Program-made: the position numbers and the translations under genes | In this document: in pieces, positions 1 to 64,000 of the stretch | Numbering within the stretch: the first letter of the stretch is position 1 | Layout: each line of letters opens with the position of its first letter | The notes under the pieces: generated by a model | What the model saw: the letters and a program-made list of their open reading frames with translations, nothing else | What the model was told of the DNA's origin: nothing | Database searches by the model: none | NCBI GenBank assembly: GCA_030653545.1 | Contig: JAURZE010000013.1 | Location: 1 to 64,000, forward strand | Direction of reading: 5' to 3' | DNA: 64,000 nt | From: Nitrospira sp. | GTDB taxonomy: Bacteria > Nitrospirota > Nitrospiria > Nitrospirales > Nitrospiraceae

Positions 1-141
1 GTGCCGGAGTTGGTTGCGGCGATCGACGAGTTCATTCGGCTCAATAACAAGAACCCCAAGCCGTTCGTGTGGACCAAAACCGTCGACGACATTCTGAAGA
101 AGATCAAGCATTGTAAAGCCATGATTGAGACACCACACTAG
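1..141 (+). pseudogene. IS630-family transposase, C-terminal fragment
   Basis: The reading frame is open from base 1 and stops at TAG 139-141, giving 46 residues. The stretch NKNPKPFVWTKTVDDILKK is the typical tail of IS630-type DDE transposases (residues after the last catalytic acid, with the NPKPFVWT signature). The gene starts before the window, so I cannot tell whether the transposase is intact. The following 76 bases up to tmk should contain the right end of the element, but its inverted repeat cannot be fixed without the left end. Confidence 0.75.
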
Positions 142-217
142 GCCCGGCCGTTCTTGCTATTCAGGGGGCAGGGCATTACGATCGCGACGAACTCTGAACC
201 CGTGACAGGAACCACTC

Positions 218-892
218 GTGGCGAAACGACGCAGTCATACAGCCGGCATCTTCATCACGCTGGAAGGCACCGAAGGGAGCGGAAAATCGACCCAAGCCGC
301 TCGCCTGGCCCAGGCCCTTCGCGCCGAAGGCCATGCCGTGCTCCTCACACGGGAACCGGGCGGCACGCCGGCAGCCGAGCAGCTCCGCGCGGTGCTGCTT
401 AAGAATAATTCGGAGTCGCTGGCGGCAGAAACGGAAGCCTTCGTCATTCTCGCAGCCCGCCGCCAACATGTGGATCACGTGATCGCACCGGCGCTGCAGC
501 AGGGCGCAATTGTGATCTGCGACCGGTTCATCGATTCCACCTTGGCCTATCAAGGCTATGCGCGAGGGCTGGACCTGAAGACGCTGCGCACGATGAACCG
601 CTGGGCCACCGGGGGCCTTGCGCCTGACCTCACTCTCCTCTTCGATCTTCCCGTGGCCACCGGCCTGCGCCGGCGGCAGCGCGATGCCGCGGGGCAGAAC
701 CGGCTGGACCGGGAGACAAGACGCTTTCACGAAAACGTGCGCGCCGGGTTTTTACAACTCGCGCGCAAAGAACCCCGGCGCATCAAGCCGGTCAACGCGG
801 CGCGAACCCCCGACAGGATTGCAGACGACGTGCGCACACTCGTGTTCGACTGGCTGGAAACGCGCCGACCCCAAACGGGACGAACAAGGTAA
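218..892 (+). CDS. tmk: Thymidylate kinase
   Basis: Phosphorylates dTMP to dTDP with ATP in the cytoplasm, an essential step of dTTP synthesis. The 224-residue protein has the P-loop GTEGSGKST at residues 17-25, the TREPGGT substrate loop near 44-50, the DRFIDSTLAYQG motif at 102-113 and an arginine-rich LID segment near 150. The start is GTG 218, with AGGA about eight bases upstream. Length is slightly above the family norm (about 205-215). It lies three bases before holB, a common tmk-holB pairing that couples dTTP supply and replication genes. Confidence 0.96.
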   Translation: MAKRRSHTAGIFITLEGTEGSGKSTQAARLAQALRAEGHAVLLTREPGGTPAAEQLRAVLLKNNSESLAAETEAFVILAARRQHVDHVIAPALQQGAIVICDRFIDSTLAYQGYARGLDLKTLRTMNRWATGGLAPDLTLLFDLPVATGLRRRQRDAAGQNRLDRETRRFHENVRAGFLQLARKEPRRIKPVNAARTPDRIADDVRTLVFDWLETRRPQTGRTR

Positions 893-894
893 CC

Positions 895-1923
895 ATGCCC
901 TTTCGCGAGATCACCGGACATGAACATCCGATCGCGGTCCTGCGGGCCGCCGTCTCCCACGACCGATTGGGACATGCGTATCTCTTCCATGGCGAAGACG
1001 CGATCGGGAAACGCCTGACGGCCATCCACCTCGCCCAGGCCTTGAACTGCGAGCAGCCGCCGTCACCGGATGTACTGGACAGCTGCGGCGCCTGCCGCGC
1101 CTGCCTGCAAATCGCCGCGCGAACCCACCCGGACTTCATCGCGATCGACCCCGACCGTGAATTGGCCAATCCCGCCATCAAGATCGAACAGGTCAGAGAA
1201 ATCGAACAGCAGTTCGTCTATCGCCCATTGATGGGCGAGAGAAAGATCTGCCTGATCGACGAAGCCGACCGCATGACCATCGGCGCCGCCAATGCACTGC
1301 TCAAAACGCTGGAGGAACCGCCGGGTCACGCGCTCTTCCTCTTGATTACCAGCAGGCCCAACGCGCTCCCGATCACCATCCGTTCGCGTTGCCAGCAACT
1401 TCGCTTCACCACACCGGCGCGCACGCAGGTCGAAGCAGCCGTGATCCTCAAGCGCGAACTGCCGCCGGTGGATGCGCGACTCCTGGCGCTCGTCACGGAA
1501 GGCCGCATCGGCGAGGCGCTCACGCTGGATGTCGCCGCCCTGCGTGAATGGCAACGCGACTGTTTGGCCATCGTAGCCCCCGCGACGCTCAGATCGATCA
1601 GCGCGATCCTGACACTGGCCGAGAGCCTCGCCAAATCCGACCGTGGCATCGAGACGCTGACCTGGCTTAGTCGCTGGATCCGGGATCTCATGCTCGTCCA
1701 TGTCGGCGGCGACCGCGATCAAATTCTCCACCTCGAACAGATGGACCAGTTGCAGGAATATTCCCGCACTACCGATCTCACCCTGCTCCTCGACCTGATC
1801 AAGGAGATCGAACGCACACAGCAGAATGCCACCCGCAATCTGAATCTCCACATGGCCCTGGAATCCTGCCTGCTCAAACTCCGTGATGCCCTCGGCCTCG
1901 CCCCCGCCGGAATGCCTGCCTAG
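895..1923 (+). CDS. holB: DNA polymerase III subunit delta'
   Basis: Clamp-loader subunit that opens the sliding clamp together with the delta and tau/gamma subunits. The 342-residue protein has an AAA+ module with a modified P-loop GEDAIGKR (33-40), a four-cysteine zinc module (C52, C64, C67, C70), the acidic box region LIDEADRM and the SRC motif (IRSRCQQLRF), all typical of delta'. Delta' usually does not hydrolyse ATP; the altered P-loop, ending in R rather than S/T, agrees with that. It starts three bases after tmk with AAGG upstream of ATG 895. Confidence 0.93.
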   Translation: MPFREITGHEHPIAVLRAAVSHDRLGHAYLFHGEDAIGKRLTAIHLAQALNCEQPPSPDVLDSCGACRACLQIAARTHPDFIAIDPDRELANPAIKIEQVREIEQQFVYRPLMGERKICLIDEADRMTIGAANALLKTLEEPPGHALFLLITSRPNALPITIRSRCQQLRFTTPARTQVEAAVILKRELPPVDARLLALVTEGRIGEALTLDVAALREWQRDCLAIVAPATLRSISAILTLAESLAKSDRGIETLTWLSRWIRDLMLVHVGGDRDQILHLEQMDQLQEYSRTTDLTLLLDLIKEIERTQQNATRNLNLHMALESCLLKLRDALGLAPAGMPA

Positions 1924-1960
1924 AAATCCTTATTCCCAACCTGGTATCTTCCCCTTCGTC

Positions 1961-4024
1961 ATGCGAGATCAAAACACGTTCTACATTACGACGCCGATTT
2001 ACTACGTGAACGATGTGCCGCACATCGGCCACGCCTACACTACCGTCGCCGCCGATGTGCTCGCGCGCTACTGGCGTCTGCGAGGTCGCGACGTCATGTT
2101 CCTGACCGGCCTCGACGAGCACGGCCAGAAAGTGCAGCAGGCAGCCGCAAAGGCCGGCATCGATCCGCAGGCCCATTGCGACAAGCTGGCGCCGCAGTTC
2201 CAAGACCTCTGGAAACGGTTGAACATTTCGAATAATGCCTTCATCCGCACCACCGATGCGCCGCACAAGAAAGTCGTTCAACGATATCTTCAAGAGCTCT
2301 ACGATAAACAGCTGATTTATAAGGACTCGTATACCGGTTGGTATTGCACGTACGACGAACGGTTCTGGACTGAAAAAGACGTTGTAGGAGGGATCTGCCC
2401 GGACTGCAACCGCCCCATCGAACAGCTCAGCGAGCATAACTATTTCTTCAAGATGGGACAGTATCAGGAACAGCTCATCGACCACATCAAGCAGCACCCG
2501 CACTTCATCCGGCCCGAGTCCCGCCGCAACGAAGTCCTGGGGTTTCTGACGACCCAGAAGCTCGGCGACCTGTCTATTTCCAGACCCAAGTCGCGCCTCT
2601 CATGGGGCATCGAATTGCCGTTCGATCACGACTACGTGACCTACGTCTGGTTCGACGCCCTGGTCAATTACATCTCCGCCTTGGAATACAAACTGACGAC
2701 ACCCTCGGTTGATCGCTACTGGCCGGCGTCGGTCCATCTCGTCGGGAAAGACATCCTCACGACTCACGCCGTCTATTGGTCGACGATGTTGATGGCGCTG
2801 AACCTGCCGCTGCCGGAAACCATCTTCGCGCATGGCTGGTGGACCGTCGACGGCGAAAAGATGTCGAAGAGCCGCGGCAACGTCGTCGATCCCAACAAGA
2901 TGGTCGAGACCTACGGCATCGATGCCTTCCGTTACTTCCTCCTGCGCGAAGTGCCGTTCGGGCAAGACGGAGATTTCTCACAGACGGCGATGATCACTAG
3001 CATCAACAGCGACTTGGCCAACGGCATCGGCAATCTACTCAGCCGTACCCTCACGATGATCGAGCGTTTCGCGGACGGGAAGATTCCGGCAAGCGGCCCG
3101 CCCGCGCTCCCGGAACTCGAAGAGAAGATCGCCCAGGCCGCCACGCAATTGCCGGCCACGTTGGAACGAGGCTTCAGCGCGCTCACCTTCCGCGACAATC
3201 TCCAAACAATCGGCGAACTGGCCAGCCTCTGCGATGAATACATCGACAAAGCCGCGCCCTGGAAGCTGGCGAAGAATCCCGACGACGCGCCGAAACTGAA
3301 AACCGTCCTGAATACCGCCGCCCGCGCCTTGCGCCTGCTGGCCGTCTCGCTCCATCCGTTCATGCCGCAAACCACGGAACAACTGGCCCGGCAGCTCGGC
3401 TACCACTTCGACTTTACCAAGGCCGTCCCGGCCTCTGCCTACCAGTGGGACAGCCCCGTAGCCGATCTCCCGATCGCCAAGGGAGCGCCGTTGTTCCCCC
3501 GGATCGAAATCGCCGCGGACACGAAGACGGCCACCGCAAAAGACGCGCCCAAAGCACAGAAAGATTCATCGAAAAAAGGAGCCAAACCAGTGAGCGACAC
3601 ACCCGCGACCCCGCAACCGGTTCCCGCCGCAGCCACCACGACCCCGGCCGCAACAACAACTCCGGCGGCACCGGCAGCAGCGCCCGCACCGGCCGCGCCA
3701 CCACAGATCAGCATCGACGACTTCATGAAGATTCAGCTGAAAACGGCGAAAGTCATCAGCGCCGAACGCGTACCGAAGTCGGAGAAGCTGTTGAAGCTCC
3801 AAGTCTCACTCGGCACGGAGCAACGGCAGATCGTGGCAGGCATCGGCAAGAAGTATGAGCCGGAGGCACTCGTCGGCAAGATGATCGTGATCGTCGCGAA
3901 TCTGAAACCGGCGAAGCTCATGGGCATCGAGTCGCAGGGCATGGTCCTGGCCGCCGGGGACAGCGAAGTGCGCGGCCTCGCCACCATCCTGGAAGAAGTG
4001 GAACCGGGCACCAAGGTCAAATGA
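1961..4024 (+). CDS. metG: Methionyl-tRNA synthetase with fused tRNA-binding domain
   Basis: Charges tRNA-Met with methionine in the cytoplasm. The class I signatures are exact: HIGH at residues 21-24 and KMSKS at 300-304. Cysteines in WYCTYDE and GICPDC belong to the connective-peptide zinc region. The anticodon-binding helical domain follows, then a low-complexity linker rich in Pro, Ala and Thr (about residues 545-580), then a Trbp111-type tRNA-binding OB domain (582-687) that also drives dimerisation. ATG 1961 is chosen over upstream ATGs because it begins the conserved MRDQNTFYITTP; the upstream extension would overlap holB. No clear Shine-Dalgarno sequence is visible. 687 residues. Confidence 0.95.
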   Translation: MRDQNTFYITTPIYYVNDVPHIGHAYTTVAADVLARYWRLRGRDVMFLTGLDEHGQKVQQAAAKAGIDPQAHCDKLAPQFQDLWKRLNISNNAFIRTTDAPHKKVVQRYLQELYDKQLIYKDSYTGWYCTYDERFWTEKDVVGGICPDCNRPIEQLSEHNYFFKMGQYQEQLIDHIKQHPHFIRPESRRNEVLGFLTTQKLGDLSISRPKSRLSWGIELPFDHDYVTYVWFDALVNYISALEYKLTTPSVDRYWPASVHLVGKDILTTHAVYWSTMLMALNLPLPETIFAHGWWTVDGEKMSKSRGNVVDPNKMVETYGIDAFRYFLLREVPFGQDGDFSQTAMITSINSDLANGIGNLLSRTLTMIERFADGKIPASGPPALPELEEKIAQAATQLPATLERGFSALTFRDNLQTIGELASLCDEYIDKAAPWKLAKNPDDAPKLKTVLNTAARALRLLAVSLHPFMPQTTEQLARQLGYHFDFTKAVPASAYQWDSPVADLPIAKGAPLFPRIEIAADTKTATAKDAPKAQKDSSKKGAKPVSDTPATPQPVPAAATTTPAATTTPAAPAAAPAPAAPPQISIDDFMKIQLKTAKVISAERVPKSEKLLKLQVSLGTEQRQIVAGIGKKYEPEALVGKMIVIVANLKPAKLMGIESQGMVLAAGDSEVRGLATILEEVEPGTKVK

Positions 4025-4884
4025 ACCGAGCGGGTATCAGGCTCCGCATTCTCGTCCTCGCACTCCTCCTGATGCCTCTGCCCTGTCTCGCCCTCCCCGC
4101 GCAGGAAGACGCCCCGCCCGACCTGCACCTGAACGATCCGAAACCCACAACCATCCTCGTGCGCGTCGTTGCCCATGGCTCCATGGTGCTGGGCAAGGAG
4201 GTCGGCGGCGCGCGCGTGACGATCACCGATGTGGCCAGCGGCCAGATCCTCGCCACCGGCATCCAGCAAGGCGATGCCGGCGATCAGAATCAGATCATGC
4301 GCACCCCGCGCCTGATGGAAGAGGCCCACTACAGCAGCCGTCCCGCTGCGGTGTTCACCGCCACGCTCGACCTGGTTACACCGACCCTCGTCGATATTGC
4401 AGCCGAAGGACCGCTCGCGTTTCCAGCCGCATCTCAACGCGTCTCCACTCGCGCCTGGCTAATTCCCGGCCATGACCTGACCAGCGACGGCATCGTCCTG
4501 ACGCTCTACGGCTACATCATCCAGATCGAACATCCGAAATCCGTCGGCGGCGGGCTTATCGCGAAAGACGACGTGGTCCTACGCGCCTCCGTCCGCACCC
4601 TCTCCGGTGCACTCGTCCGTCCCCATGGCGATTGGGACTCGCGTAAAGTCCACATCTACGGCGAGCTGCTCATCGGCACGAAGGTGATGGAGCGCTTGCA
4701 GCTGTTCTACAGCGGCGATAGAGCCGCCTTCGAAGCGCCCTTCTTCGTCCCGCTCCCTAAAGATGCGCCCGACGGCATCACCCTCCGCGTCGTCGCGGCT
4801 GATCCGTCGAGCGGCAACTTCGGCGTAGCCGAAGCCAAGTATCCGGTGCTGAGCGAACGATTACCGCCCAAGTTGCCGAGGTAG
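4021..4884 (+). CDS. Secreted protein of unknown function
   Basis: 287 residues, beginning with ATGA that overlaps the metG stop, so it is translationally coupled to metG. The first ~25 residues form a clear signal peptide (positive start, hydrophobic LVLALLLMPLPCLALP, likely cleavage after LALPA or nearby). The mature part is rich in beta-type sequence with no cysteine after the signal and no catalytic motif I recognise; RVVAHGSMVLGKEVGGARVTIT and a repeat-like stretch near the C terminus could be Ig-like folds. Probably periplasmic or outer-membrane associated. Function unknown; the link with metG may only be shared transcription. Confidence 0.75.
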   Translation: MNRAGIRLRILVLALLLMPLPCLALPAQEDAPPDLHLNDPKPTTILVRVVAHGSMVLGKEVGGARVTITDVASGQILATGIQQGDAGDQNQIMRTPRLMEEAHYSSRPAAVFTATLDLVTPTLVDIAAEGPLAFPAASQRVSTRAWLIPGHDLTSDGIVLTLYGYIIQIEHPKSVGGGLIAKDDVVLRASVRTLSGALVRPHGDWDSRKVHIYGELLIGTKVMERLQLFYSGDRAAFEAPFFVPLPKDAPDGITLRVVAADPSSGNFGVAEAKYPVLSERLPPKLPR

Positions 4885-4958
4885 TAACACTGCCCGCTCT
4901 CAGAGCATCTTCCATCGCGCGTGCAGATGTGATTGACTACCCTCCAGGGAGCCTAACC

Positions 4959-5258
4959 ATGCGAATGAAGAACCCTCCTCATCCAGGACTGGCAGTGCGG
5001 CATGACTGCCTCGAACCATTAGGTCTCTCCGTGTCAGAGGGGGCAAAGGCGCTGGGTGTCACGCGGCAGGCCATGAATAATCTGGTCAGCGGAAAAGCCG
5101 GCATTTCAGCCGAGATGGCGATCCGCCTGGAAAAAGCGTTTGGAGGCAGTGCCGAGACTTGGTTGCGAATGCAGGCTGCCTTCGACCTGGCCCAGGTGGA
5201 AAAACGCGCAGGAAAGATTAAGGTCCGGCGTGTCAAAGACACATTGATATCAACCTGA
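4959..5258 (+). CDS. higA: HigA-family antitoxin (XRE helix-turn-helix), apparently without its toxin
   Basis: 99 residues with the HigA signature: start RMKNPPHPG, a helix-turn-helix (VSEGAKALGVTRQAMNNLVSG) and the downstream AEMAIRLEKAFGGSAETWLRMQ. HigA binds and neutralises the HigB mRNase and represses the operon. ATG 4959 has AGGGAG seven bases upstream; a longer reading frame from GTG 4929 is less likely. higB normally precedes higA, but only 74 bases separate this start from the previous gene and no toxin ORF is present. The bases just upstream, read in the same frame, give ADVIDY, which faintly resembles a HigB C terminus. Confidence 0.85.
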   Translation: MRMKNPPHPGLAVRHDCLEPLGLSVSEGAKALGVTRQAMNNLVSGKAGISAEMAIRLEKAFGGSAETWLRMQAAFDLAQVEKRAGKIKVRRVKDTLIST

Positions 5259-5284
5259 GGTCACAGCCCCAAAAGGTCCTCGCC

Positions 5285-5947
5285 ATGAAAACGATTGTCC
5301 TGCTCGCAGTCTTGTGCGCGACACTCGCCGGCTCCGCGCTCGCTGAAGACCAGCACCAGCATCGGCGTCCGGACGACATCAAACAATATCTGGAGCATCT
5401 CAACAGTACAGAGCGGGATCGCTATCAGAAGCCCGCCGAGGTGATCGACGCGCTCAAATTGAAGCCGGGCATGGCCATCGCAGATCTCGGCTCCGGGTCA
5501 GGCTACTTCACGCGCCGCTTCATCGAGGCCGTCACCGAGACCGGAATGGTCTATGCCGTGGATGTCGAGCCGGAAATGCTCGCCTATGCCAAAGAGAGCG
5601 TCATCCACATGCACACCGCCTACACAGCCGAGTTCATCCTCGCGCAGCCGGATAATCCCAAACTGCCGTTCGCATCCGTCGATCTTCTCTTCGTCTGCAA
5701 CACCATCCATCATCTTGAGGACCGGCCAAAATATTTTAGCGATCTCAAGTCATCCCTCAAACCCGGAGCGCGCATTGCCATCGTAGACTTCTACCCCGAC
5801 GAACGATCCGGCGACCTCGGCTTCCCGAAACACCATCTCGTCGCGCGAGACACCATCGTCCAGGAAATGACCGCAGCCGGATACCAGCTCGCCCGCGAGC
5901 ACAGTTTTCTACCGAAACAATACTTTCTAGAGTTTGTCGCGCAGTAG
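5285..5947 (+). CDS. Exported class I SAM-dependent methyltransferase
   Basis: 220 residues. Residues 1-20 form a signal peptide (MKTIVLLAVLCATLAGSALA) followed by a His-rich linker DQHQHRR. The rest is a Rossmann methyltransferase with motif I IADLGSGSGYFTRRF, the acidic ribose contact AVDVEPEM, motif post-II (LLFVCNTIHHLED) and motif III region LKPGARIAIVDFYP. A methyltransferase with an export signal is unusual because SAM is not expected in the periplasm, but such proteins form a recurring family. It sits 26 bases after higA on the same strand; substrate unknown. Confidence 0.85.
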   Translation: MKTIVLLAVLCATLAGSALAEDQHQHRRPDDIKQYLEHLNSTERDRYQKPAEVIDALKLKPGMAIADLGSGSGYFTRRFIEAVTETGMVYAVDVEPEMLAYAKESVIHMHTAYTAEFILAQPDNPKLPFASVDLLFVCNTIHHLEDRPKYFSDLKSSLKPGARIAIVDFYPDERSGDLGFPKHHLVARDTIVQEMTAAGYQLAREHSFLPKQYFLEFVAQ

Positions 5948-6147
5948 ATGGGATGCGACCCAAAGGAGGGCTCTTACGCCAATCTACCCAAGAACCTGGG
6001 ATAGATGTTTCCGCAGTCGCAACTCATTGAAACAACAACGGGCAAGGCGTATGGTTCGCGAACAGTAGCGGCGTGCTACACGGACAGGAACTGGTAAGTC
6101 CGGCTCTTATACGGATCGACCTAAGCGGAGTTATAGATGGCTAGAAC

Positions 6148-6936
6148 ATGGCGATGAAGGTGACATTTGATTCCAACGTTTGGCGGGCTGTTGCCGACCC
6201 GAACCGTTTCCCTAACGATCCCATGCACACGGCTATACAGCGCATCCACAATGCAATTCGCAGTGGTCAGTTCGAAGGCTTACTCGCAGAAACGGTCTTC
6301 ACCCTGGAGGGCATAAAGAAAGTCGATCGGAAGGCCTTCTTTACGCAGTACCGGACGCAGAGCAAGATTTCAGAAGAGGAGCAACCAGACGGATCCATAC
6401 GTCTTGGCATAAAGATGGGGCCAGATCCAAACGCGCATCCAGGAAACAATCCCTATCTTGCGTCGCACCTAAACGATGCGCTTGGCGTTGGCTTTAAGCT
6501 CATGCGTTGTCATCGCGTGGCAGGGGTCCAGAATCCCGACCTTCGTAACGAATGGTTTTCTTCGCATAGCTCTTCTTCGGTAGACACGGCAAAAAAATTT
6601 GGCGAGGTGGGTAGAAAGATTGAAGCTACGGGCGCAGGTATTGCCCATATCAAGGCGATCGGCAATCGCTATGCCTCGCCAACGCAGCCCTGGTTTGAAG
6701 GTCTTGCTGTAGCACCAGCCTCCGAAGACGCCGCAATCGCGCGAGCAGTGGCCGAGTGGGCCGACGGCGACTGCATTTCTGCGCACATCGCGTATAGCAA
6801 TGACTTCATGTGTACTCGCGACACGGCTACCGCGGCGGGCTCAAACTCAGTATTTTCGGCAAGCAACCGAGCGTGGTTAACTTCCCAATACGGCGTGCGG
6901 TTCGTGAACCCAAGCGAACTGGCAAGCCATATTTAA
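6148..6936 (+). CDS. PIN-like domain protein in an integron-type cassette
   Basis: 262 residues, not assigned to a named family. The N-terminal VTFDSNVWRAV and the C-terminal ADGDCISAHIAYSNDFMCTRD place acidic residues as in PIN-like nucleases (first strand ending in Asp, late Asp pair), so an RNase toxin-like fold is inferred. A middle segment rich in Asn, Gly and Pro is unusual. ATG 6148 or ATG 6154 may start it; no strong ribosome site is visible. The stop codon lies inside the first half-core of an attC-like site, the normal layout of gene cassettes. The 200 bases before it show no gene and no convincing attC. Confidence 0.6.
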   Translation: MAMKVTFDSNVWRAVADPNRFPNDPMHTAIQRIHNAIRSGQFEGLLAETVFTLEGIKKVDRKAFFTQYRTQSKISEEEQPDGSIRLGIKMGPDPNAHPGNNPYLASHLNDALGVGFKLMRCHRVAGVQNPDLRNEWFSSHSSSSVDTAKKFGEVGRKIEATGAGIAHIKAIGNRYASPTQPWFEGLAVAPASEDAAIARAVAEWADGDCISAHIAYSNDFMCTRDTATAAGSNSVFSASNRAWLTSQYGVRFVNPSELASHI

Positions 6937-7020
6937 CTACAGGTGGAACGGACGGGCCGCGAGCAGCAGTGCCAATACGAAAGCACCCGCTGCGGCCCGC
7001 CGTTCACCAAGGCGGTAGGT
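6931..7020 (+). other. attC-like recombination site 1
   Basis: The site begins with ATTTAAC (6931-6937, matching RYYYAAC) that contains the stop codon of the preceding gene, and ends with GGTAGGT (7014-7020), one base off GTTRRRY. Between them GGTGGAACGGACGGGCCGC pairs with GCGGCCCGCCGTTCACC, leaving two unpaired bases (a G and an A) on one arm only. One-sided extrahelical bases are the hallmark by which integron integrases recognise the folded attC strand. The next gene starts 10 bases after the site. Confidence 0.7.
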
Positions 7021-7030
7021 AGCTAGAGCG

Positions 7031-7591
7031 ATGTGGTCAAAACTTTGGAACGATCCGGTATGGAGCAAGGTATTTGCTGGCCTCATCTTGGCTTTGGGCG
7101 CAACAATCGTCACTTACTTCCTCGACTGGTGGCCTACTTTCGGTCGTTGGGGAAGTCAGGGTTTTGCGTTCGCCCTAGCGAGCACGTCCACACCGCATTG
7201 GCTTCTTATCCTCTTAGGTCTCCTCGCACTTCCGACTCTCTTTCTCGCAGGCGCGATCGCGTGGACCAGCGTCTTTCCGGCTAAGGCCCAGGCACCCTCG
7301 TGGCGCGACTACACGACAGACATCTACTTTGGCCTCCGTTGGCGCTGGAGGTATTCCAGCGACGGCGACATCTATGATGCACACACCTTTTGCCCACACT
7401 GCGATTTTCAGGTATTCCCCCAGGACGTGAGCTCATTCCGTGCCATCGACCATATCGCGTTCCGGTGTGATAGTTGCAGTCGCGATCTGGCGGAATTCCC
7501 TGAATCGTTTGCCGCGGTGGAGAACAAGGCAAAGCGGTTCATTCAGCAGCGTCTCCGCAATGGTACTTGGAATGCACAGCAAACTGCCTAA
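7031..7591 (+). CDS. Two-helix membrane protein with C-terminal zinc ribbon (cassette gene)
   Basis: 186 residues of unknown function. Two hydrophobic helices (about residues 13-32 and 56-80) are separated by a short loop, so the protein is probably anchored in the inner membrane. The C-terminal half holds a CPHC...CDSC pair at about residues 121-149, a likely treble or ribbon zinc site, facing the cytoplasm if the N terminus is cytoplasmic. It is flanked by two attC-like sites, starts 10 bases after the first, and its stop TAA lies within the core of the second. This identifies it as a mobile gene cassette rather than a member of a local operon. Confidence 0.65.
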   Translation: MWSKLWNDPVWSKVFAGLILALGATIVTYFLDWWPTFGRWGSQGFAFALASTSTPHWLLILLGLLALPTLFLAGAIAWTSVFPAKAQAPSWRDYTTDIYFGLRWRWRYSSDGDIYDAHTFCPHCDFQVFPQDVSSFRAIDHIAFRCDSCSRDLAEFPESFAAVENKAKRFIQQRLRNGTWNAQQTA

Positions 7592-7645
7592 CTCCAGATG
7601 GAACGGACGCGCAAACCCGGCTCCCCGTTCACCACGACGTTAGCG
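7586..7645 (+). other. attC-like recombination site 2
   Basis: 60 bases. It opens with GCCTAAC (7586-7592, perfect RYYYAAC, overlapping the stop codon of the gene before it) and closes with GTTAGCG (7639-7645). The inner arms TGGAACGG and CCGTTCACC pair with one extra unpaired G, the same extrahelical base seen in site 1. The next gene begins 16 bases downstream. The two sites share the inner-arm sequence but differ in length (90 and 60 bases), as attC sites in one array commonly do. Confidence 0.75.
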
Positions 7646-7661
7646 GACACGATCGCGTCCC

Positions 7662-8132
7662 ATGATCTCAAATGTTGAAACATACTTGGCCATTGCTCGG
7701 GAAGCACATGCCGAGATGAAAAGACTGGACGGCGAGTCGCGAAGGCCGAAACAGGACGGCAGCCCAGGACATATTGTCACCTATGACCCAGAACGCCGTT
7801 CTTTGAAACAGGCCATGATCGCTATTGCGTTCGCTGGCATTTACTTTGAGGCCGCAGTGTATTTGGTCGCTCTAAAGAAAGTAACCAAAGGTAAGGCCGG
7901 AAAGATTGATCGCCTACCCTATGAGCAGCGGCTGCCGAAGCTTGGAATAACTGACCAATCTCTGTTGGATGGTGCGCAAGCGCTCAGAGAAATACGGAAG
8001 GACCTTGTTCATGAAAAGGCGGTCCTGCCTGCGGAATTGGAGGCAGCTACATTTCGGCTCGCACAGAAGTCAGCGGATCAAGCGTTAGTTTTCATAAACC
8101 AGCTTCATGGGGTGCTAAGTGGTGCCCCCTAG
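7662..8132 (+). CDS. HEPN-like small protein (cassette gene)
   Basis: 156 residues, mostly helical, of no family I can name. The stretch ALREIRKDLVHEK contains RKDLVH, an R-x4-H arrangement as in HEPN ribonucleases and nucleotidyltransferase partners, placed in a late helix as expected. The N-terminal helix EAHAEMKRLDG and a hydrophobic helix IAIAFAGIYFEAAVYLVAL complete a four-helix pattern. It starts 16 bases after attC-like site 2. After its TAG no complete attC is visible, so this cassette's own site is missing, truncated or too diverged to see. Confidence 0.55.
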   Translation: MISNVETYLAIAREAHAEMKRLDGESRRPKQDGSPGHIVTYDPERRSLKQAMIAIAFAGIYFEAAVYLVALKKVTKGKAGKIDRLPYEQRLPKLGITDQSLLDGAQALREIRKDLVHEKAVLPAELEAATFRLAQKSADQALVFINQLHGVLSGAP

Positions 8133-8215
8133 CAGCCAAGTCAAGCCAACCGTGCGCTCGCACTTGCCAGGAGAAGGAAAAGTATCCGGAGTCCCTTTCA
8201 ACTCTGCCCTCTGCC

Positions 8216-8482
8216 TCAGGACTTGTGCGCTTCCATGTAGGCCCTGAGGAGGGCATTGATGCGCGTCTGATAGCCGGGACCTTTGGCCTTAAACCACTTC
8301 AATACCTGTTGATCGAGCCGGATGGTGACCGCCGTCTTCGGCTCAGGGAGTCTGAGCACCGCACGCTTGAAAAAGGCTTTCCCCTGCTCCGGGATATCGG
8401 AGGTATCGATGGCCTTACCCTTCAACGCATCAATTTTTGCCCAGTTCGTTCGCGACCGCTTCTTGGTAGTGTTTTTCTTCAC
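8216..8482 (-). CDS. brnA: BrnA-type antitoxin (DUF4415)
   Basis: 88 residues. The C-terminal part AVTIRLDQQVLKWFKAKGPGYQTRINALLRAYMEAHK is the ribbon-helix-helix DNA-binding and dimerisation region typical of BrnA; the N-terminal half contacts the toxin. It binds BrnT and represses the operon. The gene begins inside the 3' end of brnT (53-base overlap), so both are made from one minus-strand transcript. The 83 bases between it and the cassette gene on the other strand show no clear feature. Confidence 0.88.
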   Translation of the reverse strand: MKKNTTKKRSRTNWAKIDALKGKAIDTSDIPEQGKAFFKRAVLRLPEPKTAVTIRLDQQVLKWFKAKGPGYQTRINALLRAYMEAHKS

Positions 8483-8738
8483 GCTTATTCGCCTTTCGCG
8501 CTGAGATAATCCGAATCAGACCCGGCTTCCGTTCTGCAAACGCGACGACCATGAGCCGTCCTCGAATGAATCCGAATCCGATCTGCCTGGTTTCGCCATA
8601 GTCTTTTCTCTCGTCAACCCCAACGAGCATGAGGCTGCGAAACATCTCCTGGACATCCAGAAAGTCGATGCCGTGCTTGGCAAGATTCGCTTGTCGTTTG
8701 GCTTCGTCCCATTCGAATCGCACAGGCATAGTGTACAT
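8430..8738 (-). CDS. brnT: BrnT-type ribonuclease toxin
   Basis: 102 residues from the first ATG, 99 from the ATG at 8729. The family core is clear: FEWDEAKRQANLAKHGIDF, then RKDYGETRQIGFGFIRGRLMVVAFAER, and the catalytic-side IRIISARKANKREEKHY. BrnT is a RelE-fold mRNase that stops translation and is neutralised by BrnA. The first ATG lies inside the palindromic operator, and 8729 fits the family start better; neither has a visible Shine-Dalgarno sequence. It precedes brnA in the usual toxin-first order. Confidence 0.9.
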   Translation of the reverse strand: MYTMPVRFEWDEAKRQANLAKHGIDFLDVQEMFRSLMLVGVDERKDYGETRQIGFGFIRGRLMVVAFAERKPGLIRIISARKANKREEKHYQEAVANELGKN

Positions 8739-8753
8739 ACAACATGTATGTAC
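8733..8753. promoter_or_regulatory. Palindromic operator of brnTA
   Basis: GTACATAC (8733-8740) and GTATGTAC (8746-8753) form a perfect 8-base inverted repeat with a 5-base spacer, at the very start of brnT. A TTGACG hexamer resembling a -35 element lies directly on its upstream side (minus strand, 8758-8753). Ribbon-helix-helix antitoxins bind such repeats, so autoregulation by BrnA is the simple reading. The role is inferred; the repeat itself is plain. Confidence 0.65.
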
Positions 8754-8866
8754 GTCAACGACAGGTGCTCATAACGAGATGGGCTTCATCAGATATCCAC
8801 TGAACGAGACGGAATATTCCCTCGTCACTTGAGAGAGTGAATTTCAGACGTGCCGTGGCAGCAGTA

Positions 8867-9769
8867 TTACGGGTTGGTCGGGACTTTCCAGATCTGAGTG
8901 ATCGGCTCGGCATCGGCGCTTGCGCCGGAGTGGGGAAGTCCGTAGAGATCTTCGATGGTGCGCAGGACGTTGTAGTGGGTGATCCGCTGGTCGTAACGCC
9001 CTGCTTTCACCATGGGGCCGATGAAGAGCGTCACGATTCGGTTATTCTCCTTCGCGTGATCATTATCTTCATCCCACGTCACAATCAGCAGGCTGTTGTG
9101 CTGCTGCGCCCACTGAACATAGGCCTCCATGTGGTCCCGTAGCCAGCGATCCCCCGTTTGAATGGCCTCCGGATCCTTGCCGTGGTGCATGTCGTTCACC
9201 TGGTTCGGCACGACGATGCTGACCGTGGGGAGCGTACGATAGTCGGCTGGGAAACTCGTCAGGGGCAGATTGATCTCTGCCGGGAGGCCATTGGTCGGGC
9301 TGTTCTGCCAATTGACCCAGGGATTATGTTTGCGGGCATAGCTCCCCTCTTTGCAGATCACCGAGCCCGCCGAAGGCAGGTCTTCTGAATAACCGGCGAA
9401 CGTCAGCCCGGCTGCCAGCAATGCATGCCCAAGATTCGGCGTGGTCAACGTATGAGGGCATGAATTGTCGGTGATGCCCTGCATCGATCCGGAAAACAAC
9501 GCGAGGTAATTCGGCTGGCTCGGGTGGGTGATCCCGAACGACTGTGTGAACAACGCACCCTTGGCGGCCAATTCATTGATGTAAGGCGCATGGGAAGAAT
9601 CGATGATCTGGCTATAGGAATGGTTCTCTTCGATCACGATCACGATATGATCGGGTCTGGGCAACGAGGCATGAGTCGGGCTGTCGCCTCTAGGTGAAGA
9701 CGCAGCCAACGCGCACGCGCCTATCGCCAGCGGCAACACCATCGCTCCGAGTATGAGTTTCCAGCGCAT
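8867..9769 (-). CDS. Phosphoesterase-family lipoprotein (acid phosphatase-like)
   Basis: 300 residues from ATG 9769. A lipoprotein signal (hydrophobic stretch then LAIGAC) suggests anchoring to a membrane facing the periplasm. The domain is PF04185-type: HIVIVIEENHSYSQIID near the N terminus, PSQPNYLALFSGS, and late VTWDEDNDH, which supply metal and phosphate contacts in acid phosphatases and phospholipase C relatives. A longer open frame to 9958 only reads into the palindromic repeat at 9843-9961 and should not be taken as protein. Substrate unknown. It is a single gene in reverse orientation to its right neighbours. Confidence 0.87.
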   Translation of the reverse strand: MRWKLILGAMVLPLAIGACALAASSPRGDSPTHASLPRPDHIVIVIEENHSYSQIIDSSHAPYINELAAKGALFTQSFGITHPSQPNYLALFSGSMQGITDNSCPHTLTTPNLGHALLAAGLTFAGYSEDLPSAGSVICKEGSYARKHNPWVNWQNSPTNGLPAEINLPLTSFPADYRTLPTVSIVVPNQVNDMHHGKDPEAIQTGDRWLRDHMEAYVQWAQQHNSLLIVTWDEDNDHAKENNRIVTLFIGPMVKAGRYDQRITHYNVLRTIEDLYGLPHSGASADAEPITQIWKVPTNP

Positions 9770-9842
9770 GCGGTTTTGTACCACCACCCACTGCTGATTT
9801 GCATCAAGTAGATCACGCTTGTCATGCCTGCGGCGCTCTAGC

Positions 9843-9961
9843 AGGATGCTGAAAAAGTCCGCCAGCGGCGTTCTCGCTTCACAAACAGGCTCAACGTACC
9901 GAAGCGTACGCCTCGCCTCTTCGCTCGCTGCGGCCTTGCCGGACAGCCTTTTGAGCATCCT
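9843..9961. repeat. ~120-bp palindromic repeat, copy A
   Basis: AGGATGCT at 9843 pairs with AGCATCCT ending at 9961. Its reverse complement closely matches the repeat at 40001-40126 along the whole length, including GGCAAGGCCGCAG and a centre built on GTACGTTGA. The element lies upstream of the phosphoesterase gene and causes a false N-terminal extension of that ORF. In the rest of this 387-base gap (9962-10156) I see no gene, only AT-richer sequence that may hold the promoter of the next gene. Confidence 0.85.
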
Positions 9962-10156
9962 GAGGTTATTCTGGCCCCAACATCATACGGAATATTCCAA
10001 CCGTATTTTCATATACACCGAGTTTTTTCGCAGCCTGCTACGCCTCATTTGCACCCTAGACCTACTATTCCTTCACCCACTCAACCTGTGTAAGATAGGC
10101 CCAGCATCGGGTGATCGAGCAGCGTCTCTTTTCTAGCCGTGCAGTAAACAGCGGTT

Positions 10157-10417
10157 ATGCCGACGATCAGCATCTTCTATGGTATCGTGATTCAAATGTT
10201 CTGGCGGGATCATAATCCGCCGCACTTCCATGCGCTCTACGGAGAACATGAAGCCATCTTTGATCTGCGTAATCTGACGGTGCTGCGCGGGGCGCTCCCC
10301 CGTCACGCAATGGCACTTGTTCTTGAGTGGGCCACCGATCATCGAGATGCTCTCATGGAGGACTGGAATCTATGCAGCCAACTCAAGTCTCCCAATCCAA
10401 TCGAGCCGCTGCTGTAG
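10157..10417 (+). CDS. DUF4160 protein
   Basis: 86 residues. The sequence ISIFYGIVIQMFWRDHNPPHFHALYG is the DUF4160 signature: a small alpha/beta protein with a conserved H-N/D-PPHFH motif. The helix ALPRHAMALVLEWATDHRDALMEDW ends the domain. The gene overlaps the next one by 46 bases. DUF4160 and DUF2442 genes are very often paired and have been suspected of toxin-antitoxin-like behaviour, but no activity is established to my knowledge. Confidence 0.85.
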   Translation: MPTISIFYGIVIQMFWRDHNPPHFHALYGEHEAIFDLRNLTVLRGALPRHAMALVLEWATDHRDALMEDWNLCSQLKSPNPIEPLL

Positions 10418-10707
10418 AGCCGGCGATTCAACCGACCGCGCCTTGGCGGGTTGCTTCCGTGCATGCTGAGCCTGAGCGGCAGTTACGGGTCACGTTTGTC
10501 GATGGCACAACAGGTACGGTCGATCTGCGGAATTTTCTGAATGCCCCTCAGATCCAGGGCACGGTATTCGAGCCGTTGCGCGACCCGGCAGTGTTCGCCC
10601 AAATGCGCGTCGCCATGGGAGTCGTGCAATGGCCCAATGGCGCCGATCTCGCGCCCGATGCGATGTACGATGCGATCAAACTGCACGGCTGTTGGATTGT
10701 TGAATGA
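10372..10707 (+). CDS. DUF2442 protein
   Basis: 111 residues. After a disordered start (about 30 residues rich in Pro, Gln and Ala) comes the DUF2442 fold: RVASVHAEPERQLRVTFVDG, VDLRNFL, then PNGADLAPDAMYD. ATG 10372 is selected because GGAGG lies about ten bases upstream, inside the end of the DUF4160 gene. The overlap and shared strand mean the two are co-translated. Probably binds its partner or DNA; function unknown. Confidence 0.85.
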   Translation: MQPTQVSQSNRAAAVEPAIQPTAPWRVASVHAEPERQLRVTFVDGTTGTVDLRNFLNAPQIQGTVFEPLRDPAVFAQMRVAMGVVQWPNGADLAPDAMYDAIKLHGCWIVE

Positions 10708-10780
10708 TGGCGCGTCGGATTCTCTCTGACGTCCTGGTTTTTCTTAAAAGCTTCCCCGACAACCGTGCGACACTACGCCT

Positions 10781-11725
10781 ATGACTGGCCTCGCTTCATT
10801 TGAGCATTTGCGTTCCCGTCTCTACCTCTCGCTCGGGCTGAATGCCCTGGTCATCACCGCTGAATTCATCGGCGGATTTCTCCTCGACAGCGTCGGCCTC
10901 ATGAGCGACGCCGGACACAATCTCGTCGATCAGGGCTCGCTCTTTCTGGCGCTCTATGCGCACATCCTCACCAGGCAGCCGGCCAGCGAAACCCGCACGT
11001 TCGGTTACCATCGCGCCGGCGTCATTGCCGCGTTTCTCAACTCGTTCATCCTGGTGCTGACGGCGATCGGCATTACCCTCGTGGGCCTCAAGCGGCTGCT
11101 GCATCCGGTTCCTGTCGACGGCGGGTGGATCATGGGCATTGCCGCCATAAGCTTTGCGGCCAATCTCAGCATCGCCTTACTGCTCCAGCATGGCGCGAAA
11201 GACGATCTAAACATCCGCAGCGCCTTTTGGCATATGCTGGGCGATGCCTGGGTCTCGCTCGGTGTCGTGCTGAGCGGCGGCGCGATCATGTTGACCGGCT
11301 GGACGGTGCTCGATCCGCTCATCAGTCTCCTCGTGGTCGCGGCCATTCTCCATGGAGCCTGGCCGCTGTTCAGAGAATCCCTCGATGTGCTGCTGGAATC
11401 CACCCCGCCCACGATCAGCGCGTCACAGGTCGCCTCAACCATCGAATCCCTGCCCGGCGTGAAGAACGTGCACGATCTCCACATCTGGGCCGTGGAGCCC
11501 CGGCTCATCATGCTCACCGCCCATGTGCTGGTGGATGGAGACGACGCAGTCCTCACCAACGCGCTGCTCCGCTCGATCCATGAACGGATCACCGCCGACT
11601 TCGGCATCAAGCACATGACAGTTCAACTAGAGACTCATTGCAGCGATCCCGACGATGTCCATTGCGACCTGACCAAGCTCGCCGCCCAGCATCCTGAACT
11701 CGAAGCCCTCACCCATCACCATTGA
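10781..11725 (+). CDS. czcD: Cation diffusion facilitator (zinc/cobalt/cadmium exporter)
   Basis: 314 residues, six predicted membrane helices and a C-terminal cytoplasmic domain of ferredoxin-like fold. The transport sites are seen as SDAGHNLVD in helix 2 and HMLGDAWVSLGVV in helix 5, the paired H-x3-D/D motifs of the zinc-selective CDF class. CDF proteins exchange cytoplasmic Zn2+ for protons and so lower the metal load. The C-terminal end has Cys-Asp-His residues (THCSDPDDVHCD) that could sense metal. The next gene is a COG0523 metallochaperone, which supports a role in zinc balance. No metal-responsive operator was recognised upstream. Confidence 0.93.
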   Translation: MTGLASFEHLRSRLYLSLGLNALVITAEFIGGFLLDSVGLMSDAGHNLVDQGSLFLALYAHILTRQPASETRTFGYHRAGVIAAFLNSFILVLTAIGITLVGLKRLLHPVPVDGGWIMGIAAISFAANLSIALLLQHGAKDDLNIRSAFWHMLGDAWVSLGVVLSGGAIMLTGWTVLDPLISLLVVAAILHGAWPLFRESLDVLLESTPPTISASQVASTIESLPGVKNVHDLHIWAVEPRLIMLTAHVLVDGDDAVLTNALLRSIHERITADFGIKHMTVQLETHCSDPDDVHCDLTKLAAQHPELEALTHHH

Positions 11726-11801
11726 GTTGTTCAGCGTCCATTTCGATCGGTAGAATACGGAGCACTATCTTCGTGCAGCTTTTCGATAACCAGGAATGAA
11801 T

Positions 11802-12749
11802 ATGCCAGTCCCCTTTTATCTCCTTTGCGGTTCTCTCGGCGCCGGCAAGACCACACTCTTGATGCGCCTGCTGGAATATTGGAAGAGTCAGGGCCTCAGG
11901 GCCGGCGTGCTGATGAACGAAGCGGGCGACGTGAGCATCGACGGCCCGCGCGCGGGCACCATCGCTGAACAGGTGATGAATCTGGCAGGCGGCTGCGTCT
12001 GCTGCGATACGAAGGAAGATCTCTCCTGGGGCATCGCGCAGCTCGTGAACGACGCCGCCTCCGATGTCGTCATCATCGAGTGCTCGGGGCTGGCCGATCC
12101 GGCTGAAGTGATCGACGCCGTGACGGACCTCTACACCGCCCGCCTCGCCACGCTGGAACGAGTCATTGCCCTGCTCCATCCCATCGCCAGCGACACCAGC
12201 CACTCCAGCCAATATGTCACCGCTCAAGCGATTCGCTGCGCGGACGAACTGATCCTCAATAAGCAGGATCTCTATGTGCCGGGCCATTGGGAGGGATTCA
12301 AAAGCGGGATTGTGAAACAGAATCCCTATGCCCGCATCTGGGAAACCACGCATGCGCGCATCGACGCAGCGGCGCTCCTGGCACCGGTGCACCAGGCGCG
12401 ACCGGCCAAACACACGAATGTCGTCTTCGGCGAACCCCGCCCTGCAAGTTCCCATAAACGGGCGGACTATCATCCCATCGCCACGACCGTGAAACTTCCC
12501 TCACCGCTGAATCGCAAGCGTTTCGAGACTTGGACGAAATCGCTGCCTAAGGAACTCGAACGGGCCAAAGGCTTCTTTCGCTTCGCGGGTGAGCCGGAGC
12601 TGCAGGAATTTCAATACGCCCCGCCCGGAGCTCCCACCATCGCCCCCATCATGCTCCTCGACGAACCCAGCCCCGCCATCGTCCTCATCGGGCGAGGCTA
12701 TGACGTGGAGACATTGCGAACCGCACTGCTGGCTTGCATGGAAGCGTAG
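11802..12749 (+). CDS. COG0523 (CobW/G3E) GTPase metallochaperone
   Basis: 315 residues. P-loop GSLGAGKTT (10-18), switch region MNEAGDVSID, metal motif GCVCC with C65, C67 and C68, IIECSGLADP and base-specificity NKQD are all intact. C-terminal CobW_C domain follows (KGFFRFAG and IGRGYD). COG0523 proteins bind zinc or another metal in the CxCC site and pass it to client proteins on GTP hydrolysis. AGGA lies six bases before ATG 11802; ATG 11796 directly abuts it and is less likely. It follows the CDF gene by 76 bases on the same strand. It is separate from the four family members further right. Confidence 0.9.
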   Translation: MPVPFYLLCGSLGAGKTTLLMRLLEYWKSQGLRAGVLMNEAGDVSIDGPRAGTIAEQVMNLAGGCVCCDTKEDLSWGIAQLVNDAASDVVIIECSGLADPAEVIDAVTDLYTARLATLERVIALLHPIASDTSHSSQYVTAQAIRCADELILNKQDLYVPGHWEGFKSGIVKQNPYARIWETTHARIDAAALLAPVHQARPAKHTNVVFGEPRPASSHKRADYHPIATTVKLPSPLNRKRFETWTKSLPKELERAKGFFRFAGEPELQEFQYAPPGAPTIAPIMLLDEPSPAIVLIGRGYDVETLRTALLACMEA

Positions 12750-12776
12750 AAACCGAACCGGCAGGAGAGACCGGCC

Positions 12777-13343
12777 CTACCGCGAGAGAGAAACAGAAGA
12801 CTGCGCGGGTGTGCGAAACCTCGGCCACTGCAGCAGCGCCCAGGCGATGCCGCCGCCGATCAGGCCGCCTAAGACCCAGCCACCGAATACATCTGTGACA
12901 TAGTGCGCCCCGATATAGACCCGCGAGAGTCCCACGAGTGCGACGATCGGCCAGCTGATCCAGCCGGTCTTGGGATACAGTACTTGCAGGAAGGCGGCCG
13001 CCGCCGCCGTGTTCATCGCATGGTTGGAGGGAAAACTGAATAAGCGTCCGCAGGCGCCGCCCCCGACGACGATGGCCTCATGAATCGCATGGCACGGCCG
13101 CACTCGCGCAAACACCCACTTCAGCTGCCCGCCGAGAAAATCCGACAGCCCGACGGCTCCGGCCAGAAACGGGCTCCCGAGCAACGCTTCCCACCGCCGG
13201 CGCATGATCCAATAGCCCGCGGCACAAGCCACCGGCAGATAGAGCGTGCTGGTCGCGCTCAATCTGAGAAACAGATGATCGAAGAATTCCGAGCGGCCGG
13301 CAAGGCCATTGATGGCGAGGAACAGTGATTCGTCGATTCTCAC
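12777..13343 (-). CDS. PAP2-superfamily membrane phosphatase
   Basis: 188 residues with about five membrane helices. The three active-site motifs are KWVFARVRP (K-x6-RP), SFPSNHA (PSGH with Asn in place of Gly) and SRVYIGAHYVTDVFGG (SR-x5-H-x3-D). Such enzymes dephosphorylate undecaprenyl diphosphate, phosphatidylglycerophosphate or LPS-linked phosphates on the periplasmic side. The first residues LFLAINGLAGRSEFFDHLF are also typical. The specific substrate cannot be told. It converges with the COG0523 gene. Confidence 0.92.
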   Translation of the reverse strand: MRIDESLFLAINGLAGRSEFFDHLFLRLSATSTLYLPVACAAGYWIMRRRWEALLGSPFLAGAVGLSDFLGGQLKWVFARVRPCHAIHEAIVVGGGACGRLFSFPSNHAMNTAAAAAFLQVLYPKTGWISWPIVALVGLSRVYIGAHYVTDVFGGWVLGGLIGGGIAWALLQWPRFRTPAQSSVSLSR

Positions 13344-13393
13344 AAGGGCATCCTAGCATGAAGCCAATTGGACAGCGACTAGTAGAGGACTCT

Positions 13394-13514
13394 GAGGAGG
13401 TTCAAACGACTTGATGGCAAGGCCGCAGCAAGTAAGGAGCTGAAGCGTATGAGTCGATACGTTGAAGCTCCGAGCGACGCGAGAACGACGCCAGCGAGCT
13501 GTTTCAACCTCCTC
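13394..13514. repeat. ~120-bp palindromic repeat, copy C
   Basis: GAGGAGGTT at 13394 pairs with AACCTCCTC ending at 13514. The inside shares GGCAAGGCCGCAG, a TACGTTGA centre and CGAGAACGACGCCAGC with copies A and B, but the ends differ while still pairing with each other. The right end overlaps the stop codon (13513-13515) of the neighbouring minus-strand gene, so it lies where a transcription terminator would be. Confidence 0.8.
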
Positions 13515-13953
13515 AGCGAGTTCTGAAGTGGATGCGGACCGTCAGCTCGCCATCGACCATCTCGTCGCCCTTCATCTGCGGATCGAACGTCCACTTACTG
13601 AGAGCTGCGATACCGGCGGCCGTCAGCTCCCGATGCTTGGCCGGCTCCAACACCACCACCGTCACCTTGGCGTCTTTCGACACCAGCATGCGGGCCTTCA
13701 TCCAGTCATCGAGTTCCTTGCCGTCGAGGGATGAGGGAATGCCCGGCCACGGGGTCGACTTTGCCACCGGCCCCTGCTGCTGATCTTTGTTCAGCGACAG
13801 GCCGTGGACATGCACCTCCGGCAGCTCCAGCACATCTTCGTGATGGTCATCGGCATGCGTGGCCTCGTCACCGGCCACCGCCCACGCGGCAGCCGGAAAA
13901 CACAACAAACCCATTAGCGAAAGCGTCAGAATCTGTTTCATAGTATTTTGCAT
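13513..13953 (-). CDS. Periplasmic TonB C-terminal-like protein with His-rich segment
   Basis: 146 residues. A signal peptide (to about residue 26, PAAAWA) is followed by a His/Asp-rich stretch HADDHHEDVLELPEVHVHG and, at the C terminus, by TAAGIAALSKWTFDPQMKGDEMVDGELTVRIHF. The latter matches the end of a TonB C-terminal domain (A-L-x-x-W-x-F-x-P followed by two strands). Unlike TonB it appears to be cleaved and free, lacking the membrane anchor and Pro-rich spacer. It lies downstream of a TonB-dependent receptor on the same strand, with a repeat between them. It may bind metal and contact the receptor; this is inference. Confidence 0.65.
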   Translation of the reverse strand: MQNTMKQILTLSLMGLLCFPAAAWAVAGDEATHADDHHEDVLELPEVHVHGLSLNKDQQQGPVAKSTPWPGIPSSLDGKELDDWMKARMLVSKDAKVTVVVLEPAKHRELTAAGIAALSKWTFDPQMKGDEMVDGELTVRIHFRTR

Positions 13954-14061
13954 CCTACCTCATCACACACAGTTGCTCAAACAGACCGCTATTCTCACAC
14001 CTCCGTTCCTGATGTGGTCTTCACAGAGGAACCTGCAGCCCCCTTCTTACACGTTGTCCCT

Positions 14062-14276
14062 TTTAGCCCTCGCGATTCGTGGCGGTTCGTCGCGAAATCG
14101 TGGAGTCGTGTGCGAGACGAGCACACGGAGCTGGGCGGGATGGAGGCGTACCCTTGCGGTACGTTGACTGACCGACCAGCGAGTCTGCTCGCCTGGCTGC
14201 TCGATGAGCAGCCAGGCTTGTCGCAGCCACGAATCCGCGATTGCAGCAGAAGCGTCCATGAGTCGCGCGGGCTAGA
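14062..14276. repeat. Longer palindromic repeat (~215 bp), copy D
   Basis: TTTAGCCCTCGCGATTCGTGG at the left is the inverted counterpart of CCATGAGTCGCGCGGGCTAGA at the right. The centre GAGGCGTACCCTTGCGGTACG is close to the centre of copy B, so it is a larger relative of the other repeats. Its right end overlaps the stop codon of the receptor gene at 14272-14274. Nothing else is seen in the 318-base gap between the two genes apart from this element. Confidence 0.75.
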
Positions 14277-16683
14277 AGAACCACTGGCCGCGGAAAAAGA
14301 ACGACCTCGGCATCCCCGCATGCGAGACACCGAGTCCGATGCTCCCCTCGCCACGGTTGATAAAATACTTCTGATCGAACAAATTGACCACATCGAACCC
14401 AATCAGAAACTTCTGTCCTTCCCAGGGAAGCGGAATCACATGGGTAATCGACGTATTGAAGACGGTATAGGACGGGCTATGCGTCGAATTCGTCTTCGCA
14501 CCTTCATCCGCCGTCCGCAAGCCTGATCCGAACAGCATCTGCCCGCTGAACGTCGTCCGCTCCATCAGCCGGTAGCTGACGAGCGCCGAGCTGGTGATCG
14601 TCTGCTGGTGGTCGCAGAACACTCCGCCGGGCGAATTGATATCACCGATTTCCTCGCCGTGCAGCAGAAAATGTCCCGATTGGAGGCCATAGCCTTTGCA
14701 CTGGCCCCAGGCCGCATTCAGCCGGGCCGTGAGATTGTCCATCACCTGGAACTTCAAGGCCCCGTCGATGCCGCGCTGCCAGCCATAGTTGAAGGCAAAG
14801 TAGTTCAACAACGGCGTCGTGCCGAACTGTCCGGCGTCGGACAGATTGCGGGCCAGCTTGTAGTACCCCGTCAATTCAAACGTCGCCCAACTAGAGAGCG
14901 CATGGTAGCTGCCCATTTCGAAGTAATGCGCCCGTTCGGCCCGGGGCGTCACATTCGTCGTATCTTCCGGTGCCGCTTTCGTGCCGGCCGTGTTCAGCTT
15001 CGCAAAGGAAATCGCTTCCAGGTTAGGCGGCGTGAACATCCGGCCGTAGAACACGTGAAACACATTCGACTGGTTCGCCTTGTAGGTCACGCCGATACGC
15101 GGACTCAGCTGCGCCTCGTCCCGTTGATATTGCACCACGTCGCCGCGCAACCCGAGATTGAATGTCCACTGGTCATTGGGCGTCCATTGATCCTGAATCC
15201 AGAATTCCTGCCGGTAGCCGACCAAGCGATTGTCGGCGTTGAGGCCGATGACATCGCCCGTCGGATTTCCCGCGCCGTCATCGAGGAAGGTCGAGAGCCG
15301 GGTCTTGTTGACCACTTGTGTCCGGTCGAACTGGAAACCCGTCTTGATGAGATGCTCTTTGCTGTGCACGTAGGTGTAATCCAGGCGAAGCCCGCCCGAG
15401 AAGGCCGTGCGATCCTGGCTGCCCGCTGAAAACGGCTCCGCTTCATCCGGCACATACGCCAACACATTGAACGGATCGGTCTTAAAGGTCGCGCGGGTAT
15501 GCCGGAAATAGCCCGCCAGACTGAAGAACTGATTCGACGTCACATCATGCCGCCATACCAAGTGCGAGTACTGGTTCTGCTCATACTGCCGTTCGTCGAC
15601 CCGCTCGGATGGCACCGCCGAAAAACCAGCCGGCAGAAGCCCGCCGATCGTGCCGTTCTGCGTTTGGCCCGGCAGCGTGGGAACCTGATACTTCGCCACG
15701 GAGTTCAAGAAGAGCAGCGTGAAGTTATTCGTATTGTCGTGCTGGTAGTCGCCGCGGAACATCGTCTGGTTCCGCTCGCTCTGGCCGTGAAAAATCGAGT
15801 GGCCGAGCGTCGGCGGCTCGATGCCGCGGTTCGTCGATGTGTGGCTGTTCATGATGTAGTAGCGGAACTTCTCGCCGACGGTCCCGCCGTATTCGAACGA
15901 GGGATTGACCGTGCGATTAGACCCGCCGAACATCTGCAACGATCCAAAGCCGGGCTTCGTCCCGCTCTTGGTCGTGATGTCGATCAACGCCGCCGTCTTG
16001 TTGCCGACGTTGGCCTCCATGCCGCCCAGGACGATGTCGGCCCGTTCCCATGTGCGGGGAGAGATGACATCTGAAAAGGTGGACGAGACGGTGTCGGGAA
16101 TCGGCACGCCGTCGATGCGCAATTGGAGGTTGGCATGGTCCTGCCGGATGTGGACCTGTTTCAGCGAGCCGTACGCGGCGCTGGGGATCGTCAGCAACAC
16201 ATCGTGCAATTCGTTATTGTTGCCGCGCGGCAACGCTTCGATGTCTTTCCGGCTCACCGAGTAGGTTTCGCTCGATGCCTTGTACTGAATCGGCGGCAGC
16301 GGCGAGACCACTTCCAACGCGACCTCTTTCGTCTTCGACAACGTCAGCGTAATGGGCTTCGGCTCATCCGTCCTGATCTGCAACACGACGTATTCGCTCC
16401 GATAGGTATCCTGTACGGCGCTGACCGAGTAGGTTCCCGCCGCGGGTACGGAGGCGATGAACTCGCCGGCATCGTTCGACACCGCCGTCGCCACCACATT
16501 GCCGTCCTGATCCTTCACCTCCACCACCGCCTGCCCGACCCGGCGAAGGTCCTGATTCTGAACCGAGCCGCGAATCGTACTGACGGCTTCCTCCGCTGCA
16601 TGAGCCGGTGACAGCCCCCCACCATTCCCGACCAGGCTCCCAACAATCAGACCGACACAGATATGAAACCACGCGCGTCGCAT
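14272..16683 (-). CDS. TonB-dependent outer-membrane receptor with N-terminal carboxypeptidase-regulatory-like domain
   Basis: 803 residues. Signal peptide to about residue 29, then a CarboxypepD_reg-like beta sandwich (RGSVQNQDLRRVGQAVVEVKD, about 37-115), a plug domain (about 130-245: VSRKDIEALPRGNNNELHDVL, DGVPIPDTVSSTF) and a 22-strand barrel ending in aromatic RGQWFF, the usual assembly signal. It imports a substrate such as a metal complex using TonB energy. GGAGGATCTGT before ATG 16683 gives a clear start. Neighbours are a small His-rich protein upstream and a TonB_C-like protein downstream, so metal uptake is likely, but the ligand is not shown by sequence. Confidence 0.92.
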   Translation of the reverse strand: MRRAWFHICVGLIVGSLVGNGGGLSPAHAAEEAVSTIRGSVQNQDLRRVGQAVVEVKDQDGNVVATAVSNDAGEFIASVPAAGTYSVSAVQDTYRSEYVVLQIRTDEPKPITLTLSKTKEVALEVVSPLPPIQYKASSETYSVSRKDIEALPRGNNNELHDVLLTIPSAAYGSLKQVHIRQDHANLQLRIDGVPIPDTVSSTFSDVISPRTWERADIVLGGMEANVGNKTAALIDITTKSGTKPGFGSLQMFGGSNRTVNPSFEYGGTVGEKFRYYIMNSHTSTNRGIEPPTLGHSIFHGQSERNQTMFRGDYQHDNTNNFTLLFLNSVAKYQVPTLPGQTQNGTIGGLLPAGFSAVPSERVDERQYEQNQYSHLVWRHDVTSNQFFSLAGYFRHTRATFKTDPFNVLAYVPDEAEPFSAGSQDRTAFSGGLRLDYTYVHSKEHLIKTGFQFDRTQVVNKTRLSTFLDDGAGNPTGDVIGLNADNRLVGYRQEFWIQDQWTPNDQWTFNLGLRGDVVQYQRDEAQLSPRIGVTYKANQSNVFHVFYGRMFTPPNLEAISFAKLNTAGTKAAPEDTTNVTPRAERAHYFEMGSYHALSSWATFELTGYYKLARNLSDAGQFGTTPLLNYFAFNYGWQRGIDGALKFQVMDNLTARLNAAWGQCKGYGLQSGHFLLHGEEIGDINSPGGVFCDHQQTITSSALVSYRLMERTTFSGQMLFGSGLRTADEGAKTNSTHSPSYTVFNTSITHVIPLPWEGQKFLIGFDVVNLFDQKYFINRGEGSIGLGVSHAGMPRSFFFRGQWFF

Positions 16684-16773
16684 ACAGATCCTCCACGTTC
16701 AACATCGAAATAGAATAGAGCCCGGCGCCCGGCACAGACTGCGCCGAACCCGGCACGACTCGTTGAAGGGAAC

Positions 16774-17127
16774 TTAGCGGCGTGGAGGAGCGCGGGAGGG
16801 ATCGAACGACGAAGGCTCAACAGACAGCAGAATGGATTCAACCGGATGCTCGGCGAATCGGACCAGCTCACCGGCGACCAGAATCGGCGCGCCATCACCC
16901 AACGACCCGGCCGTATTGTGCTGAACCCACTGGCAGAGGTCGGTATCGGAGTGTTCGTGGCCGTCGTGATCGGCGGCCGCCAGCTCATGATGCACATCCT
17001 GCGCGACCGCGAACGGCGCGATTGCCAGGAGCAACAGCACGAGCACAGCACTCAGGCCCAGGGAGCAGGCCCGCGAAAGACCGGCACGAGCCGCGAAACG
17101 GCTCATTGATAAGAAATAGACATTCAT
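16774..17127 (-). CDS. Small His-rich secreted/membrane protein, paralogue 3 of a local family
   Basis: 117 residues from ATG 17127 (ATG 17106 also possible; neither has a strong ribosome site). One hydrophobic helix (SLGLSAVLVLLLLAIAPFAVAQ) acts as a signal or anchor, followed by HHELAAADHDGHEHSDTD and the motif DLCQWVQHNTAGSL, then a C terminus DPSRAPPRR. The same layout, a helix, a His/Asp region, D-x2-x-W-x2-H-x-A/T, and a terminal R-x-P-P, recurs at 23671-23985 and 35080-35397. The gene lies 90 bases before the receptor. A periplasmic metal-binding role is guessed from the histidines and neighbours; no named family recognised. Confidence 0.7.
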   Translation of the reverse strand: MNVYFLSMSRFAARAGLSRACSLGLSAVLVLLLLAIAPFAVAQDVHHELAAADHDGHEHSDTDLCQWVQHNTAGSLGDGAPILVAGELVRFAEHPVESILLSVEPSSFDPSRAPPRR

Positions 17128-17263
17128 CCAGTATTTTGAACCATTGATTTGGGGAAGGCTACGTATCATGGCCGTTACAACGATGTCAATCGGAGTCGCC
17201 CGCGAGCCACTCACTCCTACACCGGATATCCCTCTGCTCTCAATGCCCGCCTGTGGACTTTGG

Positions 17264-17272
17264 TGCTACAAT
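17264..17272 (+). promoter_or_regulatory. Possible extended -10 promoter for aroG
   Basis: TGCTACAAT, an extended -10 element (TGn followed by a TATAAT-like hexamer), sits 64 bases before the aroG start in an otherwise gene-free 209-base gap between divergent genes. No good -35 is seen, which is acceptable for extended -10 promoters. Prediction by eye only. Confidence 0.35.
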
Positions 17273-17336
17273 TTGTCTATAGTGGCGCGAATCTGCCGCC
17301 TCTGTTCCTGCAAGATCTCCTCGGCAGAAAAAGGCG

Positions 17337-18404
17337 ATGACCTACATGAACCGACCCATCGACAACCAACATGTCTTAGAAATCAACGCGCTCCCCTCGC
17401 CGCGCGCCATCAAGACGAAGCTTCCCATCACGGATGAAGCCGCGGCTCTCGTCGTCGAAACGCGTGATGCCATCCGTCGGATTCTCCATGGCCAGGACCG
17501 CGACAGGCTGCTCGTCATCGTCGGTCCCTGTTCCATTCATGACCCCGAAGCCGCCTACGAATATGCCGCCAAGCTCAAGCCGGTGGCAGAAGCCCTGCGC
17601 GACCGCCTGTTGATCGTCATGCGCACCTACTTTGAAAAACCCCGCACGACCGTCGGCTGGAAGGGCCTCATCAATGATCCCCATCTGGACGGCACCTGCG
17701 ATATCGCCACCGGCATGGAACTGGCTCGCACAATTCTCTTGAAGATCAATCAGTCCGGCATGCCCTGCGCCACCGAGCTGCTCGATCCGATCAGCCCGCA
17801 ATATATCGCCGATCTGATCAGCTGGAGCGCCATCGGCGCCCGCACTACCGAAAGCCAAACCCATCGCGAACTGGCCAGCGGCGTCTCGATGCCGGTCGGA
17901 TTCAAGAACGGCACCGAAGGCAGTCTCCAAGTCGCCGTGAACGCCATGACCTCGGCCCGCGCACCGCATCATTTCGTCGGCATCAACGCCGAAGGGCAAA
18001 CCTCGATCATCCGGACCGCCGGCAACCCGGACCGGCACATCGTCCTCCGTGGCGGCGGCGGTAAAACCAACTATGAAGCGGAGCATGTCGCCAAAGCCGA
18101 AGCGGCGGTCGCCGGTGAAGGAATCGCGCGTCCGATCATGATCGACTGCTCGCACGACAACTCCAACAAGGACCATAAACGCCAGAGCCTCGTGGCCCGC
18201 GACGTGCTCCGCCAGTTCCGCGAGGGCCGCCACTCCATCATGGGCTTGATGCTCGAAAGCAATCTCAACCCCGGCAAGCAGGCCTGGAAGCAGGGCGTGA
18301 CGCTCGCGCACGGCGTCTCCATCACCGACGCCTGCCTCGGTTGGGATGAAACAGCCGCATTGCTGAACGAGCTGGCCTCAGAGGTTGTCTCAAAGCCGGT
18401 GTAA
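17337..18404 (+). CDS. aroG: 3-deoxy-7-phosphoheptulonate synthase (DAHP synthase, type I)
   Basis: Condenses phosphoenolpyruvate and erythrose 4-phosphate, the first step of aromatic amino acid synthesis. 355 residues, the standard length of the AroF/G/H class. Seen motifs: VIVGPCSIHDPEAA, MRTYFEKPRTTVGWKG, PCATELLDPISPQY, GARTTESQTHRELASG, GFKNGTEG, and the metal-binding LRGGGGKTNY, MIDCSHDNSNKDH. The N-terminal region that carries feedback-inhibition residues is present, but which amino acid inhibits it cannot be read here. It stands alone on the plus strand between two minus-strand metal clusters. Confidence 0.96.
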   Translation: MTYMNRPIDNQHVLEINALPSPRAIKTKLPITDEAAALVVETRDAIRRILHGQDRDRLLVIVGPCSIHDPEAAYEYAAKLKPVAEALRDRLLIVMRTYFEKPRTTVGWKGLINDPHLDGTCDIATGMELARTILLKINQSGMPCATELLDPISPQYIADLISWSAIGARTTESQTHRELASGVSMPVGFKNGTEGSLQVAVNAMTSARAPHHFVGINAEGQTSIIRTAGNPDRHIVLRGGGGKTNYEAEHVAKAEAAVAGEGIARPIMIDCSHDNSNKDHKRQSLVARDVLRQFREGRHSIMGLMLESNLNPGKQAWKQGVTLAHGVSITDACLGWDETAALLNELASEVVSKPV

Positions 18405-18429
18405 GACTTCGCGACCTTACTGTGCCTGC

Positions 18430-18774
18430 TCAAGGCCCCTCCCCCTCCGTTCCGCAGCCGCGGCCGCAGCCGCCCGAATCCGATGCGCCGTCGGGATGAT
18501 GATGGCCGCACCCGAGATCGCCGAGGCCTCCACCGAAGAGGTTTTTGAGGGTCGCCGGCGGCGCGTCCGATCCGGTATCGGTCTTGGTCCAAGCCTCCGA
18601 TTTCGCCACCATATCGACCCCGGCCGAAAACGTGGACAGGACCCGCTCCAGCGGCGCCCCGCACCGTTCACACGCCGCTCTCGGCGCATCGCCGACCTCC
18701 TGCCGATAACAGAACCGTTTCGGGCAGAACAACGACTCCAGACAATAGGCCGCGGCGTATTCATAGAGCGGCAT
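18430..18774 (-). CDS. FmdB-type zinc-ribbon protein with His/Cys-rich tail
   Basis: 114 residues from ATG 18774. The start MPLYEYAAAYC and later ACERCGAPLERVLSTFS follow the FmdB zinc-ribbon plan (MPxYEYxC...CxxCG), although the first cysteine pair is altered to C-x6-C-x4-C. The tail GCGHHHPDGASDSGGCGRGCG is rich in His, Cys and Gly and could hold metal. FmdB proteins are described as putative regulators, with no secure function. It is the last gene of the minus-strand metal island, 25 bases downstream of tonB, and converges with aroG. Longer upstream frames overlap tonB and are not supported. Confidence 0.7.
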   Translation of the reverse strand: MPLYEYAAAYCLESLFCPKRFCYRQEVGDAPRAACERCGAPLERVLSTFSAGVDMVAKSEAWTKTDTGSDAPPATLKNLFGGGLGDLGCGHHHPDGASDSGGCGRGCGTEGEGP

Positions 18775-18799
18775 GCTGACTCCGTCCTCTTCGACCCCA

Positions 18800-19846
18800 T
18801 CACGAATCCAGGCGATACTGAATCTGCACGCGTAACACGACCTGGCTCCGGCCCAGGGGTTGCGGTAATGCGAGCGGGCAGGAGCGCTTGATGACCTCGA
18901 TCGCGGCACGATCGAGCGCCTCATGCCCGGAACTCGTCGCAATGGTCACTTCCAGCAAGTGGCCGTGCTCATCGATGACCGCCCGCACGACCACATTTCC
19001 CTGCCAGTGATTCAGCCGGGCTTCATGAGGATATCGCTTCAACTCCGCCACCCGGCTCCAGAGCGTCTGCATCAACCATCCGAAATCCGGTTTGGCGTGA
19101 ACCGGCGCCGGCCCGGTCGCCGCCGTGGCAGACTCGCCCAGGACCGGAGCAGGCGGCAGAGGCCTGTCATTCATGGACTCCGAAGACACGGCCGCCGCCG
19201 GAGCTGGCGCGGGAGCCGCTGCTGCGGCTTCCGCGCGCACCTCCTGTGGCTCCCCGCGAAAGACCGGAGTGGAGAGTCCAGTCTCCCGTGAGGCCTCCAC
19301 GGCAAGCTGAGCTGGCGCCTCGTCCGTCGGAGGGACCGGCGCAGGGTTCGCCGACGAGACAGCCACAGCCGATTCCTCCGGCGGAGAAGGTCGGTCATTG
19401 GTGCCATGACTCAACACGTCCTCGGCGGCTGATGGCATTGGGTTCGCTTCGATCGCTCGATCGGACGGGAACGCCCGCGACGCTCCCGACACCGTTGCCG
19501 GATGAGCGTCGATGACAGGCGTGGCCGTCACCGGCTCAGCACTCGCGCGGCTCGCTTCCACCGTACGCTCGTGAGCGGCGGCGGCCGAGTCTGCGGCAGG
19601 CGTGGACAGGGGCCTTGATACCTGCCGCACCACCCGCGATGCCAGTGCCGAGACGGGTCTCTCCGCTTGGCTGGAAAGACTCTGGACTAGCGCGACGTCC
19701 CACTGAAACACCTCGCGCTGCGGCGGCACGGATTCCTGCGACCAGACCCACCCCGCGCCGCCCCAGAACAGAACATGCAGCAACAACGAGCATCCCCAGT
19801 TCCTGAGATCGGGACGGATCGGTATGCGCCCTATGCCGCGGTTCAT
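18800..19846 (-). CDS. tonB: TonB energy-transducing protein
   Basis: 348 residues. A single N-terminal membrane helix (CSLLLHVLFWGGAGWVW, about residues 18-36) anchors it to the inner membrane; a very long Ala/Pro/Ser/Glu-rich spacer crosses the periplasm; the C-terminal domain (about 260-348: RYPHEARLNHWQGNVVVRAVIDEHG, HEALDRAAIEVIKRSCP) contacts TonB boxes of receptors. ATG 19846 overlaps the stop of the PepSY gene in an ATGA junction, so the two are coupled. No exbB or exbD is in the window. It presumably serves the receptor encoded two genes upstream. Confidence 0.88.
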   Translation of the reverse strand: MNRGIGRIPIRPDLRNWGCSLLLHVLFWGGAGWVWSQESVPPQREVFQWDVALVQSLSSQAERPVSALASRVVRQVSRPLSTPAADSAAAAHERTVEASRASAEPVTATPVIDAHPATVSGASRAFPSDRAIEANPMPSAAEDVLSHGTNDRPSPPEESAVAVSSANPAPVPPTDEAPAQLAVEASRETGLSTPVFRGEPQEVRAEAAAAAPAPAPAAAVSSESMNDRPLPPAPVLGESATAATGPAPVHAKPDFGWLMQTLWSRVAELKRYPHEARLNHWQGNVVVRAVIDEHGHLLEVTIATSSGHEALDRAAIEVIKRSCPLALPQPLGRSQVVLRVQIQYRLDS

Positions 19847-21303
19847 CGTGCCCCCTTCGAAACGGATGGGCGAGTCGCCCAGATCCACAATCCCGACAGG
19901 GCGAGCCCTGCGCCTAGTCCGCACCAGCCCGCCATTCCGATCCGTCGGATGTCCTCATGCCCGAAGAACCAGGGCGCATCCCACCGATGCAGCAACTCAA
20001 ACAGACGGTGGTAGGTCCTGCGGGAGGGATCGAGCATCTCAAGAATCTCACCCGTCCGCGCATCGACATCGACCCAGAGAGGCGACGGGTCCTCGCGCTG
20101 CACACGAAAAACGGGAGGCAGCGCCTCCCGCGCGATCGCCGAATCGCGCCGCCGCTCCTCCCCGCTTCTGCGCCGGATGGTCAGCGCCGGCGCGCCCCCG
20201 AGGAGGGCGCTGACGGACGACTGCACCGTCGGCTCAGAAAACTCTTCCCGCGCCGCCGCCTCCGGATAGGTCAGCGCCACGATGGACTGATGCGACGCCG
20301 ATTCGCGGCCGATCGCATACAGCGTTCCCGCCACTTTCGTCACCCGTATCTCCTTCACTCTTCCCCCTGCCGCCATGCGGGACCACGCTCCCGCCGATCC
20401 TGCAAGGTCGCGCGCCGTCACGCGCCCGCCCATCGCCCGTTCCCGCTCCGCCGCCGAAGCTTTTCCGTCTGAAAACCATCGCCCGTGATCCATCGACAGC
20501 CACCCGCTGGCAATCCAGCACACGACCGCCACGCCGCCAATCGCTCCGAGCACGCGATGCACACCCCGAGATCCTCCGGAGAACCCCTTCCATCCATCGC
20601 GCGTCAGACCCCTGAGGCTCAGCCAGGCACCGGCCAGCGCCATCACCGTTGACAGCGCCCCAACCCACCAGAGCGTCCTGTCCCAGAGCGCCCACTGTCG
20701 ACGCAACCAGGGCAGATACCACCAATGCACCACCGCACCGGCCAGATTCCAACGCCGCTCCGCTACCGTCGTAGCCTGGACGACTTCGCCGGTCGTCCCG
20801 GAGAGATACAGCACCGGCGCCGACGGTCCCGCCAGTTCCGCTTTCCACAACGGCCGGTGCGGATCGAACCGCTGATGCACGGTCCAGACATCGTGTTCGA
20901 TCGCGCCAATCGAGACGATCGCGCCTTCCAGCGCCATGCGTTCCGCCGCGCGCTGCGCCTCAACGGCGACGAGCAGTCCTCCCCGGTTCTCGGCATTCAC
21001 CTGCCGCGCCATCAGCGAACCGTCGAGATACTGTACCGCCACGACGGGGACCTCCCCGACGGCGATGACCCGCAGCTGCTCGATCCCTTCGGGACGGTCG
21101 AACTCATGAACGATCCCCTCGAGCTCCCCACAGCAGAGGGCCGGATCGATCACCCCGGCCATGGAGAACCACTCGCTTTCCGTCACACTCGGATACGGCA
21201 CCCACAGCATGACCAGGCCGGAGAGACACCACAGCACCACCGCCGGCCCGACGCCGAGCGCCAGCCAGCGATGCCACCCAATGACGGAACCGCCCCTCCC
21301 CAT
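19843..21303 (-). CDS. PepSY-associated membrane protein
   Basis: 486 residues. Begins with a helix GWHRWLALGVGPAVVLWCLSGLVMLW, then periplasmic PepSY repeats (VNAENRGG; a second near DPSPLWVDVDARTGEILEML), with further helices near 210-235, 260-285 and at the C terminus (GMAGWCGLGAGLALSGLWIW). His residues in the helices (GWHR, HRVLGAIGG, LFELLHRWDAPWFFGHED) are typical of the PepSY_TM class, whose members lie beside TonB receptors and are thought to reduce or release metal from chelators. It starts four bases after the receptor stop and overlaps tonB, so all three form one uptake unit. Confidence 0.85.
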   Translation of the reverse strand: MGRGGSVIGWHRWLALGVGPAVVLWCLSGLVMLWVPYPSVTESEWFSMAGVIDPALCCGELEGIVHEFDRPEGIEQLRVIAVGEVPVVAVQYLDGSLMARQVNAENRGGLLVAVEAQRAAERMALEGAIVSIGAIEHDVWTVHQRFDPHRPLWKAELAGPSAPVLYLSGTTGEVVQATTVAERRWNLAGAVVHWWYLPWLRRQWALWDRTLWWVGALSTVMALAGAWLSLRGLTRDGWKGFSGGSRGVHRVLGAIGGVAVVCWIASGWLSMDHGRWFSDGKASAAERERAMGGRVTARDLAGSAGAWSRMAAGGRVKEIRVTKVAGTLYAIGRESASHQSIVALTYPEAAAREEFSEPTVQSSVSALLGGAPALTIRRRSGEERRRDSAIAREALPPVFRVQREDPSPLWVDVDARTGEILEMLDPSRRTYHRLFELLHRWDAPWFFGHEDIRRIGMAGWCGLGAGLALSGLWIWATRPSVSKGAR

Positions 21304-21306
21304 CGA

Positions 21307-23538
21307 CTAAAACCGGGCCATCATCAGCAATTCCACCGTTCGCGGCGCCCCGATCAGAACCTGACTGGGGTAGAACGGGTCCGCCCAGATCGCATAGGTC
21401 TTATCGAGCAAATTGCGGCCGCGCAGCATGAAGGTCATGTTCTTGTACGGAACCGAGACCCAGGCGTCCGTGGTCATGTAGGCATTGAGCCGGACAGCGT
21501 TCGCGTTATCCGCGTAGCGGTGGCCGACGTAGCGGAACGCCGCGCCGAGATCGAACGGCACGACAAACGGCACCCGGTAGACGCTCCAAATGTTGGCCAT
21601 CGTTTCGGGAACGTTCGGCGGGCGATTGCCGCCGCGGGAGACCACATTGCCTCCATCGGTTTCCGAAAAATCGGCAAACCGCGCGGACAGGAAGGTGAGA
21701 TTGCCCTGCAACCGCCAGGCGTCGGTCGGACGGATGGCGCCGCTGAGTTCCACTCCCTTGGAGGTCTGCCGTCCCACATTCTGGGCCGTGGTCAGCGAGG
21801 TCTGGGTCAGGATATTCTTCCGGAAGATGTCGAAGTAGGCCAGCGTCCATTCCGCCCGGTTGTTCCAGAGCCCCTGTTTGAGTCCGATTTCCCACTGCGC
21901 CCCGGTCGCCAGATTGAAATTCTCCCCCGCCCGAACGATGAAGACATTCGTGCCGACCGGATCGGCCGCCGTCGCATACTGACCATACAGCGTCAGATTC
22001 GGCAGCAAGTCGTAGACGAGTCCCGCGCGCCAGGTCGTCGGATTAAAGTTCCGTTCAAAGCTGGCGGTCGTATTGAACACGCCGGCGGCATTGAAGAGCT
22101 TCCGATCCAGATCGATATGGTCGTGCCGCAGGCCGCCGACCAGCTTGAGCGCATCCGTCAGATTGAATTGCTCTTCGATGAAGAGCGCGGCCGTCGTAAT
22201 CGTCGTCCGCTGCGCGGCCGAAGTGATCGAGCCGAACGAGCCGCTCGGAATCGCCAGCGGGTTGATGCTGTCGCCCCCGCTGAAGAAGCTGGGCCGGTTC
22301 AGATGGAGATGGCTGAAATCCACCCCGATGACAAACCGGTTCTTGTGCTCGAACAGCCGCTCGTTGATCTGGGCTTCCAACCGGTCGCCCGCCACATACT
22401 GATCATGCTGGACGAAGAAGCGGTCCCGATCGATCAGCTGAGTGCCGGTGTTGAATTGGTAGGTCTCGCCATTCTGCCAGTTCCGCTCCGCCCAATAGTA
22501 GTAGGCCTGATTGCGGATCTCGATCGTGCTGGTCGGCTGCCAGTTCGTCTTGAACTTGGTCCAATACGTCGTGGCGCTCATATCGGCGTCCACGACGTTG
22601 AAGTTCTGCCGGAGGATGCGCCCGTCGATCGTCCGCCCATCGTTCGTCGTGACGACGCCGCCGACCGCCGCCGAGCCGGCAAAGCTGCCGGGCATCAGGG
22701 GCGTCCCCCAATAGGGCACACTGCGATCGTGCGTCACATCGAACGACAGTTCGAAGTTGAGGTTGGGTGCGGCGTCATAGAGCAGCGCGCTCGTCCAATT
22801 CCAGTAGGTATAGGGCGCGCGCTGCACTCCGGCATAGTTGTCGGAGTTCTGATAACTGAGATCCACGCGATAATGCAGCTTGTCGGATCCGAGGGGCCCG
22901 CCGCTCCCCACCGCCGTCCGGAGCGTGTTATACGATCCGATGGACAGGAGCGCATCGGTTGTGACGTGGTCCTCCCGCAGCGGACGCTTCGTCACAAAAT
23001 TGATCGCCCCGCCCAACGCCCCTTCCCCGTAGAGAACCGAGGCCGGCCCCTTGAGAATTTCGATCCGGTCGAGATTCCAGGTATCGCGCGGCCGCGACGT
23101 CATGGACGCCGGCCCGATCATCAATCCGTCGTAGAGCAACCGCAGCTGATTGTTGGTGAAGCCGCGCATCGAAAAATTGGCCGGATTGCCGGGCGAATCG
23201 CCCACCGACAGGCCCGTCGCGCCCTGCACCGCTTCTGAAATCGTCCGTAACCCGCGCTCCTGCATGAGTGTCTGATCGACGACTTCGACGCTCGCCGGGA
23301 TCTCGCGAATCGACACACCCAACCGGCTGGCGGAAGGGCTTTGTTCCTCCAGATGCAGCGACCCGGTTCCCGCTGATGGAATTGCCTGACTGCGAATCTC
23401 CAGCGGAGGCACCTCGACCTCCTGTGGCCCCTCAGGATTGCCTTCCGCTGCGCGAATCGACCCTGGCCAGAGGACAGCGCTCCCGGTCACGACACTGACG
23501 GCCAATAGACCCACGATCATGTAACGAAACTCACTCAC
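21307..23538 (-). CDS. TonB-dependent siderophore/metallophore-type receptor
   Basis: 743 residues. Signal peptide at the start, then a plug domain with QTLMQERGLRTISEAVQGATGL, NFSMRGFTNNQLRLLYDG, IEILKGPASVLYGEGALGG and INFVTKRP, the classic motif set of siderophore-type receptors. The barrel follows and ends in LMMARF. The start is GTG 23538 with AAGGAGG six bases upstream. It lies in a zinc-type operon behind ribosomal protein genes, so a zinc complex (zincophore) is a likely ligand, but the iron-siderophore class cannot be excluded by sequence. The 132 bases before it hold no clear operator. Confidence 0.93.
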   Translation of the reverse strand: MSEFRYMIVGLLAVSVVTGSAVLWPGSIRAAEGNPEGPQEVEVPPLEIRSQAIPSAGTGSLHLEEQSPSASRLGVSIREIPASVEVVDQTLMQERGLRTISEAVQGATGLSVGDSPGNPANFSMRGFTNNQLRLLYDGLMIGPASMTSRPRDTWNLDRIEILKGPASVLYGEGALGGAINFVTKRPLREDHVTTDALLSIGSYNTLRTAVGSGGPLGSDKLHYRVDLSYQNSDNYAGVQRAPYTYWNWTSALLYDAAPNLNFELSFDVTHDRSVPYWGTPLMPGSFAGSAAVGGVVTTNDGRTIDGRILRQNFNVVDADMSATTYWTKFKTNWQPTSTIEIRNQAYYYWAERNWQNGETYQFNTGTQLIDRDRFFVQHDQYVAGDRLEAQINERLFEHKNRFVIGVDFSHLHLNRPSFFSGGDSINPLAIPSGSFGSITSAAQRTTITTAALFIEEQFNLTDALKLVGGLRHDHIDLDRKLFNAAGVFNTTASFERNFNPTTWRAGLVYDLLPNLTLYGQYATAADPVGTNVFIVRAGENFNLATGAQWEIGLKQGLWNNRAEWTLAYFDIFRKNILTQTSLTTAQNVGRQTSKGVELSGAIRPTDAWRLQGNLTFLSARFADFSETDGGNVVSRGGNRPPNVPETMANIWSVYRVPFVVPFDLGAAFRYVGHRYADNANAVRLNAYMTTDAWVSVPYKNMTFMLRGRNLLDKTYAIWADPFYPSQVLIGAPRTVELLMMARF

Positions 23539-23670
23539 AGCATTCCTCCTTGAGGCGAACTCACGGACGTCCGCACATCAGATGACAGTTCTTTCCCTGC
23601 TTTGCCGAGACCGGAACGGATGCGGCAAGGCCGCAATGGTCCGATGGGCACCCTCTACACGGTGTGTTGA

Positions 23671-23985
23671 TTAGGAAAGAATGGCCGGAGGCGGGCCGCG
23701 AACGGACGGAGACGAAAGGGGTGATGAATCACGGGACGCGTAGACCAGCGGACTGAGCCACGCGATCAGATCGATCACCGCGATGCCAGCATCGCCTGAA
23801 GCGAGTCCAGACTCGGCCGCATGGTCGAGCCACGCGTGATCGTCCAGCATCGTGTGCGCGGGGTTGCCGGTCAGCAGTCCCAGCTCATGATCGAGCAGGA
23901 CGAACGGCAACGGCAGCGCCAACGCCAGATAGGCGAGCAACGCTCCGGCCAGCACGACGCGATGAAGATAGGAACAACGCACCAT
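23671..23985 (-). CDS. Small membrane-anchored protein, paralogue 2 of a local family
   Basis: 104 residues with an N-terminal hydrophobic helix (VVLAGALLAYLALALPLPFVLL), an acidic/His turn LDHELG, the family motif DDHAWLDHAAESGL and the terminal RGPP near the C terminus. It shares this plan with 16774-17127 and 35080-35397. The gene starts four bases after the L33 stop and precedes the receptor by 132 bases, like paralogue 3, which also stands directly before a receptor. No named family recognised; a metal-related role in the cell envelope is inferred only from context. Confidence 0.7.
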   Translation of the reverse strand: MVRCSYLHRVVLAGALLAYLALALPLPFVLLDHELGLLTGNPAHTMLDDHAWLDHAAESGLASGDAGIAVIDLIAWLSPLVYASRDSSPLSSPSVRGPPPAILS

Positions 23986-23989
23986 CGTC

Positions 23990-24148
23990 TTACCGCTTTT
24001 CCTTATGCACCGCGTGTTTCCGACAGAATGAGCAATACTTCTTCAGCTCGATCCGGTCCGGATCGTTCTTCTTGTTCTTCGTCGTCGAATAGACCGACTT
24101 CCCCGGCGACTCACAGCCGATACAGGCGATGGTAATCACTTCACGCAT
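23990..24148 (-). CDS. rpmG: Ribosomal protein L33, with intact zinc ribbon
   Basis: 52 residues, translated here from the raw sequence because it is short. It begins [11 protein letters not shown] and continues [15 protein letters not shown], so all four zinc-binding cysteines are present (C9, C12, C39, C42). L33 is a small protein of the large ribosomal subunit. In zinc-starvation operons one expects the cysteine-free form, and the neighbouring S14, S18 and L28 here are cysteine-poor. So this copy is either the only L33 gene or an exception. It starts 21 bases after rpmB and is followed after four bases by the small paralogue-2 gene. Confidence 0.92.
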
Positions 24149-24169
24149 GATCAGACTCCCTGGTCCTGG

Positions 24170-24406
24170 TTAAATCTTTTCTCCCGCCGCTCGCATTTCC
24201 GCCACGACACGGACCAACCCCTTCTTGTCGATGATCTTCATCCCGTGCGCCGAGACCGACAGGGTGATCCAGCGGTTTTCATCCGGCAGAAAATACCGCT
24301 TTCGCTGGATGTTCGGCAGGAACCGCCGTCTCGTCCGGTTGTTGGCATGACTCACGTTGTTGCCCGACACAGGCTTCTTCCCCGTCACCTGACATTGCTG
24401 GCCCAT
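24170..24406 (-). CDS. rpmB: Ribosomal protein L28, zinc-free form
   Basis: 78 residues. [29 protein letters not shown] and [13 protein letters not shown] are the L28 core, nearest in style to the E. coli protein. Only one cysteine remains (CQVTGK) and the CxxC pairs of zinc-binding L28 are absent, so it can function without zinc. AAGGAGGAGTGG before ATG 24406 is a strong ribosome site and fixes the start. Zinc-free L28 paralogues are classic members of Zur regulons, and the L28-L33-S14-S18 set resembles the alternative ribosomal protein operon known from actinobacteria. Confidence 0.93.
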
Positions 24407-24448
24407 CCACTCCTCCTTGTTCACATCACCTTGTCGCCACACGCCCCC

Positions 24449-25732
24449 TTACACCCTCAACAGATCGTCATCGGCCTCCTGATCCTCCGGCGGATGTTCC
24501 GCCATGAGGGGAAACGGATCGGTGGCGGCGCGCCAGGACGCCAGCCCCGGCTCCAACTCTTCCTCCGTCAACAGACAGGCTTCCAGCCGGGCCCTGAGAG
24601 CCGCCTGATCCATCTTGCGGCCGATCAGCACCAATTCCTGGCTGCGGTCGCCAAACTCCGGATCCCACACGCCCTGCACGCGCTGATATTCTTCTTCATC
24701 CTCCGGCCACTGCGCCTTGGGCAATGCGGCATACCACCGCCCCACCCAGCGGACGGCGCCGGTCCCGCCCGCCTGCGACCAGAGGGCGATCAGATCCGGG
24801 CGCGAGGCAATCCAGAACAGGCCCTTCGACCGAAGCACGCCCGGCCAGGGCTCTTGAAAGAAGTGCCACACCCGCTCCGGATGAAAGGGGCGCCGGGCCC
24901 GAAACATCCAACTGGCGATACCGTATTCATCGGCCTCGGACCGCGCGTCACCGCGCAAGGTCTTCATCCACCCCGCCGCCTGGCTCGCCTGCTCAAAGTC
25001 GAATCGCCCCGTATCCAGAATGGCGCGGAGATCAACCCGGCCGTGGGACACGGGCAGACAGACCGCCTCGGGATTGAGCCGCGCCAGAATGGCCGACAGC
25101 TCGGCCATCTCGCGTTCCGACACCAGGTCCGCCTTATTGATGACCAGCACGTTGGCAAACTCGATCTGATCGATGAGGAGATCCGTGATCGTCCGCTCAT
25201 CCTCTTCGCCGAGGCCCAACCCCCGGACCCGCAGGTCTTCGGCTTCGTGATAGTCTTTCAGAAAGTTGACGGCATCGACGACCGTCACCATCGTATCCAG
25301 CCGGGCGACGGCGGAAAGACTGCGCCCCTGCTCGTTTTCGAACTGAAAGGTTTCAGCGACCGGCATCGGTTCCGAGATCCCCGTCGATTCGATCAGCAGA
25401 TAGTCGAACCGCCGCTCTTCCGCCAGCCGCGCCACTTCCTTCAGCAGATCCTCCCGCAGCGTGCAGCAGATGCAGCCGTTGCTCATCTCCACCAGTTGCT
25501 CGTCGGTCCGGCTGAGCGCGGCGCCGCCCTGTTCGACCAGCTGGGCATCGATATTGACCTCGCTCATGTCGTTGACGATCACCGCGACGCGCAGGCCCTC
25601 CCGATTGTGCAAGACATGATTCAAGACGGTCGTCTTGCCCGCTCCGAGAAATCCCGACAGCACCGTCACCGGCAGGCGGTCGTCGGGGCTGCGGCGCGAG
25701 CTCCTGACTGTTTGTTCCAAGACTGTGGTCAT
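24449..25732 (-). CDS. COG0523 GTPase, YciC/ZigA-like zinc metallochaperone
   Basis: 427 residues from ATG 25732, which has GGGAG about eight bases upstream. P-loop GFLGAGKTT (27-35), [10 protein letters not shown] switch, GCICC metal motif (C87, C89, C90), [10 protein letters not shown] and VINKADLV are all intact. The long C-terminal domain carries [14 protein letters not shown] and [10 protein letters not shown], which mark the large YciC/ZigA subgroup induced by zinc starvation. The protein ends in an acidic tail. It probably moves zinc to essential enzymes. It is followed by the rpmB-rpmG pair (42 bases) and preceded by a degenerate sister gene. Confidence 0.93.
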
Positions 25733-25748
25733 GGCTGCTTCTCCCTTC

Positions 25749-27020
25749 TCAATTCGCATCGGACTCTTCGTCGCGTGATGCGGCTTCCTGCGTCGCACGG
25801 GCAAAGGGATCGTCAAAGCATCGCCACATCTCTTCCCCCGACAGCACTTCCGCCGGGGTCAGCAAGCAGGCGCGCAGCCGTCGAAACAGGCGCGGCTGAT
25901 CCAGTCCGTATCCGATGCACGCCAGCTCCTGACGCCGGTCGCCAAACTCGATCGTCCAATACTTGTGGAGCCGTTGCTGAAACTCCTTCCCAGTCGGCCA
26001 CTCTTCCCGCGGAGTCGCCACCCACCAGTCGCCGATACATTCGAAATGCCGCACCCCGGCCGTCTGCTCCCAGGAAAAACACCGGTCCGGTTGGGATGCC
26101 AGCCAGAAAAATCCTTTGCACCGCTCCACCCCGGGCCACTCTTCTTCGATCAACGCCCAGAGCCGTTCAGGATGGAACGGCCTGGTGGCGCGAAACACCC
26201 CGGCTGTCCAATTCGACGAGTGAATCGCGGGCATCGGCGCCCCTTCGATCAACTTGGCCCATCCGGGCTGAAAACCGACCGGCTCGCCGGCAGACGGACG
26301 ACAACTCAGCAGACGGTCGGCCAACTCCGGCCCATCGGAAGCCTGCAGCAGATCGGCCTCCGGGTTCAGATACTTCAACAGGGCGTGCAGACGTTGCCGC
26401 GCCTCAGAATCGATTCGCTCGCTCCTGTTCACGACAACCATAGTGCAGTATTCCACCTGCTCAACCAGCAGCTGGGACAAGGTGCGGCCGTCATCGGCCC
26501 CACAGCTCAGGCCGCGCTCCTGTAAAGCGTCCGCACTGTGCGCGTCGTCCCAGAACCGCTCGGCGTCGACAACCGTCACGATCTGATCGAGCCGCGCTAG
26601 GGAGGCCATCGGCGACTCCTCGGTCCAGGCCTCGTTGAATACTTCCGCCACCATCATCGGTTCCACCAACCCCGAACACTCGATGAACAGGCGGGAGAAT
26701 CGGCGCATGCGCGCGATGGCCATGATCGCCTCCGTCAGGCTGTCGCCTAACGAACAGCTCACGCACTCCTGCATCAGTTCGGCCAGGACTTCGCCCAGTC
26801 GAATTACTTCGATCCCGTCACCCAATCCGACAAGCGGCTGACCGGGCGCCGCGCCCCGATCATGGATGAGCACCGCCAACGGGCCGGCGGGTCGCTGCGC
26901 CAGCACGTCGTGTAACACCCGGCTCTTGCCCGCGCCGACGAAACCGCACAAGACCGTCACCCGCAAAGGCGCCGCTGTCGGCGTCTCCGGCGGAGATGCA
27001 CTATCTGACTGCTCCGACAT
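25749..27020 (-). CDS. Degenerate COG0523-family protein, sister of the neighbouring GTPase
   Basis: 423 residues from ATG 27020 (GGGAGG six bases upstream). The P-loop GFVGAGKS (26-33) and [10 protein letters not shown] remain, and the C-terminal part ([30 protein letters not shown]) shows it to be a close relative of the gene downstream. But the metal motif is changed from GCxCC to ECVSC (C86, C89; the middle cysteine is Ser) and the guanine-specificity NKxD is changed to NRSE at 198-201. The switch I region is also replaced. It may bind GTP poorly or not at all, and may act as a regulatory or structural partner. It starts the pair, 16 bases before the next gene. Confidence 0.87.
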
Positions 27021-27094
27021 GACTGCCTCCCACCGCGCCACTGGCGCACTCCCCTCCGTTGATCATCTCTGTCCGGCTCCTGGAACGTTCCGCC

Positions 27095-27310
27095 TCAGTA
27101 CCCGTCCGGCCCGGCAAATGGCAGCAACGCAATCTGGCGGGCCCGCTTGATCGCCCGCGTCAATTCGCGCTGCCGTTGCATGCTGTTTCCCGAAATCCGC
27201 CGCGGCACAATCCGGCCGGTTTCCGTCAGAAACCGCCGCAGAAATTCGACGTTCTTAAAATCGATCGGCGTGGTGTCGTCGATGATGCGTCGTCGTCGTT
27301 CCCCGAACAT
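27095..27310 (-). CDS. rpsR: Ribosomal protein S18, zinc-free form
   Basis: 71 residues. The core [26 protein letters not shown] and [19 protein letters not shown] is typical of S18. The N-terminal CxxC and later CxxC of the zinc-binding type are absent, and there is no cysteine at all. GGGAGGTGGAGGT precedes ATG 27310. S18 binds S6 and 16S rRNA in the small subunit. Its place between S14 and a COG0523 pair suggests a replacement protein made under zinc limitation, or the sole copy of the genome. Confidence 0.93.
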
Positions 27311-27322
27311 ACCTCCACCTCC

Positions 27323-27628
27323 CTACCAACTGGATTTACGCACGCCGGGAATGTCTCCCTTCAGCGCCAATAACCGGAAATCGATGCGCGACATCGCGAA
27401 CCGCCGCAGATACCCCCGCACACGCCCGGAAATCTCGCACCGGTTTCGCACGCGCACCGGGCTGGAGTTTTTCGGCAAGTCGTTCAAAGCGCTTTGCGCG
27501 GTCCGTTTGTCCTCGTCGCTGCTGGTCTTGCTTTTGATCACCGCCTTGAGCGCGGCGCGTTGACCGGCATACCTCTCTACCAACTGCTTTCGCTTTTCAT
27601 TCCGCAACCGACTGCTGATCTTCGCCAT
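27323..27628 (-). CDS. rpsN: Ribosomal protein S14, zinc-free long form
   Basis: 101 residues, the exact length of the E. coli type. [41 protein letters not shown] is the conserved C terminus. It has one cysteine only; the short zinc-dependent S14 with two CxxC motifs has about 61 residues, so this is the zinc-independent form. AAAGGAGAAACGC before ATG 27628 decides the start against the longer frame. It precedes rpsR by 12 bases. Confidence 0.94.
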
Positions 27629-27662
27629 GCGTTTCTCCTTTCCCAAGTTGCTTGTCCACGCC

Positions 27663-27872
27663 CTACGCGGCCCGTTCGCACTTCAACGACCGTTCGTCAG
27701 CCGCGCGCTCGCCGAAACTCACCCACTGCCCCTGCTGTACCGAATAGCAGCTCCCACAGGTGTTGTCCGAAAATGGCGACAGCCCCATCAGCCATTCATA
27801 CGAAAACTCGCCGCGATACTCCGGAGGGAGAAAGGACGTAAATCCCGACAACGGCGTGGTCTCATCGTTCAT
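27663..27872 (-). CDS. Small protein of unknown function in the zinc island
   Basis: 69 residues. GGAGGACTGT before ATG 27872 is a strong ribosome site inside the end of the dihydroorotase gene, which it overlaps by 11 bases, so it is very likely a real gene. Features: an aromatic middle ([19 protein letters not shown]), CGSC at about 43-46, a further Cys near the end (LKCERAA). CxxC could hold zinc or form a disulfide. There is no signal peptide. No family recognised. It lies 34 bases before rpsN. Confidence 0.6.
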
Positions 27873-29172
27873 ACAGTCCTCCTTGTGGCCTGGATGCATC
27901 GGAAGCGAACACCACACGCCCTCCAACCAGCGTCCGCACCACCCGGCCTTTCAATCGCCATCCGGCAAACGGGGTGTTCCGCCCCTTCGAGTGAAATTCC
28001 TCGGGGTCGACCGTCCAATCGGCTTCGGGATCAACCACGGTCACATCAGCCTGCGCCCCGGGCTTCAACGTGCCTTTCGGCAGACGCAGGAGTCCGGCGG
28101 GAACACTCGTCAGACAGGCCACCGCCCGCTCCATCGAGATCCCGCCTTCCTGCACCAGACGCAGCGTCAGCGCCAACGCCGTTTCCAATCCCACGATGCC
28201 GAACGGAGCCCGATCCATGCCCCACTGTTTTTCATATTCCGCGTGCGGGGCATGGTCTGTGGCAATGGCGTCGATCGTGCCGTCGGCCAATCCCTCGATC
28301 ACCGCAACGCGATCCTGCTCGCCCCGCAACGGCGGATTCATCTTGGCGTTGGGGCCCGACCGGCGCACCGCGTCGTCGGTCAGCATGAAATGATGCGGAC
28401 AGGCCTCCGCTGTCACCGGCCATCCCTGAGCCTTTGCACGGCGAATCGCGTCGATCGTGCCTGCCGAGCTCACGTGCGCCACGTGCAACCTGGCTCCGGT
28501 TTCCCTTGCCAACTGAATATCCCGTTCGACCATCCTGGTTTCAGACCGGGAAGGAATGGCCGGCCATCCCAGCGCGCGCGAGACCGGACCTTCGTTCATG
28601 CACCCGCAGCCGGACAGATTGAGATCCTCGCAATGATCGATCACCGGCAGATTGACTGCCGCAGCCAGCTCCATCGCCCGTCGCATGACATCGTCATCCA
28701 TGACCGGTTTGCCGTCGTCCGACACCGCCACGCAGCCGGCCCGCTTCATGGCGCCAAAATCATTCAGCTCCCGCCCCTGGGAGGCCTTTGTGATCGCACC
28801 GATGGGATAGACCCTCGCCTGGCCCGTGGCGGTTGCGCGCCTGACGATCCAGCCGGTCACCTCGGCCGAATCATTCACGGGGTTGGTGTTCGGCATGCAA
28901 CAGACCGTCGTAAACCCGCCCGCCACAGCTGCGGCCGTACCGGTCGCGATCGTTTCCTTGTATTCGAAGCCGGGCTCGCGCAGGTGCGCATGTAAGTCGA
29001 CCAGCCCCGGAAGAATCCACAGACCACGCGCATCAAATGACTCATGAGCCCGGCCTCGCCCCAATGCTGTGAGCCCCGGTCCCACTGCCACAATCAGCCC
29101 CTGATCAATCAACAGATCCGCCATGCCGACCCAATGCCCTGGATCGATCACCTGTCCGCCGCGAATCACCAT
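27862..29172 (-). CDS. pyrC: Dihydroorotase, class I (pyrC paralogue candidate)
   Basis: 436 residues. Closes carbamoyl-aspartate to dihydroorotate in pyrimidine synthesis. The metal ligands are seen in VDLHAHLREPG (HxH), AHVSSAGT, DHCEDLNLS and ATDHAPHAEYEK; the substrate motif GFTTVCCMPNTNP is present. ATG 29172 overlaps the stop of the preceding gene by one base (TGATG). Dihydroorotase is a zinc enzyme, and a second pyrC copy is a known member of Zur regulons in other bacteria. Whether this genome has another copy cannot be seen here. It is coupled to the 69-residue gene downstream. Confidence 0.92.
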   Translation of the reverse strand: MVIRGGQVIDPGHWVGMADLLIDQGLIVAVGPGLTALGRGRAHESFDARGLWILPGLVDLHAHLREPGFEYKETIATGTAAAVAGGFTTVCCMPNTNPVNDSAEVTGWIVRRATATGQARVYPIGAITKASQGRELNDFGAMKRAGCVAVSDDGKPVMDDDVMRRAMELAAAVNLPVIDHCEDLNLSGCGCMNEGPVSRALGWPAIPSRSETRMVERDIQLARETGARLHVAHVSSAGTIDAIRRAKAQGWPVTAEACPHHFMLTDDAVRRSGPNAKMNPPLRGEQDRVAVIEGLADGTIDAIATDHAPHAEYEKQWGMDRAPFGIVGLETALALTLRLVQEGGISMERAVACLTSVPAGLLRLPKGTLKPGAQADVTVVDPEADWTVDPEEFHSKGRNTPFAGWRLKGRVVRTLVGGRVVFASDASRPQGGLYER

Positions 29173-29732
29173 CACGGCGCCGGCTCGTCCGCAACCGGCC
29201 TACCGTGCCGGACGAGCGCCGCCACCCGGTGGAGAAAGGTCCGGACTTCCGCCGGCTTCATTTGATCCGCCGGAATTTCCGCTGCCAGGAATACGCCGTC
29301 CAGCAAGGCGAACAATCCGTGGGCGATCCGATGGTGCCCCTCGACGCCGACCCCGAAGGCCTCGACAAAAGCCTCCCGGCTGGCCGGGTCGGCGCAACAG
29401 AGCGAATAGCCGGCGGCCTGGATATTCGGATGGAACCGGTCCACTTCCCGCCAATGGGTTTCGTGATCCGCCGACACATGGACGATACGCAGATGCGGAA
29501 TCGTCTCGTGGCTCCGCTCCTCAAGTTCAACGATCTGGGCCAGACAAGCATGCTTTTCAATGTTCGGCAGGGTCGACACCACGACCAGTCCCTCCTGCAG
29601 ATCGGAGGGCACAAGCGGCCGGCTGGCCGCTCGTGCGACCGGAATCGTGAAGTCGGCCTCCAACCGCTCACCCGGCAGGGGTAACTCCCCCTGCAATTCA
29701 ATATGGCTGGTCCCGAGTTGCGCCGTTCTCAT
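29172..29732 (-). CDS. Tpx-like thioredoxin-fold protein with one conserved cysteine
   Basis: 186 residues from ATG 29732 (upstream ATG 29753 abuts the ZIP stop). The order ELQGELPLPGERLEADFTI, VVSTLPNIEKHACLAQI, IVHVSADHETHWREVD and FVEAFGVGVEGHHRIAHGLFALLDG follows thiol peroxidase. C63 stands at the peroxidatic position, but the TPSLDTPVC context is changed and the resolving cysteine is replaced; a Cys pair occurs instead at 112-113. Peroxidase activity is doubtful. It might be a redox chaperone or a peroxiredoxin of altered mechanism. It is coupled to the ZIP transporter upstream and pyrC downstream. Confidence 0.7.
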   Translation of the reverse strand: MRTAQLGTSHIELQGELPLPGERLEADFTIPVARAASRPLVPSDLQEGLVVVSTLPNIEKHACLAQIVELEERSHETIPHLRIVHVSADHETHWREVDRFHPNIQAAGYSLCCADPASREAFVEAFGVGVEGHHRIAHGLFALLDGVFLAAEIPADQMKPAEVRTFLHRVAALVRHGRPVADEPAP

Positions 29733-29752
29733 GCTGTCCTCTGAAGCTCTCA

Positions 29753-30565
29753 TCAATGGGGAATCATCGTCAGCGCAGCGATCGTCACCATTCCGGCGAT
29801 CATCATGGCGAACTGCCAGATTCCCTTGGCCGCGCCCATTCGTCCGTGCAGCCCCGGCACGAGATCTGCCAGGCCGATATAGAGGAAACTGGCGGCTGCC
29901 ACACTCAGCGCGTAGGGCACGATCGCTTCGGCATGCCCAAGCCCTCCATAGGCGACGACAACGCCTACCAATGTCCCAAGCCCGGACAGCGTATTCCAGA
30001 AGAAGGCCCTCCAGCGGGAGAACCCGCTGGAAAGCAGAATCGTGAAATCACTGAGCTCCTGCGGCACCTCATGTCCCAGGACCGCCAGTGTTGTCACCAA
30101 CCCAAGTCCCGGCGAAGCCACACAGGCGGCACCGATGGCAATGCCGTCCGCCATGTTGTGAACGGCATCACCGATCAGGACCAGCATCCCGGTTTTTTCC
30201 TGCATGCCTTTTTTATGGACCTCTCCATGGTGGTGCTCATGGCCAGGTTGCTCCTCGACAGGTTCCTCCCCGTGTGCATGCCTCCATATGACCGTCCATT
30301 CCAATACAAAGAACAACACGAGCCCGGCCAACAGCGAGATCCCCACTTCATAAATTGAAATATGCTCCAGGGCCTCAGGGATAAGGCCGATCACCGCCGT
30401 CGCCAGCATCGTGCCGGTGGCGTAACTCAATAAATACGGCATGGCGCGATGCCGCCATCCGTCAGGAATGAAGAGCACCAGACAGGCTGGCACCAAGGCG
30501 CCGAGGCTGCCGAGCAGCCCCATCCAGATGGCAAACCACCAGGTTGACTCGCCGGGCAGACTCAC
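29753..30565 (-). CDS. ZIP-family zinc transporter
   Basis: 270 residues from GTG 30565, eight membrane helices. The transport motifs are HNMADGIAIGAA in helix 4 and GHEVPQELSDF in helix 5, both exact for ZIP proteins. Between helices 3 and 4 is a His-rich cytoplasmic loop (RHAHGEE...GHEHHHGEVHKKG) typical of metal binding. ZIP proteins bring Zn2+ or Fe2+ into the cytoplasm. It is the inner-membrane importer of the island; no ZnuABC is present here. It is 57 bases after the MoaB gene and joined to the Tpx-like gene by a TGATG junction. Confidence 0.94.
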   Translation of the reverse strand: MSLPGESTWWFAIWMGLLGSLGALVPACLVLFIPDGWRHRAMPYLLSYATGTMLATAVIGLIPEALEHISIYEVGISLLAGLVLFFVLEWTVIWRHAHGEEPVEEQPGHEHHHGEVHKKGMQEKTGMLVLIGDAVHNMADGIAIGAACVASPGLGLVTTLAVLGHEVPQELSDFTILLSSGFSRWRAFFWNTLSGLGTLVGVVVAYGGLGHAEAIVPYALSVAAASFLYIGLADLVPGLHGRMGAAKGIWQFAMMIAGMVTIAALTMIPH

Positions 30566-30622
30566 TGTTCGTCACGCCGGCCATACCGCCCCTCGTCTAT
30601 CGGACCTATCATCATCACGCTC

Positions 30623-31165
30623 CTAGTCCGCATGCGGCGGAAGTTCCTGCTTCACACGAGGCAATAATTCAGCCAGGTTGCAGGGTCTGTGATTAAGATC
30701 GAGCTGCGGGAGGATGATCTTTTCCATCCCCAGCCGGCAGGCGCCGGTGCTGCCGGGGAGCAGGAACACGATGGTGTCGCCGCACACCCCGGCATCGGCC
30801 CGCGACTGAATCGTCGAGGTGCCGATCTCCGCGTAGCTGAGCCAGCGGAACAGTTCGCCGAATCCCGGAATCGGTTTCGTGAACAGGGACCGCACGGCAT
30901 CAGGCGTCACATCCCGTTGCGTCACGCCGGTTCCGCCCGTCACAATGACGAACTCCACTGTGGGATCGGCGACCCAGGCGGCAATCGTCTTGCGGATCGT
31001 CTGAAAATCGTCTTTGCACATCTTGCGGTCGGCGATCCGATGCCCCGCTTGCGTCAACCGGTCCACAATCGTCTTACCGCTCGTATCGGTCTCCGGCGTC
31101 CGTGAATCGGACACCGTCAACACGGCGACGGCCACCGAAGCTCCTGCGGATACAACCGTTGTCAT
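30623..31165 (-). CDS. moaB: MoaB/MogA-family molybdopterin protein
   Basis: 180 residues from ATG 31165 with AGAAGGA five bases upstream; longer frames are not supported. The molybdopterin-binding fold is plain: [67 protein letters not shown], and [19 protein letters not shown]. MoaB and MogA adenylate molybdopterin before molybdenum insertion. The gene overlaps the 117-residue gene by an ATGA junction. Its place in a zinc island is odd; it may simply ride along, or serve a zinc-independent version of the pathway. Confidence 0.9.
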
Positions 31166-31515
31166 GATTCCTTCTCCTCTTGCGCTGACAGCGCATCGTG
31201 AACCACGGCACACCAATGTCTGACCTCTGAAAGCCGCACGGCCCAACGCGCTTGGCCTTCCTCGTCTCCCGCCTCCGCCAGCAGATGCAGCATGGCCTCC
31301 GCCAACGCGCCGGCTTCTGCGGCATGCTCCAGGCGGGCCAACGACATCTCTGTGCTGTGCGCCAGCTCCCAAGCCCGCTGAAACAGAACGATCAGCGGGA
31401 CGATCGAAGTGGACCGGGCGTCCATACGGGGAGCGCTCTCCGCCGCCCCTTCCCCCGCCCCCCGATCATGACCGGCTTGGACGAACCTCCGGGACTCGCC
31501 TGGGTCATCGCTCAC
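31162..31515 (-). CDS. Small helical protein of unknown function
   Basis: 117 residues from GTG 31515 with AGGTG upstream. The first ~30 residues are polar and probably disordered; the rest is a helical hairpin rich in Ala, Leu and Glu ([43 protein letters not shown]). Single Cys in [11 protein letters not shown]. No export signal. Its end overlaps moaB (ATGA) and its start follows the next COG0523 gene by 48 bases. No family recognised. Confidence 0.55.
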
Positions 31516-31563
31516 GGCAGCACCTGCGCCCGATCGGCCATTGATGTCATGATCGCTCCTCCC

Positions 31564-32589
31564 TCATCTCGAGACCTTCTTCCCGGCCAGGCGCCGACGT
31601 GTCGTTCGACGCTTCGGCCGCATCAGACAATGCTCAAGTCCCTCCAGAAACCGTTGCCAGGCTACCCGCCGGCCGATCACCACGATCTTGGCGTGGGACT
31701 GTCTGCGCCCGATGTAGGGCGTGACCGAGAACGAACCCAAGATCCACTGCACCTCGTGAAACCCCGTCTTCCCCGCCACTCGAATAAATCCCTTGAGCCG
31801 CACGACCGATCGCGCGTACCGCTTCAACCAGGCTTCCATGCGGGCAGGATCGACCGGCAAGGTGAGCCGGAAACTGCCGCTTTGATAGCCGACCGCTGAA
31901 TCCTTGATGACGCCGTCGGTCACGACAGGGGCCCGGCGCGCGGGCGCCGCATTGAGCAACTGCGGCACTTTCACATCGGCGTGGACGGCCCGCAGCACCC
32001 GGGCCGTGGGATTCGCGGCCCGGATCCGTTGCTCAACGACCGGCGCCTGGTCGGGCGCGATCTGGTCCAGCTTGTTCAGAATGATCGTGTCGGCCTGACA
32101 AAGATGACGATCTGCGGCGGGCCAGTAGACGCCGAGCTTCAGAAATCTGGGCGCATCGACCAGCACGATGACGGAGGCCAAGTGCGCGGCCTCGCCGATC
32201 TGCGCGTCAGAGGACAACGCCCGTTCGACGCCGGCGACCACCTGACCGGTGTCGGCCAGTCCGGTCGTCTCGATAAACACCGGCGCTCCGCCGGAATGCC
32301 GCACGAGATGCCCGACTTTGTCGCTGAATTCACCGGAGAGATCGCAGCAGATACACCCGCTCAGCAGCGACTGCAGTTCAATGTCTTTGGACCGGGGATG
32401 TTCATGCAGGACGGCTCCATCCACATCGACTTCGCCGAATTCATTCATGAGCACGGCCGGCTTCACGCCGCGATCCAATTCATGAGTCAGCGCCCGTTTC
32501 AGCAGCGTCGTTTTCCCGCTGCCCAGAAAGCCGGCGATCACATAGATCGGGGAGCCGGTCGCTCTGACTCGCGCGGCCTTACTGGACAT
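31564..32589 (-). CDS. COG0523 GTPase (short form)
   Basis: 341 residues from ATG 32589 with AGGAGG upstream. P-loop GFLGSGKTT (20-28), MNEFGEVDVDG, GCICC (C79, C81, C82), [12 protein letters not shown] and LNKLD are intact. The C-terminal domain has VRLKGFIRVAGKTG and ends in a strongly basic tail (RPKRRTTRRRLAGKK). It is a different subgroup from 24449-25732, nearer to the cobW/CobW_C short type. It overlaps the 92-residue gene upstream by 11 bases. Confidence 0.9.
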   Translation of the reverse strand: MSSKAARVRATGSPIYVIAGFLGSGKTTLLKRALTHELDRGVKPAVLMNEFGEVDVDGAVLHEHPRSKDIELQSLLSGCICCDLSGEFSDKVGHLVRHSGGAPVFIETTGLADTGQVVAGVERALSSDAQIGEAAHLASVIVLVDAPRFLKLGVYWPAADRHLCQADTIILNKLDQIAPDQAPVVEQRIRAANPTARVLRAVHADVKVPQLLNAAPARRAPVVTDGVIKDSAVGYQSGSFRLTLPVDPARMEAWLKRYARSVVRLKGFIRVAGKTGFHEVQWILGSFSVTPYIGRRQSHAKIVVIGRRVAWQRFLEGLEHCLMRPKRRTTRRRLAGKKVSR

Positions 32590-32857
32590 GATGCGGATCC
32601 CCTCCTGATGCCAGTGCCTCGACATCCGATTGAGTCACCTCAGCGGCCGTTTTGTGGAGCTTGTGCTGGGTGGTCTTCCCCGGGCCTTCGAGCACCGCGA
32701 CGACGGTTTCGATCGGCGGGCAACCAGGTTCACGGCACTCCAATTCCGTCACCATCACAGTCGTGTCGTCGGACAACGCCCAGGTCGTGCGCACCCAGCT
32801 TTTAATGCGCGCCGCTTGTTCCGAATCGATCGTGCGGCGTCCTCCGAACAGGTTCAT
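32579..32857 (-). CDS. Small protein with C-x4-C motif, partner of COG0523 genes
   Basis: 92 residues with GGAGG six bases before ATG 32857. The core is IKSWVRTTWALSDDTTVMVTELECREPGCPPIETVVAV, followed by GKTTQHKLHKTAAEVTQSDVEAL. C-x4-C with PP and the EL/ET frame suggests a compact beta-rich fold, possibly metal-linked. I have a sense that similar small proteins accompany COG0523 genes in other bacteria, but cannot prove it here. Lies two bases after the WD40 gene and overlaps the GTPase gene. Confidence 0.65.
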   Translation of the reverse strand: MNLFGGRRTIDSEQAARIKSWVRTTWALSDDTTVMVTELECREPGCPPIETVVAVLEGPGKTTQHKLHKTAAEVTQSDVEALASGGDPHHVQ

Positions 32858-32859
32858 CT

Positions 32860-33921
32860 TCAGCCTCCGATCCCTTCCACCGAGTACAACGACACGACCC
32901 CGTCATTGGTGCCGGTGGCCAGCCATGTACCGTTCGGGCTCCAGGCGACCGAGGAAAGGCCACCCGACTTGTTCACTTCCTGGCTGAGAATCGGCTTCGT
33001 CGTCTGCGGTTCCCACAAACACAAGAGGCCGTCTTCACCGGCCGTCGCCACAATCGAGCGAGAGGGATGACAGGCGATCTCCTGAATCCATCCCAGATGC
33101 CCCTTGAACAACCGGCCGCCGGTCCCCTCGAATTTTTTCATGCTCCACGCGACGAGGGCGGGGCCGGAGACCGTAAACAGATTTTTCCCATCGTGGTCGA
33201 ACCGCACCGAGGTCACCTTCATCGGATACCCGGACATATGCCAATTCTGCTCGCTGTCCGTGCGAAAGAGATGAACCGATCCGTCAAGGTTTCCCGAAGC
33301 GAGATACTCGCCGTTTGGGTTCACCGCGATCGACAACAGCGCCCCATCATAGGGAAAGGGGCGCACCGGCTTGTCGCTGCCCAGCTTCCACAACCAGGCC
33401 CCGCCGTAGCAGGCCGACAGGACTCCGCCGCCGCGCGGCATCCAGGCCAGGGCGGAGATGGTCGTCTTATGCGCCGGGACTTCTCCCGCGAGTTGCAGCC
33501 CCTCCATAGCGGCCCAATCCCAGAGTCGCAACCGCTTCCCTGCGGACACCGCGAGACGCTTGCCATCCGGCGACCAGGCGAGATGCTCGACCCAACTTCC
33601 CTGCCCGCCGACCTCCACGGTGGCCAGAGCGCCGCCGGTACTCGGGTCCCAGACTGCAACGACTCCATCCTGCCCGCCGGTCGCCAGCTCCAACCGCATG
33701 GGATGCCAGGCGAGCGCCTGCACCGACTGCCGATGCCCCGCGATCTGACACGCCGGCGTAAACGACGCCACGTCCCATATCGCCACCTGCCCGGAAGCGG
33801 CGCAAGCGGCGAGCCTGGTCCCATCGGCGGAAAACGCCACGCGATGGATATAGTCATCCAGGCGGGCATAGCCGACCGGCCTCACCGTGACCGTGGGCTT
33901 AGACTTCGCTAGACGAGGCAT
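32860..33921 (-). CDS. WD40-repeat beta-propeller protein
   Basis: 353 residues made of about seven WD40 blades, for example [68 protein letters not shown] and [22 protein letters not shown]. No signal peptide, so cytoplasmic. Such propellers are docking platforms. It overlaps the COG0523 gene upstream by 13 bases and precedes the C-x4-C gene by two bases, so the four are one translational unit. A role as scaffold for metal delivery is inferred. Confidence 0.92.
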
Positions 33922-34880
33922 GACCGGAACCCTTTCGTGAGCGCATCCCGATCAAGATCCTTCCCGATGAAGACCAGTTGATTGTTGCGCAGCTCGCCGG
34001 CTTTCCATGCCCGATCGGCTTTGCCGTCGAAGAGCATATGAACGCCTTGAAAGACGAACCGATGATCGCGGCCCTCGACATTCAGGATGCCCTTCATCCG
34101 GTAGATCTTCGTCCCCATCGTCGAGAGCACTTCGCGGAACCAGTCGTTGACCCTGCCTTCGTCGACTACGCCATCCTCGACCAGCGCCACAGAGAAGACG
34201 CTGGGATCGTGTTGATGCGCGTCTTCGCCCAAAAAGTTGGGATCGATGTCCAGCTTGCGGCTCAAATCGAACGCCCCGATGTTCAACAGCCGGTTGATCT
34301 CGATCTGCGCATCCTTCGTCCGATGGATCTTCGCCATGACGTTGATGGCCCGGATCCTGGCCTCCAACCGATCAACTTCGCCGGCAGGAACCAGATCGAT
34401 CTTGTTCAGGAGGATCACGTCGGCGAATGCGATCTGCTCCTTGGCCTCCGGACTCGTATCGAGATGCTCCCAGATATGTTTCGAATCGACGACGGTGACG
34501 ATCCCGTCGAGCAACAACCGCCGCTTCATCTCGTCGTCGACAAAAAAGGTCTGCGCGACCGGCGCCGGATCGGCCAAGCCGGTCGTCTCGATGACCATAT
34601 AGTCGAAACGGTCTTTCCGCTTGAGCAAATTGCCGATAATGCGGAGCAAATCGCCGCGCACGGTGCAACAGATGCACCCGTTGTTCATCTCGAAGATCTC
34701 TTCATCCGCGCCGATCACCAGTTGGTTGTCGATCCCGACCTCGCCGAATTCGTTGACGATCACGGCGACACGCTTGCCGTGCTCGGTGGTCAAGATCCGG
34801 TTCAACAGCGTCGTTTTTCCTGCCCCGAGAAACCCGGTCAGAACGGTCACAGGCACCAGATCCGGTTCAGACGTCGGCAT
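33909..34880 (-). CDS. COG0523 GTPase
   Basis: 323 residues from ATG 34880, whose GGAGGAGG six bases upstream is one of the strongest ribosome sites in the window. GFLGAGKTT (17-25), [22 protein letters not shown] (C69, C71, C72), [18 protein letters not shown] and LNKIDLV are intact; the His-containing [16 protein letters not shown] follows and the CobW_C domain ends with [11 protein letters not shown]. This is the common short CobW-like subgroup. It comes 199 bases after paralogue 1 and may have its own promoter or leader. Confidence 0.92.
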
Positions 34881-35013
34881 ATATTCCTCCTCCACTCGTA
34901 ATGGTACTGACTCCGCCTTCCATGCATCTTCTGCAGGAAAGGATCGAACACCGTCCGCCATACAGATGGAGAACAGCCCAACCCCTTGAGCGCCCGCTCG
35001 ACAGGAGGACGAA

Positions 35014-35047
35014 CGGGCAGACGCCCGATCCTCTCCTGCACAGGAGG
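35014..35047 (-). other. Two adjacent hairpins in the gap before the COG0523 gene
   Basis: In the 199-base gap between 35080 and 34880, CGGGC-AGAC-GCCCG (35014-35027) and CTCTCCTG-CA-CAGGAGG (35031-35047) can each fold. There is no U-run, so a simple terminator is doubtful; they may shape the mRNA leader of the GTPase gene. No other feature seen in this gap. Confidence 0.3.
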
Positions 35048-35079
35048 CAGAGAAACGGTAAACGATGATTCTAAAAGGG

Positions 35080-35397
35080 CTAGATCAGAACAGGGGGACC
35101 GCGAGAGGGATCGACGAAGAGGGACACCGATCGGAGCGGGGATTCAAACAGAAGATCGACGGTGGCACGCAACACCGCAACCGTGACCGTGAGATGGGCG
35201 GACTGCAACGAAGTCCCGGCCACATGGTCGAGCCAGGCACAGAGATCCGATTCACTATGGTGCGAATCAGTCGGGAGGGCGAGGTCGTGCTCGATCAGGA
35301 GTGGATTCAGCGCCAGCGCGAGCGCAAGGTACACTGCTGCCAATCCTAGACGAATCAGGACTGATGATGAGGCGCTTACTGACATTGCGGGCACCAT
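35080..35397 (-). CDS. Small membrane-anchored protein, paralogue 1 of a local family
   Basis: 105 residues from ATG 35397 with GGAG eight bases upstream. Hydrophobic helix [23 protein letters not shown], then [20 protein letters not shown] and C-terminal DPSRGPP. Clearly the same family as 23671-23985 and 16774-17127. It overlaps the 3' end of the Fur-family regulator by 22 bases, so it belongs to the regulator's operon. Likely anchored in the membrane with the His/Cys region outside. Function unknown. Confidence 0.72.
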
Positions 35398-35792
35398 CCA
35401 AAAAACTCCAACGCGTGCCCTTCGATCGCAAACTTGGTTTGCCGCTCGACCAATTCCGTCAGTTTCTTGAGCGGACAGAGCATCAGATCGACGATCCGGC
35501 CGCACCCGCGACATTGGATATGGTGGTGATGCTCGCGGCCATGACGGACCTCGTACCGCATCTGCCCTTCATGGAGCCCGACCGGATTCACCAGCCCGAG
35601 TTCCTGCAGCATGGCGACATTTCTATAGACCGTGACCAAATCCACCGCCGCCTTCGCCCTCTTCAGCCGATCAGCGATCTCGGCCACCGTAATGGGCAGC
35701 GTGCTCTGCTCCAGAATGGCGAGAATGGCCTTCCTGGGCTTCGTCAGCTTTTTCCCGCCGGCGCGCAAACTATCGAGAATGGATTCGGCCAT
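35376..35792 (-). CDS. zur: Fur-family regulator, probably Zur
   Basis: 138 residues from ATG 35792. N-terminal winged helix (LTKPRKAILAILEQ, LVTVYRNVAMLQELGLV) and C-terminal dimer domain with the His cluster REHHHHIQCRGCG (C94, C97) and a terminal CPQC (C134, C137), the structural zinc site. Fur, Zur and Nur cannot be separated by sequence alone, but the downstream genes (zinc-free ribosomal proteins, COG0523, ZIP) argue strongly for Zur, which represses them when zinc is sufficient. It is the first gene of the island and probably represses itself through the palindrome upstream. Confidence 0.88.
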   Translation of the reverse strand: MAESILDSLRAGGKKLTKPRKAILAILEQSTLPITVAEIADRLKRAKAAVDLVTVYRNVAMLQELGLVNPVGLHEGQMRYEVRHGREHHHHIQCRGCGRIVDLMLCPLKKLTELVERQTKFAIEGHALEFFGWCPQCQ

Positions 35793-35803
35793 CGGCAATT
35801 CCT

Positions 35804-35824
35804 AATTGCAAGTGAGTTGCATTT
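35804..35824. promoter_or_regulatory. Fur-family operator (probable Zur box) before zur
   Basis: AATTGCAA-GTGAG-TTGCATTT is an inverted repeat of 8-base halves (7 of 8 pair) with a 5-base spacer, 12 bases before the regulator's start codon. TTGCAA-N5-TTGCAA-type sites are used by some Fur-family regulators. I found no second clear copy elsewhere in the window, so it may be the single control point for a long transcript, or other sites may be more diverged. Confidence 0.6.
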
Positions 35825-35914
35825 ACCATCCTGCCTCCATTGCTGTCAAGTGCCCTTTATCGAGGTCAGCCGATCTCGTCATCACCCCGATCAGCATGCT
35901 AGGATGCCACCACG

Positions 35915-36694
35915 ATGCTTATCGACACGCACACCCATCTCGACGACGCCCGCTACAACGATGACCGCGACGCGATGATCGCGCGGGCGCGCGAGGCCGG
36001 CGTGGACAATTTCATCACCATCGGTTGCGACCTTGCCACAAGCCAGTCTGCGGTTGCGTTGGCCGATCAGCACGATTTCGTCTATGCCTCGATCGGCGTG
36101 CACCCGCATGAGGTGAAGCACATTCAAGACACCTGGTACGACGAATTCCGCCGGCTGGCCAGGAATCGGAAAGTCGTGGCCTACGGCGAAATCGGGTTGG
36201 ACTACCACTACAATCACTCGTCGCCGAAAGAGCAGCGCGACCGGTTTCGCGAACAGATTCAGCTCGCGCACGAACTCCGGCTCCCGGTGATCATTCACAC
36301 CAGGGAGGCCGACGCGGATACGGTCACAATCTTACGGGAAGAGAAGGCGTCTGAAGTCGGCGGGGTGTTTCACTGCTTTTCAGGGAATGCGGCACTGGCG
36401 AAGGAGGCGCTCGATCTGGGATTTTATCTGTCGTTCTCCGGCATTCTGACGTTCCCGAGCGCCACGGCACTGCGTGACATTGCGAAGACCGTTCCGCTGG
36501 ATCGACTCTTGATCGAAACTGACTGCCCCTATCTCACGCCGGTCCCTTTTCGCGGGAAGCGCAATGAACCGGCCTATGTCGCGCATGTCGCGCAACAGCT
36601 GGCCACCGTTCGGGCCGATGAAGTCGCCATGTCGCCCGAGAAGATCGCCCTCGCCACCACCCGCAACGCCAAGCGCCTGTTCAAAATCGCTTGA
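35915..36694 (+). CDS. tatD: TatD-family metal-dependent hydrolase
   Basis: 259 residues of the TIM-barrel TatD DNase family. Metal ligands are seen in DTHTHLDD, GEIGLDYHY, IHTREA, FHCFSG and ETDCPYLTPVP. These enzymes act as 3'-5' exonucleases or D-aminoacyl-tRNA hydrolases. Begins a plus-strand series, 123 bases from zur in the opposite direction. Its last 14 bases overlap the NYN gene on the other strand. Confidence 0.94.
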   Translation: MLIDTHTHLDDARYNDDRDAMIARAREAGVDNFITIGCDLATSQSAVALADQHDFVYASIGVHPHEVKHIQDTWYDEFRRLARNRKVVAYGEIGLDYHYNHSSPKEQRDRFREQIQLAHELRLPVIIHTREADADTVTILREEKASEVGGVFHCFSGNAALAKEALDLGFYLSFSGILTFPSATALRDIAKTVPLDRLLIETDCPYLTPVPFRGKRNEPAYVAHVAQQLATVRADEVAMSPEKIALATTRNAKRLFKIA

Positions 36695-37196
36695 GCTGAC
36701 GGTTCCGTTCACGGACCGCCTTCGGCAGCTTCCTCGGGTTACCTTTCTTCTCCGGTCCCCGGCGGGGTCGTTCGTCCTCTCCCGAATCCAGCTCTTTCCC
36801 CTGGATCCTCCCTGACGACAGTCCGCTCCCTGCCAATTTGCTCATAAACAACTGCGCAGTCATCACCGTCGCGCCATGCGCCTTGGCCGTGGCCACGATC
36901 TCATGATCCGAGCTCACCACAGCACAAGCCGATCCATACTCGCGCGCAAGCCGCTGAATAACCTGATCGGCCTTCTCGCCCCGGCGTGAGTAGATCACCT
37001 GAACCCCTGCGCGATGCTCGCGATGTTCGACGGGATACCCCTGTTGCCAGCCGTCGAACACGACGGTCAACGGATGCCCCTTGCGATGCCGATAGGCGGC
37101 CAGGTCGTGCAACAGCGACTCCCTGGCCATCTCAGACTTCGCGGCAGACTGGGCCCCGAGCAGGTTATAGCCATCAATGATAAGATGAGTCGCCAT
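36681..37196 (-). CDS. NYN-domain ribonuclease, YacP/Rae1-like
   Basis: 171 residues. IIDGYNLLG at the start, LTVVFDGWQQG, VIYSRRGEKADQVIQRLAREYG and AVVSSDHEIVATAKAHGA give the acidic residues of the NYN/PIN fold. Rae1 of Bacillus cleaves mRNA in the ribosome A site; most homologues are uncharacterised. A basic C-terminal tail (RRGPEKKGNPRKLPKAVRER) suits RNA binding. It faces tatD with a 14-base overlap at the 3' ends. Confidence 0.9.
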   Translation of the reverse strand: MATHLIIDGYNLLGAQSAAKSEMARESLLHDLAAYRHRKGHPLTVVFDGWQQGYPVEHREHRAGVQVIYSRRGEKADQVIQRLAREYGSACAVVSSDHEIVATAKAHGATVMTAQLFMSKLAGSGLSSGRIQGKELDSGEDERPRRGPEKKGNPRKLPKAVRERNRQLKRF

Positions 37197-37315
37197 AGGC
37201 TCACGCTACCGGGCGGGTTCCCCTCTGTCAATGCCAGGAAGGAACTGGTGCAACGGCTTGACAAGTGATGAAACATCTGAGAAAAGTTTTTATCCCCTAC
37301 AATTAATATAGGCAC

Positions 37316-38596
37316 ATGCGACTACGATCTCGGCAGGCTTTCCCGTTCCGCATCTCTCTCGCATCCCTGTGCCTGCTCGCCCTCACGCTGGGCCTCCTGA
37401 CCGGAGGATTCGACCAGGCGTTTGCGGCCGCTTCCGACGCCCGTTCTCATCGCCCCCACAAAAGTAAAACCAAAGGCACCCCGGCCTCAATGATGCCGGC
37501 CACCGTGCAAAACTTTCGCGTGTTCTCCACCCCTGAGCGAACCAGGCTCGTGCTCGATCTGGATCGCCACACGAAGGTGACCGAACTCAAATCGGCGGAC
37601 TCGGATGACGTGGTATTTTTCCTTCCCCATGCCACGATGAGCCAGGCCGCCAGGCACAGACTCGATCGCGGAGTCATTCCGGCCCCGTTTCAGATTTCGC
37701 AGACCACCGCCGGGGCCGTCACTGTGGCAGTGCCGACGCGCGCTATCCGCCGTTACAAACAATTCTCTCTCGAGAACCCTGCGCGGCTGGTAGTGGACGT
37801 GATCCCGGGCATCGCCGTTCCGGACGCCCCCGCATCGAATCCGGCTCCACCCGCCCCACCGGCTCCGAGCACGTTCGAGCCGCCGCCGCAGCCGACGATT
37901 CCCCAGGCCAAGTCGTTCAAGACCATCGTGCTCGATCCCGGTCACGGCGGGAAAGATCCCGGTGCGCGCGGCCGTCGCGGCACGGAGGAAAAAGACATTA
38001 CGCTGAAAGTGGCGTTGCAACTGCGTGATCGGCTCAGCAAGCAGCCCGGTGTGCGTGTCTTGATGACACGCGACCAGGATGTTTTCGTCGAATTGGAAGA
38101 ACGGGCCAAGTTCGCCAACAGCCATGACGCCGATCTTTTCGTCTCCATCCACGTGAATTCCCATCCCTCCCGGTCGGTCAAGGGCATCGAGATTTACCAT
38201 TTTGGAGAAGCGAAAGATCAGCGGGCCCTGGAGGTCGCCGCCCGCGAAAACGGCACGCCTTTGAGTAGTACCGGAGTGGGCTGGGAATACCTGGTCGCTG
38301 ATTTGCTCACGGCGAAAAAGATCGAGGAGTCGCTCGAACTCGCCTGGACCGCCAAGGAATCTCTCGTGACGCATATGAACGGTCACTACACCGTCACCGA
38401 CCACGGGGTAAAAACTGCGCCATTCTATGTGCTTCGCCATACCAGCATGCCCAGCATCCTGGCTGAAATCGCGTTTATCTCCAATCCATCGGAAGAAGAC
38501 TTGCTGCGCAAGAATACGTTCATCCGCGATGTGGCCGACTCGCTGCTGAACGGCGTGAAATCATTCCTGGCCACCGGCAAGCCGACCGCACGGTAA
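37316..38596 (+). CDS. amiC: N-acetylmuramoyl-L-alanine amidase with AMIN domain
   Basis: 426 residues. Signal region to about residue 40, then an AMIN domain (VQNFRVFSTPERTRLVLDLDR, ENPARLVVDVIPG), a Pro-rich linker and an Amidase_3 catalytic domain: KTIVLDPGHGGKDPGARG, the EEKDI Glu, LFVSIHVNSHPS, and AEIAFISNPSEED. It cuts peptidoglycan stems during cell division and is exported. The 119 bases before it are AT-rich near the gene (TTATCCCCTACAATTAATATAGG) and probably contain the promoter. truA follows after 28 bases. Confidence 0.95.
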   Translation: MRLRSRQAFPFRISLASLCLLALTLGLLTGGFDQAFAAASDARSHRPHKSKTKGTPASMMPATVQNFRVFSTPERTRLVLDLDRHTKVTELKSADSDDVVFFLPHATMSQAARHRLDRGVIPAPFQISQTTAGAVTVAVPTRAIRRYKQFSLENPARLVVDVIPGIAVPDAPASNPAPPAPPAPSTFEPPPQPTIPQAKSFKTIVLDPGHGGKDPGARGRRGTEEKDITLKVALQLRDRLSKQPGVRVLMTRDQDVFVELEERAKFANSHDADLFVSIHVNSHPSRSVKGIEIYHFGEAKDQRALEVAARENGTPLSSTGVGWEYLVADLLTAKKIEESLELAWTAKESLVTHMNGHYTVTDHGVKTAPFYVLRHTSMPSILAEIAFISNPSEEDLLRKNTFIRDVADSLLNGVKSFLATGKPTAR

Positions 38597-38624
38597 CCCG
38601 CTCGCCGCACCTTCAGGCCATGGC

Positions 38625-39359
38625 ATGCCAACAATCAAGCTGACACTGGAATACGACGGCACGCACTACGCCGGCTGGCAGCGTCAACTCAATCAACCAA
38701 CCATTCAAGAAGCGGTCGAAACCGCGATCAGAAACGTGACGCAACAGACGATCTCCGTCGTCGCCGCCGGACGCACCGACGCCGGTGTGCACGCGCTGGG
38801 ACAGGTCGTCAGCTTTCGCATCGACCGGGACATGACGGCCTATGACTGGACGATGGCGTTGAACGCCCATCTCCCTCCCGATATTTCAGTCCGCGCCGTC
38901 GACTTTCCTCCTCCTGAGTTCCATGCCCGCTACAAAGCCACAGGCAAACTCTACCAATATCGGATCCTCAACCGGTCTCCGCGTCCTGCGTTGGGTCGAC
39001 AATTGGTCTGGCACGTCTACAAACCGTTGGACGATGCGGCGATGAACCAGGCAGCCCTGCACCTCATCGGTGCGCACGACTTCTCCTCCTTCGAAACGCA
39101 ACCGACCGAAAACGAAGATCCCATCTGCCATCTCCAACGCCTCGTCGTTATTCGCGATGGGCACGAACTCCGTATTGAAGCCTATGCCGACAGGTTTTTG
39201 AAACAGATGGTCCGCAGCATCGTAGGCACGTTGGTCGAAGTCGGCCAGGGGAAGCGTGCGCCGGAAAGTTTTGCTGCTGTTCTCGCCGCACGAGATCGCC
39301 GGAAAGCAGGGAAGACTGCGCCTCCCCAAGGGCTCTGCCTCATGCGGGTCGACTATTGA
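38625..39359 (+). CDS. truA: tRNA pseudouridine(38-40) synthase
   Basis: 244 residues, standard length. Starts KLTLEYDGTHYAGWQRQ; the catalytic Asp lies in AAGRTDAGVHALGQV; KRFLKQMVRS-type end is seen as DRFLKQMVRSIVGTLVEVGQG. Converts uridines 38-40 of the anticodon arm to pseudouridine. Start ATG 38625. Confidence 0.96.
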   Translation: MPTIKLTLEYDGTHYAGWQRQLNQPTIQEAVETAIRNVTQQTISVVAAGRTDAGVHALGQVVSFRIDRDMTAYDWTMALNAHLPPDISVRAVDFPPPEFHARYKATGKLYQYRILNRSPRPALGRQLVWHVYKPLDDAAMNQAALHLIGAHDFSSFETQPTENEDPICHLQRLVVIRDGHELRIEAYADRFLKQMVRSIVGTLVEVGQGKRAPESFAAVLAARDRRKAGKTAPPQGLCLMRVDY

Positions 39360-39448
39360 GGGCTAGGGCTGCTCCTTACAGACAACCACTAAGCATTTTG
39401 GTATAGTGCCCCGTCGATCCTTCACCCTCTCACACAAGGAGCATCACC

Positions 39449-39760
39449 ATGAAGATTGCCAGCCTGGTCGTCCTCTCACTCTTTTTGGCCGTGCTTGTGC
39501 TGCCCCCGGTGTCCAGCGAAGCTGCCGGCCAACCAAACAAGATGGCAACGTGTAATAAGGAAGCGAACGAGAAGGGGCTGGGAGAAGGGAAGGGTGACGA
39601 ACGGAAGGCGTTTATGAAGGAGTGCCTCTCCGCGAAACCGGCGAAAAGCGCGAAAACGGCTCAGCAGGAGAAGATGAAGGCGTGCAATAAAGAGGCGGGC
39701 GAGAAGACCTTGAAGGGCGACGAGCGGAAGAAGTTCATGAGCACCTGTCTATCAAACTAG
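39449..39760 (+). CDS. PsiF-repeat secreted protein
   Basis: 103 residues with a signal peptide (ends SSEAAG) and two PsiF repeats: MATCNKEANEKGLGEGKGDERKAFMKECL and MKACNKEAGEKTLKGDERKKFMSTCL. Each repeat carries two cysteines that may form a disulfide. PsiF is named from phosphate starvation in E. coli; its function is unknown. AAGGAGCATCACC precedes ATG 39449. A strong hairpin follows 20 bases after the stop. Confidence 0.92.
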   Translation: MKIASLVVLSLFLAVLVLPPVSSEAAGQPNKMATCNKEANEKGLGEGKGDERKAFMKECLSAKPAKSAKTAQQEKMKACNKEAGEKTLKGDERKKFMSTCLSN

Positions 39761-39780
39761 TCCGAACCAGCAGCGATACC

Positions 39781-39821
39781 CCGGCGCGGCTCCCGCCGCG
39801 CCGGATTCCATCCTTTCTTAT
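39781..39821 (+). terminator. Rho-independent-type terminator after the psiF-like gene
   Basis: CCGGCGCGGC pairs perfectly with GCCGCGCCGG around the loop TCCC (39781-39804), a 10-base GC stem followed by a T-rich stretch ATTCCATCCTTTCTTATTT. The tail is not a pure U-run, so efficiency is uncertain. No gene is seen from here to 40000. Confidence 0.75.
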
Positions 39822-40000
39822 TTACCCCTGCCAATTCGTCTGCAACGAGTCCTCTACTGCCATGCAATCAGCGCGCAAAGTGCTGCATACCTGAATTGAA
39901 AATGACACTGCAACGGAAGAGCTAGCAGGCTTCTGAAACACTCGGTGCGCGCGACAATGTGGCCTGAGTACTCCCTGCGCATTGAAACCAGAATTACCAC

Positions 40001-40126
40001 AGGATGCTCAAAAAGGCTGTCCAGCAAGGCCGCAGGCGAATCAAAACCGGAGGCGTACCCTCAGGGGTACGTTGAGGATTTTGATGAGCCGAGAACAACG
40101 CTGGCGGCCTTTTTCAGCATCCTGCT
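40001..40126. repeat. ~120-bp palindromic repeat, copy B
   Basis: AGGATGCT at 40001 pairs with AGCATCCT ending at 40123. The centre is GAGGCGTACCCTCAGGGGTACG, itself a perfect small hairpin. It matches copy A over its full length when A is reversed, with GTCCAGCAAGGCCGCAG and CGCTGGCGG conserved. The right end abuts and overlaps the TAG stop (40125-40127) of cysE. Together with the psiF terminator it fills the 364-base gap, where I see no gene. Confidence 0.85.
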
Positions 40127-40775
40127 AAAACGGCAGCTGGGAGTCGCGCTCTTCGAGCTTTTTGCGGAGTTCGATCAACTCCTGTTCAAGCGCGGTAAAC
40201 CGGTCGCTGATAGGATCGGGCAGGTTGGTTTGATCCATCGTGACATCGGGCAACCGTTCGCCCTGCGTCTTGATGACGCGGGCCGGGACGCCGATGACGG
40301 TGGAATTGGGCGGGACGTTTTTGATGACGACGGAATTTGCACCGATCTTGACGTTGTCGCCGATTTTGATGCCGCCGAGAATCTTGGCCCCGGCGCCGAC
40401 GACCACGTGATTACCCAGCGTCGGATGTCGCTTCCCGCGCTCTTTGCCGGTGCCGCCAAGCGTGACGCCTTGAAAGAGCGTGACATAATCACCGACTTCA
40501 GCCGTTTCACCGATCACGACACCCATGCCATGATCGATAAAAAATCCGGTCCCAATGGTGGCAGAGGGATGAATTTCAATACCGGTCAGCCAGCGGGCGA
40601 GTTGAGACAGCGCTCGCGGCACAAACGGCACACCGTAGGACTTCAACCAATGAGCGACTCGGTAGATGAGCAGCGCATGAAACCCGGCATAGGTCAGAAT
40701 GACCTCCAGTCGGCTGGTGGCCGCCGGATCCCGATCGAAGACGGCCTGGAGATCCTGTCGAATGGCTTTCAGCAT
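40125..40775 (-). CDS. cysE: Serine O-acetyltransferase
   Basis: 216 residues. Transfers acetyl from acetyl-CoA to serine, the first step of cysteine synthesis. N-terminal helical part [16 protein letters not shown], then the left-handed beta helix with [44 protein letters not shown], and hexapeptide repeats. A coiled C-terminal tail ([16 protein letters not shown]) extends beyond the short epsilon-type enzyme. Its stop lies inside repeat B. It follows ispF after 20 bases on the same strand. Confidence 0.95.
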
Positions 40776-40795
40776 GATGCACTATCCTACGGCAG

Positions 40796-41281
40796 TCACA
40801 CCGCTTCAATCAAACAGACGGCATGGGCCTGCATGCCCTCTTCCCGTCCTACCGCATCAAGGCCTTCGCCGCTCTTCACTTTCACGTTCACTTGATCGGC
40901 GTCGATCCCCATGCCCTGCGCCATCTGTTTCTGCATGGCAGCAAGAAAGGTACTCAAGCGCGGAGCTTGGGCCACAATGATGGTATCGACATTGACGACC
41001 CGGTAGCCCTTCTTCGTCAGCTTCCCCATCACATCTTCGAGGAGCTTGAGGCTGGAGATCCCTTTGTACCTCTGATCGGAGCTGGGATAATGACGGCCTA
41101 AATCCCCTTCGCCCATCGCTCCCAGCAAGGCATCGCACACGGCATGGACCAGGACATCGGAGTCCGAATGGCCCAGCAGCCCTTTCGAGTGCGGCACCTC
41201 GATCCCGCCAAGAATCAGTTTTCGCCCGGCCCCAAGGGGATGCACGTCATACCCGCAGCCCACGCGAATCTTCGTCGCCAT
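40796..41281 (-). CDS. ispF: 2-C-methyl-D-erythritol 2,4-cyclodiphosphate synthase
   Basis: 161 residues from ATG 41281. VGCGYDVHPLGAGRKLILGG, HSDSDVLVHAVCDALLGA, DLGRHYPSSD and the ending VKVKSGEGLDAVGR are the full set of IspF motifs, including the zinc ligands. Performs the cyclisation step of the MEP isoprenoid pathway. ATG overlaps the ispD stop by one base (TAATG). A longer frame to 41410 lies inside ispD and is rejected. Confidence 0.96.
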   Translation of the reverse strand: MATKIRVGCGYDVHPLGAGRKLILGGIEVPHSKGLLGHSDSDVLVHAVCDALLGAMGEGDLGRHYPSSDQRYKGISSLKLLEDVMGKLTKKGYRVVNVDTIIVAQAPRLSTFLAAMQKQMAQGMGIDADQVNVKVKSGEGLDAVGREEGMQAHAVCLIEAV

Positions 41282-42027
41282 TACGATCCTCCCGAACGCG
41301 CGGCAGTGCGGGAGCCCAAGATCGCTTCCCCAATCACCATATCTTCCGGTCGCGTTACCTTGATGTTTTCTCCGCTGCCTTCCACGACCATCACGGGATG
41401 GCCGACCCATTCAAACAGAAACGCATCGTCCGTTGCATGCACCGATTCCGCATGCGCCTTGCGATGTGCCGCCTGCAGCCAGTCACACCGGAATGCCTGC
41501 GGCGTCTGCGCCAGCCATAGCGGCTGGCGATCGACTGTGCGCTCAATGCGATGTTCAGCCCCGACCTGTTTCACCGTGTCACGCATGGGGAGCGCGATGA
41601 TGGCACCGCCATGCCGGCGTGCTGCCGCCACCACCTCCGCGACCATCTGCTCCGTCAGAAACGGACGAACCGCATCGTGCACGACGACGATTTCCGTTTC
41701 ATCCGGGACATGTTCGAGGGCATGGCGAACGGAGTCCTGCCGCTCCCGTCCGCCCGGAACCACTTTAGTGATTTTCGAAAATCCGTACCGCACGGCCAAA
41801 TCGTTCAGACAATAGTCGAGATCGGCTTGCGGAACGGCGAGGATGATCTGATCAATACACGGGGAAGACTGCAGCACGCGCAGAGAATGAACGACAAGCG
41901 GCTCACCGCCTAACGCGAGGAACTGCTTCGGAACTGAGCCGCCCATCCGCAGCCCTTTGCCGGCTGCGGGGACGACCGCGACCACACGTCTATCCACGAG
42001 CGACTTGCAGCTCCTCTCGCTCGGCAT
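41281..42027 (-). CDS. ispD: 2-C-methyl-D-erythritol 4-phosphate cytidylyltransferase
   Basis: 248 residues. [24 protein letters not shown] is the nucleotide-binding start; [33 protein letters not shown] and TDDAFLFEW complete the set. Attaches CMP to methylerythritol phosphate in the MEP pathway. The start overlaps the preceding PIN-TRAM gene by 38 bases; a slightly later start is possible, as the first 10 residues are not conserved. Confidence 0.95.
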
Positions 42028-43015
42028 CTTCCTTCAAGCGGGTAAAAATCATACGCCCGGCGGTCGTCTGCAACACACTGGTCACCACGACATCGACATT
42101 GCGGCCGATACACCGTCGGGCATTGTCGACGACGATCATCGTGCCGTCGTCGAGATAGGCCACGCCCTGACCGGCTTCTTTGCCTTCCTTCAAGACGAAC
42201 ACCCGAATGGTCTCTCCCGGCAAGACGACCGGCCGAAGCGCATTGCAGAGCTCATTGATATTGAGCACCCGAACACCCTGCAACTCGGCGACCTTATTCA
42301 AGTTCAAATCATTCGTCATGATGCGCGCGCCCTTCTTCTTGGCAAAGACGACCAGCTTCGCATCCACTTCCTTCACATTCGGGAAGTCTTCTTCCACAAC
42401 CTGCACATCGATATCCGCCATTTTCTGAATCTTATTGAGAATATCAAGTCCACGGCGGCCGCGGGCGCGCTTCAGCGAGTCCGACGAATCCGCGATATGC
42501 TGCAATTCGTGCAGAATAAACTGCGGAACGAAAAACGTGCCTTCCAGAAAGCCCGTCTCACACAGATCGGCGACACGACCATCGATGATGACGCTCGTAT
42601 CGAGCACCTTGAGACTATTCGAACTGCCGGAGAGATCGGTTGCCCGTGGCTGAGACACGGGAAACTGTTCCTGCCCGAATCGCGCCCCTAGCACCAAACC
42701 CAGATAGGGAAACCCGAGGAGAAACACCAGTCCGCCGATGTGAAACAGGAACGTCTGCACATCGAAGATTTCACCGCCAACCCACTCAACCAGCCCGGTC
42801 ATCAGAAGCCCGACTGCCAGACCCGCCGTCGCACCGACAATGATACCGAATGACAACGTCCGTAACGCGTATTCACCGACGACGATGAGACCACCGGTCA
42901 CCGCCCCGATCCCAAACCCATACAACCAGAACGCACCACTGGCGCCTTCGGCACGCAAAAACAAAACCATGCCGGCCAGCGCACTGAGAAGGATAAATAT
43001 GGCTCGCGATATCAT
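41990..43015 (-). CDS. Membrane PIN-TRAM protein (YacL-like)
   Basis: 341 residues. Four hydrophobic helices (about residues 1-110) are followed by a cytoplasmic PIN domain, with Asp residues in [41 protein letters not shown], and by a TRAM domain ([38 protein letters not shown]). Conserved in many bacteria next to ispD. Probably an RNA-acting protein on the membrane; activity is not well defined. Overlaps ispD. Confidence 0.93.
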
Positions 43016-43067
43016 ACCGGAACCCCCTCTCCCTCATGGCACCCATCCGGGCACCCTCTCACTATGT

Positions 43068-43249
43068 CATGGGCGGGATTATGCGATAGATCGTCCGCCC
43101 CTGTCCCCTCACTCATTTTCTTCATGACATCGGCAAAGCAGGGTCCACCTCTGGCGCTTCATGGGCGGGGATATGCGATGCATCGTCCGCCCTTATCCCC
43201 ACCCATTTTCTTCATGACATCGGCGAAGCAGGGTCCGCCTCTGGCGCTT
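43068..43249. repeat. Two tandem ~91-bp copies derived from the htrA 3' end
   Basis: CATGGGCGG...GGCGCTT occurs at 43068-43159 and again at 43160-43249, and the next CATGGGCGG at 43250 is the beginning (reverse direction) of the htrA coding end. The first ~40 bases of each copy match the last codons of htrA (around GRTIYLTLRP and stop), and the rest (CATTTTCTTCATGACATCGGC...) is shared between the two copies. The 233-base gap between htrA and the PIN-TRAM gene therefore consists mostly of duplicated sequence. Confidence 0.85.
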
Positions 43250-44793
43250 CATGGGCGGAGCGTCAGATAGATCGTCCGTCCCTGCCGCTTCAACAGCATG
43301 AGCACGGCCTCGTCCTTAGGCAACTTAGCCGCGATGCGCTCGTAGGTCTTCAGCGATGTCACCGGCTGCCGATTGATCTCGATAATCAGGTCGCCTTCCC
43401 GGACGCCGGTTTCCTCGGCCGTGCTGCCGGGCTTCACCCGCACCACCACGACTCCGCGCTCGCCGGACTTCATTCCGTACCGGCCGGCCACTTCATCGGT
43501 CAGCTCCCGCACGTCCAGATCGGACAGAATGCCGGTTGGCGCCGCCGCTTCAGCCGACTCCTCCTCCCCCGCTTGCGTCATGGATTTCGGCTGCTCGACG
43601 ATGGCCAGGTCGATCGTTTTCGGCTTCTTGTCACGGATTAGCTTGACGGATACTTTCTTTCCCACCGGCGTCTGCGCCACCGCATTCCGCAGATGCGTGG
43701 GAGAATCCATCGGCTTCCCGTCATACTCTACGATCACATCGGCGCGCTCTACCCCGGCTTTCTTTGCCGGACTGCCGTCCATTACATCGCTGACCAGCAC
43801 ACCTTTGGTGTCGGTGACGCCGAACTGCTTCGCCAATTCCGGCGTCAACTCTTGAATCGACACACCCAGCCAGCCACGGACGACCTTACCAGTCTTGACC
43901 AGCTGATCCATGATGGAGCGGGCCATATTGCTCGGGACTGAAAATCCGATTCCCATGTTGCCGCCGCTCTGACTGAAAATGGCGGTGTTGATGCCCGCCA
44001 ACTCGCCGCGCACATTCACCAGGGCACCGCCGGAGTTCCCTGGATTGATTGCGGCATCGGTTTGAATAAAGTCTTCGTACTCCGCAATCCCCGCCGCCCG
44101 ACCTAGGGCGCTGACAATGCCTAACGTGACCGTCTGCGTGAGTCCGAATGGGTTGCCGACGGCTAAGACAAACTCGCCGACTTCCAGCAAATCCGAGTCG
44201 GCCCACGCCACCGTTGGAAGGCCCGTCGCATCGATTTTCACAACCGCAATGTCGGTCTTGGGATCGGTCCCGATCAACTTGGCTTTGAACTCGCGTTTAT
44301 CCGAAAGCGTCACACGAATTTCATCGGCCTTGCCGACCACATGGTTGTTCGTGATGATCAAGCCGTTCGACTCAACGATGACGCCTGACCCTAAACCGCG
44401 TTCCTTCTTTTCTTTCGGCTGTTGCTGCTCAAACCGGCGGAAAAATTCATCCCCAAAAAACTTGCGAAAAAACGGATCCTCAAACGGCGTCGCATGAGCC
44501 CCGCCTTCTCCCTTACCAGTCTTGGTCGCATAGATGTTGACGACCGCCGGCTTGACCGCCTTGGCAATCTCGACAAACGTCAGGTTTCCCATCCCAGGCA
44601 ACACCGGCTGCGGCGCCGTGGCAACCGGCCTGACCAGCGGGGCAACCCCGCTATCCGGAACGGCATGACCGTTCGAGAGCCATCCCAGATCGGAAGCCAC
44701 CACAAATCCGATGATCATCCCCGCCGTGAGCAGCACCGCGGCGACCATCCAGCTGCGGCTTGACTCAGGCCTCTGATTGGGTGTTTCCATCAT
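43249..44793 (-). CDS. htrA: DegP/HtrA-type periplasmic serine protease
   Basis: 514 residues from ATG 44793 (AAGGTAG upstream). One N-terminal helix (WMVAAVLLTAGMIIGFVVA) is a signal or anchor. The catalytic triad is in LIITNNHVVGKADE (His), DPKTDIAVVKI (Asp) and TDAAINPGNSGGALV (Ser). Two PDZ domains follow (GWLGVSIQELTPELAKQFG; then RGVVVVRVKPGSTAEETGVREGD). Degrades or refolds damaged envelope proteins. Cells usually induce it under envelope stress; no such promoter was identified. Confidence 0.95.
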   Translation of the reverse strand: MMETPNQRPESSRSWMVAAVLLTAGMIIGFVVASDLGWLSNGHAVPDSGVAPLVRPVATAPQPVLPGMGNLTFVEIAKAVKPAVVNIYATKTGKGEGGAHATPFEDPFFRKFFGDEFFRRFEQQQPKEKKERGLGSGVIVESNGLIITNNHVVGKADEIRVTLSDKREFKAKLIGTDPKTDIAVVKIDATGLPTVAWADSDLLEVGEFVLAVGNPFGLTQTVTLGIVSALGRAAGIAEYEDFIQTDAAINPGNSGGALVNVRGELAGINTAIFSQSGGNMGIGFSVPSNMARSIMDQLVKTGKVVRGWLGVSIQELTPELAKQFGVTDTKGVLVSDVMDGSPAKKAGVERADVIVEYDGKPMDSPTHLRNAVAQTPVGKKVSVKLIRDKKPKTIDLAIVEQPKSMTQAGEEESAEAAAPTGILSDLDVRELTDEVAGRYGMKSGERGVVVVRVKPGSTAEETGVREGDLIIEINRQPVTSLKTYERIAAKLPKDEAVLMLLKRQGRTIYLTLRP

Positions 44794-44830
44794 GCTTCTA
44801 CCTTCGTCCAATGAATCGTCGACAAAGCAG

Positions 44831-45754
44831 TCATTGAACTTCTCCGGAATAGATCCCCATGATCGTGTGGAGGAACTTTACCGCCTCCGCCTTCGGACGC
44901 TGAAAAGAGTTACGCCCGATGATACTGCCGAACCCGCCGCCGTCCCGGATGGCCCGTGCTTCATCGAACACGTTCTTGTCCTCGCTCTTGGCGCCGCCGG
45001 AGAAAATCACAATGCGGCGGCCATCGAACGAACTCTGCACCACATGCTTGACACGCTCTGCCAGAGTCTTGAGCGGGATTTGGGTCGATTCGTAGACCTT
45101 CTTGGCAGCCGCCTGCTCGAGATGGGCGGTCGGCAACTTGACCTTGATGATGTGGGCACCGAGTTGCGCGGCGATCTGCGCCGCATAGGCTCCCACATCC
45201 ATCGCCGTTTCCCCCTCTTTGCTGAGCGAGGAGCCTCGAGGATAGGACCAGACGACGACCGCCAGACCGGAGGCCTTGGCTTCTTCCGTTATGGCTCGCA
45301 ATTGCTCGTACATGGTATTGCAATGGGCCGATCCCGGATAAATCGTAAATCCCACGGCCGCACAGCCTAACCGCAAAGCATCCCTGACGCTGCTCGTCAC
45401 GGACGGCAACGGATCTTTCTCATCGTGCAACACATCGTGGTTGTTCAACTTGAGGATCAATGGAATCTGGCCCGCAAAGTGGCTGGCGCCTGCTTCCAGA
45501 AATCCCAACGGCGCGGCATAGGCATTACATCCCGCGTCGATGCCGAGCTGAAAATGATAGTGGGGATTATAGCCTGCCGGGTTGGGGGCGAAGCTACGGG
45601 CCGGCCCATGCTCGAATCCCTGATCGACCGGCAGGATCACAAGCTTGCCGGTTCCTGCCAGCTTGCCATGGCGCAGCATCCGCGCCAGATTCGCCTTCGT
45701 GCCTGCATTATCACTTTCATACCAACTGAGAATTTCCCGTACCCGATCTGCCAT
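44831..45754 (-). CDS. fbaB: Fructose-bisphosphate aldolase class I, archaeal/DhnA type
   Basis: 307 residues. LVILPVDQGFEHGPARSF, AVGFTIYPGSAHCNTMYEQL, VVVWSYPRG, HIIKVKLPTAHLEQ (Schiff-base Lys) and FSGGAKSED are typical of the DhnA-type aldolase, which needs no metal. It joins triose phosphates in gluconeogenesis or splits FBP in glycolysis. The gene lies directly downstream of fbp (38 bases), which points to the sugar-forming direction, as in an autotroph. A metal-free aldolase also fits a zinc-sparing lifestyle, but this is a guess. Confidence 0.95.
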   Translation of the reverse strand: MADRVREILSWYESDNAGTKANLARMLRHGKLAGTGKLVILPVDQGFEHGPARSFAPNPAGYNPHYHFQLGIDAGCNAYAAPLGFLEAGASHFAGQIPLILKLNNHDVLHDEKDPLPSVTSSVRDALRLGCAAVGFTIYPGSAHCNTMYEQLRAITEEAKASGLAVVVWSYPRGSSLSKEGETAMDVGAYAAQIAAQLGAHIIKVKLPTAHLEQAAAKKVYESTQIPLKTLAERVKHVVQSSFDGRRIVIFSGGAKSEDKNVFDEARAIRDGGGFGSIIGRNSFQRPKAEAVKFLHTIMGIYSGEVQ

Positions 45755-45792
45755 GACAATCCTCCCGGAGAAAATGACGTGAAGAATGCGCG

Positions 45793-46797
45793 TTACGCCC
45801 GGCCCTGAGTAAAGGCTTCGACGGTCTCGACATCGCCCCGACTGCCGATCATCAAAGGAACCCGCTGGTGAAGTTTTTTCGGCTCGATATCAAGAATGCG
45901 CGTCGTACCGGTAGAGGCTCGCCCCCCAGCCTGCTCCACCACCAGGCCCAACGGATTGGCTTCATAGAGGAGCCGCAGTTTTCCTTCCGGCTTATCCACT
46001 TCGCCCGGATAGAGGTACACTCCTCCGCCGAGCAGGATACGATGCACGTCTGCGACCAGACACCCCGAATATCGACCGCTGTATGGCCGACCGGTGGCTT
46101 TGTCCGGGGCCTTAAGAAACTCGATATACTTCTGCATGCCGGAAGTCCACTTGTGGCGGTTGCCCTCATTCACCGCATAGACTTTCCCTCGCTCGGGAAT
46201 CTGGATGCGTTCATGCGAGAGCAAATACTCTCCGATGCTGGGATCCAGGGTAAACCCATGCACGCCACGTCCGGCGGTATACACCAGCATTGTACTGGAC
46301 CCGAACAACAGGTACCCGGCTGCGACCTGCTCAACGCCTTTTTTCAGCAGATCACTCTCCGTCGGCGGACGATCGGTCCGCGTATACTTCAGCACCGAGA
46401 AAATCGAGCCCAAAGGCATATTGCAATCGGTATTGGTCGACCCATCAAGAGGGTCGAAGAGCAGCATGTACTTCCCCTGAGGCCAATTCTCAGGCAGAGA
46501 GACCATCTGTTCCATTTCCTCAGAGCCTAACGCACAGACCAGACCGTCGCCCTGGAACGCGCGAAGGAAGGTATCATTGGCGATCTCGTCCAGCTTCTTG
46601 ACGGTTTCGCCTTGCACATTGGTTTCACCGGTCGTACCAAGGATGTTGATCAGGCCGGCTCGGCGCAGATCATGAGCGATGACTTTTCCGACGAGTCCGA
46701 TCTGACTCAGCAGGCTGGAAAATTCACCGGTCGCTCCCGGGTGCTCAGCCTGAGTGCGAATGATAAAGCGGCTTAATGTAAGGGGAAATTCGCCCAT
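45793..46797 (-). CDS. fbp: Fructose-1,6-bisphosphatase class 1
   Basis: 334 residues, full length. LFDPLDGSTNTDCNMPLGSIFSV is the metal site; LLFGSSTMLVYTAGRGVHGFTLDPSIGEYLLSH, YIEFLKAPDKATGRPYSGRYSGCLVADVHRILLGGGVYLYPG and the ending are standard. Removes phosphate from FBP. Neighbour of the class I aldolase, so both feed hexose phosphates for cell-wall and surface polysaccharide synthesis, whose genes begin just upstream. Confidence 0.96.
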   Translation of the reverse strand: MGEFPLTLSRFIIRTQAEHPGATGEFSSLLSQIGLVGKVIAHDLRRAGLINILGTTGETNVQGETVKKLDEIANDTFLRAFQGDGLVCALGSEEMEQMVSLPENWPQGKYMLLFDPLDGSTNTDCNMPLGSIFSVLKYTRTDRPPTESDLLKKGVEQVAAGYLLFGSSTMLVYTAGRGVHGFTLDPSIGEYLLSHERIQIPERGKVYAVNEGNRHKWTSGMQKYIEFLKAPDKATGRPYSGRYSGCLVADVHRILLGGGVYLYPGEVDKPEGKLRLLYEANPLGLVVEQAGGRASTGTTRILDIEPKKLHQRVPLMIGSRGDVETVEAFTQGRA

Positions 46798-46850
46798 GGT
46801 GCAGGCAGTATAGCGGGTTTACCTGATCCCGGCAACGAAAGTTCGCTCTC

Positions 46851-47672
46851 TTACTTCGAGTGAGTGACCTCCGGAATTCCGTTCACCAAGTCGGCCACAA
46901 TCGATCCGATCACCACTTTGGCCTTCATGCGCAACGGAATCCGTCGCTCGTCGGTCGTAAACCACACGCGAATATTCCCCTGATTCAGAAAAATCCCTTG
47001 AAACGGCATGATCACAAGGACTTGCGCTGTTTCAAGATTGCCCCAAGGCCCTTCCAACATCTCAATCTTCTCAACCCGCACTTCAACCTGGCGGATCTTC
47101 TTATCGTGGTAGACCGTCAAGGCCTGAGATGCCCCCTGCTTCAGCGGCAACAGGCTTCGAACATAATAGAGGCAGGAAATCAGATCCTGGGTATCGGCTG
47201 GAATCGGGAGGACTTCCGTGATCCCGCCTCGCGTGGCTGAGACGGTGTTGTCTTTCCGATGAAAGACGTACTCGATATCTTCCTTCTTTTTCCCCTCCCG
47301 CCTCCGGAAGGTCATGTGTTCCGGCAACAGCGTCGTCAGATCCGTCAGGGATTCGACACGATTGTCGACGGGGAAAAACCTGGTGACCTTGGGGCTCGAC
47401 ACAGCCGTCGTGATGAAATTCCCCGACGGATGATCACCGGCAGCATCGCCTGAACCGACCTCCATCACGGCCGTTCCTGCGCTGATATTCAGAAAGGTAA
47501 TATCGTAGGTCAGCCGCTCCCCCACCCTGAACGGTCGGGCTGGAGAAAGGGCGCTCTCATCAGCATAGACTACACTGGGGGCCCCGGCTGAAAGCACGCA
47601 GAGTACCCAGGCTAGCACGCACGTTGTATTGGAACCGAGGATCCGTCGGAGCAAAGACCCTAACCCCGGCAC
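46851..47672 (-). CDS. DUF3108 secreted protein
   Basis: 273 residues with a signal peptide (up to about residue 38). ARPFRVGERLTYDITFLNISAGTAVMEV is the DUF3108 opening, and GGITEVLPIPADTQDLISCLYYVRSLPL-like and VWFTTDERRIPLRMKAKVVIGSIVADL follow. Beta-rich periplasmic protein, unknown function, often near sugar-nucleotide or LPS genes. The start overlaps the manB stop by one base. Confidence 0.9.
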   Translation of the reverse strand: MPGLGSLLRRILGSNTTCVLAWVLCVLSAGAPSVVYADESALSPARPFRVGERLTYDITFLNISAGTAVMEVGSGDAAGDHPSGNFITTAVSSPKVTRFFPVDNRVESLTDLTTLLPEHMTFRRREGKKKEDIEYVFHRKDNTVSATRGGITEVLPIPADTQDLISCLYYVRSLLPLKQGASQALTVYHDKKIRQVEVRVEKIEMLEGPWGNLETAQVLVIMPFQGIFLNQGNIRVWFTTDERRIPLRMKAKVVIGSIVADLVNGIPEVTHSK

Positions 47673-49072
47673 TAGCGTTCGAGTTCCCGACGGGCTTCGG
47701 CCAACTCGCCTTCCACAATCGCACGAATCGCGTCCAGTTTCGCAGGCGTGGTGGCTTCGAATCTGAGCACCAATGCGGGCTGCGTATTCGACGCCCGAAT
47801 CAACCCCCAGCCATCTTCGAAAACCGCGCGTACGCCGTCGATTGTCACCAACTCACGCACCCGGCGCTGTTCCGGGCCAAGCCCCTGCTTGGTCTTGGCA
47901 TACGTTTCGAACCGATCACGCACCCGCTTAACGACATCGAATTTGATTGCATCGGAAAGATCCACACGAATTTCCGGCGTCACGGTCGTATCCGGAAGAT
48001 CGGCGACTAGCGCGGAAAGCGGCTTCACGCTTTTGGCAAGAATCTCCACGAGACGGCAAGAGGCGTACACCGCATCGTCATAACCAAAATAGCGATCGGC
48101 AAAGAACATGTGCCCGGACATCTCGCCCGCCAAGACGGCCTTCTCTTCTTTCATCTTCGCCTTGATCAGAGAATGGCCCGTCTTCCACATCACCGGGCGG
48201 CCGCCATGCTGGGCAATATCGTCGTAGAGGCTCTGTGACGCTTTCACTTCGGAGATGATGGTGCTGCCCGGTTTGACCGCCAAAATATCGCGAGAATAGA
48301 TCACCAGCAATCGATCGCCCCACAACACCTGCCCATGCTCATCCACGGCCCCGATCCGATCCGCATCGCCGTCGTAACCGATACCCACATCCGCCTTGTG
48401 CTCCTTGACCGCTTGCATAAGGTCCGCAAGATTTTCCAACACCGTGGGATCCGGATGATGATGCGGAAATCGCCCATCCAACTCGCAATACAGTCCCGTC
48501 ACCTTACAACCCAGTAGCTCCAGGGCATCCTTCGCAATAAGCGCTGCCACCCCGCTGCCGCAATCAATGACCACGTGCAATCGCTTTGCGTCGACCCCTG
48601 CAAAGCTCTTCTTAATATAGGCCAGGTAGTCGGGAATGATGGGGTGCTCTGTCAACGTTCCCTGACCAGAGACAAATTGCCCCTGCTCCATCACTCGCCG
48701 CAGCGCCTGAATCTCGTCGCCGTGAATCGCTTCTTTCCCGACGCAAATCTTGAACCCGTTGTACTCGGCAGCGTTATGGCTCCCGGTAATCATGATACCG
48801 CCGTCAACCGGCAAGGTGTGCAATGAGAAGTAGACCAGCGGAGAAGGACAGATCCCGATATCGATCACATTGAGGCCGCCGGCAAGCAACCCCTTGACCA
48901 ACGCGTGATACAACTCCGGAGAACTCAGCCGGCCATCACGCCCCACGGTGACGGTCTTCGCACCGCGCCCTCGCACATGCGTACAATACGCACGCCCCAC
49001 CAACTCGGCAATGTCGACGGTCAGTTCTTTCCCGACGATGCCGCGCAAGTCGTATTCGCGAAACAATCCCAT
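47672..49072 (-). CDS. manB: Phosphomannomutase/phosphoglucomutase
   Basis: 466 residues. FREYDLRGIVGKELT, the phosphoserine loop GGIMITGSHNAAEYNGFK, GIGYDGDADRIGAVDEHGQ (metal), EMSGHMFFADRYFGYDDAV and RASNTQPALVLRFEA (phosphate site) are complete. Interconverts hexose-6-P and hexose-1-P for GDP-mannose and dTDP-rhamnose synthesis. manC follows upstream after 17 bases. Confidence 0.95.
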   Translation of the reverse strand: MGLFREYDLRGIVGKELTVDIAELVGRAYCTHVRGRGAKTVTVGRDGRLSSPELYHALVKGLLAGGLNVIDIGICPSPLVYFSLHTLPVDGGIMITGSHNAAEYNGFKICVGKEAIHGDEIQALRRVMEQGQFVSGQGTLTEHPIIPDYLAYIKKSFAGVDAKRLHVVIDCGSGVAALIAKDALELLGCKVTGLYCELDGRFPHHHPDPTVLENLADLMQAVKEHKADVGIGYDGDADRIGAVDEHGQVLWGDRLLVIYSRDILAVKPGSTIISEVKASQSLYDDIAQHGGRPVMWKTGHSLIKAKMKEEKAVLAGEMSGHMFFADRYFGYDDAVYASCRLVEILAKSVKPLSALVADLPDTTVTPEIRVDLSDAIKFDVVKRVRDRFETYAKTKQGLGPEQRRVRELVTIDGVRAVFEDGWGLIRASNTQPALVLRFEATTPAKLDAIRAIVEGELAEARRELER

Positions 49073-49089
49073 AGCCGCTCCTCTATTTC

Positions 49090-50544
49090 CTACGCATTTG
49101 CGGTTCGTCCATAATCATCTTTAAATCGCACGATGTCGTCTTCCCCAAGATACGGACCATTCTGAACTTCGATAATATGGACAGTCTCTTTGCCGGGATT
49201 CTCCAACCGATGCTTGGTTTCGACTGGAATCGCGGTGCTCTGTCCGACCTGGAGGTCAAACACCTCTTCACCTCTCGTGACCCGTGCGGTTCCCGCAATT
49301 ACGACCCAATGCTCGCTCCGCTTATGATGCAACTGCAGCGAGAGGCGTCCGCCAGGATTCACCGTCACTCGCTTCACCTTGAAGCCGGCTCCCTCTTCGA
49401 GAATCGTGTAGGATCCCCACGGACGATGGACCGTCAGATGCTCCAGATGTTCCGGCGCCTTCTGCTGCTTGAGAATCTCCACCACTTTTTTGACATCCTG
49501 CGCGCGAGACTTCGGACAGACCAGCGTGGCATCGGGCGTATCCACTACAACCATGTCCTCAAGGCCAATCGTGGCCACGACCCGGCGATCGGCATACACA
49601 ATCGAGCGTGAGCTTTCGAAGTCGACGACCCGTCCGACCAGCACATTTCCAGCCTTGTCCTTCTCGGCCACTTCATCCAGACTTCCCCAACTCCCCACAT
49701 CAGACCATCGGAATTTCACTGGCACGACTGCCGCCTTGGACGAGAGCTCCATGACGCCGTTATCGATGGAGACGGACGTCGCCCATCGGTAGACTTCGTC
49801 GATCGTTTGTTTGGGAGCGCCTGAGGCCTGCAGTTGGGCGATGCGATCCACGACTTTGCCGAGCGCAGGCTGATGCGTCCGAATTTCTTCGAGGATCGTC
49901 GCGGCGCGCCACACAAACATCCCGCTGTTCCAATAGTACTGTCCTGCCTTGAGATACTGTGCGGCCTTGGCGGCGTTCGGCTTCTCCACGAATTTATCGA
50001 CGCGATATCCTTTGAGCGTTCCCCGCGTACCTAAAAGCTTTCGTCCATTCGGCTTGATATAGCCATAGCCGGTTTCCGGCCTGATCGGTTTGATCCCGAA
50101 TGTCACGAGATAGCCCGCATCCGCCAGTTGCGAAGCCAACCCCACGGCGGCTGCAAATTCTCTTTGCCCGGACACCACATGATCGGCCGGCACCACCAGC
50201 ATCAGTCCGTCCGGATCGCGCCGCACGACTTCGAGCGCCGCCAGCGCAATCGCCGGTGCGGTGTTCCGCCCTTCAGGCTCCAGAACGAATCCGTCTTTCA
50301 GATCATCCTTCCAGTCGCCCAGTTGTCCACGAATCAATTCCGCCTGAGCCGCATTGGTCGAAATGAGCACCTGAGTCGACGGAGCACACCCCAGCACCCG
50401 CTGCATGGTCTGTTGAATCAGCGTCTGATCTCCACCGATTTTCAGCAATTGTTTAGGAAACAATTGCCGGCTCAGCGGCCAAAACCTGGTACCGCTTCCC
50501 CCGGCCATGATCACCGGATACAGATTGTGCTTTCGCGCCTTCAT
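49090..50544 (-). CDS. manC: Mannose-1-phosphate guanylyltransferase / mannose-6-phosphate isomerase
   Basis: 484 residues from ATG 50544 (AAGGGG upstream). N-terminal nucleotidyltransferase: VIMAGGSGTRFWPLSRQLFPKQLL, TLIQQTMQR, VVPADHVVSG, FVEKPNAAKAAQYL. C-terminal cupin isomerase: HLTVHRPWGSYTILEEG, GGRLSLQLHHKRSEHWVVIAGTARVT. Bifunctional enzyme yielding GDP-mannose from Fru-6-P derived Man-6-P. A second frame starting farther upstream is not supported. Confidence 0.96.
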   Translation of the reverse strand: MKARKHNLYPVIMAGGSGTRFWPLSRQLFPKQLLKIGGDQTLIQQTMQRVLGCAPSTQVLISTNAAQAELIRGQLGDWKDDLKDGFVLEPEGRNTAPAIALAALEVVRRDPDGLMLVVPADHVVSGQREFAAAVGLASQLADAGYLVTFGIKPIRPETGYGYIKPNGRKLLGTRGTLKGYRVDKFVEKPNAAKAAQYLKAGQYYWNSGMFVWRAATILEEIRTHQPALGKVVDRIAQLQASGAPKQTIDEVYRWATSVSIDNGVMELSSKAAVVPVKFRWSDVGSWGSLDEVAEKDKAGNVLVGRVVDFESSRSIVYADRRVVATIGLEDMVVVDTPDATLVCPKSRAQDVKKVVEILKQQKAPEHLEHLTVHRPWGSYTILEEGAGFKVKRVTVNPGGRLSLQLHHKRSEHWVVIAGTARVTRGEEVFDLQVGQSTAIPVETKHRLENPGKETVHIIEVQNGPYLGEDDIVRFKDDYGRTANA

Positions 50545-50575
50545 AAGCGATCCCCTTCTTCTCAACACACCGTAG

Positions 50576-51106
50576 TCACGCTACATCCACACGTGCACTG
50601 AGCAGCATCTCTGCAATTTCGCGCACCGCCCCTTCCCCACCTTTTTTCCGACACACATAGTGCACGGCGTCGCACACAATGGGCATACCGTCAGCTGGAG
50701 CGGCCGAGAAGCCGACCGCGCGCAGCGCCTCAAGATCATTCACATCGTCACCTATATAGGCGACCTGGCTCAATGACAACCCATGGCGACCGGCCATCTC
50801 GCGAATCACCGTGAGCTTATCCATCACCCCCTGGTGGAGCTCTGGAATCGCGAGCTTTTCAGCGCGCCGCGCTACAATCTTCGTTCGTTCCTGCGTGACG
50901 ATCGCCGTCACAAACCCGGCTTTTTGGAGCAGCTTGATCCCCATCCCGTCGCGGGTGTTGAACTTTTTCCACTCGTCGCCAGATTCGGAATAGTACATCC
51001 CCGCATCTGTCAACACTCCGTCGACATCCGTAGCAAACAGGCGAACTTCGCCTAGCCGGCTCCGCTCAAAGGCCTTCTCTTTCATCGTGTTCTCGTTTCC
51101 AGACAT
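50576..51106 (-). CDS. kdsC: KdsC-type HAD phosphatase (KDO-8-phosphate phosphatase)
   Basis: 176 residues from ATG 51106; ATG 51115 and ATG 51085 are also possible, so the start is uncertain. Single HAD domain: FATDVDGVLTDAGMYYS, FNTRDGMGIKLLQ, VTQERTKIVARRAEKL, VAYIGDDVNDLEAL. Typical of KdsC, which releases phosphate from KDO-8-P for the LPS inner core. Small size without cap domain agrees. The gap of ~120 bases to rmlD holds nothing clear. Confidence 0.9.
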   Translation of the reverse strand: MSGNENTMKEKAFERSRLGEVRLFATDVDGVLTDAGMYYSESGDEWKKFNTRDGMGIKLLQKAGFVTAIVTQERTKIVARRAEKLAIPELHQGVMDKLTVIREMAGRHGLSLSQVAYIGDDVNDLEALRAVGFSAAPADGMPIVCDAVHYVCRKKGGEGAVREIAEMLLSARVDVA

Positions 51107-51229
51107 GGACGTCATCTCACCTAGCAAAAGCTACGGATGGCAGGAGCCTTCTGCACCATCTTACCGATTCACCTGCTCGTTACAAAGGAAAATTGAATTG
51201 GGCAAAGAAAGTGACGATAGCCAATAACC

Positions 51230-52081
51230 CTACGGATGGACCGAAACCAACGCTTGCTCAGCCTTGACGAACTGGTTCAGGGCCGCACGCCAGTCCCGAG
51301 GCGCCAGACCCAGCTGCGCTAACCGTTGCTGTCCAAGCACCGAATAGGGCGGGCGCGGAGCCAGTCGTCCTGCTTCCGCCGTCGAGATGGGAAGAACTGA
51401 AATTTCGAGGTTCATTTCCTCCACAATCGCCCGGGCAAATTCGTACCAGGTACAATCTCCCCGGTTGGTCACATGCAGAATACCTCGTACCGATCCTGCA
51501 GCCGTGGCCTTGATGACTGCAGCCAGATCTTCGACTGAAGTGGGGGATCCTCGTTGATCGTCGACCACCAGGAGGGAGGATTGCGTCTGAGCCGCACGCA
51601 TGATCGACTTGACGAAATTTTTCCCCATCGACCCGTATAACCAGGCCGTGCGAATGATCAGGGCATCCGCCCCGGACTCCGCCACCGCTTGCTCGCCTCG
51701 CCATTTCGACAGCCCGTAGGCATTGACGGGAGCCGGCACATCGTCTTCGCTGTAGGGGTGTCGCTGAGTGCCGGAAAAGACATAGTCCGTCGAGATGTAC
51801 AGCAACCGGGCGCCGACTTGCGCTGCCGCCCGCGCCATCTGCGCAGTTCCGAACGCATTGATCGCCATCGCCCGATCAGGCTCGCGCTCGGCCCCATCGA
51901 CATCGGTATAGGCTCCGGCGTGAATGATAAGATCCGGCCTCGCCCCTGCGATATCTTCTACTACCTGTGATCCTGTCAGGTCGAAATCAGGAAGGTCCTT
52001 CAAGATGAGCGTCTCGGAGGCGAACACCCGACGTAATTCGCATCCCAATTGTCCGTTGGCGCCGGTAATTAGGATCCGCAT
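51230..52081 (-). CDS. rmlD: dTDP-4-dehydrorhamnose reductase
   Basis: 283 residues. RILITGANGQLGCELRRVF (NAD(P)H site), HAGAYTDVDGAE, YISTDYVFSGTQRHPYSEDD, YGLSKWRGEQ (Tyr-Lys pair) and IIRTAWLYG are standard. Reduces dTDP-4-keto-rhamnose in the last step to dTDP-L-rhamnose. Overlaps rmlB by 13 bases. No rmlC (epimerase) is within the window. Confidence 0.94.
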   Translation of the reverse strand: MRILITGANGQLGCELRRVFASETLILKDLPDFDLTGSQVVEDIAGARPDLIIHAGAYTDVDGAEREPDRAMAINAFGTAQMARAAAQVGARLLYISTDYVFSGTQRHPYSEDDVPAPVNAYGLSKWRGEQAVAESGADALIIRTAWLYGSMGKNFVKSIMRAAQTQSSLLVVDDQRGSPTSVEDLAAVIKATAAGSVRGILHVTNRGDCTWYEFARAIVEEMNLEISVLPISTAEAGRLAPRPPYSVLGQQRLAQLGLAPRDWRAALNQFVKAEQALVSVHP

Positions 52082-53097
52082 GCCGTCCCTTCTTCCAATC
52101 GACGACGATACTGCTCTTCGTAATAGCGTTTGAACTCGCCCGACTTAATCGGCCGCCACCAGGATTCATGCTCTTGATACCACCGGACCGTTTCACGGAG
52201 CCCATCAGCAAACGACACGCCCGGCTTCCAGCCAAGTTCCCGCAAACGGCTGCAATCGACCGCATACCGGCGATCATGGCCGGGGCGATCACTGACATAT
52301 CGCAGGAGGGTCTTCGGTTTCCCCAGAGAGTCGAGAATCATCTCAGCCACCGTGAGATTCTCGCGCTCATTCCCCCCGCCGATGTTGTAGGCAGTCCCAG
52401 GCTCTCCATGGAGGAATGCGTGCTCGATCCCCGCACAGTGGTCTTCGACAGCAAGCCAGTCGCGGCACTGACGGCCATCGCCATAGAGCGGAAGGAGCTG
52501 TGCATCGATCGCATTGGTGACAAACAGAGGAATGAATTTCTCGGGGTACTGGTGAGAGCCATAAGTATTGCTTCCCCTGGTCACGACCACGGGGAACTGG
52601 TACGTTGTCCAATAGCTGAGCGCCAGCAACTCCCCGCCCGCCTTGCTCGCGGAGTAGGGGCTGCGAGGCGCCAGTCGATCGGTTTCACGCGATGTCCCGG
52701 TTTCCACACTGCCATACACTTCATCGGTACTGACTTGGAGAAATCGGCGAACTCCTGCCAGGCGGGCCGCTTCCAGTAACACGCCCGTCCCCACGACATC
52801 GGTCCGTGCAAAGCTGCCCGGATCAAGAATAGATCGATCGACGTGCGTCTCCGCAGCACAATTGATCACCCCGTCGATCTGATGCTCCCGGATCACCGAT
52901 TCCACCAGCGGCTGATCGCAGATATCCCCCTGGACAAACCGGTAGCGGGGATGCTGCTGCACAGATTCGAGGTTGGCCAGATTGCCGGAATACCGCAGGG
53001 CATCGAGATTGATGACCTGATGCTCAGGCCTGGCCAGCAATCGGCGAACGAGGTGGGATCCGATAAATCCGGCACCGCCGGTGAGGAGGATCTTCAT
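52069..53097 (-). CDS. rmlB: dTDP-glucose 4,6-dehydratase
   Basis: 342 residues. KILLTGGAGFIGSHLVRRL, NCAAETHVDRSI, VSTDEVYGSVE (the Asp-Glu pair), SPYSASKAGGELLALSYWTTY and the RxR-like end are complete. Converts dTDP-glucose to the 4-keto-6-deoxy sugar. Starts one base before the rmlA-like stop. Confidence 0.95.
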   Translation of the reverse strand: MKILLTGGAGFIGSHLVRRLLARPEHQVINLDALRYSGNLANLESVQQHPRYRFVQGDICDQPLVESVIREHQIDGVINCAAETHVDRSILDPGSFARTDVVGTGVLLEAARLAGVRRFLQVSTDEVYGSVETGTSRETDRLAPRSPYSASKAGGELLALSYWTTYQFPVVVTRGSNTYGSHQYPEKFIPLFVTNAIDAQLLPLYGDGRQCRDWLAVEDHCAGIEHAFLHGEPGTAYNIGGGNERENLTVAEMILDSLGKPKTLLRYVSDRPGHDRRYAVDCSRLRELGWKPGVSFADGLRETVRWYQEHESWWRPIKSGEFKRYYEEQYRRRLEEGTACGS

Positions 53098-53832
53098 TCA
53101 GCCCTCGAGCTTATTCGCCCCGGTTTGACTAACCAATTGATTGGCGAGATGAAGAGACTCGATGGTGCCGGCATCGGTCCACCAGCCCTCAAGCAGATCC
53201 CACGTCAGCGTACCTGCGTTGATGTAGGCATTGTTGACGTCGGTAATTTCCAATTCGCCTCGCCCAGACGGTTTCAGCGTTTTGATAATGTCGAATACCT
53301 GTGCATCATAGAAATACAACCCTGTCACCGCATAGGCCGATCTGGGATGGGCCGGCTTTTCTTCGATCTTCAGCACACGCTCGCCTTCCAACACCGGCAC
53401 GCCGAACCGCTGCGGGTCTTTCACATCCTTCAGGAGAATCTTCGCCCCGATCTTCTGCTGCCGAAAGGCCTCGGCGGCATGAGCGATATTGCGTTCAATA
53501 ATATTGTCGCCCAAGATTACACAGATCGCCTCGCCATCCGCGAAATGTTCCGCCAGCCGAAGCGCATCGGCAATCCCGCCCTCCCCTTCCTGATAGGTAT
53601 AGTTCAGGTGTCTCAACCCGAATTCCTTGCCGTTCCCCAGCAGCCTGAGAAAATCGCCGGCATTGTTTCCACCGGTGACGAGCATGATGTCTCGAATCCC
53701 AGCATTGACCAACGCCTGTATCGGGTAATAGATCATTGGCCGGTTATAAATCGGCAGAAGATGCTTATTCGTAACTTTCGTGAGGGGCATGAGCCGGGTT
53801 CCCAGCCCGCCTGCCAGCACAACACCTTTCAC
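53098..53832 (-). CDS. rmlA: Short glucose-1-phosphate thymidylyltransferase (RmlA-like nucleotidyltransferase)
   Basis: 244 residues. KGVVLAGGLGTRLMPLTKVTNKHLLPIYNRPMIYYP is the nucleotide loop; VTGGNNAGDFLRLLGNG, YQEGEGGIADAL, VILGDNII and VKDPQRFGVPVLEG, EITDVNNAYI follow. Shorter than E. coli RmlA (about 290) and similar to the short thymidylyltransferase class, so the sugar it loads could also be another hexose. In this place it should supply dTDP-glucose to rmlB. The 140-base gap to the next gene shows no clear feature. Confidence 0.88.
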   Translation of the reverse strand: MKGVVLAGGLGTRLMPLTKVTNKHLLPIYNRPMIYYPIQALVNAGIRDIMLVTGGNNAGDFLRLLGNGKEFGLRHLNYTYQEGEGGIADALRLAEHFADGEAICVILGDNIIERNIAHAAEAFRQQKIGAKILLKDVKDPQRFGVPVLEGERVLKIEEKPAHPRSAYAVTGLYFYDAQVFDIIKTLKPSGRGELEITDVNNAYINAGTLTWDLLEGWWTDAGTIESLHLANQLVSQTGANKLEG

Positions 53833-53972
53833 AATCAGTCCCTCCCCATCTGAGCCATCTGCACCGCCCCTGCCTCGTTTATATCGGTTGATGCCCGTTA
53901 GAACTATAGAGGGAAGAGGCTGTTTTTCCTACCAGATCTGCAGTCAACGATGGAGGCGGGGAAGGCACATGG

Positions 53973-55865
53973 TCAGGACACCCGTTGAGGAACCGACGGC
54001 GTGAAACTCGGAATCCGTTGCCGGAGTTGCAGCAGGAGGTCGTCTTCATTCCACTGTAGGAGATTCGTTCCAAGCTGATCCAGCCAGCGGTCGAGATCGG
54101 CCTGCGGGAGCGGGCTGACCGCACGATTGATCTTTTCATGGGCCGTTGATTCGGTCTGTTCACTTTCATCAAACAGCTCCTCGTACAGCTTCTCCCCCGG
54201 ACGCAACCCGGTGAACTGGATTTCGATGTCCTTACCCGGCACCAAGCCGGAAAGCACGATCATGTTCCGGGCCAAATCCACAATCTTGATCTGCTCACCC
54301 ATATCAAGCACAAACACATCCCCGCCTTGCCCGATCACACTCGCTTGCAGCACCAGCTGAACGGCTTCAGGAATCGTCATGAAGAATCGTTTGATCTCCG
54401 GATCCGTCACCGTAATCGGGCCGCCTTTGCGAATCTGCTCCGTAAACAAAGGCACGACACTGCCGTTACTCCCCAAGACATTCCCGAAGCGGACCACGGT
54501 ATATTTGGTCCGACCGCGGTGATTAAACCCCTGAATGACCTGCTCCGCTATGCGCTTGGTCACACCCATCACACTCGTGGGATTGACGGCTTTGTCCGTT
54601 GAAATCAACACAAACCGATCGACCCCCGCCGCCAACGCCGCTTCAGCGACGATACGGGTGCCCAGCACATTGTTCCGAACTGCCTCCTTCGGATTCAGCT
54701 CCATCAACGGCACATGTTTGTGGGCCGCCGCATGAAAAACGAGGTCAGGACCCGTCTGACGAAACACTTCGGCCACCCGTTCAGGAACCGTGACATCGCC
54801 GATGATAGGAAGAACACCGACCGCAGGAAATGTCGCACGCAGCTCTAACAGCAACGCATGAAGGGAGTTTTCATAACGTTCGAACAGCACCAAGGATTCC
54901 GGTCGATACGAAGCGATCTGGCGGCACAACTCGGATCCGATCGATCCTCCCGCCCCTGTTACTAACACCGTCTTACCCGCGATCAGCGGATGCAATTCCT
55001 GCCGGTCGGTCTGAATCGGTTCGCGCTGGAGCAGATCTTCCAGACTCATCGGTCGCACTTGCTGGAGCGATACCGGATCGCCCAAGAGCTGCTTCATATT
55101 CGGCAGGATCTTGATCGGCGCCGTACAGCCTTCAGATGCAGCGAGAATCTTCTGCTTGGTGCCGGTCCCGGCAGACGGCAGGGCCACAATGATCTCGTGG
55201 ACTTCCAGCCGATCCGCAGCCCGCTTGATGTCAGCGATCGTCCCGACCACGGGCACCCCGTGAATCTTCATCTTTCGCTTCACGGGATCATCGTCGATGA
55301 ATCCCACCGGACGGCTGTTGAAGCTGGGGTCTGACAACATGTCTCTGACCAATAGTTCTCCGGCATGCCCAGCTCCCACAATAAGGACCCGCCGAGCCGT
55401 GGGGCCAACAATCTGAAGCCATTCCCGAAACCAGCGAACCACCAGCCTGATGCCGGCAATGTAGACCCCGCTCAGGAGGCCCGTCAGGACAATAACAGAC
55501 CGGGGATATTGGGTCTGTCCAAGGGCCAGGTGGGTGAAAAGCCAAAACGCTCCAGAACTCGCAAGAGAGGCCAAAAAGATTCGACGCAGATCATGCAGCC
55601 CGACATAACGCCATAATCCGCTTTGGATGCCGAATAGCCACAACCCGCCCCAATAGATCAACAGCACAAGAGGCAGATACCGCCACATCATTCGATCAAA
55701 AGGTGGCGGAACGTCCCCTTCAAATCGAAGGGCGAACGCGCTCAAATGCGCGCCCACAATTAGTCCCAGATGAGTGGCTAAGACGAGGAGCGAGCGAGAT
55801 CGCAGCACAAGCTGGCCATACCTCTGTACGGCCCATTGAAACAGCGTAATTGCCAGACGCCTCAC
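53973..55865 (-). CDS. Membrane-anchored FlaA1/WbpM-type nucleotide-sugar 4,6-dehydratase
   Basis: 630 residues. Four N-terminal helices (about 20-140), a CoA-binding-like Rossmann domain (RVLIVGAGHAGELLVRDM), then a long SDR domain: TVLVTGAGGSIGSELCRQ, HAAAHKHVPLMELNPKEAVRNN, LISTDKAVNPTSVMGVTKRIAEQ. In place of the usual YxxxK the motif is M-x3-K, which is the Ser-Met-Lys triad of the PglF/WbpM class. Makes UDP-4-keto-6-deoxy-HexNAc for surface glycans. It precedes the rml genes in transcription. Confidence 0.93.
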   Translation of the reverse strand: MRRLAITLFQWAVQRYGQLVLRSRSLLVLATHLGLIVGAHLSAFALRFEGDVPPPFDRMMWRYLPLVLLIYWGGLWLFGIQSGLWRYVGLHDLRRIFLASLASSGAFWLFTHLALGQTQYPRSVIVLTGLLSGVYIAGIRLVVRWFREWLQIVGPTARRVLIVGAGHAGELLVRDMLSDPSFNSRPVGFIDDDPVKRKMKIHGVPVVGTIADIKRAADRLEVHEIIVALPSAGTGTKQKILAASEGCTAPIKILPNMKQLLGDPVSLQQVRPMSLEDLLQREPIQTDRQELHPLIAGKTVLVTGAGGSIGSELCRQIASYRPESLVLFERYENSLHALLLELRATFPAVGVLPIIGDVTVPERVAEVFRQTGPDLVFHAAAHKHVPLMELNPKEAVRNNVLGTRIVAEAALAAGVDRFVLISTDKAVNPTSVMGVTKRIAEQVIQGFNHRGRTKYTVVRFGNVLGSNGSVVPLFTEQIRKGGPITVTDPEIKRFFMTIPEAVQLVLQASVIGQGGDVFVLDMGEQIKIVDLARNMIVLSGLVPGKDIEIQFTGLRPGEKLYEELFDESEQTESTAHEKINRAVSPLPQADLDRWLDQLGTNLLQWNEDDLLLQLRQRIPSFTPSVPQRVS

Positions 55866-55886
55866 AAACTTCCCCTCATATTCTCG

Positions 55887-57050
55887 TCAGGCCTCCACGA
55901 TGGCTGGATGCCGGTGTTGCCGCGGAAGCATCTGCTCTGCCACTTCGATAACCCGCCTCACCGGAAGCTGCTGCAGACAGTCGCTCACACTACTTACGTG
56001 ACGCCCGCAGCCTTCGTGAAGGCATGGCACGCAATCGCCTTCTCCCTGCAGCACGTAGACATTGCCTTGTCGTTGGGACCCTGCCTTCTTCCAAGGGCTT
56101 GGGGAATCGGCAGGCCAATCGTTCGGCCACGGCCCCCACTTAACCGGATTCGAGGGACCGAACAGTGCAATGGTCGGCACGCCAAGCGCCGCAGCCATAT
56201 GTGTCACGGCGGTATCCGTCCCAACATAGAGCGCCGCCCGGCTCAGTATGGACCCAAGCGCGCGCAACGTGACCAGGCCAGTCAGATTAATGACGTCGGA
56301 AGGGAGCCCTTCCAATATCCGGGCGACTGTAACACGCTCATCTGCGGAAGTCCCTCCCACCACCACGACTTTTAGACCACAGTCCCTGATCCATCGACCC
56401 AGCATGGCCCAGCCAGACACAGTCCAAGCCTTATAGACAAACTTGGGCGTCACATGAAGAACGGCGTAGCGCTCGCTTCCCTCCATACCCGGAAACACCG
56501 CTCGCGCAGCCACCTCATCTACAGCTGCCCAGGTCACAACCGGGGTCGCAATCGCGGGCACTCCGAGCAACTTGAGTAAACGCAGATTCATGGACACCGT
56601 ATGCGTATCGTAACTGTCGAATGATTCCTGGGCATCAAGCAACAACCGCTTCCACCAGGACTTCCGCTCAGGAGTGACGGTCGCCACAGAACGCCGGCCG
56701 GCCGCCCAGACATAGAACACCGGTCGGTCACCAGGCAAAACCGACAAAGCAAGATCGTAACGGCGCCAAATCTTCGACAGCAGCGTCAACGACTCCCGGA
56801 CAGAAGCTCTCGTGGGTATGGTCCACACTCGGCGGATATCTGGGTTGGCGGCGACAACGTCCTCCGTCCCGCTGAACACCAGCATGTCGATCGCAGTATG
56901 AGGCGCAGCGGCCTTCAGCGAGCGGATAACCGGCGTGGCCAGTAACACGTCGCCGATTCGTCTGGTGCAGACCACCAGCACGCTTTCATACGCCTTGTTC
57001 ACCGCCACCTTCCATCGAATCGCTGCCACACGGGCCGTAAGCCCCCTCAA
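55887..57050 (-). CDS. Glycosyltransferase family 9 (heptosyltransferase-like)
   Basis: 387 residues. VLVVCTRRIGDVLLATPVIRSLKAA and DMLVFSGTEDVVAANPDIRRVW form the N-terminal Rossmann half; VVVGGTSADERVTV, NLTGLVTLRALGSILSRAALYVGTDTAVTHMAAALGVPTIALFGPSNPVKWGPW is the diagnostic C-terminal half. Probably adds heptose or another sugar to the LPS core. ATGA overlap with the GT4 gene. Confidence 0.92.
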   Translation of the reverse strand: MRGLTARVAAIRWKVAVNKAYESVLVVCTRRIGDVLLATPVIRSLKAAAPHTAIDMLVFSGTEDVVAANPDIRRVWTIPTRASVRESLTLLSKIWRRYDLALSVLPGDRPVFYVWAAGRRSVATVTPERKSWWKRLLLDAQESFDSYDTHTVSMNLRLLKLLGVPAIATPVVTWAAVDEVAARAVFPGMEGSERYAVLHVTPKFVYKAWTVSGWAMLGRWIRDCGLKVVVVGGTSADERVTVARILEGLPSDVINLTGLVTLRALGSILSRAALYVGTDTAVTHMAAALGVPTIALFGPSNPVKWGPWPNDWPADSPSPWKKAGSQRQGNVYVLQGEGDCVPCLHEGCGRHVSSVSDCLQQLPVRRVIEVAEQMLPRQHRHPAIVEA

Positions 57051-58249
57051 GCTCCTTGGACGATCTGCCTACCCAAAGACCTCGCGCAAATGACGTCTTG
57101 ATAGGCTGCTACTGTCACCGCAGCGGTCTTGTCCCAGGTGAGTTGACGTACCAATTGCTGTCCCTTCTCCGCCATCTGCTGTCGGACATGAGGGTCCATG
57201 AGTTTGAGCAGGGCCGCCGCGATCTCCTCCGGGTCCTGAGGGTTCGAGAGAATCACCGCTTCTCCATGTCGAATCAATTCGGCAGTTCCATTATACGTCG
57301 ATGAACTCATGACCGTGGCAACCCCAGCCGCCATGGCTTCAAGCGGGGCAAGCGGACAGGGGTCAGCCAGGGTCGGAAGAACATACATATCAGCGATGGG
57401 ATAGATCCGATCAATACTGTCGACCAATCCCAAAAACCGAACTTCGGAACCCAGCTGCAAGCTATCGACCAGCTTCTTGTAGGACTCGATTCGCTCCCCT
57501 CCGCCACCAGCAATGAGCAACTTGAATTGCGCGCGCGGCACTTTGGCAAAACCTTGCAGGAGCGCATCCAATCCCTTCCTTTTGAACTCCGTCCCGACAA
57601 ACAAAACAACCAGGTCATGGATCCCGATATCCCATCGAGCTCGAAGTTCGTCCCGATCCTGCTTCGAAGCAGCCAGGGTTTCCGGCGGCACCTCGACTCC
57701 GGTATAGGCCAGTCTGAACCGCTCATCAGGAAGGGGATACTGCGATTGAACATTTCGCTTGACCTGATCCGACACCGCAATCACGACACGCGCCGGATCG
57801 TCAGCAAACTGTTCCCGCTCCAGCCACATCCAAGCAAGTTTCCGGGGACTCACCGCCATCCTCATCCAACCCAGCATCCGTTTCCACGGTCTCTCTGCTG
57901 CGATGCCGGAAGACTTGAAACACGGCGATTGCACCGTCATCACATCGAAGGCCGACACCTTTTCAAACGAATGCACCACGTCAAAGCCCTGCACGACCGC
58001 CCTGCGACAACAATAGGAGAACAACAGCTGATTCAACCAGGCCGGCTTGCGACACACTCTGGGGATCTTGTGGAACGTAATAGATTCAGGCCCGGCAAAC
58101 GACCACTCCTGCGCAAACACATGCATCTCGTGATCTGACGCCAGGCGCCGCACGACCTCCATGGCATACTTTTCCGCGCCCCCGGTGCGCAGAAATCGCT
58201 TGATCAGCACCGCGACTCTGAGCCTGGGAAGAGGATCGATCAATGGCAA
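57047..58249 (-). CDS. Glycosyltransferase family 4 (WaaG-like)
   Basis: 400 residues. RVAVLIKRFLRTGGAEKYAMEVVRRLA, DVVHSFEKVSAFDVMTVQSPCF, VIAVSDQVKRNVQSQYP, VLFVGTEFKRKGLDALLQGFAKVP and DMYVLPTLADPCPLAPLEAMAAGVATVMSS (E-x7-E type) are the GT-B landmarks. Similar to LPS glucosyltransferase WaaG. Ends four bases into the GT9 gene. Sugar and acceptor unknown. Confidence 0.93.
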   Translation of the reverse strand: MPLIDPLPRLRVAVLIKRFLRTGGAEKYAMEVVRRLASDHEMHVFAQEWSFAGPESITFHKIPRVCRKPAWLNQLLFSYCCRRAVVQGFDVVHSFEKVSAFDVMTVQSPCFKSSGIAAERPWKRMLGWMRMAVSPRKLAWMWLEREQFADDPARVVIAVSDQVKRNVQSQYPLPDERFRLAYTGVEVPPETLAASKQDRDELRARWDIGIHDLVVLFVGTEFKRKGLDALLQGFAKVPRAQFKLLIAGGGGERIESYKKLVDSLQLGSEVRFLGLVDSIDRIYPIADMYVLPTLADPCPLAPLEAMAAGVATVMSSSTYNGTAELIRHGEAVILSNPQDPEEIAAALLKLMDPHVRQQMAEKGQQLVRQLTWDKTAAVTVAAYQDVICARSLGRQIVQGA

Positions 58250-58252
58250 CGC

Positions 58253-59149
58253 CTACCTTGAACACTTCCGAAGGAACACCAGCATGTCATGCCCTTTGCC
58301 GAACAGGCGAGCCGGCATCGCCAGAATTTCTGTTGCGATTCTGAGCAGACGATACGATACATAACCGGCCTCCTTCCGCTCCGCCAGAGAGACCCGCCGG
58401 GTTTCGCTCCGCTCGACATCAAATCCGCACCGCCGCGCCAGTATGGCCAGCGAGTTCGGATTAAAAAAGCTGATATGGCCACCGTGCTCCGCCACCTGAA
58501 AATATCCCCAGCGGGCGCCAACCAACCGGACCGTCCAACTCGCGCCATTGCCCGTTCCCACCACGAGCACTCCATTCGGCTTGAGTATCCGCCACACCTC
58601 TCTCAACAGCGCACTGGGATCCGGAAGATGTTCAATGACCTCCATCAGGGTCACCGCATCGAAACTCGATGCGGGAAAGTGTGCATCCTCGAGATACCCG
58701 TGAAAGACTTTCAATCCGGTGCTCTTGGCAAAATCCGCCGCTTGCGCCGCAGGCTCGACCCCTTCGGCATCGAACCCCTGCGTCACCGCGCTTTGAAGCA
58801 ACGCCCCGCTGGAACAGCCGATATCGAGCAGCCTGGCACCCCTCCCCGACTCAGAACGAATGAGGGCTCGCACCGTCCCAAACAACTTGGCAGCCCGAGC
58901 ATCGTGCCGGCGCTGTGTGCGCAGTGTCGGGAGCGTCCCTCTCGGCGTATCGAACTCTTTCATCGAGCTGGCATAGGCTGTTGCTGTAATCTGACTGACG
59001 AGCTGGCCGCACGACTGACAGCGCCGCAACGGCCCTTCCGGCAACACAATCGTTGTTTCGGCCAACGTGTCCGAGCACCCGACCGGGCAACACTCGATCA
59101 ACCGCCCGCTGTCAATCAGACCGGCGTTTCTGCCATCGCTACCGCTCAT
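58253..59149 (-). CDS. Class I methyltransferase with N-terminal zinc-ribbon-like part
   Basis: 298 residues from ATG 59149, in an ATGA junction with the upstream gene. Cysteines CCPVGC and RRCQSCGQL at residues 20-50 form a likely zinc ribbon. The methyltransferase core: LLDIGCSSGALLQSA, DAEGVEPAAQAADFA, FDAVTLMEVIEHLPDPSALLREVWRILKPNGVLVVGTGN, EHGGHISFFNPNSLAIL. Typical of sugar or lipid-carrier methyltransferases in polysaccharide clusters. Substrate unknown. Confidence 0.9.
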   Translation of the reverse strand: MSGSDGRNAGLIDSGRLIECCPVGCSDTLAETTIVLPEGPLRRCQSCGQLVSQITATAYASSMKEFDTPRGTLPTLRTQRRHDARAAKLFGTVRALIRSESGRGARLLDIGCSSGALLQSAVTQGFDAEGVEPAAQAADFAKSTGLKVFHGYLEDAHFPASSFDAVTLMEVIEHLPDPSALLREVWRILKPNGVLVVGTGNGASWTVRLVGARWGYFQVAEHGGHISFFNPNSLAILARRCGFDVERSETRRVSLAERKEAGYVSYRLLRIATEILAMPARLFGKGHDMLVFLRKCSR

Positions 59150-59967
59150 CTTGCCCCCATCAGATATCGGTTGACCCCGACAACCGCTTCCGTGTCCTTG
59201 GTTCGCAGGACCTGATCCAGTCGCGTCCGGTTCTCCTCCAGCCGACTTCTCGCCTGCTCTTGATGCCACAAATGAAACACCGGCGCGGCATAGCGCGCTG
59301 ACTTGTGCTTGACACCGCTCCGCAACAGTCGAATGACCATGTCAGAATCCTCCAATCCCCAGCCTTCATACGCCTCATCCAAACCGTTCACGCGTAAAAG
59401 ATCGTTCCGCCAGGCTGACAGATTGCAGGTCTTCATCCCTTCCCATCGGTTTGGGGCCCACTTACGCAACACGCCGTCCGGCAATACCAGGAGCGGCAAG
59501 AGGCGGTTGATATCGCGGCGGGCCCAGGAGCAGGCCCACTGCACCCATGACCACTGATGAGCCGGAAGATGCTCGCGCAAGACGCGCTGCGTACACCCGG
59601 CAGACAACAGCACTCGATTCGCGCCGAGAAAATATCCCGGCTCCGCCAGGCGCTTGTGCGCCCCTACAAACAGCCGGGACGGAATGCAATCCCCGTCGGT
59701 AAAGATAATATAGTCCGCTGTCGTGGCGGCGACCGCTCGATTCCGAATGGCGGCGGCACGAAAGCCTCGATCCTCCTGCCACACATGCCGAACAGAGCCC
59801 TTACTCCGACGCTGAAAACCTTGAATGACCGCAGCGGTCTCGGACGTCGACCCGTCATCGGCCACCACCAGCTCAAAGTCCTGATCGGTCTGCGCCTCAA
59901 ATCCCGCCAAGACGGCGCCCAGGGCATCGGGGCGATTATAGGTCGTGACAATGACGGCGGTCTTCAT
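59146..59967 (-). CDS. Glycosyltransferase family 2
   Basis: 273 residues from ATG 59967. KTAVIVTTYNRPDALGAVLAGFEAQT and ADDGSTSETAAVIQGF give the nucleotide-binding half; IIFTDGDCIPSRLFVGAH is the DxD-type metal motif and GWGLEDSDMVIRLLRSGVKH is a C-terminal galactosyltransferase-like segment. GT-A fold; sugar not known. ATGA overlaps at both ends with neighbouring genes. Confidence 0.92.
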   Translation of the reverse strand: MKTAVIVTTYNRPDALGAVLAGFEAQTDQDFELVVADDGSTSETAAVIQGFQRRSKGSVRHVWQEDRGFRAAAIRNRAVAATTADYIIFTDGDCIPSRLFVGAHKRLAEPGYFLGANRVLLSAGCTQRVLREHLPAHQWSWVQWACSWARRDINRLLPLLVLPDGVLRKWAPNRWEGMKTCNLSAWRNDLLRVNGLDEAYEGWGLEDSDMVIRLLRSGVKHKSARYAAPVFHLWHQEQARSRLEENRTRLDQVLRTKDTEAVVGVNRYLMGAR

Positions 59968-60764
59968 GCCGATGGCGATCCGCCAGGCCGGCGCAGCGGA
60001 GCCTGCGTAGGAAGCGGCCAATGTTCTTGCGCTTCATATCGCTTGGCATACCGATAAAACGTACCCTCGAAATTCCCGAACGCAATCACGAATCCAGGCC
60101 AGCCGTCCAGGAATCCCTTCTTGAACACATAATGCTTGATGAACGACCAGACACCATGCGCCAGAGCCTGCCCCATCGACACGCGCTTGTCTGCAATCTT
60201 CAACACCCCGAGGGTGGAATAGCGGTTCGCCTTCTTGAGTACTTCTTCGAAGTTTCTGAACGGAACCTGCCAGATGGCATGCTTCAACCGCCCCACGGGC
60301 TTGGGAGTCAACAATTCATAGCCTTCATGAACGGGGGACTCCACATAGGTCATCGCGCCTTTGCGGAAGAACTGGGGTTGCCTGAAATTCGGATACCAGC
60401 CGGAATGCGCCACCCATTGCCCCATGAAATAATTCCGCCGGGGCACGAGGTACGCATCATGCGCAGGGGATTCGGCCAGCAAGGAGAGAATTTCATCGCG
60501 GACTTCCGGCGTGCACTGCTCATCGGTGTCGATGCTCAGAATCCACTCGTGCGTGCACGCAGCGATGGCGCGGTTGCGCAGATGGCCGAATCCTTCAAAC
60601 GGAATCTGAACGACCCGCGCCCCCATCTCCGCCGCGATCCGATCCGTTCCGTCTGTGCTGGCGGAATCCGCCAAGACGATCTCGTCCGCCCACAGCACGC
60701 TCTTGATGGTATCCGCAATTTTACCCGCCTCGTTATAGGCAATGATGTAGACCGAGACCTTCAC
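59964..60764 (-). CDS. Glycosyltransferase family 2 (LPS core type)
   Basis: 266 residues. KVSVYIIAYNEAGKIADTIKSVLWADEIVLADSASTDGTD, ILSIDTDEQCTPEVRDEI, RRNYFMGQWVAHSGWYPNFRQPQFFRKG and a C-terminal amphipathic part near FIKHYVFKKGFLDGWPGFVIA are typical of WaaE/KdtX glucosyltransferases that act on LPS inner core. Overlaps the upstream ligase gene by four bases. Confidence 0.93.
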   Translation of the reverse strand: MKVSVYIIAYNEAGKIADTIKSVLWADEIVLADSASTDGTDRIAAEMGARVVQIPFEGFGHLRNRAIAACTHEWILSIDTDEQCTPEVRDEILSLLAESPAHDAYLVPRRNYFMGQWVAHSGWYPNFRQPQFFRKGAMTYVESPVHEGYELLTPKPVGRLKHAIWQVPFRNFEEVLKKANRYSTLGVLKIADKRVSMGQALAHGVWSFIKHYVFKKGFLDGWPGFVIAFGNFEGTFYRYAKRYEAQEHWPLPTQAPLRRPGGSPSA

Positions 60765-61999
60765 CCTGTTGCTCCTTCAGTAATAATCGGCTCAACGGGA
60801 GGCTGCGGATGGCTCTCAGCGGCTAAGAACACCCCCAGAAACGTCGCCAGCAGATGGCCTTCGACAAAAGTCCTGAAGTGTGAACTGAACAGACTGGTCA
60901 CACACCACCCGCACAGGATAGCCACCGCCAGGTTTCGATAGACCAGAGGACCGGACCGATCGCGGCCGACCGCCACCAACCAGGCGAAAAAGACGGCCAG
61001 TCCAACGATCCCCTGCTGCGCGAGGACTCCAAGATATTGATTGTGCGGATCGGTCGTCGCCAGGGACCGCCAATCATCTGAAGGATACTTTCCGGCGATG
61101 TGCTCCCGGTAGGCGTCTGGAAATCCACCGGTGCCGACCCCCACCAGCCAATGCTCCCCAATGACTTCGACCGAATTGAGATACCACACGCGACGAATGC
61201 CGAAGCTGGTCAAACCCTCAAGCTCCGATTCATGCGTCCACTCTGTGACGGCAAGCTGCACCTTGGCGTACATCCGCGGCGAGACAACCAACGCAAGCCC
61301 CAATGCCAACAACAAACCCGCGACGATCAATGTCCGGCCTCTCCAGGACGCCTTCCATGACAGCAGAACGCCCAGGCCCAGGCCCAGGATGGCATACCCG
61401 CTTCGGGAGTCGGTCACAAAGACAATATTGGTCACATACACCACTCCAAGCAGTGGCCAAATCCAAGGAACCTGTCCCATCGATTCTTTTTCCAAGATGG
61501 CCCAGACACAGATCAACGCGGCGCAGGCAAAGGCCATCCCTTGGGTACCGGAAATCCTGAGCAGATGCTCAGGCGCGCGCCACAGAGGGATCCACCCGGC
61601 TGCAGCGGCGGACGAGACGATGGCCCCCACGGCCGTCCCCCCAATAAACATGATCAGCAGCCGCTCTCTCCAGCGCCGTTCATCAAAAATCGCCAGAACC
61701 AGCACAAACCAGAGAATGGTGCGCCACTTGAACAGGTCCATCCATCGAACAGCCCATGGCACCGAGGCATAGGTCGTTCCGATCAGGACAATCCCCAGAA
61801 ATAGCATGGCCCACGTAACCGACGGCTTCGGGAGCACCCCCTTTAGACGAACCACCGCCTGCCCGCTGGCAAGGAAGGCTACGACCGCACCAACCAACCC
61901 CACCGTCCCGACTGACGGCGAGTACAAGAGGCCGACGCAGGCGACAATCACTGCGATCCGCGCAAAATCGATGAGACGATCGGACTCGATTTTAAACAT
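60761..61999 (-). CDS. O-antigen ligase-like membrane protein (WaaL/Wzy class)
   Basis: 412 residues from ATG 61999 (ATG 62008 and GTG 62020 are alternatives). About ten to twelve hydrophobic helices with a large periplasmic loop that has GVGTGGFPDAYREHIAG and TDPHNQYLGVLAQQGIVGLAVFFAWL, the PHNxxL-type motif of the Wzy_C/O-antigen ligase family. Transfers a polysaccharide to lipid A core, or polymerises it. Overlaps the GT2 gene by ATGA. Confidence 0.88.
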   Translation of the reverse strand: MFKIESDRLIDFARIAVIVACVGLLYSPSVGTVGLVGAVVAFLASGQAVVRLKGVLPKPSVTWAMLFLGIVLIGTTYASVPWAVRWMDLFKWRTILWFVLVLAIFDERRWRERLLIMFIGGTAVGAIVSSAAAAGWIPLWRAPEHLLRISGTQGMAFACAALICVWAILEKESMGQVPWIWPLLGVVYVTNIVFVTDSRSGYAILGLGLGVLLSWKASWRGRTLIVAGLLLALGLALVVSPRMYAKVQLAVTEWTHESELEGLTSFGIRRVWYLNSVEVIGEHWLVGVGTGGFPDAYREHIAGKYPSDDWRSLATTDPHNQYLGVLAQQGIVGLAVFFAWLVAVGRDRSGPLVYRNLAVAILCGWCVTSLFSSHFRTFVEGHLLATFLGVFLAAESHPQPPVEPIITEGATG

Positions 62000-62037
62000 A
62001 CCCTGCATACCTACAGACACGTGAACGAGGCGGCCGA

Positions 62038-62769
62038 TTAATAGAGATACTTTCTCCGAATTTTCTGGAGCGCCGCCGTAATCCGCCGAACGATTTTGGG
62101 AGGCGCAGGCTCCAGCACCGATTGAAACCGCCCGTTCTTACTCCCCTGTTCGACAATCGGAGGCTCGAGCCAATAAAGATCGATGCCGCATTCCCGGTCA
62201 ATCTGCTCAAACAAATTATCGATCGGCAAGGGGATTCCATGGGCTTCGATCCACTCGATGCGCTGGCGAGCTTCGTGGCTCCCGAGCACATAGGCCTCTC
62301 CCAATCGCCCGCGAGTGGACTTGTACAAATGCCGGCCCGGGACCTTCAGGCGCCGAGGCGTATAGAGATTCCCTCCGCTGCCGATGAACAGCACATGCGG
62401 AGAAGCGATGGACGAAGATTCTTGGAGCGCCGCCTGGAGCCGAGGAACAAATTGCGTAGCGAGGAGCGCATCATCCTCCAGGATCAGCGCACGCTGCCAT
62501 TGGCGTTCGACAACGAGGCGCAACGCCTGGAGATGCTTGAGCGCACAGGACCGCTGCCCGGGACTGAGCAGTTCGTCCTTAAAGTATCGCGCGGTAATCG
62601 CGGCGTCCAAATCGGCAACATCATAGGAATGGATGAACTCGTAGGCCAACCCGAGCGGCTGCAGTTGCCGTTCGATGCTCGTCCGGCGATCGACGAAATC
62701 CCTCGGATTGATGACGAGAATGCCGTCAATCGGCAACGATGCTGGCTCATCACGATCTAGAGAATCCAT
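62038..62769 (-). CDS. Glycosyltransferase family 25 (LPS biosynthesis)
   Basis: 243 residues from ATG 62769 (ATG 62787 is possible). GILVINPRDFVDRRTSIERQLQPLGLAYEFIHSYD, SCALKHLQALRLVVERQWQRALILEDDALL (ExDD metal motif) and AYVLGSHEARQRIEWIEAHGIPLPIDNLFEQ are the GT25 signature set. Adds galactose or glucose to LOS or LPS in other bacteria. Confidence 0.9.
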   Translation of the reverse strand: MDSLDRDEPASLPIDGILVINPRDFVDRRTSIERQLQPLGLAYEFIHSYDVADLDAAITARYFKDELLSPGQRSCALKHLQALRLVVERQWQRALILEDDALLATQFVPRLQAALQESSSIASPHVLFIGSGGNLYTPRRLKVPGRHLYKSTRGRLGEAYVLGSHEARQRIEWIEAHGIPLPIDNLFEQIDRECGIDLYWLEPPIVEQGSKNGRFQSVLEPAPPKIVRRITAALQKIRRKYLY

Positions 62770-62888
62770 CAAGGTTCCGGAGACCATCCTCCATCCTGCC
62801 CACGTCAACTCGAATGACCCGCGAGACACTCCCTCTCCAGGCCGGCATCACCGAACGTCTCGCTACTCTGCCCCAAGGACGCGCAGAC

Positions 62889-64000
62889 CTACTTACGCTC
62901 CCGTGCCAGCCGGATCTGCTCAGTGAGGCAAACCGCCACCTGCTCGACCTGTTCCACGGTGATCGCGGAATGAAACGGCAAAGCGATGGTTCGATCGCTC
63001 GTATGTTCGGTGATGGGAAAATCACCGGCCTTAAACCCGAACGTATTCCGATAGTGCTGCTGTAAGTGGATCGGGGCAAAATAGTTATTGCATCCGATTC
63101 CCTGGTCCTTCAGCCCGCGTAGGATGGAATCTCGATCCTCCCGTGAAAACCGATCGGCCAACCGGACCACGTAGACAAACCAACTCATCCGGCCTTGTGC
63201 CGGCCCTTGCGGCATGATGAGCCCCTCTAACTTTTCCAACCTGTTGCCGTACAGTTCGGCGACTGCCGCTCGTTTGGACAAGAGTTCCTCCAACCGGGAC
63301 AGCTGGGCAATGCCGAGCGCGCACTGAATATCGCTGAGCCGATAATTGAATCCCAATCTGGCATGTTCCAGCCAGGCCTGCCCTTCGTCTCGGCCCTGGT
63401 TGCGCATGCTCTTGCAGAGGGCTGCGAGGTCATCGCGATTGGTCAAAATCATCCCGCCCTCGCCGGTGGTCATCTGCTTGTTCGGATAGAAGGCAAAGCA
63501 ACCCGCCTCGCCGAATGTTCCTGCCCTTCTGCCGAACGCCTCAGCCCCGATCGCCTCACAAGAATCTTCGATCACCAGCAGGCCTTTGCGTTTCGCAATG
63601 GCTTCAATACGATCCCATTCCGCACAACGGCCGAAGACATCGACGCCCAGAATGGCCTTGGTCCGCGGCGTGATCGCCGCCTCAATCTTCGCAGGGTCAA
63701 TGTTGTAGCTCTCCGGGTCGATATCGACAAACACCGGCCGAGCCCCTTCCATCAGGATGCAGTTGGCCGAGGCGATAAAACTAAACGGCGTGGTGATCAC
63801 CTCATCACCCTGGCCGATGCCGAGCGCGCGGATGATCAAGTGCAAGGCGCTCGTTCCGCTGTTCACGGCAATCGCGTGCTTCACGCCGACATACTGCGCC
63901 ATCGCGCGCTCGAATTCCGGCAGCTTCGGCCCTAAACTCAGAAACGTCGATTCCATGACATCCAGCACGGCTTTCCGTTCAACCCACGTCAGATCGGGCT
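62889..64000 (-). CDS. DegT/DnrJ/EryC1 aminotransferase, 5' end outside the window
   Basis: At least 370 residues; the coding frame is open to base 64000, where PDLTWVERKAVLDVMEST continues the family start. PLP-dependent sugar aminotransferase: VKHAIAVNSGTSALHLIIRALGIGQGDEVITTPFSF, PVFVDIDPESYNID, EDSCEAIGAEAFGRRAG, FAFYPNKQMTTGEGGM (Schiff-base Lys) and LGFNYRLSDIQCALG. Converts keto-sugar nucleotides to aminodeoxy sugars. May act on the product of the FlaA1/WbpM-type dehydratase. GTG 63968 is an internal codon, not the start. Confidence 0.94.
   Translation of the reverse strand, partial: PDLTWVERKAVLDVMESTFLSLGPKLPEFERAMAQYVGVKHAIAVNSGTSALHLIIRALGIGQGDEVITTPFSFIASANCILMEGARPVFVDIDPESYNIDPAKIEAAITPRTKAILGVDVFGRCAEWDRIEAIAKRKGLLVIEDSCEAIGAEAFGRRAGTFGEAGCFAFYPNKQMTTGEGGMILTNRDDLAALCKSMRNQGRDEGQAWLEHARLGFNYRLSDIQCALGIAQLSRLEELLSKRAAVAELYGNRLEKLEGLIMPQGPAQGRMSWFVYVVRLADRFSREDRDSILRGLKDQGIGCNNYFAPIHLQQHYRNTFGFKAGDFPITEHTSDRTIALPFHSAITVEQVEQVAVCLTEQIRLARERK

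Follow-up and report, generated by a model that had tools for sequence, protein, structure and literature searches.

The window analysed here, 64,000 nucleotides of a Nitrospira sp. contig, carries on its minus strand a zinc-starvation cluster (positions 19843-35792) comprising zur, four COG0523 genes, genes of a WD40 protein, a MoaB/MogA-like protein and a ZIP transporter, a dihydroorotase paralogue and genes of ribosomal proteins S18, S14 and L28. A TonB receptor and a PepSY-like protein are also encoded there, and the cluster is largely conserved across related genomes. Read from position 35792 down, the minus-strand genes encode a FUR-family regulator, two further COG0523 proteins, the WD40 protein, the ZIP transporter and the dihydroorotase; the more distal order is S14, S18, degA, ZigA sister and L28 (Table 1). 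The name degA is used here for a degenerate, CxxC-type COG0523 gene. The S14, S18 and L28 genes of the cluster are of the zinc-free type; the genome holds one other copy of each, and those copies carry zinc-type Cys pairs.

Several small genes of the cluster deserve mention. A protein of about 70 aa with a CxxC motif (NTCGSC) is encoded at 27663-27872 (-), immediately upstream of the zinc-free S18 and S14 genes, and is kept in most related loci with 53–62% identity. Between the ZIP and dihydroorotase genes lies the gene of a 194-aa protein (29172-29756, -), which shows 65–77% identity in several related loci. Neither protein has a Pfam or NCBIfam match. Separate parts of the cluster, 23671-23985 (-) and 35080-35376 (-), encode a pair of small hydrophobic proteins that resemble each other and have a stretch rich in His and Asp; relatives of this pair recur in other loci.

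The degA reading frame runs from an ATG at 27020 to a stop at 25749, with GGGAGG immediately 5′ of the start. Its product belongs to the CobW/COG0523 proteins, scoring above the curated cut-offs of both cobW (PF02492; 99.6 bits, cut-off 20.7) and CobW_C (PF07683; 69 bits, cut-off 22) and having the P-loop and Walker B Glu (ExxG) of the family. The initial annotation had described a retained P-loop and C-terminal domain, together with a change of GCxCC to ECVSC and of NKxD to NRSE; the GFVGAGKS motif, the CobW_C score and an alignment with the intact sister agree with this. Switch I, described there as lost, is changed, but it is remodelled with an invariant H53-D54 rather than missing. In the metal motif only the middle Cys has gone (CxCC to CxxC), while the first and third are invariant. 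The GCxCC motif, which defines COG0523 members according to Haas et al. 2009 (PMC2770081), is absent from the degA clade, where CV[S/G]C is found in all nine members. The guanine-specificity motif NKxD is likewise absent from the clade; the orthologues have SKTE, NRSA or TRSA at this position. Cys25, directly N-terminal of the P-loop, is both invariant and clade-specific.

Table 1. Features of the degA locus in the window, with the sequence motifs of the degA protein.
Feature	Coordinates	Strand	Basis or remark
Zinc-free L28 paralogue	24170..24406	-	genome's other copy has CDLC...CTRC
Intact sister, ZigA-type zinc metallochaperone GTPase (GCICC, NKAD)	24449..25732	-	ZigA equivalog score, alignment
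degA	25749..27020	-	423 aa
NRSE replacing NKxD (guanine specificity)	26418..26429	-	alignment
Walker B ECSG	26670..26681	-	Glu114 retained; Cys115 clade-specific
C86-V-S-C89 replacing C-I-C-C	26754..26765	-	S or G replaces the middle Cys throughout the clade
Remodelled switch I, H53-D54	26859..26864	-	sister's NDMSEVNID altered in degA
P-loop GFVGAGKS, residues 26-33	26922..26945	-	intact
Zinc-free S18 paralogue, no Cys	27095..27310	-	genome's other copy has CRFC
Zinc-free S14 paralogue	27323..27628	-	genome's other copy has CPLC...CRIC
Dihydroorotase paralogue	27862..29175	-	profile search
ZIP zinc transporter	29753..30565	-	domain search
Third COG0523 paralogue (GCICC, NKLD)	31564..32589	-	domain search, alignment
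Canonical COG0523 (GCICC, NKID)	33909..34880	-	domain search, alignment
FUR-family regulator, Zur candidate, operon head	35376..35792	-	family match
Zur-box-like palindrome AATTGCAAGTGAGTTGCATTT, 21 bp	35804..35824	.	about 12 bases before zur start codon

The complete paralogue already reported beside degA does adjoin it, beginning 16 bases past the degA stop. It is about 40% identical to degA and passes the ZigA equivalog NF038288 (627.7 bits, cut-off 600). ZigA is the best-scoring family of degA as well, which matches it over the full length; the score, 329.5 bits, is below the same cut-off of 600. degA is similar to ZigA in its full-length match and its zinc-starvation operon, but differs in CxCC, NKxD and switch I.

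An AlphaFold2 model of degA based on 13 sequences (mean pLDDT 74, pTM 0.77), in which the region of switch I and the CxxC loop is poorly determined, has its best PDB match in E. coli YjiA (1NIJ, 4IXM, 4IXN). As in degA, YjiA combines a P-loop domain with CobW_C; however, the identity is about 15% and the TM-score over both domains is low. Residues E37, C66 and C67 of YjiA correspond to D54, S88 and C89 of degA, and the title of entry 4IXN (YjiA E37A, C66A, C67A mutant) backs this alignment of the three degA residues with YjiA metal ligands. Of these, degA has lost one, changed one conservatively (E37 to D54) and kept one; C86 and H53 could act as substitutes for the lost ligand.

A search of Nitrospirota for degA relatives yielded eight further members with 57–61% identity to the window protein. 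The set of nine (the window, G006 (= L021), L022, G226, G256, G245, G081, G083 and G093 (= L023)) spans four genera and two families of the phylum. One scan of genome contigs returned Nitrospira only; genomes outside Nitrospirota were covered through plasmid records alone, in which no degA homologue above about 40% identity was found, the best matches listed all being ZigA-like. The C-V-[S/G]-C motif, His53, Cys25, Cys115, Cys301 and Cys314 are invariant in the nine members, and of these residues ZigA proteins in general share only the two Cys of C-x-x-C. A chance origin of the altered motifs is excluded because they are conserved in the eight further proteins.

Pairwise dN/dS values of 0.20–0.45 for degA (mostly 0.2–0.3), versus 0.08–0.20 for the sister, indicate purifying selection on degA, somewhat more relaxed than on the sister. 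The highest values were obtained for L007 versus L008/L009 and coincide with an apparently recombined C-terminus. These loci, from one genus, have near identical degA sequences except for a sharply divergent C-terminal third, a pattern that suggests recombination.

A second degenerate clade, degB (CNQC, CTRC or CTQC), joins degA in the tree with a support of 96/96. Two degB members, G039 (L012) and G008 (L013), have lost the CxxC loop, and G039 also has an in-frame TGA; decay is probably under way in this clade. The possibility of a selenoprotein, raised by internal TGA codons flagged in some paralogues, was rejected because TGA is the normal stop in L018 and L020, and in L012 it lies within the already degraded degB. 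The state of degB, the motif loss in degA and its faster evolution compared with the sister would all suit a ZigA duplicate in decay. Such a fate for degA itself is very improbable, since nine open frames from four genera contain identical changes; it was rejected on the dN/dS values and the clade-wide, clade-specific invariant residues. The initial annotation had preferred a functional protein to a decaying copy and had proposed an alignment of orthologues as a check. In that alignment the altered motifs are conserved in all nine members, with dN/dS of about 0.2–0.45, and no clade member has a normal GCxCC or NKxD. Judging by its sequence record, degA encodes a COG0523 protein that is conserved and functional, though non-canonical.

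The surroundings of degA bear on its possible partners. Zinc-free S18 and S14 genes lie just upstream of degA in nine of nine loci, and an intact ZigA gene adjoins it in eight of nine. The exception is G256, a 99% complete genome with the operon S18-S14-degA-L28; ZigA was found neither in this operon nor in the rest of the assembly, where the next best match is a canonical COG0523 protein scoring 134 bits. Conversely, ZigA follows S14 in G230, where degA is missing, and in G008 and G039 degB occupies the place of degA, without a ZigA sister. Because of these gene orders, the association of degA with zinc-free S18/S14 is tighter than that with ZigA. It had been suggested earlier that degA is a pseudoenzyme partner, for example a heterodimer subunit or a regulator of zinc transfer. 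The adjacent ZigA would then have degA as a non-catalytic subunit or regulator (a heterodimer), with its GTPase activity or zinc transfer tuned by degA. The adjacency on which the suggestion was built holds for most loci, with ZigA directly 3′ of degA, and the combination of retained CobW_C, P-loop and Walker B Glu with altered G4 and CxCC is as expected for such a partner. However, degA occurs without ZigA in G256, ZigA without degA in G230 and degB without ZigA in G008 and G039, and a shared operon would explain the adjacency too. An obligate degA–ZigA heterodimer is therefore unlikely and a facultative interaction possible; the partner role as a whole is considered improbable.

Regulation by zinc is suggested by the head of the operon. 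The palindrome in front of zur was located with the G039/G008 box as the pattern: a 17-bp match with ≤3 mismatches occurs once in the 64-kb window versus 0.10 expected. A palindrome search with ≤1 mismatched pair did not retrieve this box. Related palindromes precede zur in G256 and the S18-S14 unit in G006, L022, G245, G008 and G039. These features make the degA operon a highly probable, though still putative, Zur regulon.

A regulated COG0523-like protein of similar appearance was described in mycobacteria. Rv0106 was reported as a Zur-regulated (repressed) protein with CXSC and without Walker A (Haas et al. 2009, PMC2770081), so a degenerate member of this kind is not new to the family; the initial annotation had held that a pseudoenzyme partner would be. 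Rv0106/MSMEG_6069 is Mrf (Mpy recruitment factor), found with zinc-free ribosomal genes (PMC7174638). According to a recent review (PMC13418864, 2026), the CXXC of Mrf binds zinc and controls both Mrf stability and the recruitment of Mpy; Clp degrades Mrf that carries zinc, and Mrf free of zinc delivers Mpy, a hibernation factor, to C- ribosomes.

The CxSC motif, His53, the zinc-free ribosomal neighbours and the three S30AE (HPF-type) proteins of the Nitrospira genome recall Mrf. Because of this likeness, the explanation favoured here, with confidence slightly short of even, is that degA, a conserved and non-canonical COG0523 paralogue under putative Zur control, most likely works like Mrf and acts on the alternative ribosome. 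As zinc falls, degA would be made together with zinc-free S18, S14 and L28. It would sense residual zinc via C86-x-x-C89, probably together with H53 and D54 in the remodelled switch I, instead of handing zinc over through CxCC. Zinc-free degA would then bind the alternative (C-) ribosome and act on it; one possible action is the recruitment or licensing of a hibernation factor (S30AE/HPF). Since the P-loop is kept, unlike that of Mrf, the degA cycle may still be powered by the binding of nucleotides, perhaps without guanine specificity.

The presence of ZigA beside degA in eight of nine loci is also consistent with a role in zinc transfer. A further explanation is that degA is a second chaperone for zinc or another metal, whose site and nucleotide specificity have changed and which supplies a particular client when zinc is scarce, with no link to the ribosome. 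The intact P-loop and Walker B, the retained C86/C89 and CobW_C and the extra invariant Cys residues would suit a chaperone, as would the ZIP, dihydroorotase and other COG0523 genes of the operon. Nevertheless, every member has lost NKxD and the middle Cys, which corresponds to C66 of YjiA, one of the residues mutated in 4IXN along with E37 and C67; the constant neighbours, moreover, are S18 and S14 rather than one metalloenzyme. A second chaperone is considered rather unlikely.

To our knowledge, Mrf, from mycobacteria, is the one well-described relative of the metallochaperones that has turned into a zinc-dependent switch of ribosome hibernation. The same Cys change, switch-I His and neighbours in nitrifying bacteria suggest a wider use of COG0523 proteins in this role, or two origins of it. 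It may be proposed, tentatively and well short of even confidence, that a P-loop-bearing, COG0523-derived CxxC form in Nitrospirota links the hibernation or protection of C- ribosomes with nucleotide binding and zinc sensing, and that zinc-gated control of this kind is not confined to Actinomycetota. The degA protein would offer a non-pathogen system with the P-loop still present. Annotation by domains alone labels degA-like proteins as GTPases or zinc chaperones, and such labels call for caution.

Family models and trees bear on the relatedness to Mrf. Three proteins (Nocardia, Rhodococcus and Tsukamurella), taken from stretches around an S14 gene, exceed the cut-off of the Mrf family (NCBIfam NF047431; 375 bits) with 592, 589 and 480 bits. 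In two annotated records, such true Mrf proteins adjoin zinc-free L28/L33/S14 genes; all three contain GC[VI]SC and share His53 of switch I with degA. The degA protein reaches 167 versus 375 bits, and its identification as Mrf by this model was rejected; the model does not single out degA, because the intact sister scores higher (203 bits). In the best tree, the degenerate clades group with Mrf/altRP proteins (support 95/90), all these branches being long, and the AU test does not reject their placement beside the Nitrospira sisters instead (p = 0.09). In trees without one side of this join, the other side is placed without resolution. The join is at risk of long-branch attraction, and the resemblance may reflect either common descent or convergence.

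Like Mrf, degA is derived from COG0523 proteins, has CXSC in place of CXCC (CVSC in the window protein and CV[S/G]C across its clade) and a switch-I His, keeps CobW_C and has lost NKxD. The Asn-to-His53 change in switch I is common to nine of nine degA members and six of six actinobacterial Mrf/altRP-type proteins compared. Both Mrf and degA are found with zinc-free S14/S18/L28 paralogues, and Mrf is under Zur control in mycobacteria. In contrast to Mrf, which has lost its P-loop, degA has the P-loop intact in all nine members, occurs in Nitrospirota rather than Actinomycetota and is usually followed by an intact ZigA. The COG0523-like proteins of altRP clusters (Streptomyces, Nonomuraea) share His53 with degA and lie among zinc-free ribosomal proteins, as shown for Streptomyces, but they have lost the P-loop. 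The Streptomyces copies (L037, L043) combine the lost P-loop with a retained CACC, the reverse of the Nitrospira pattern.
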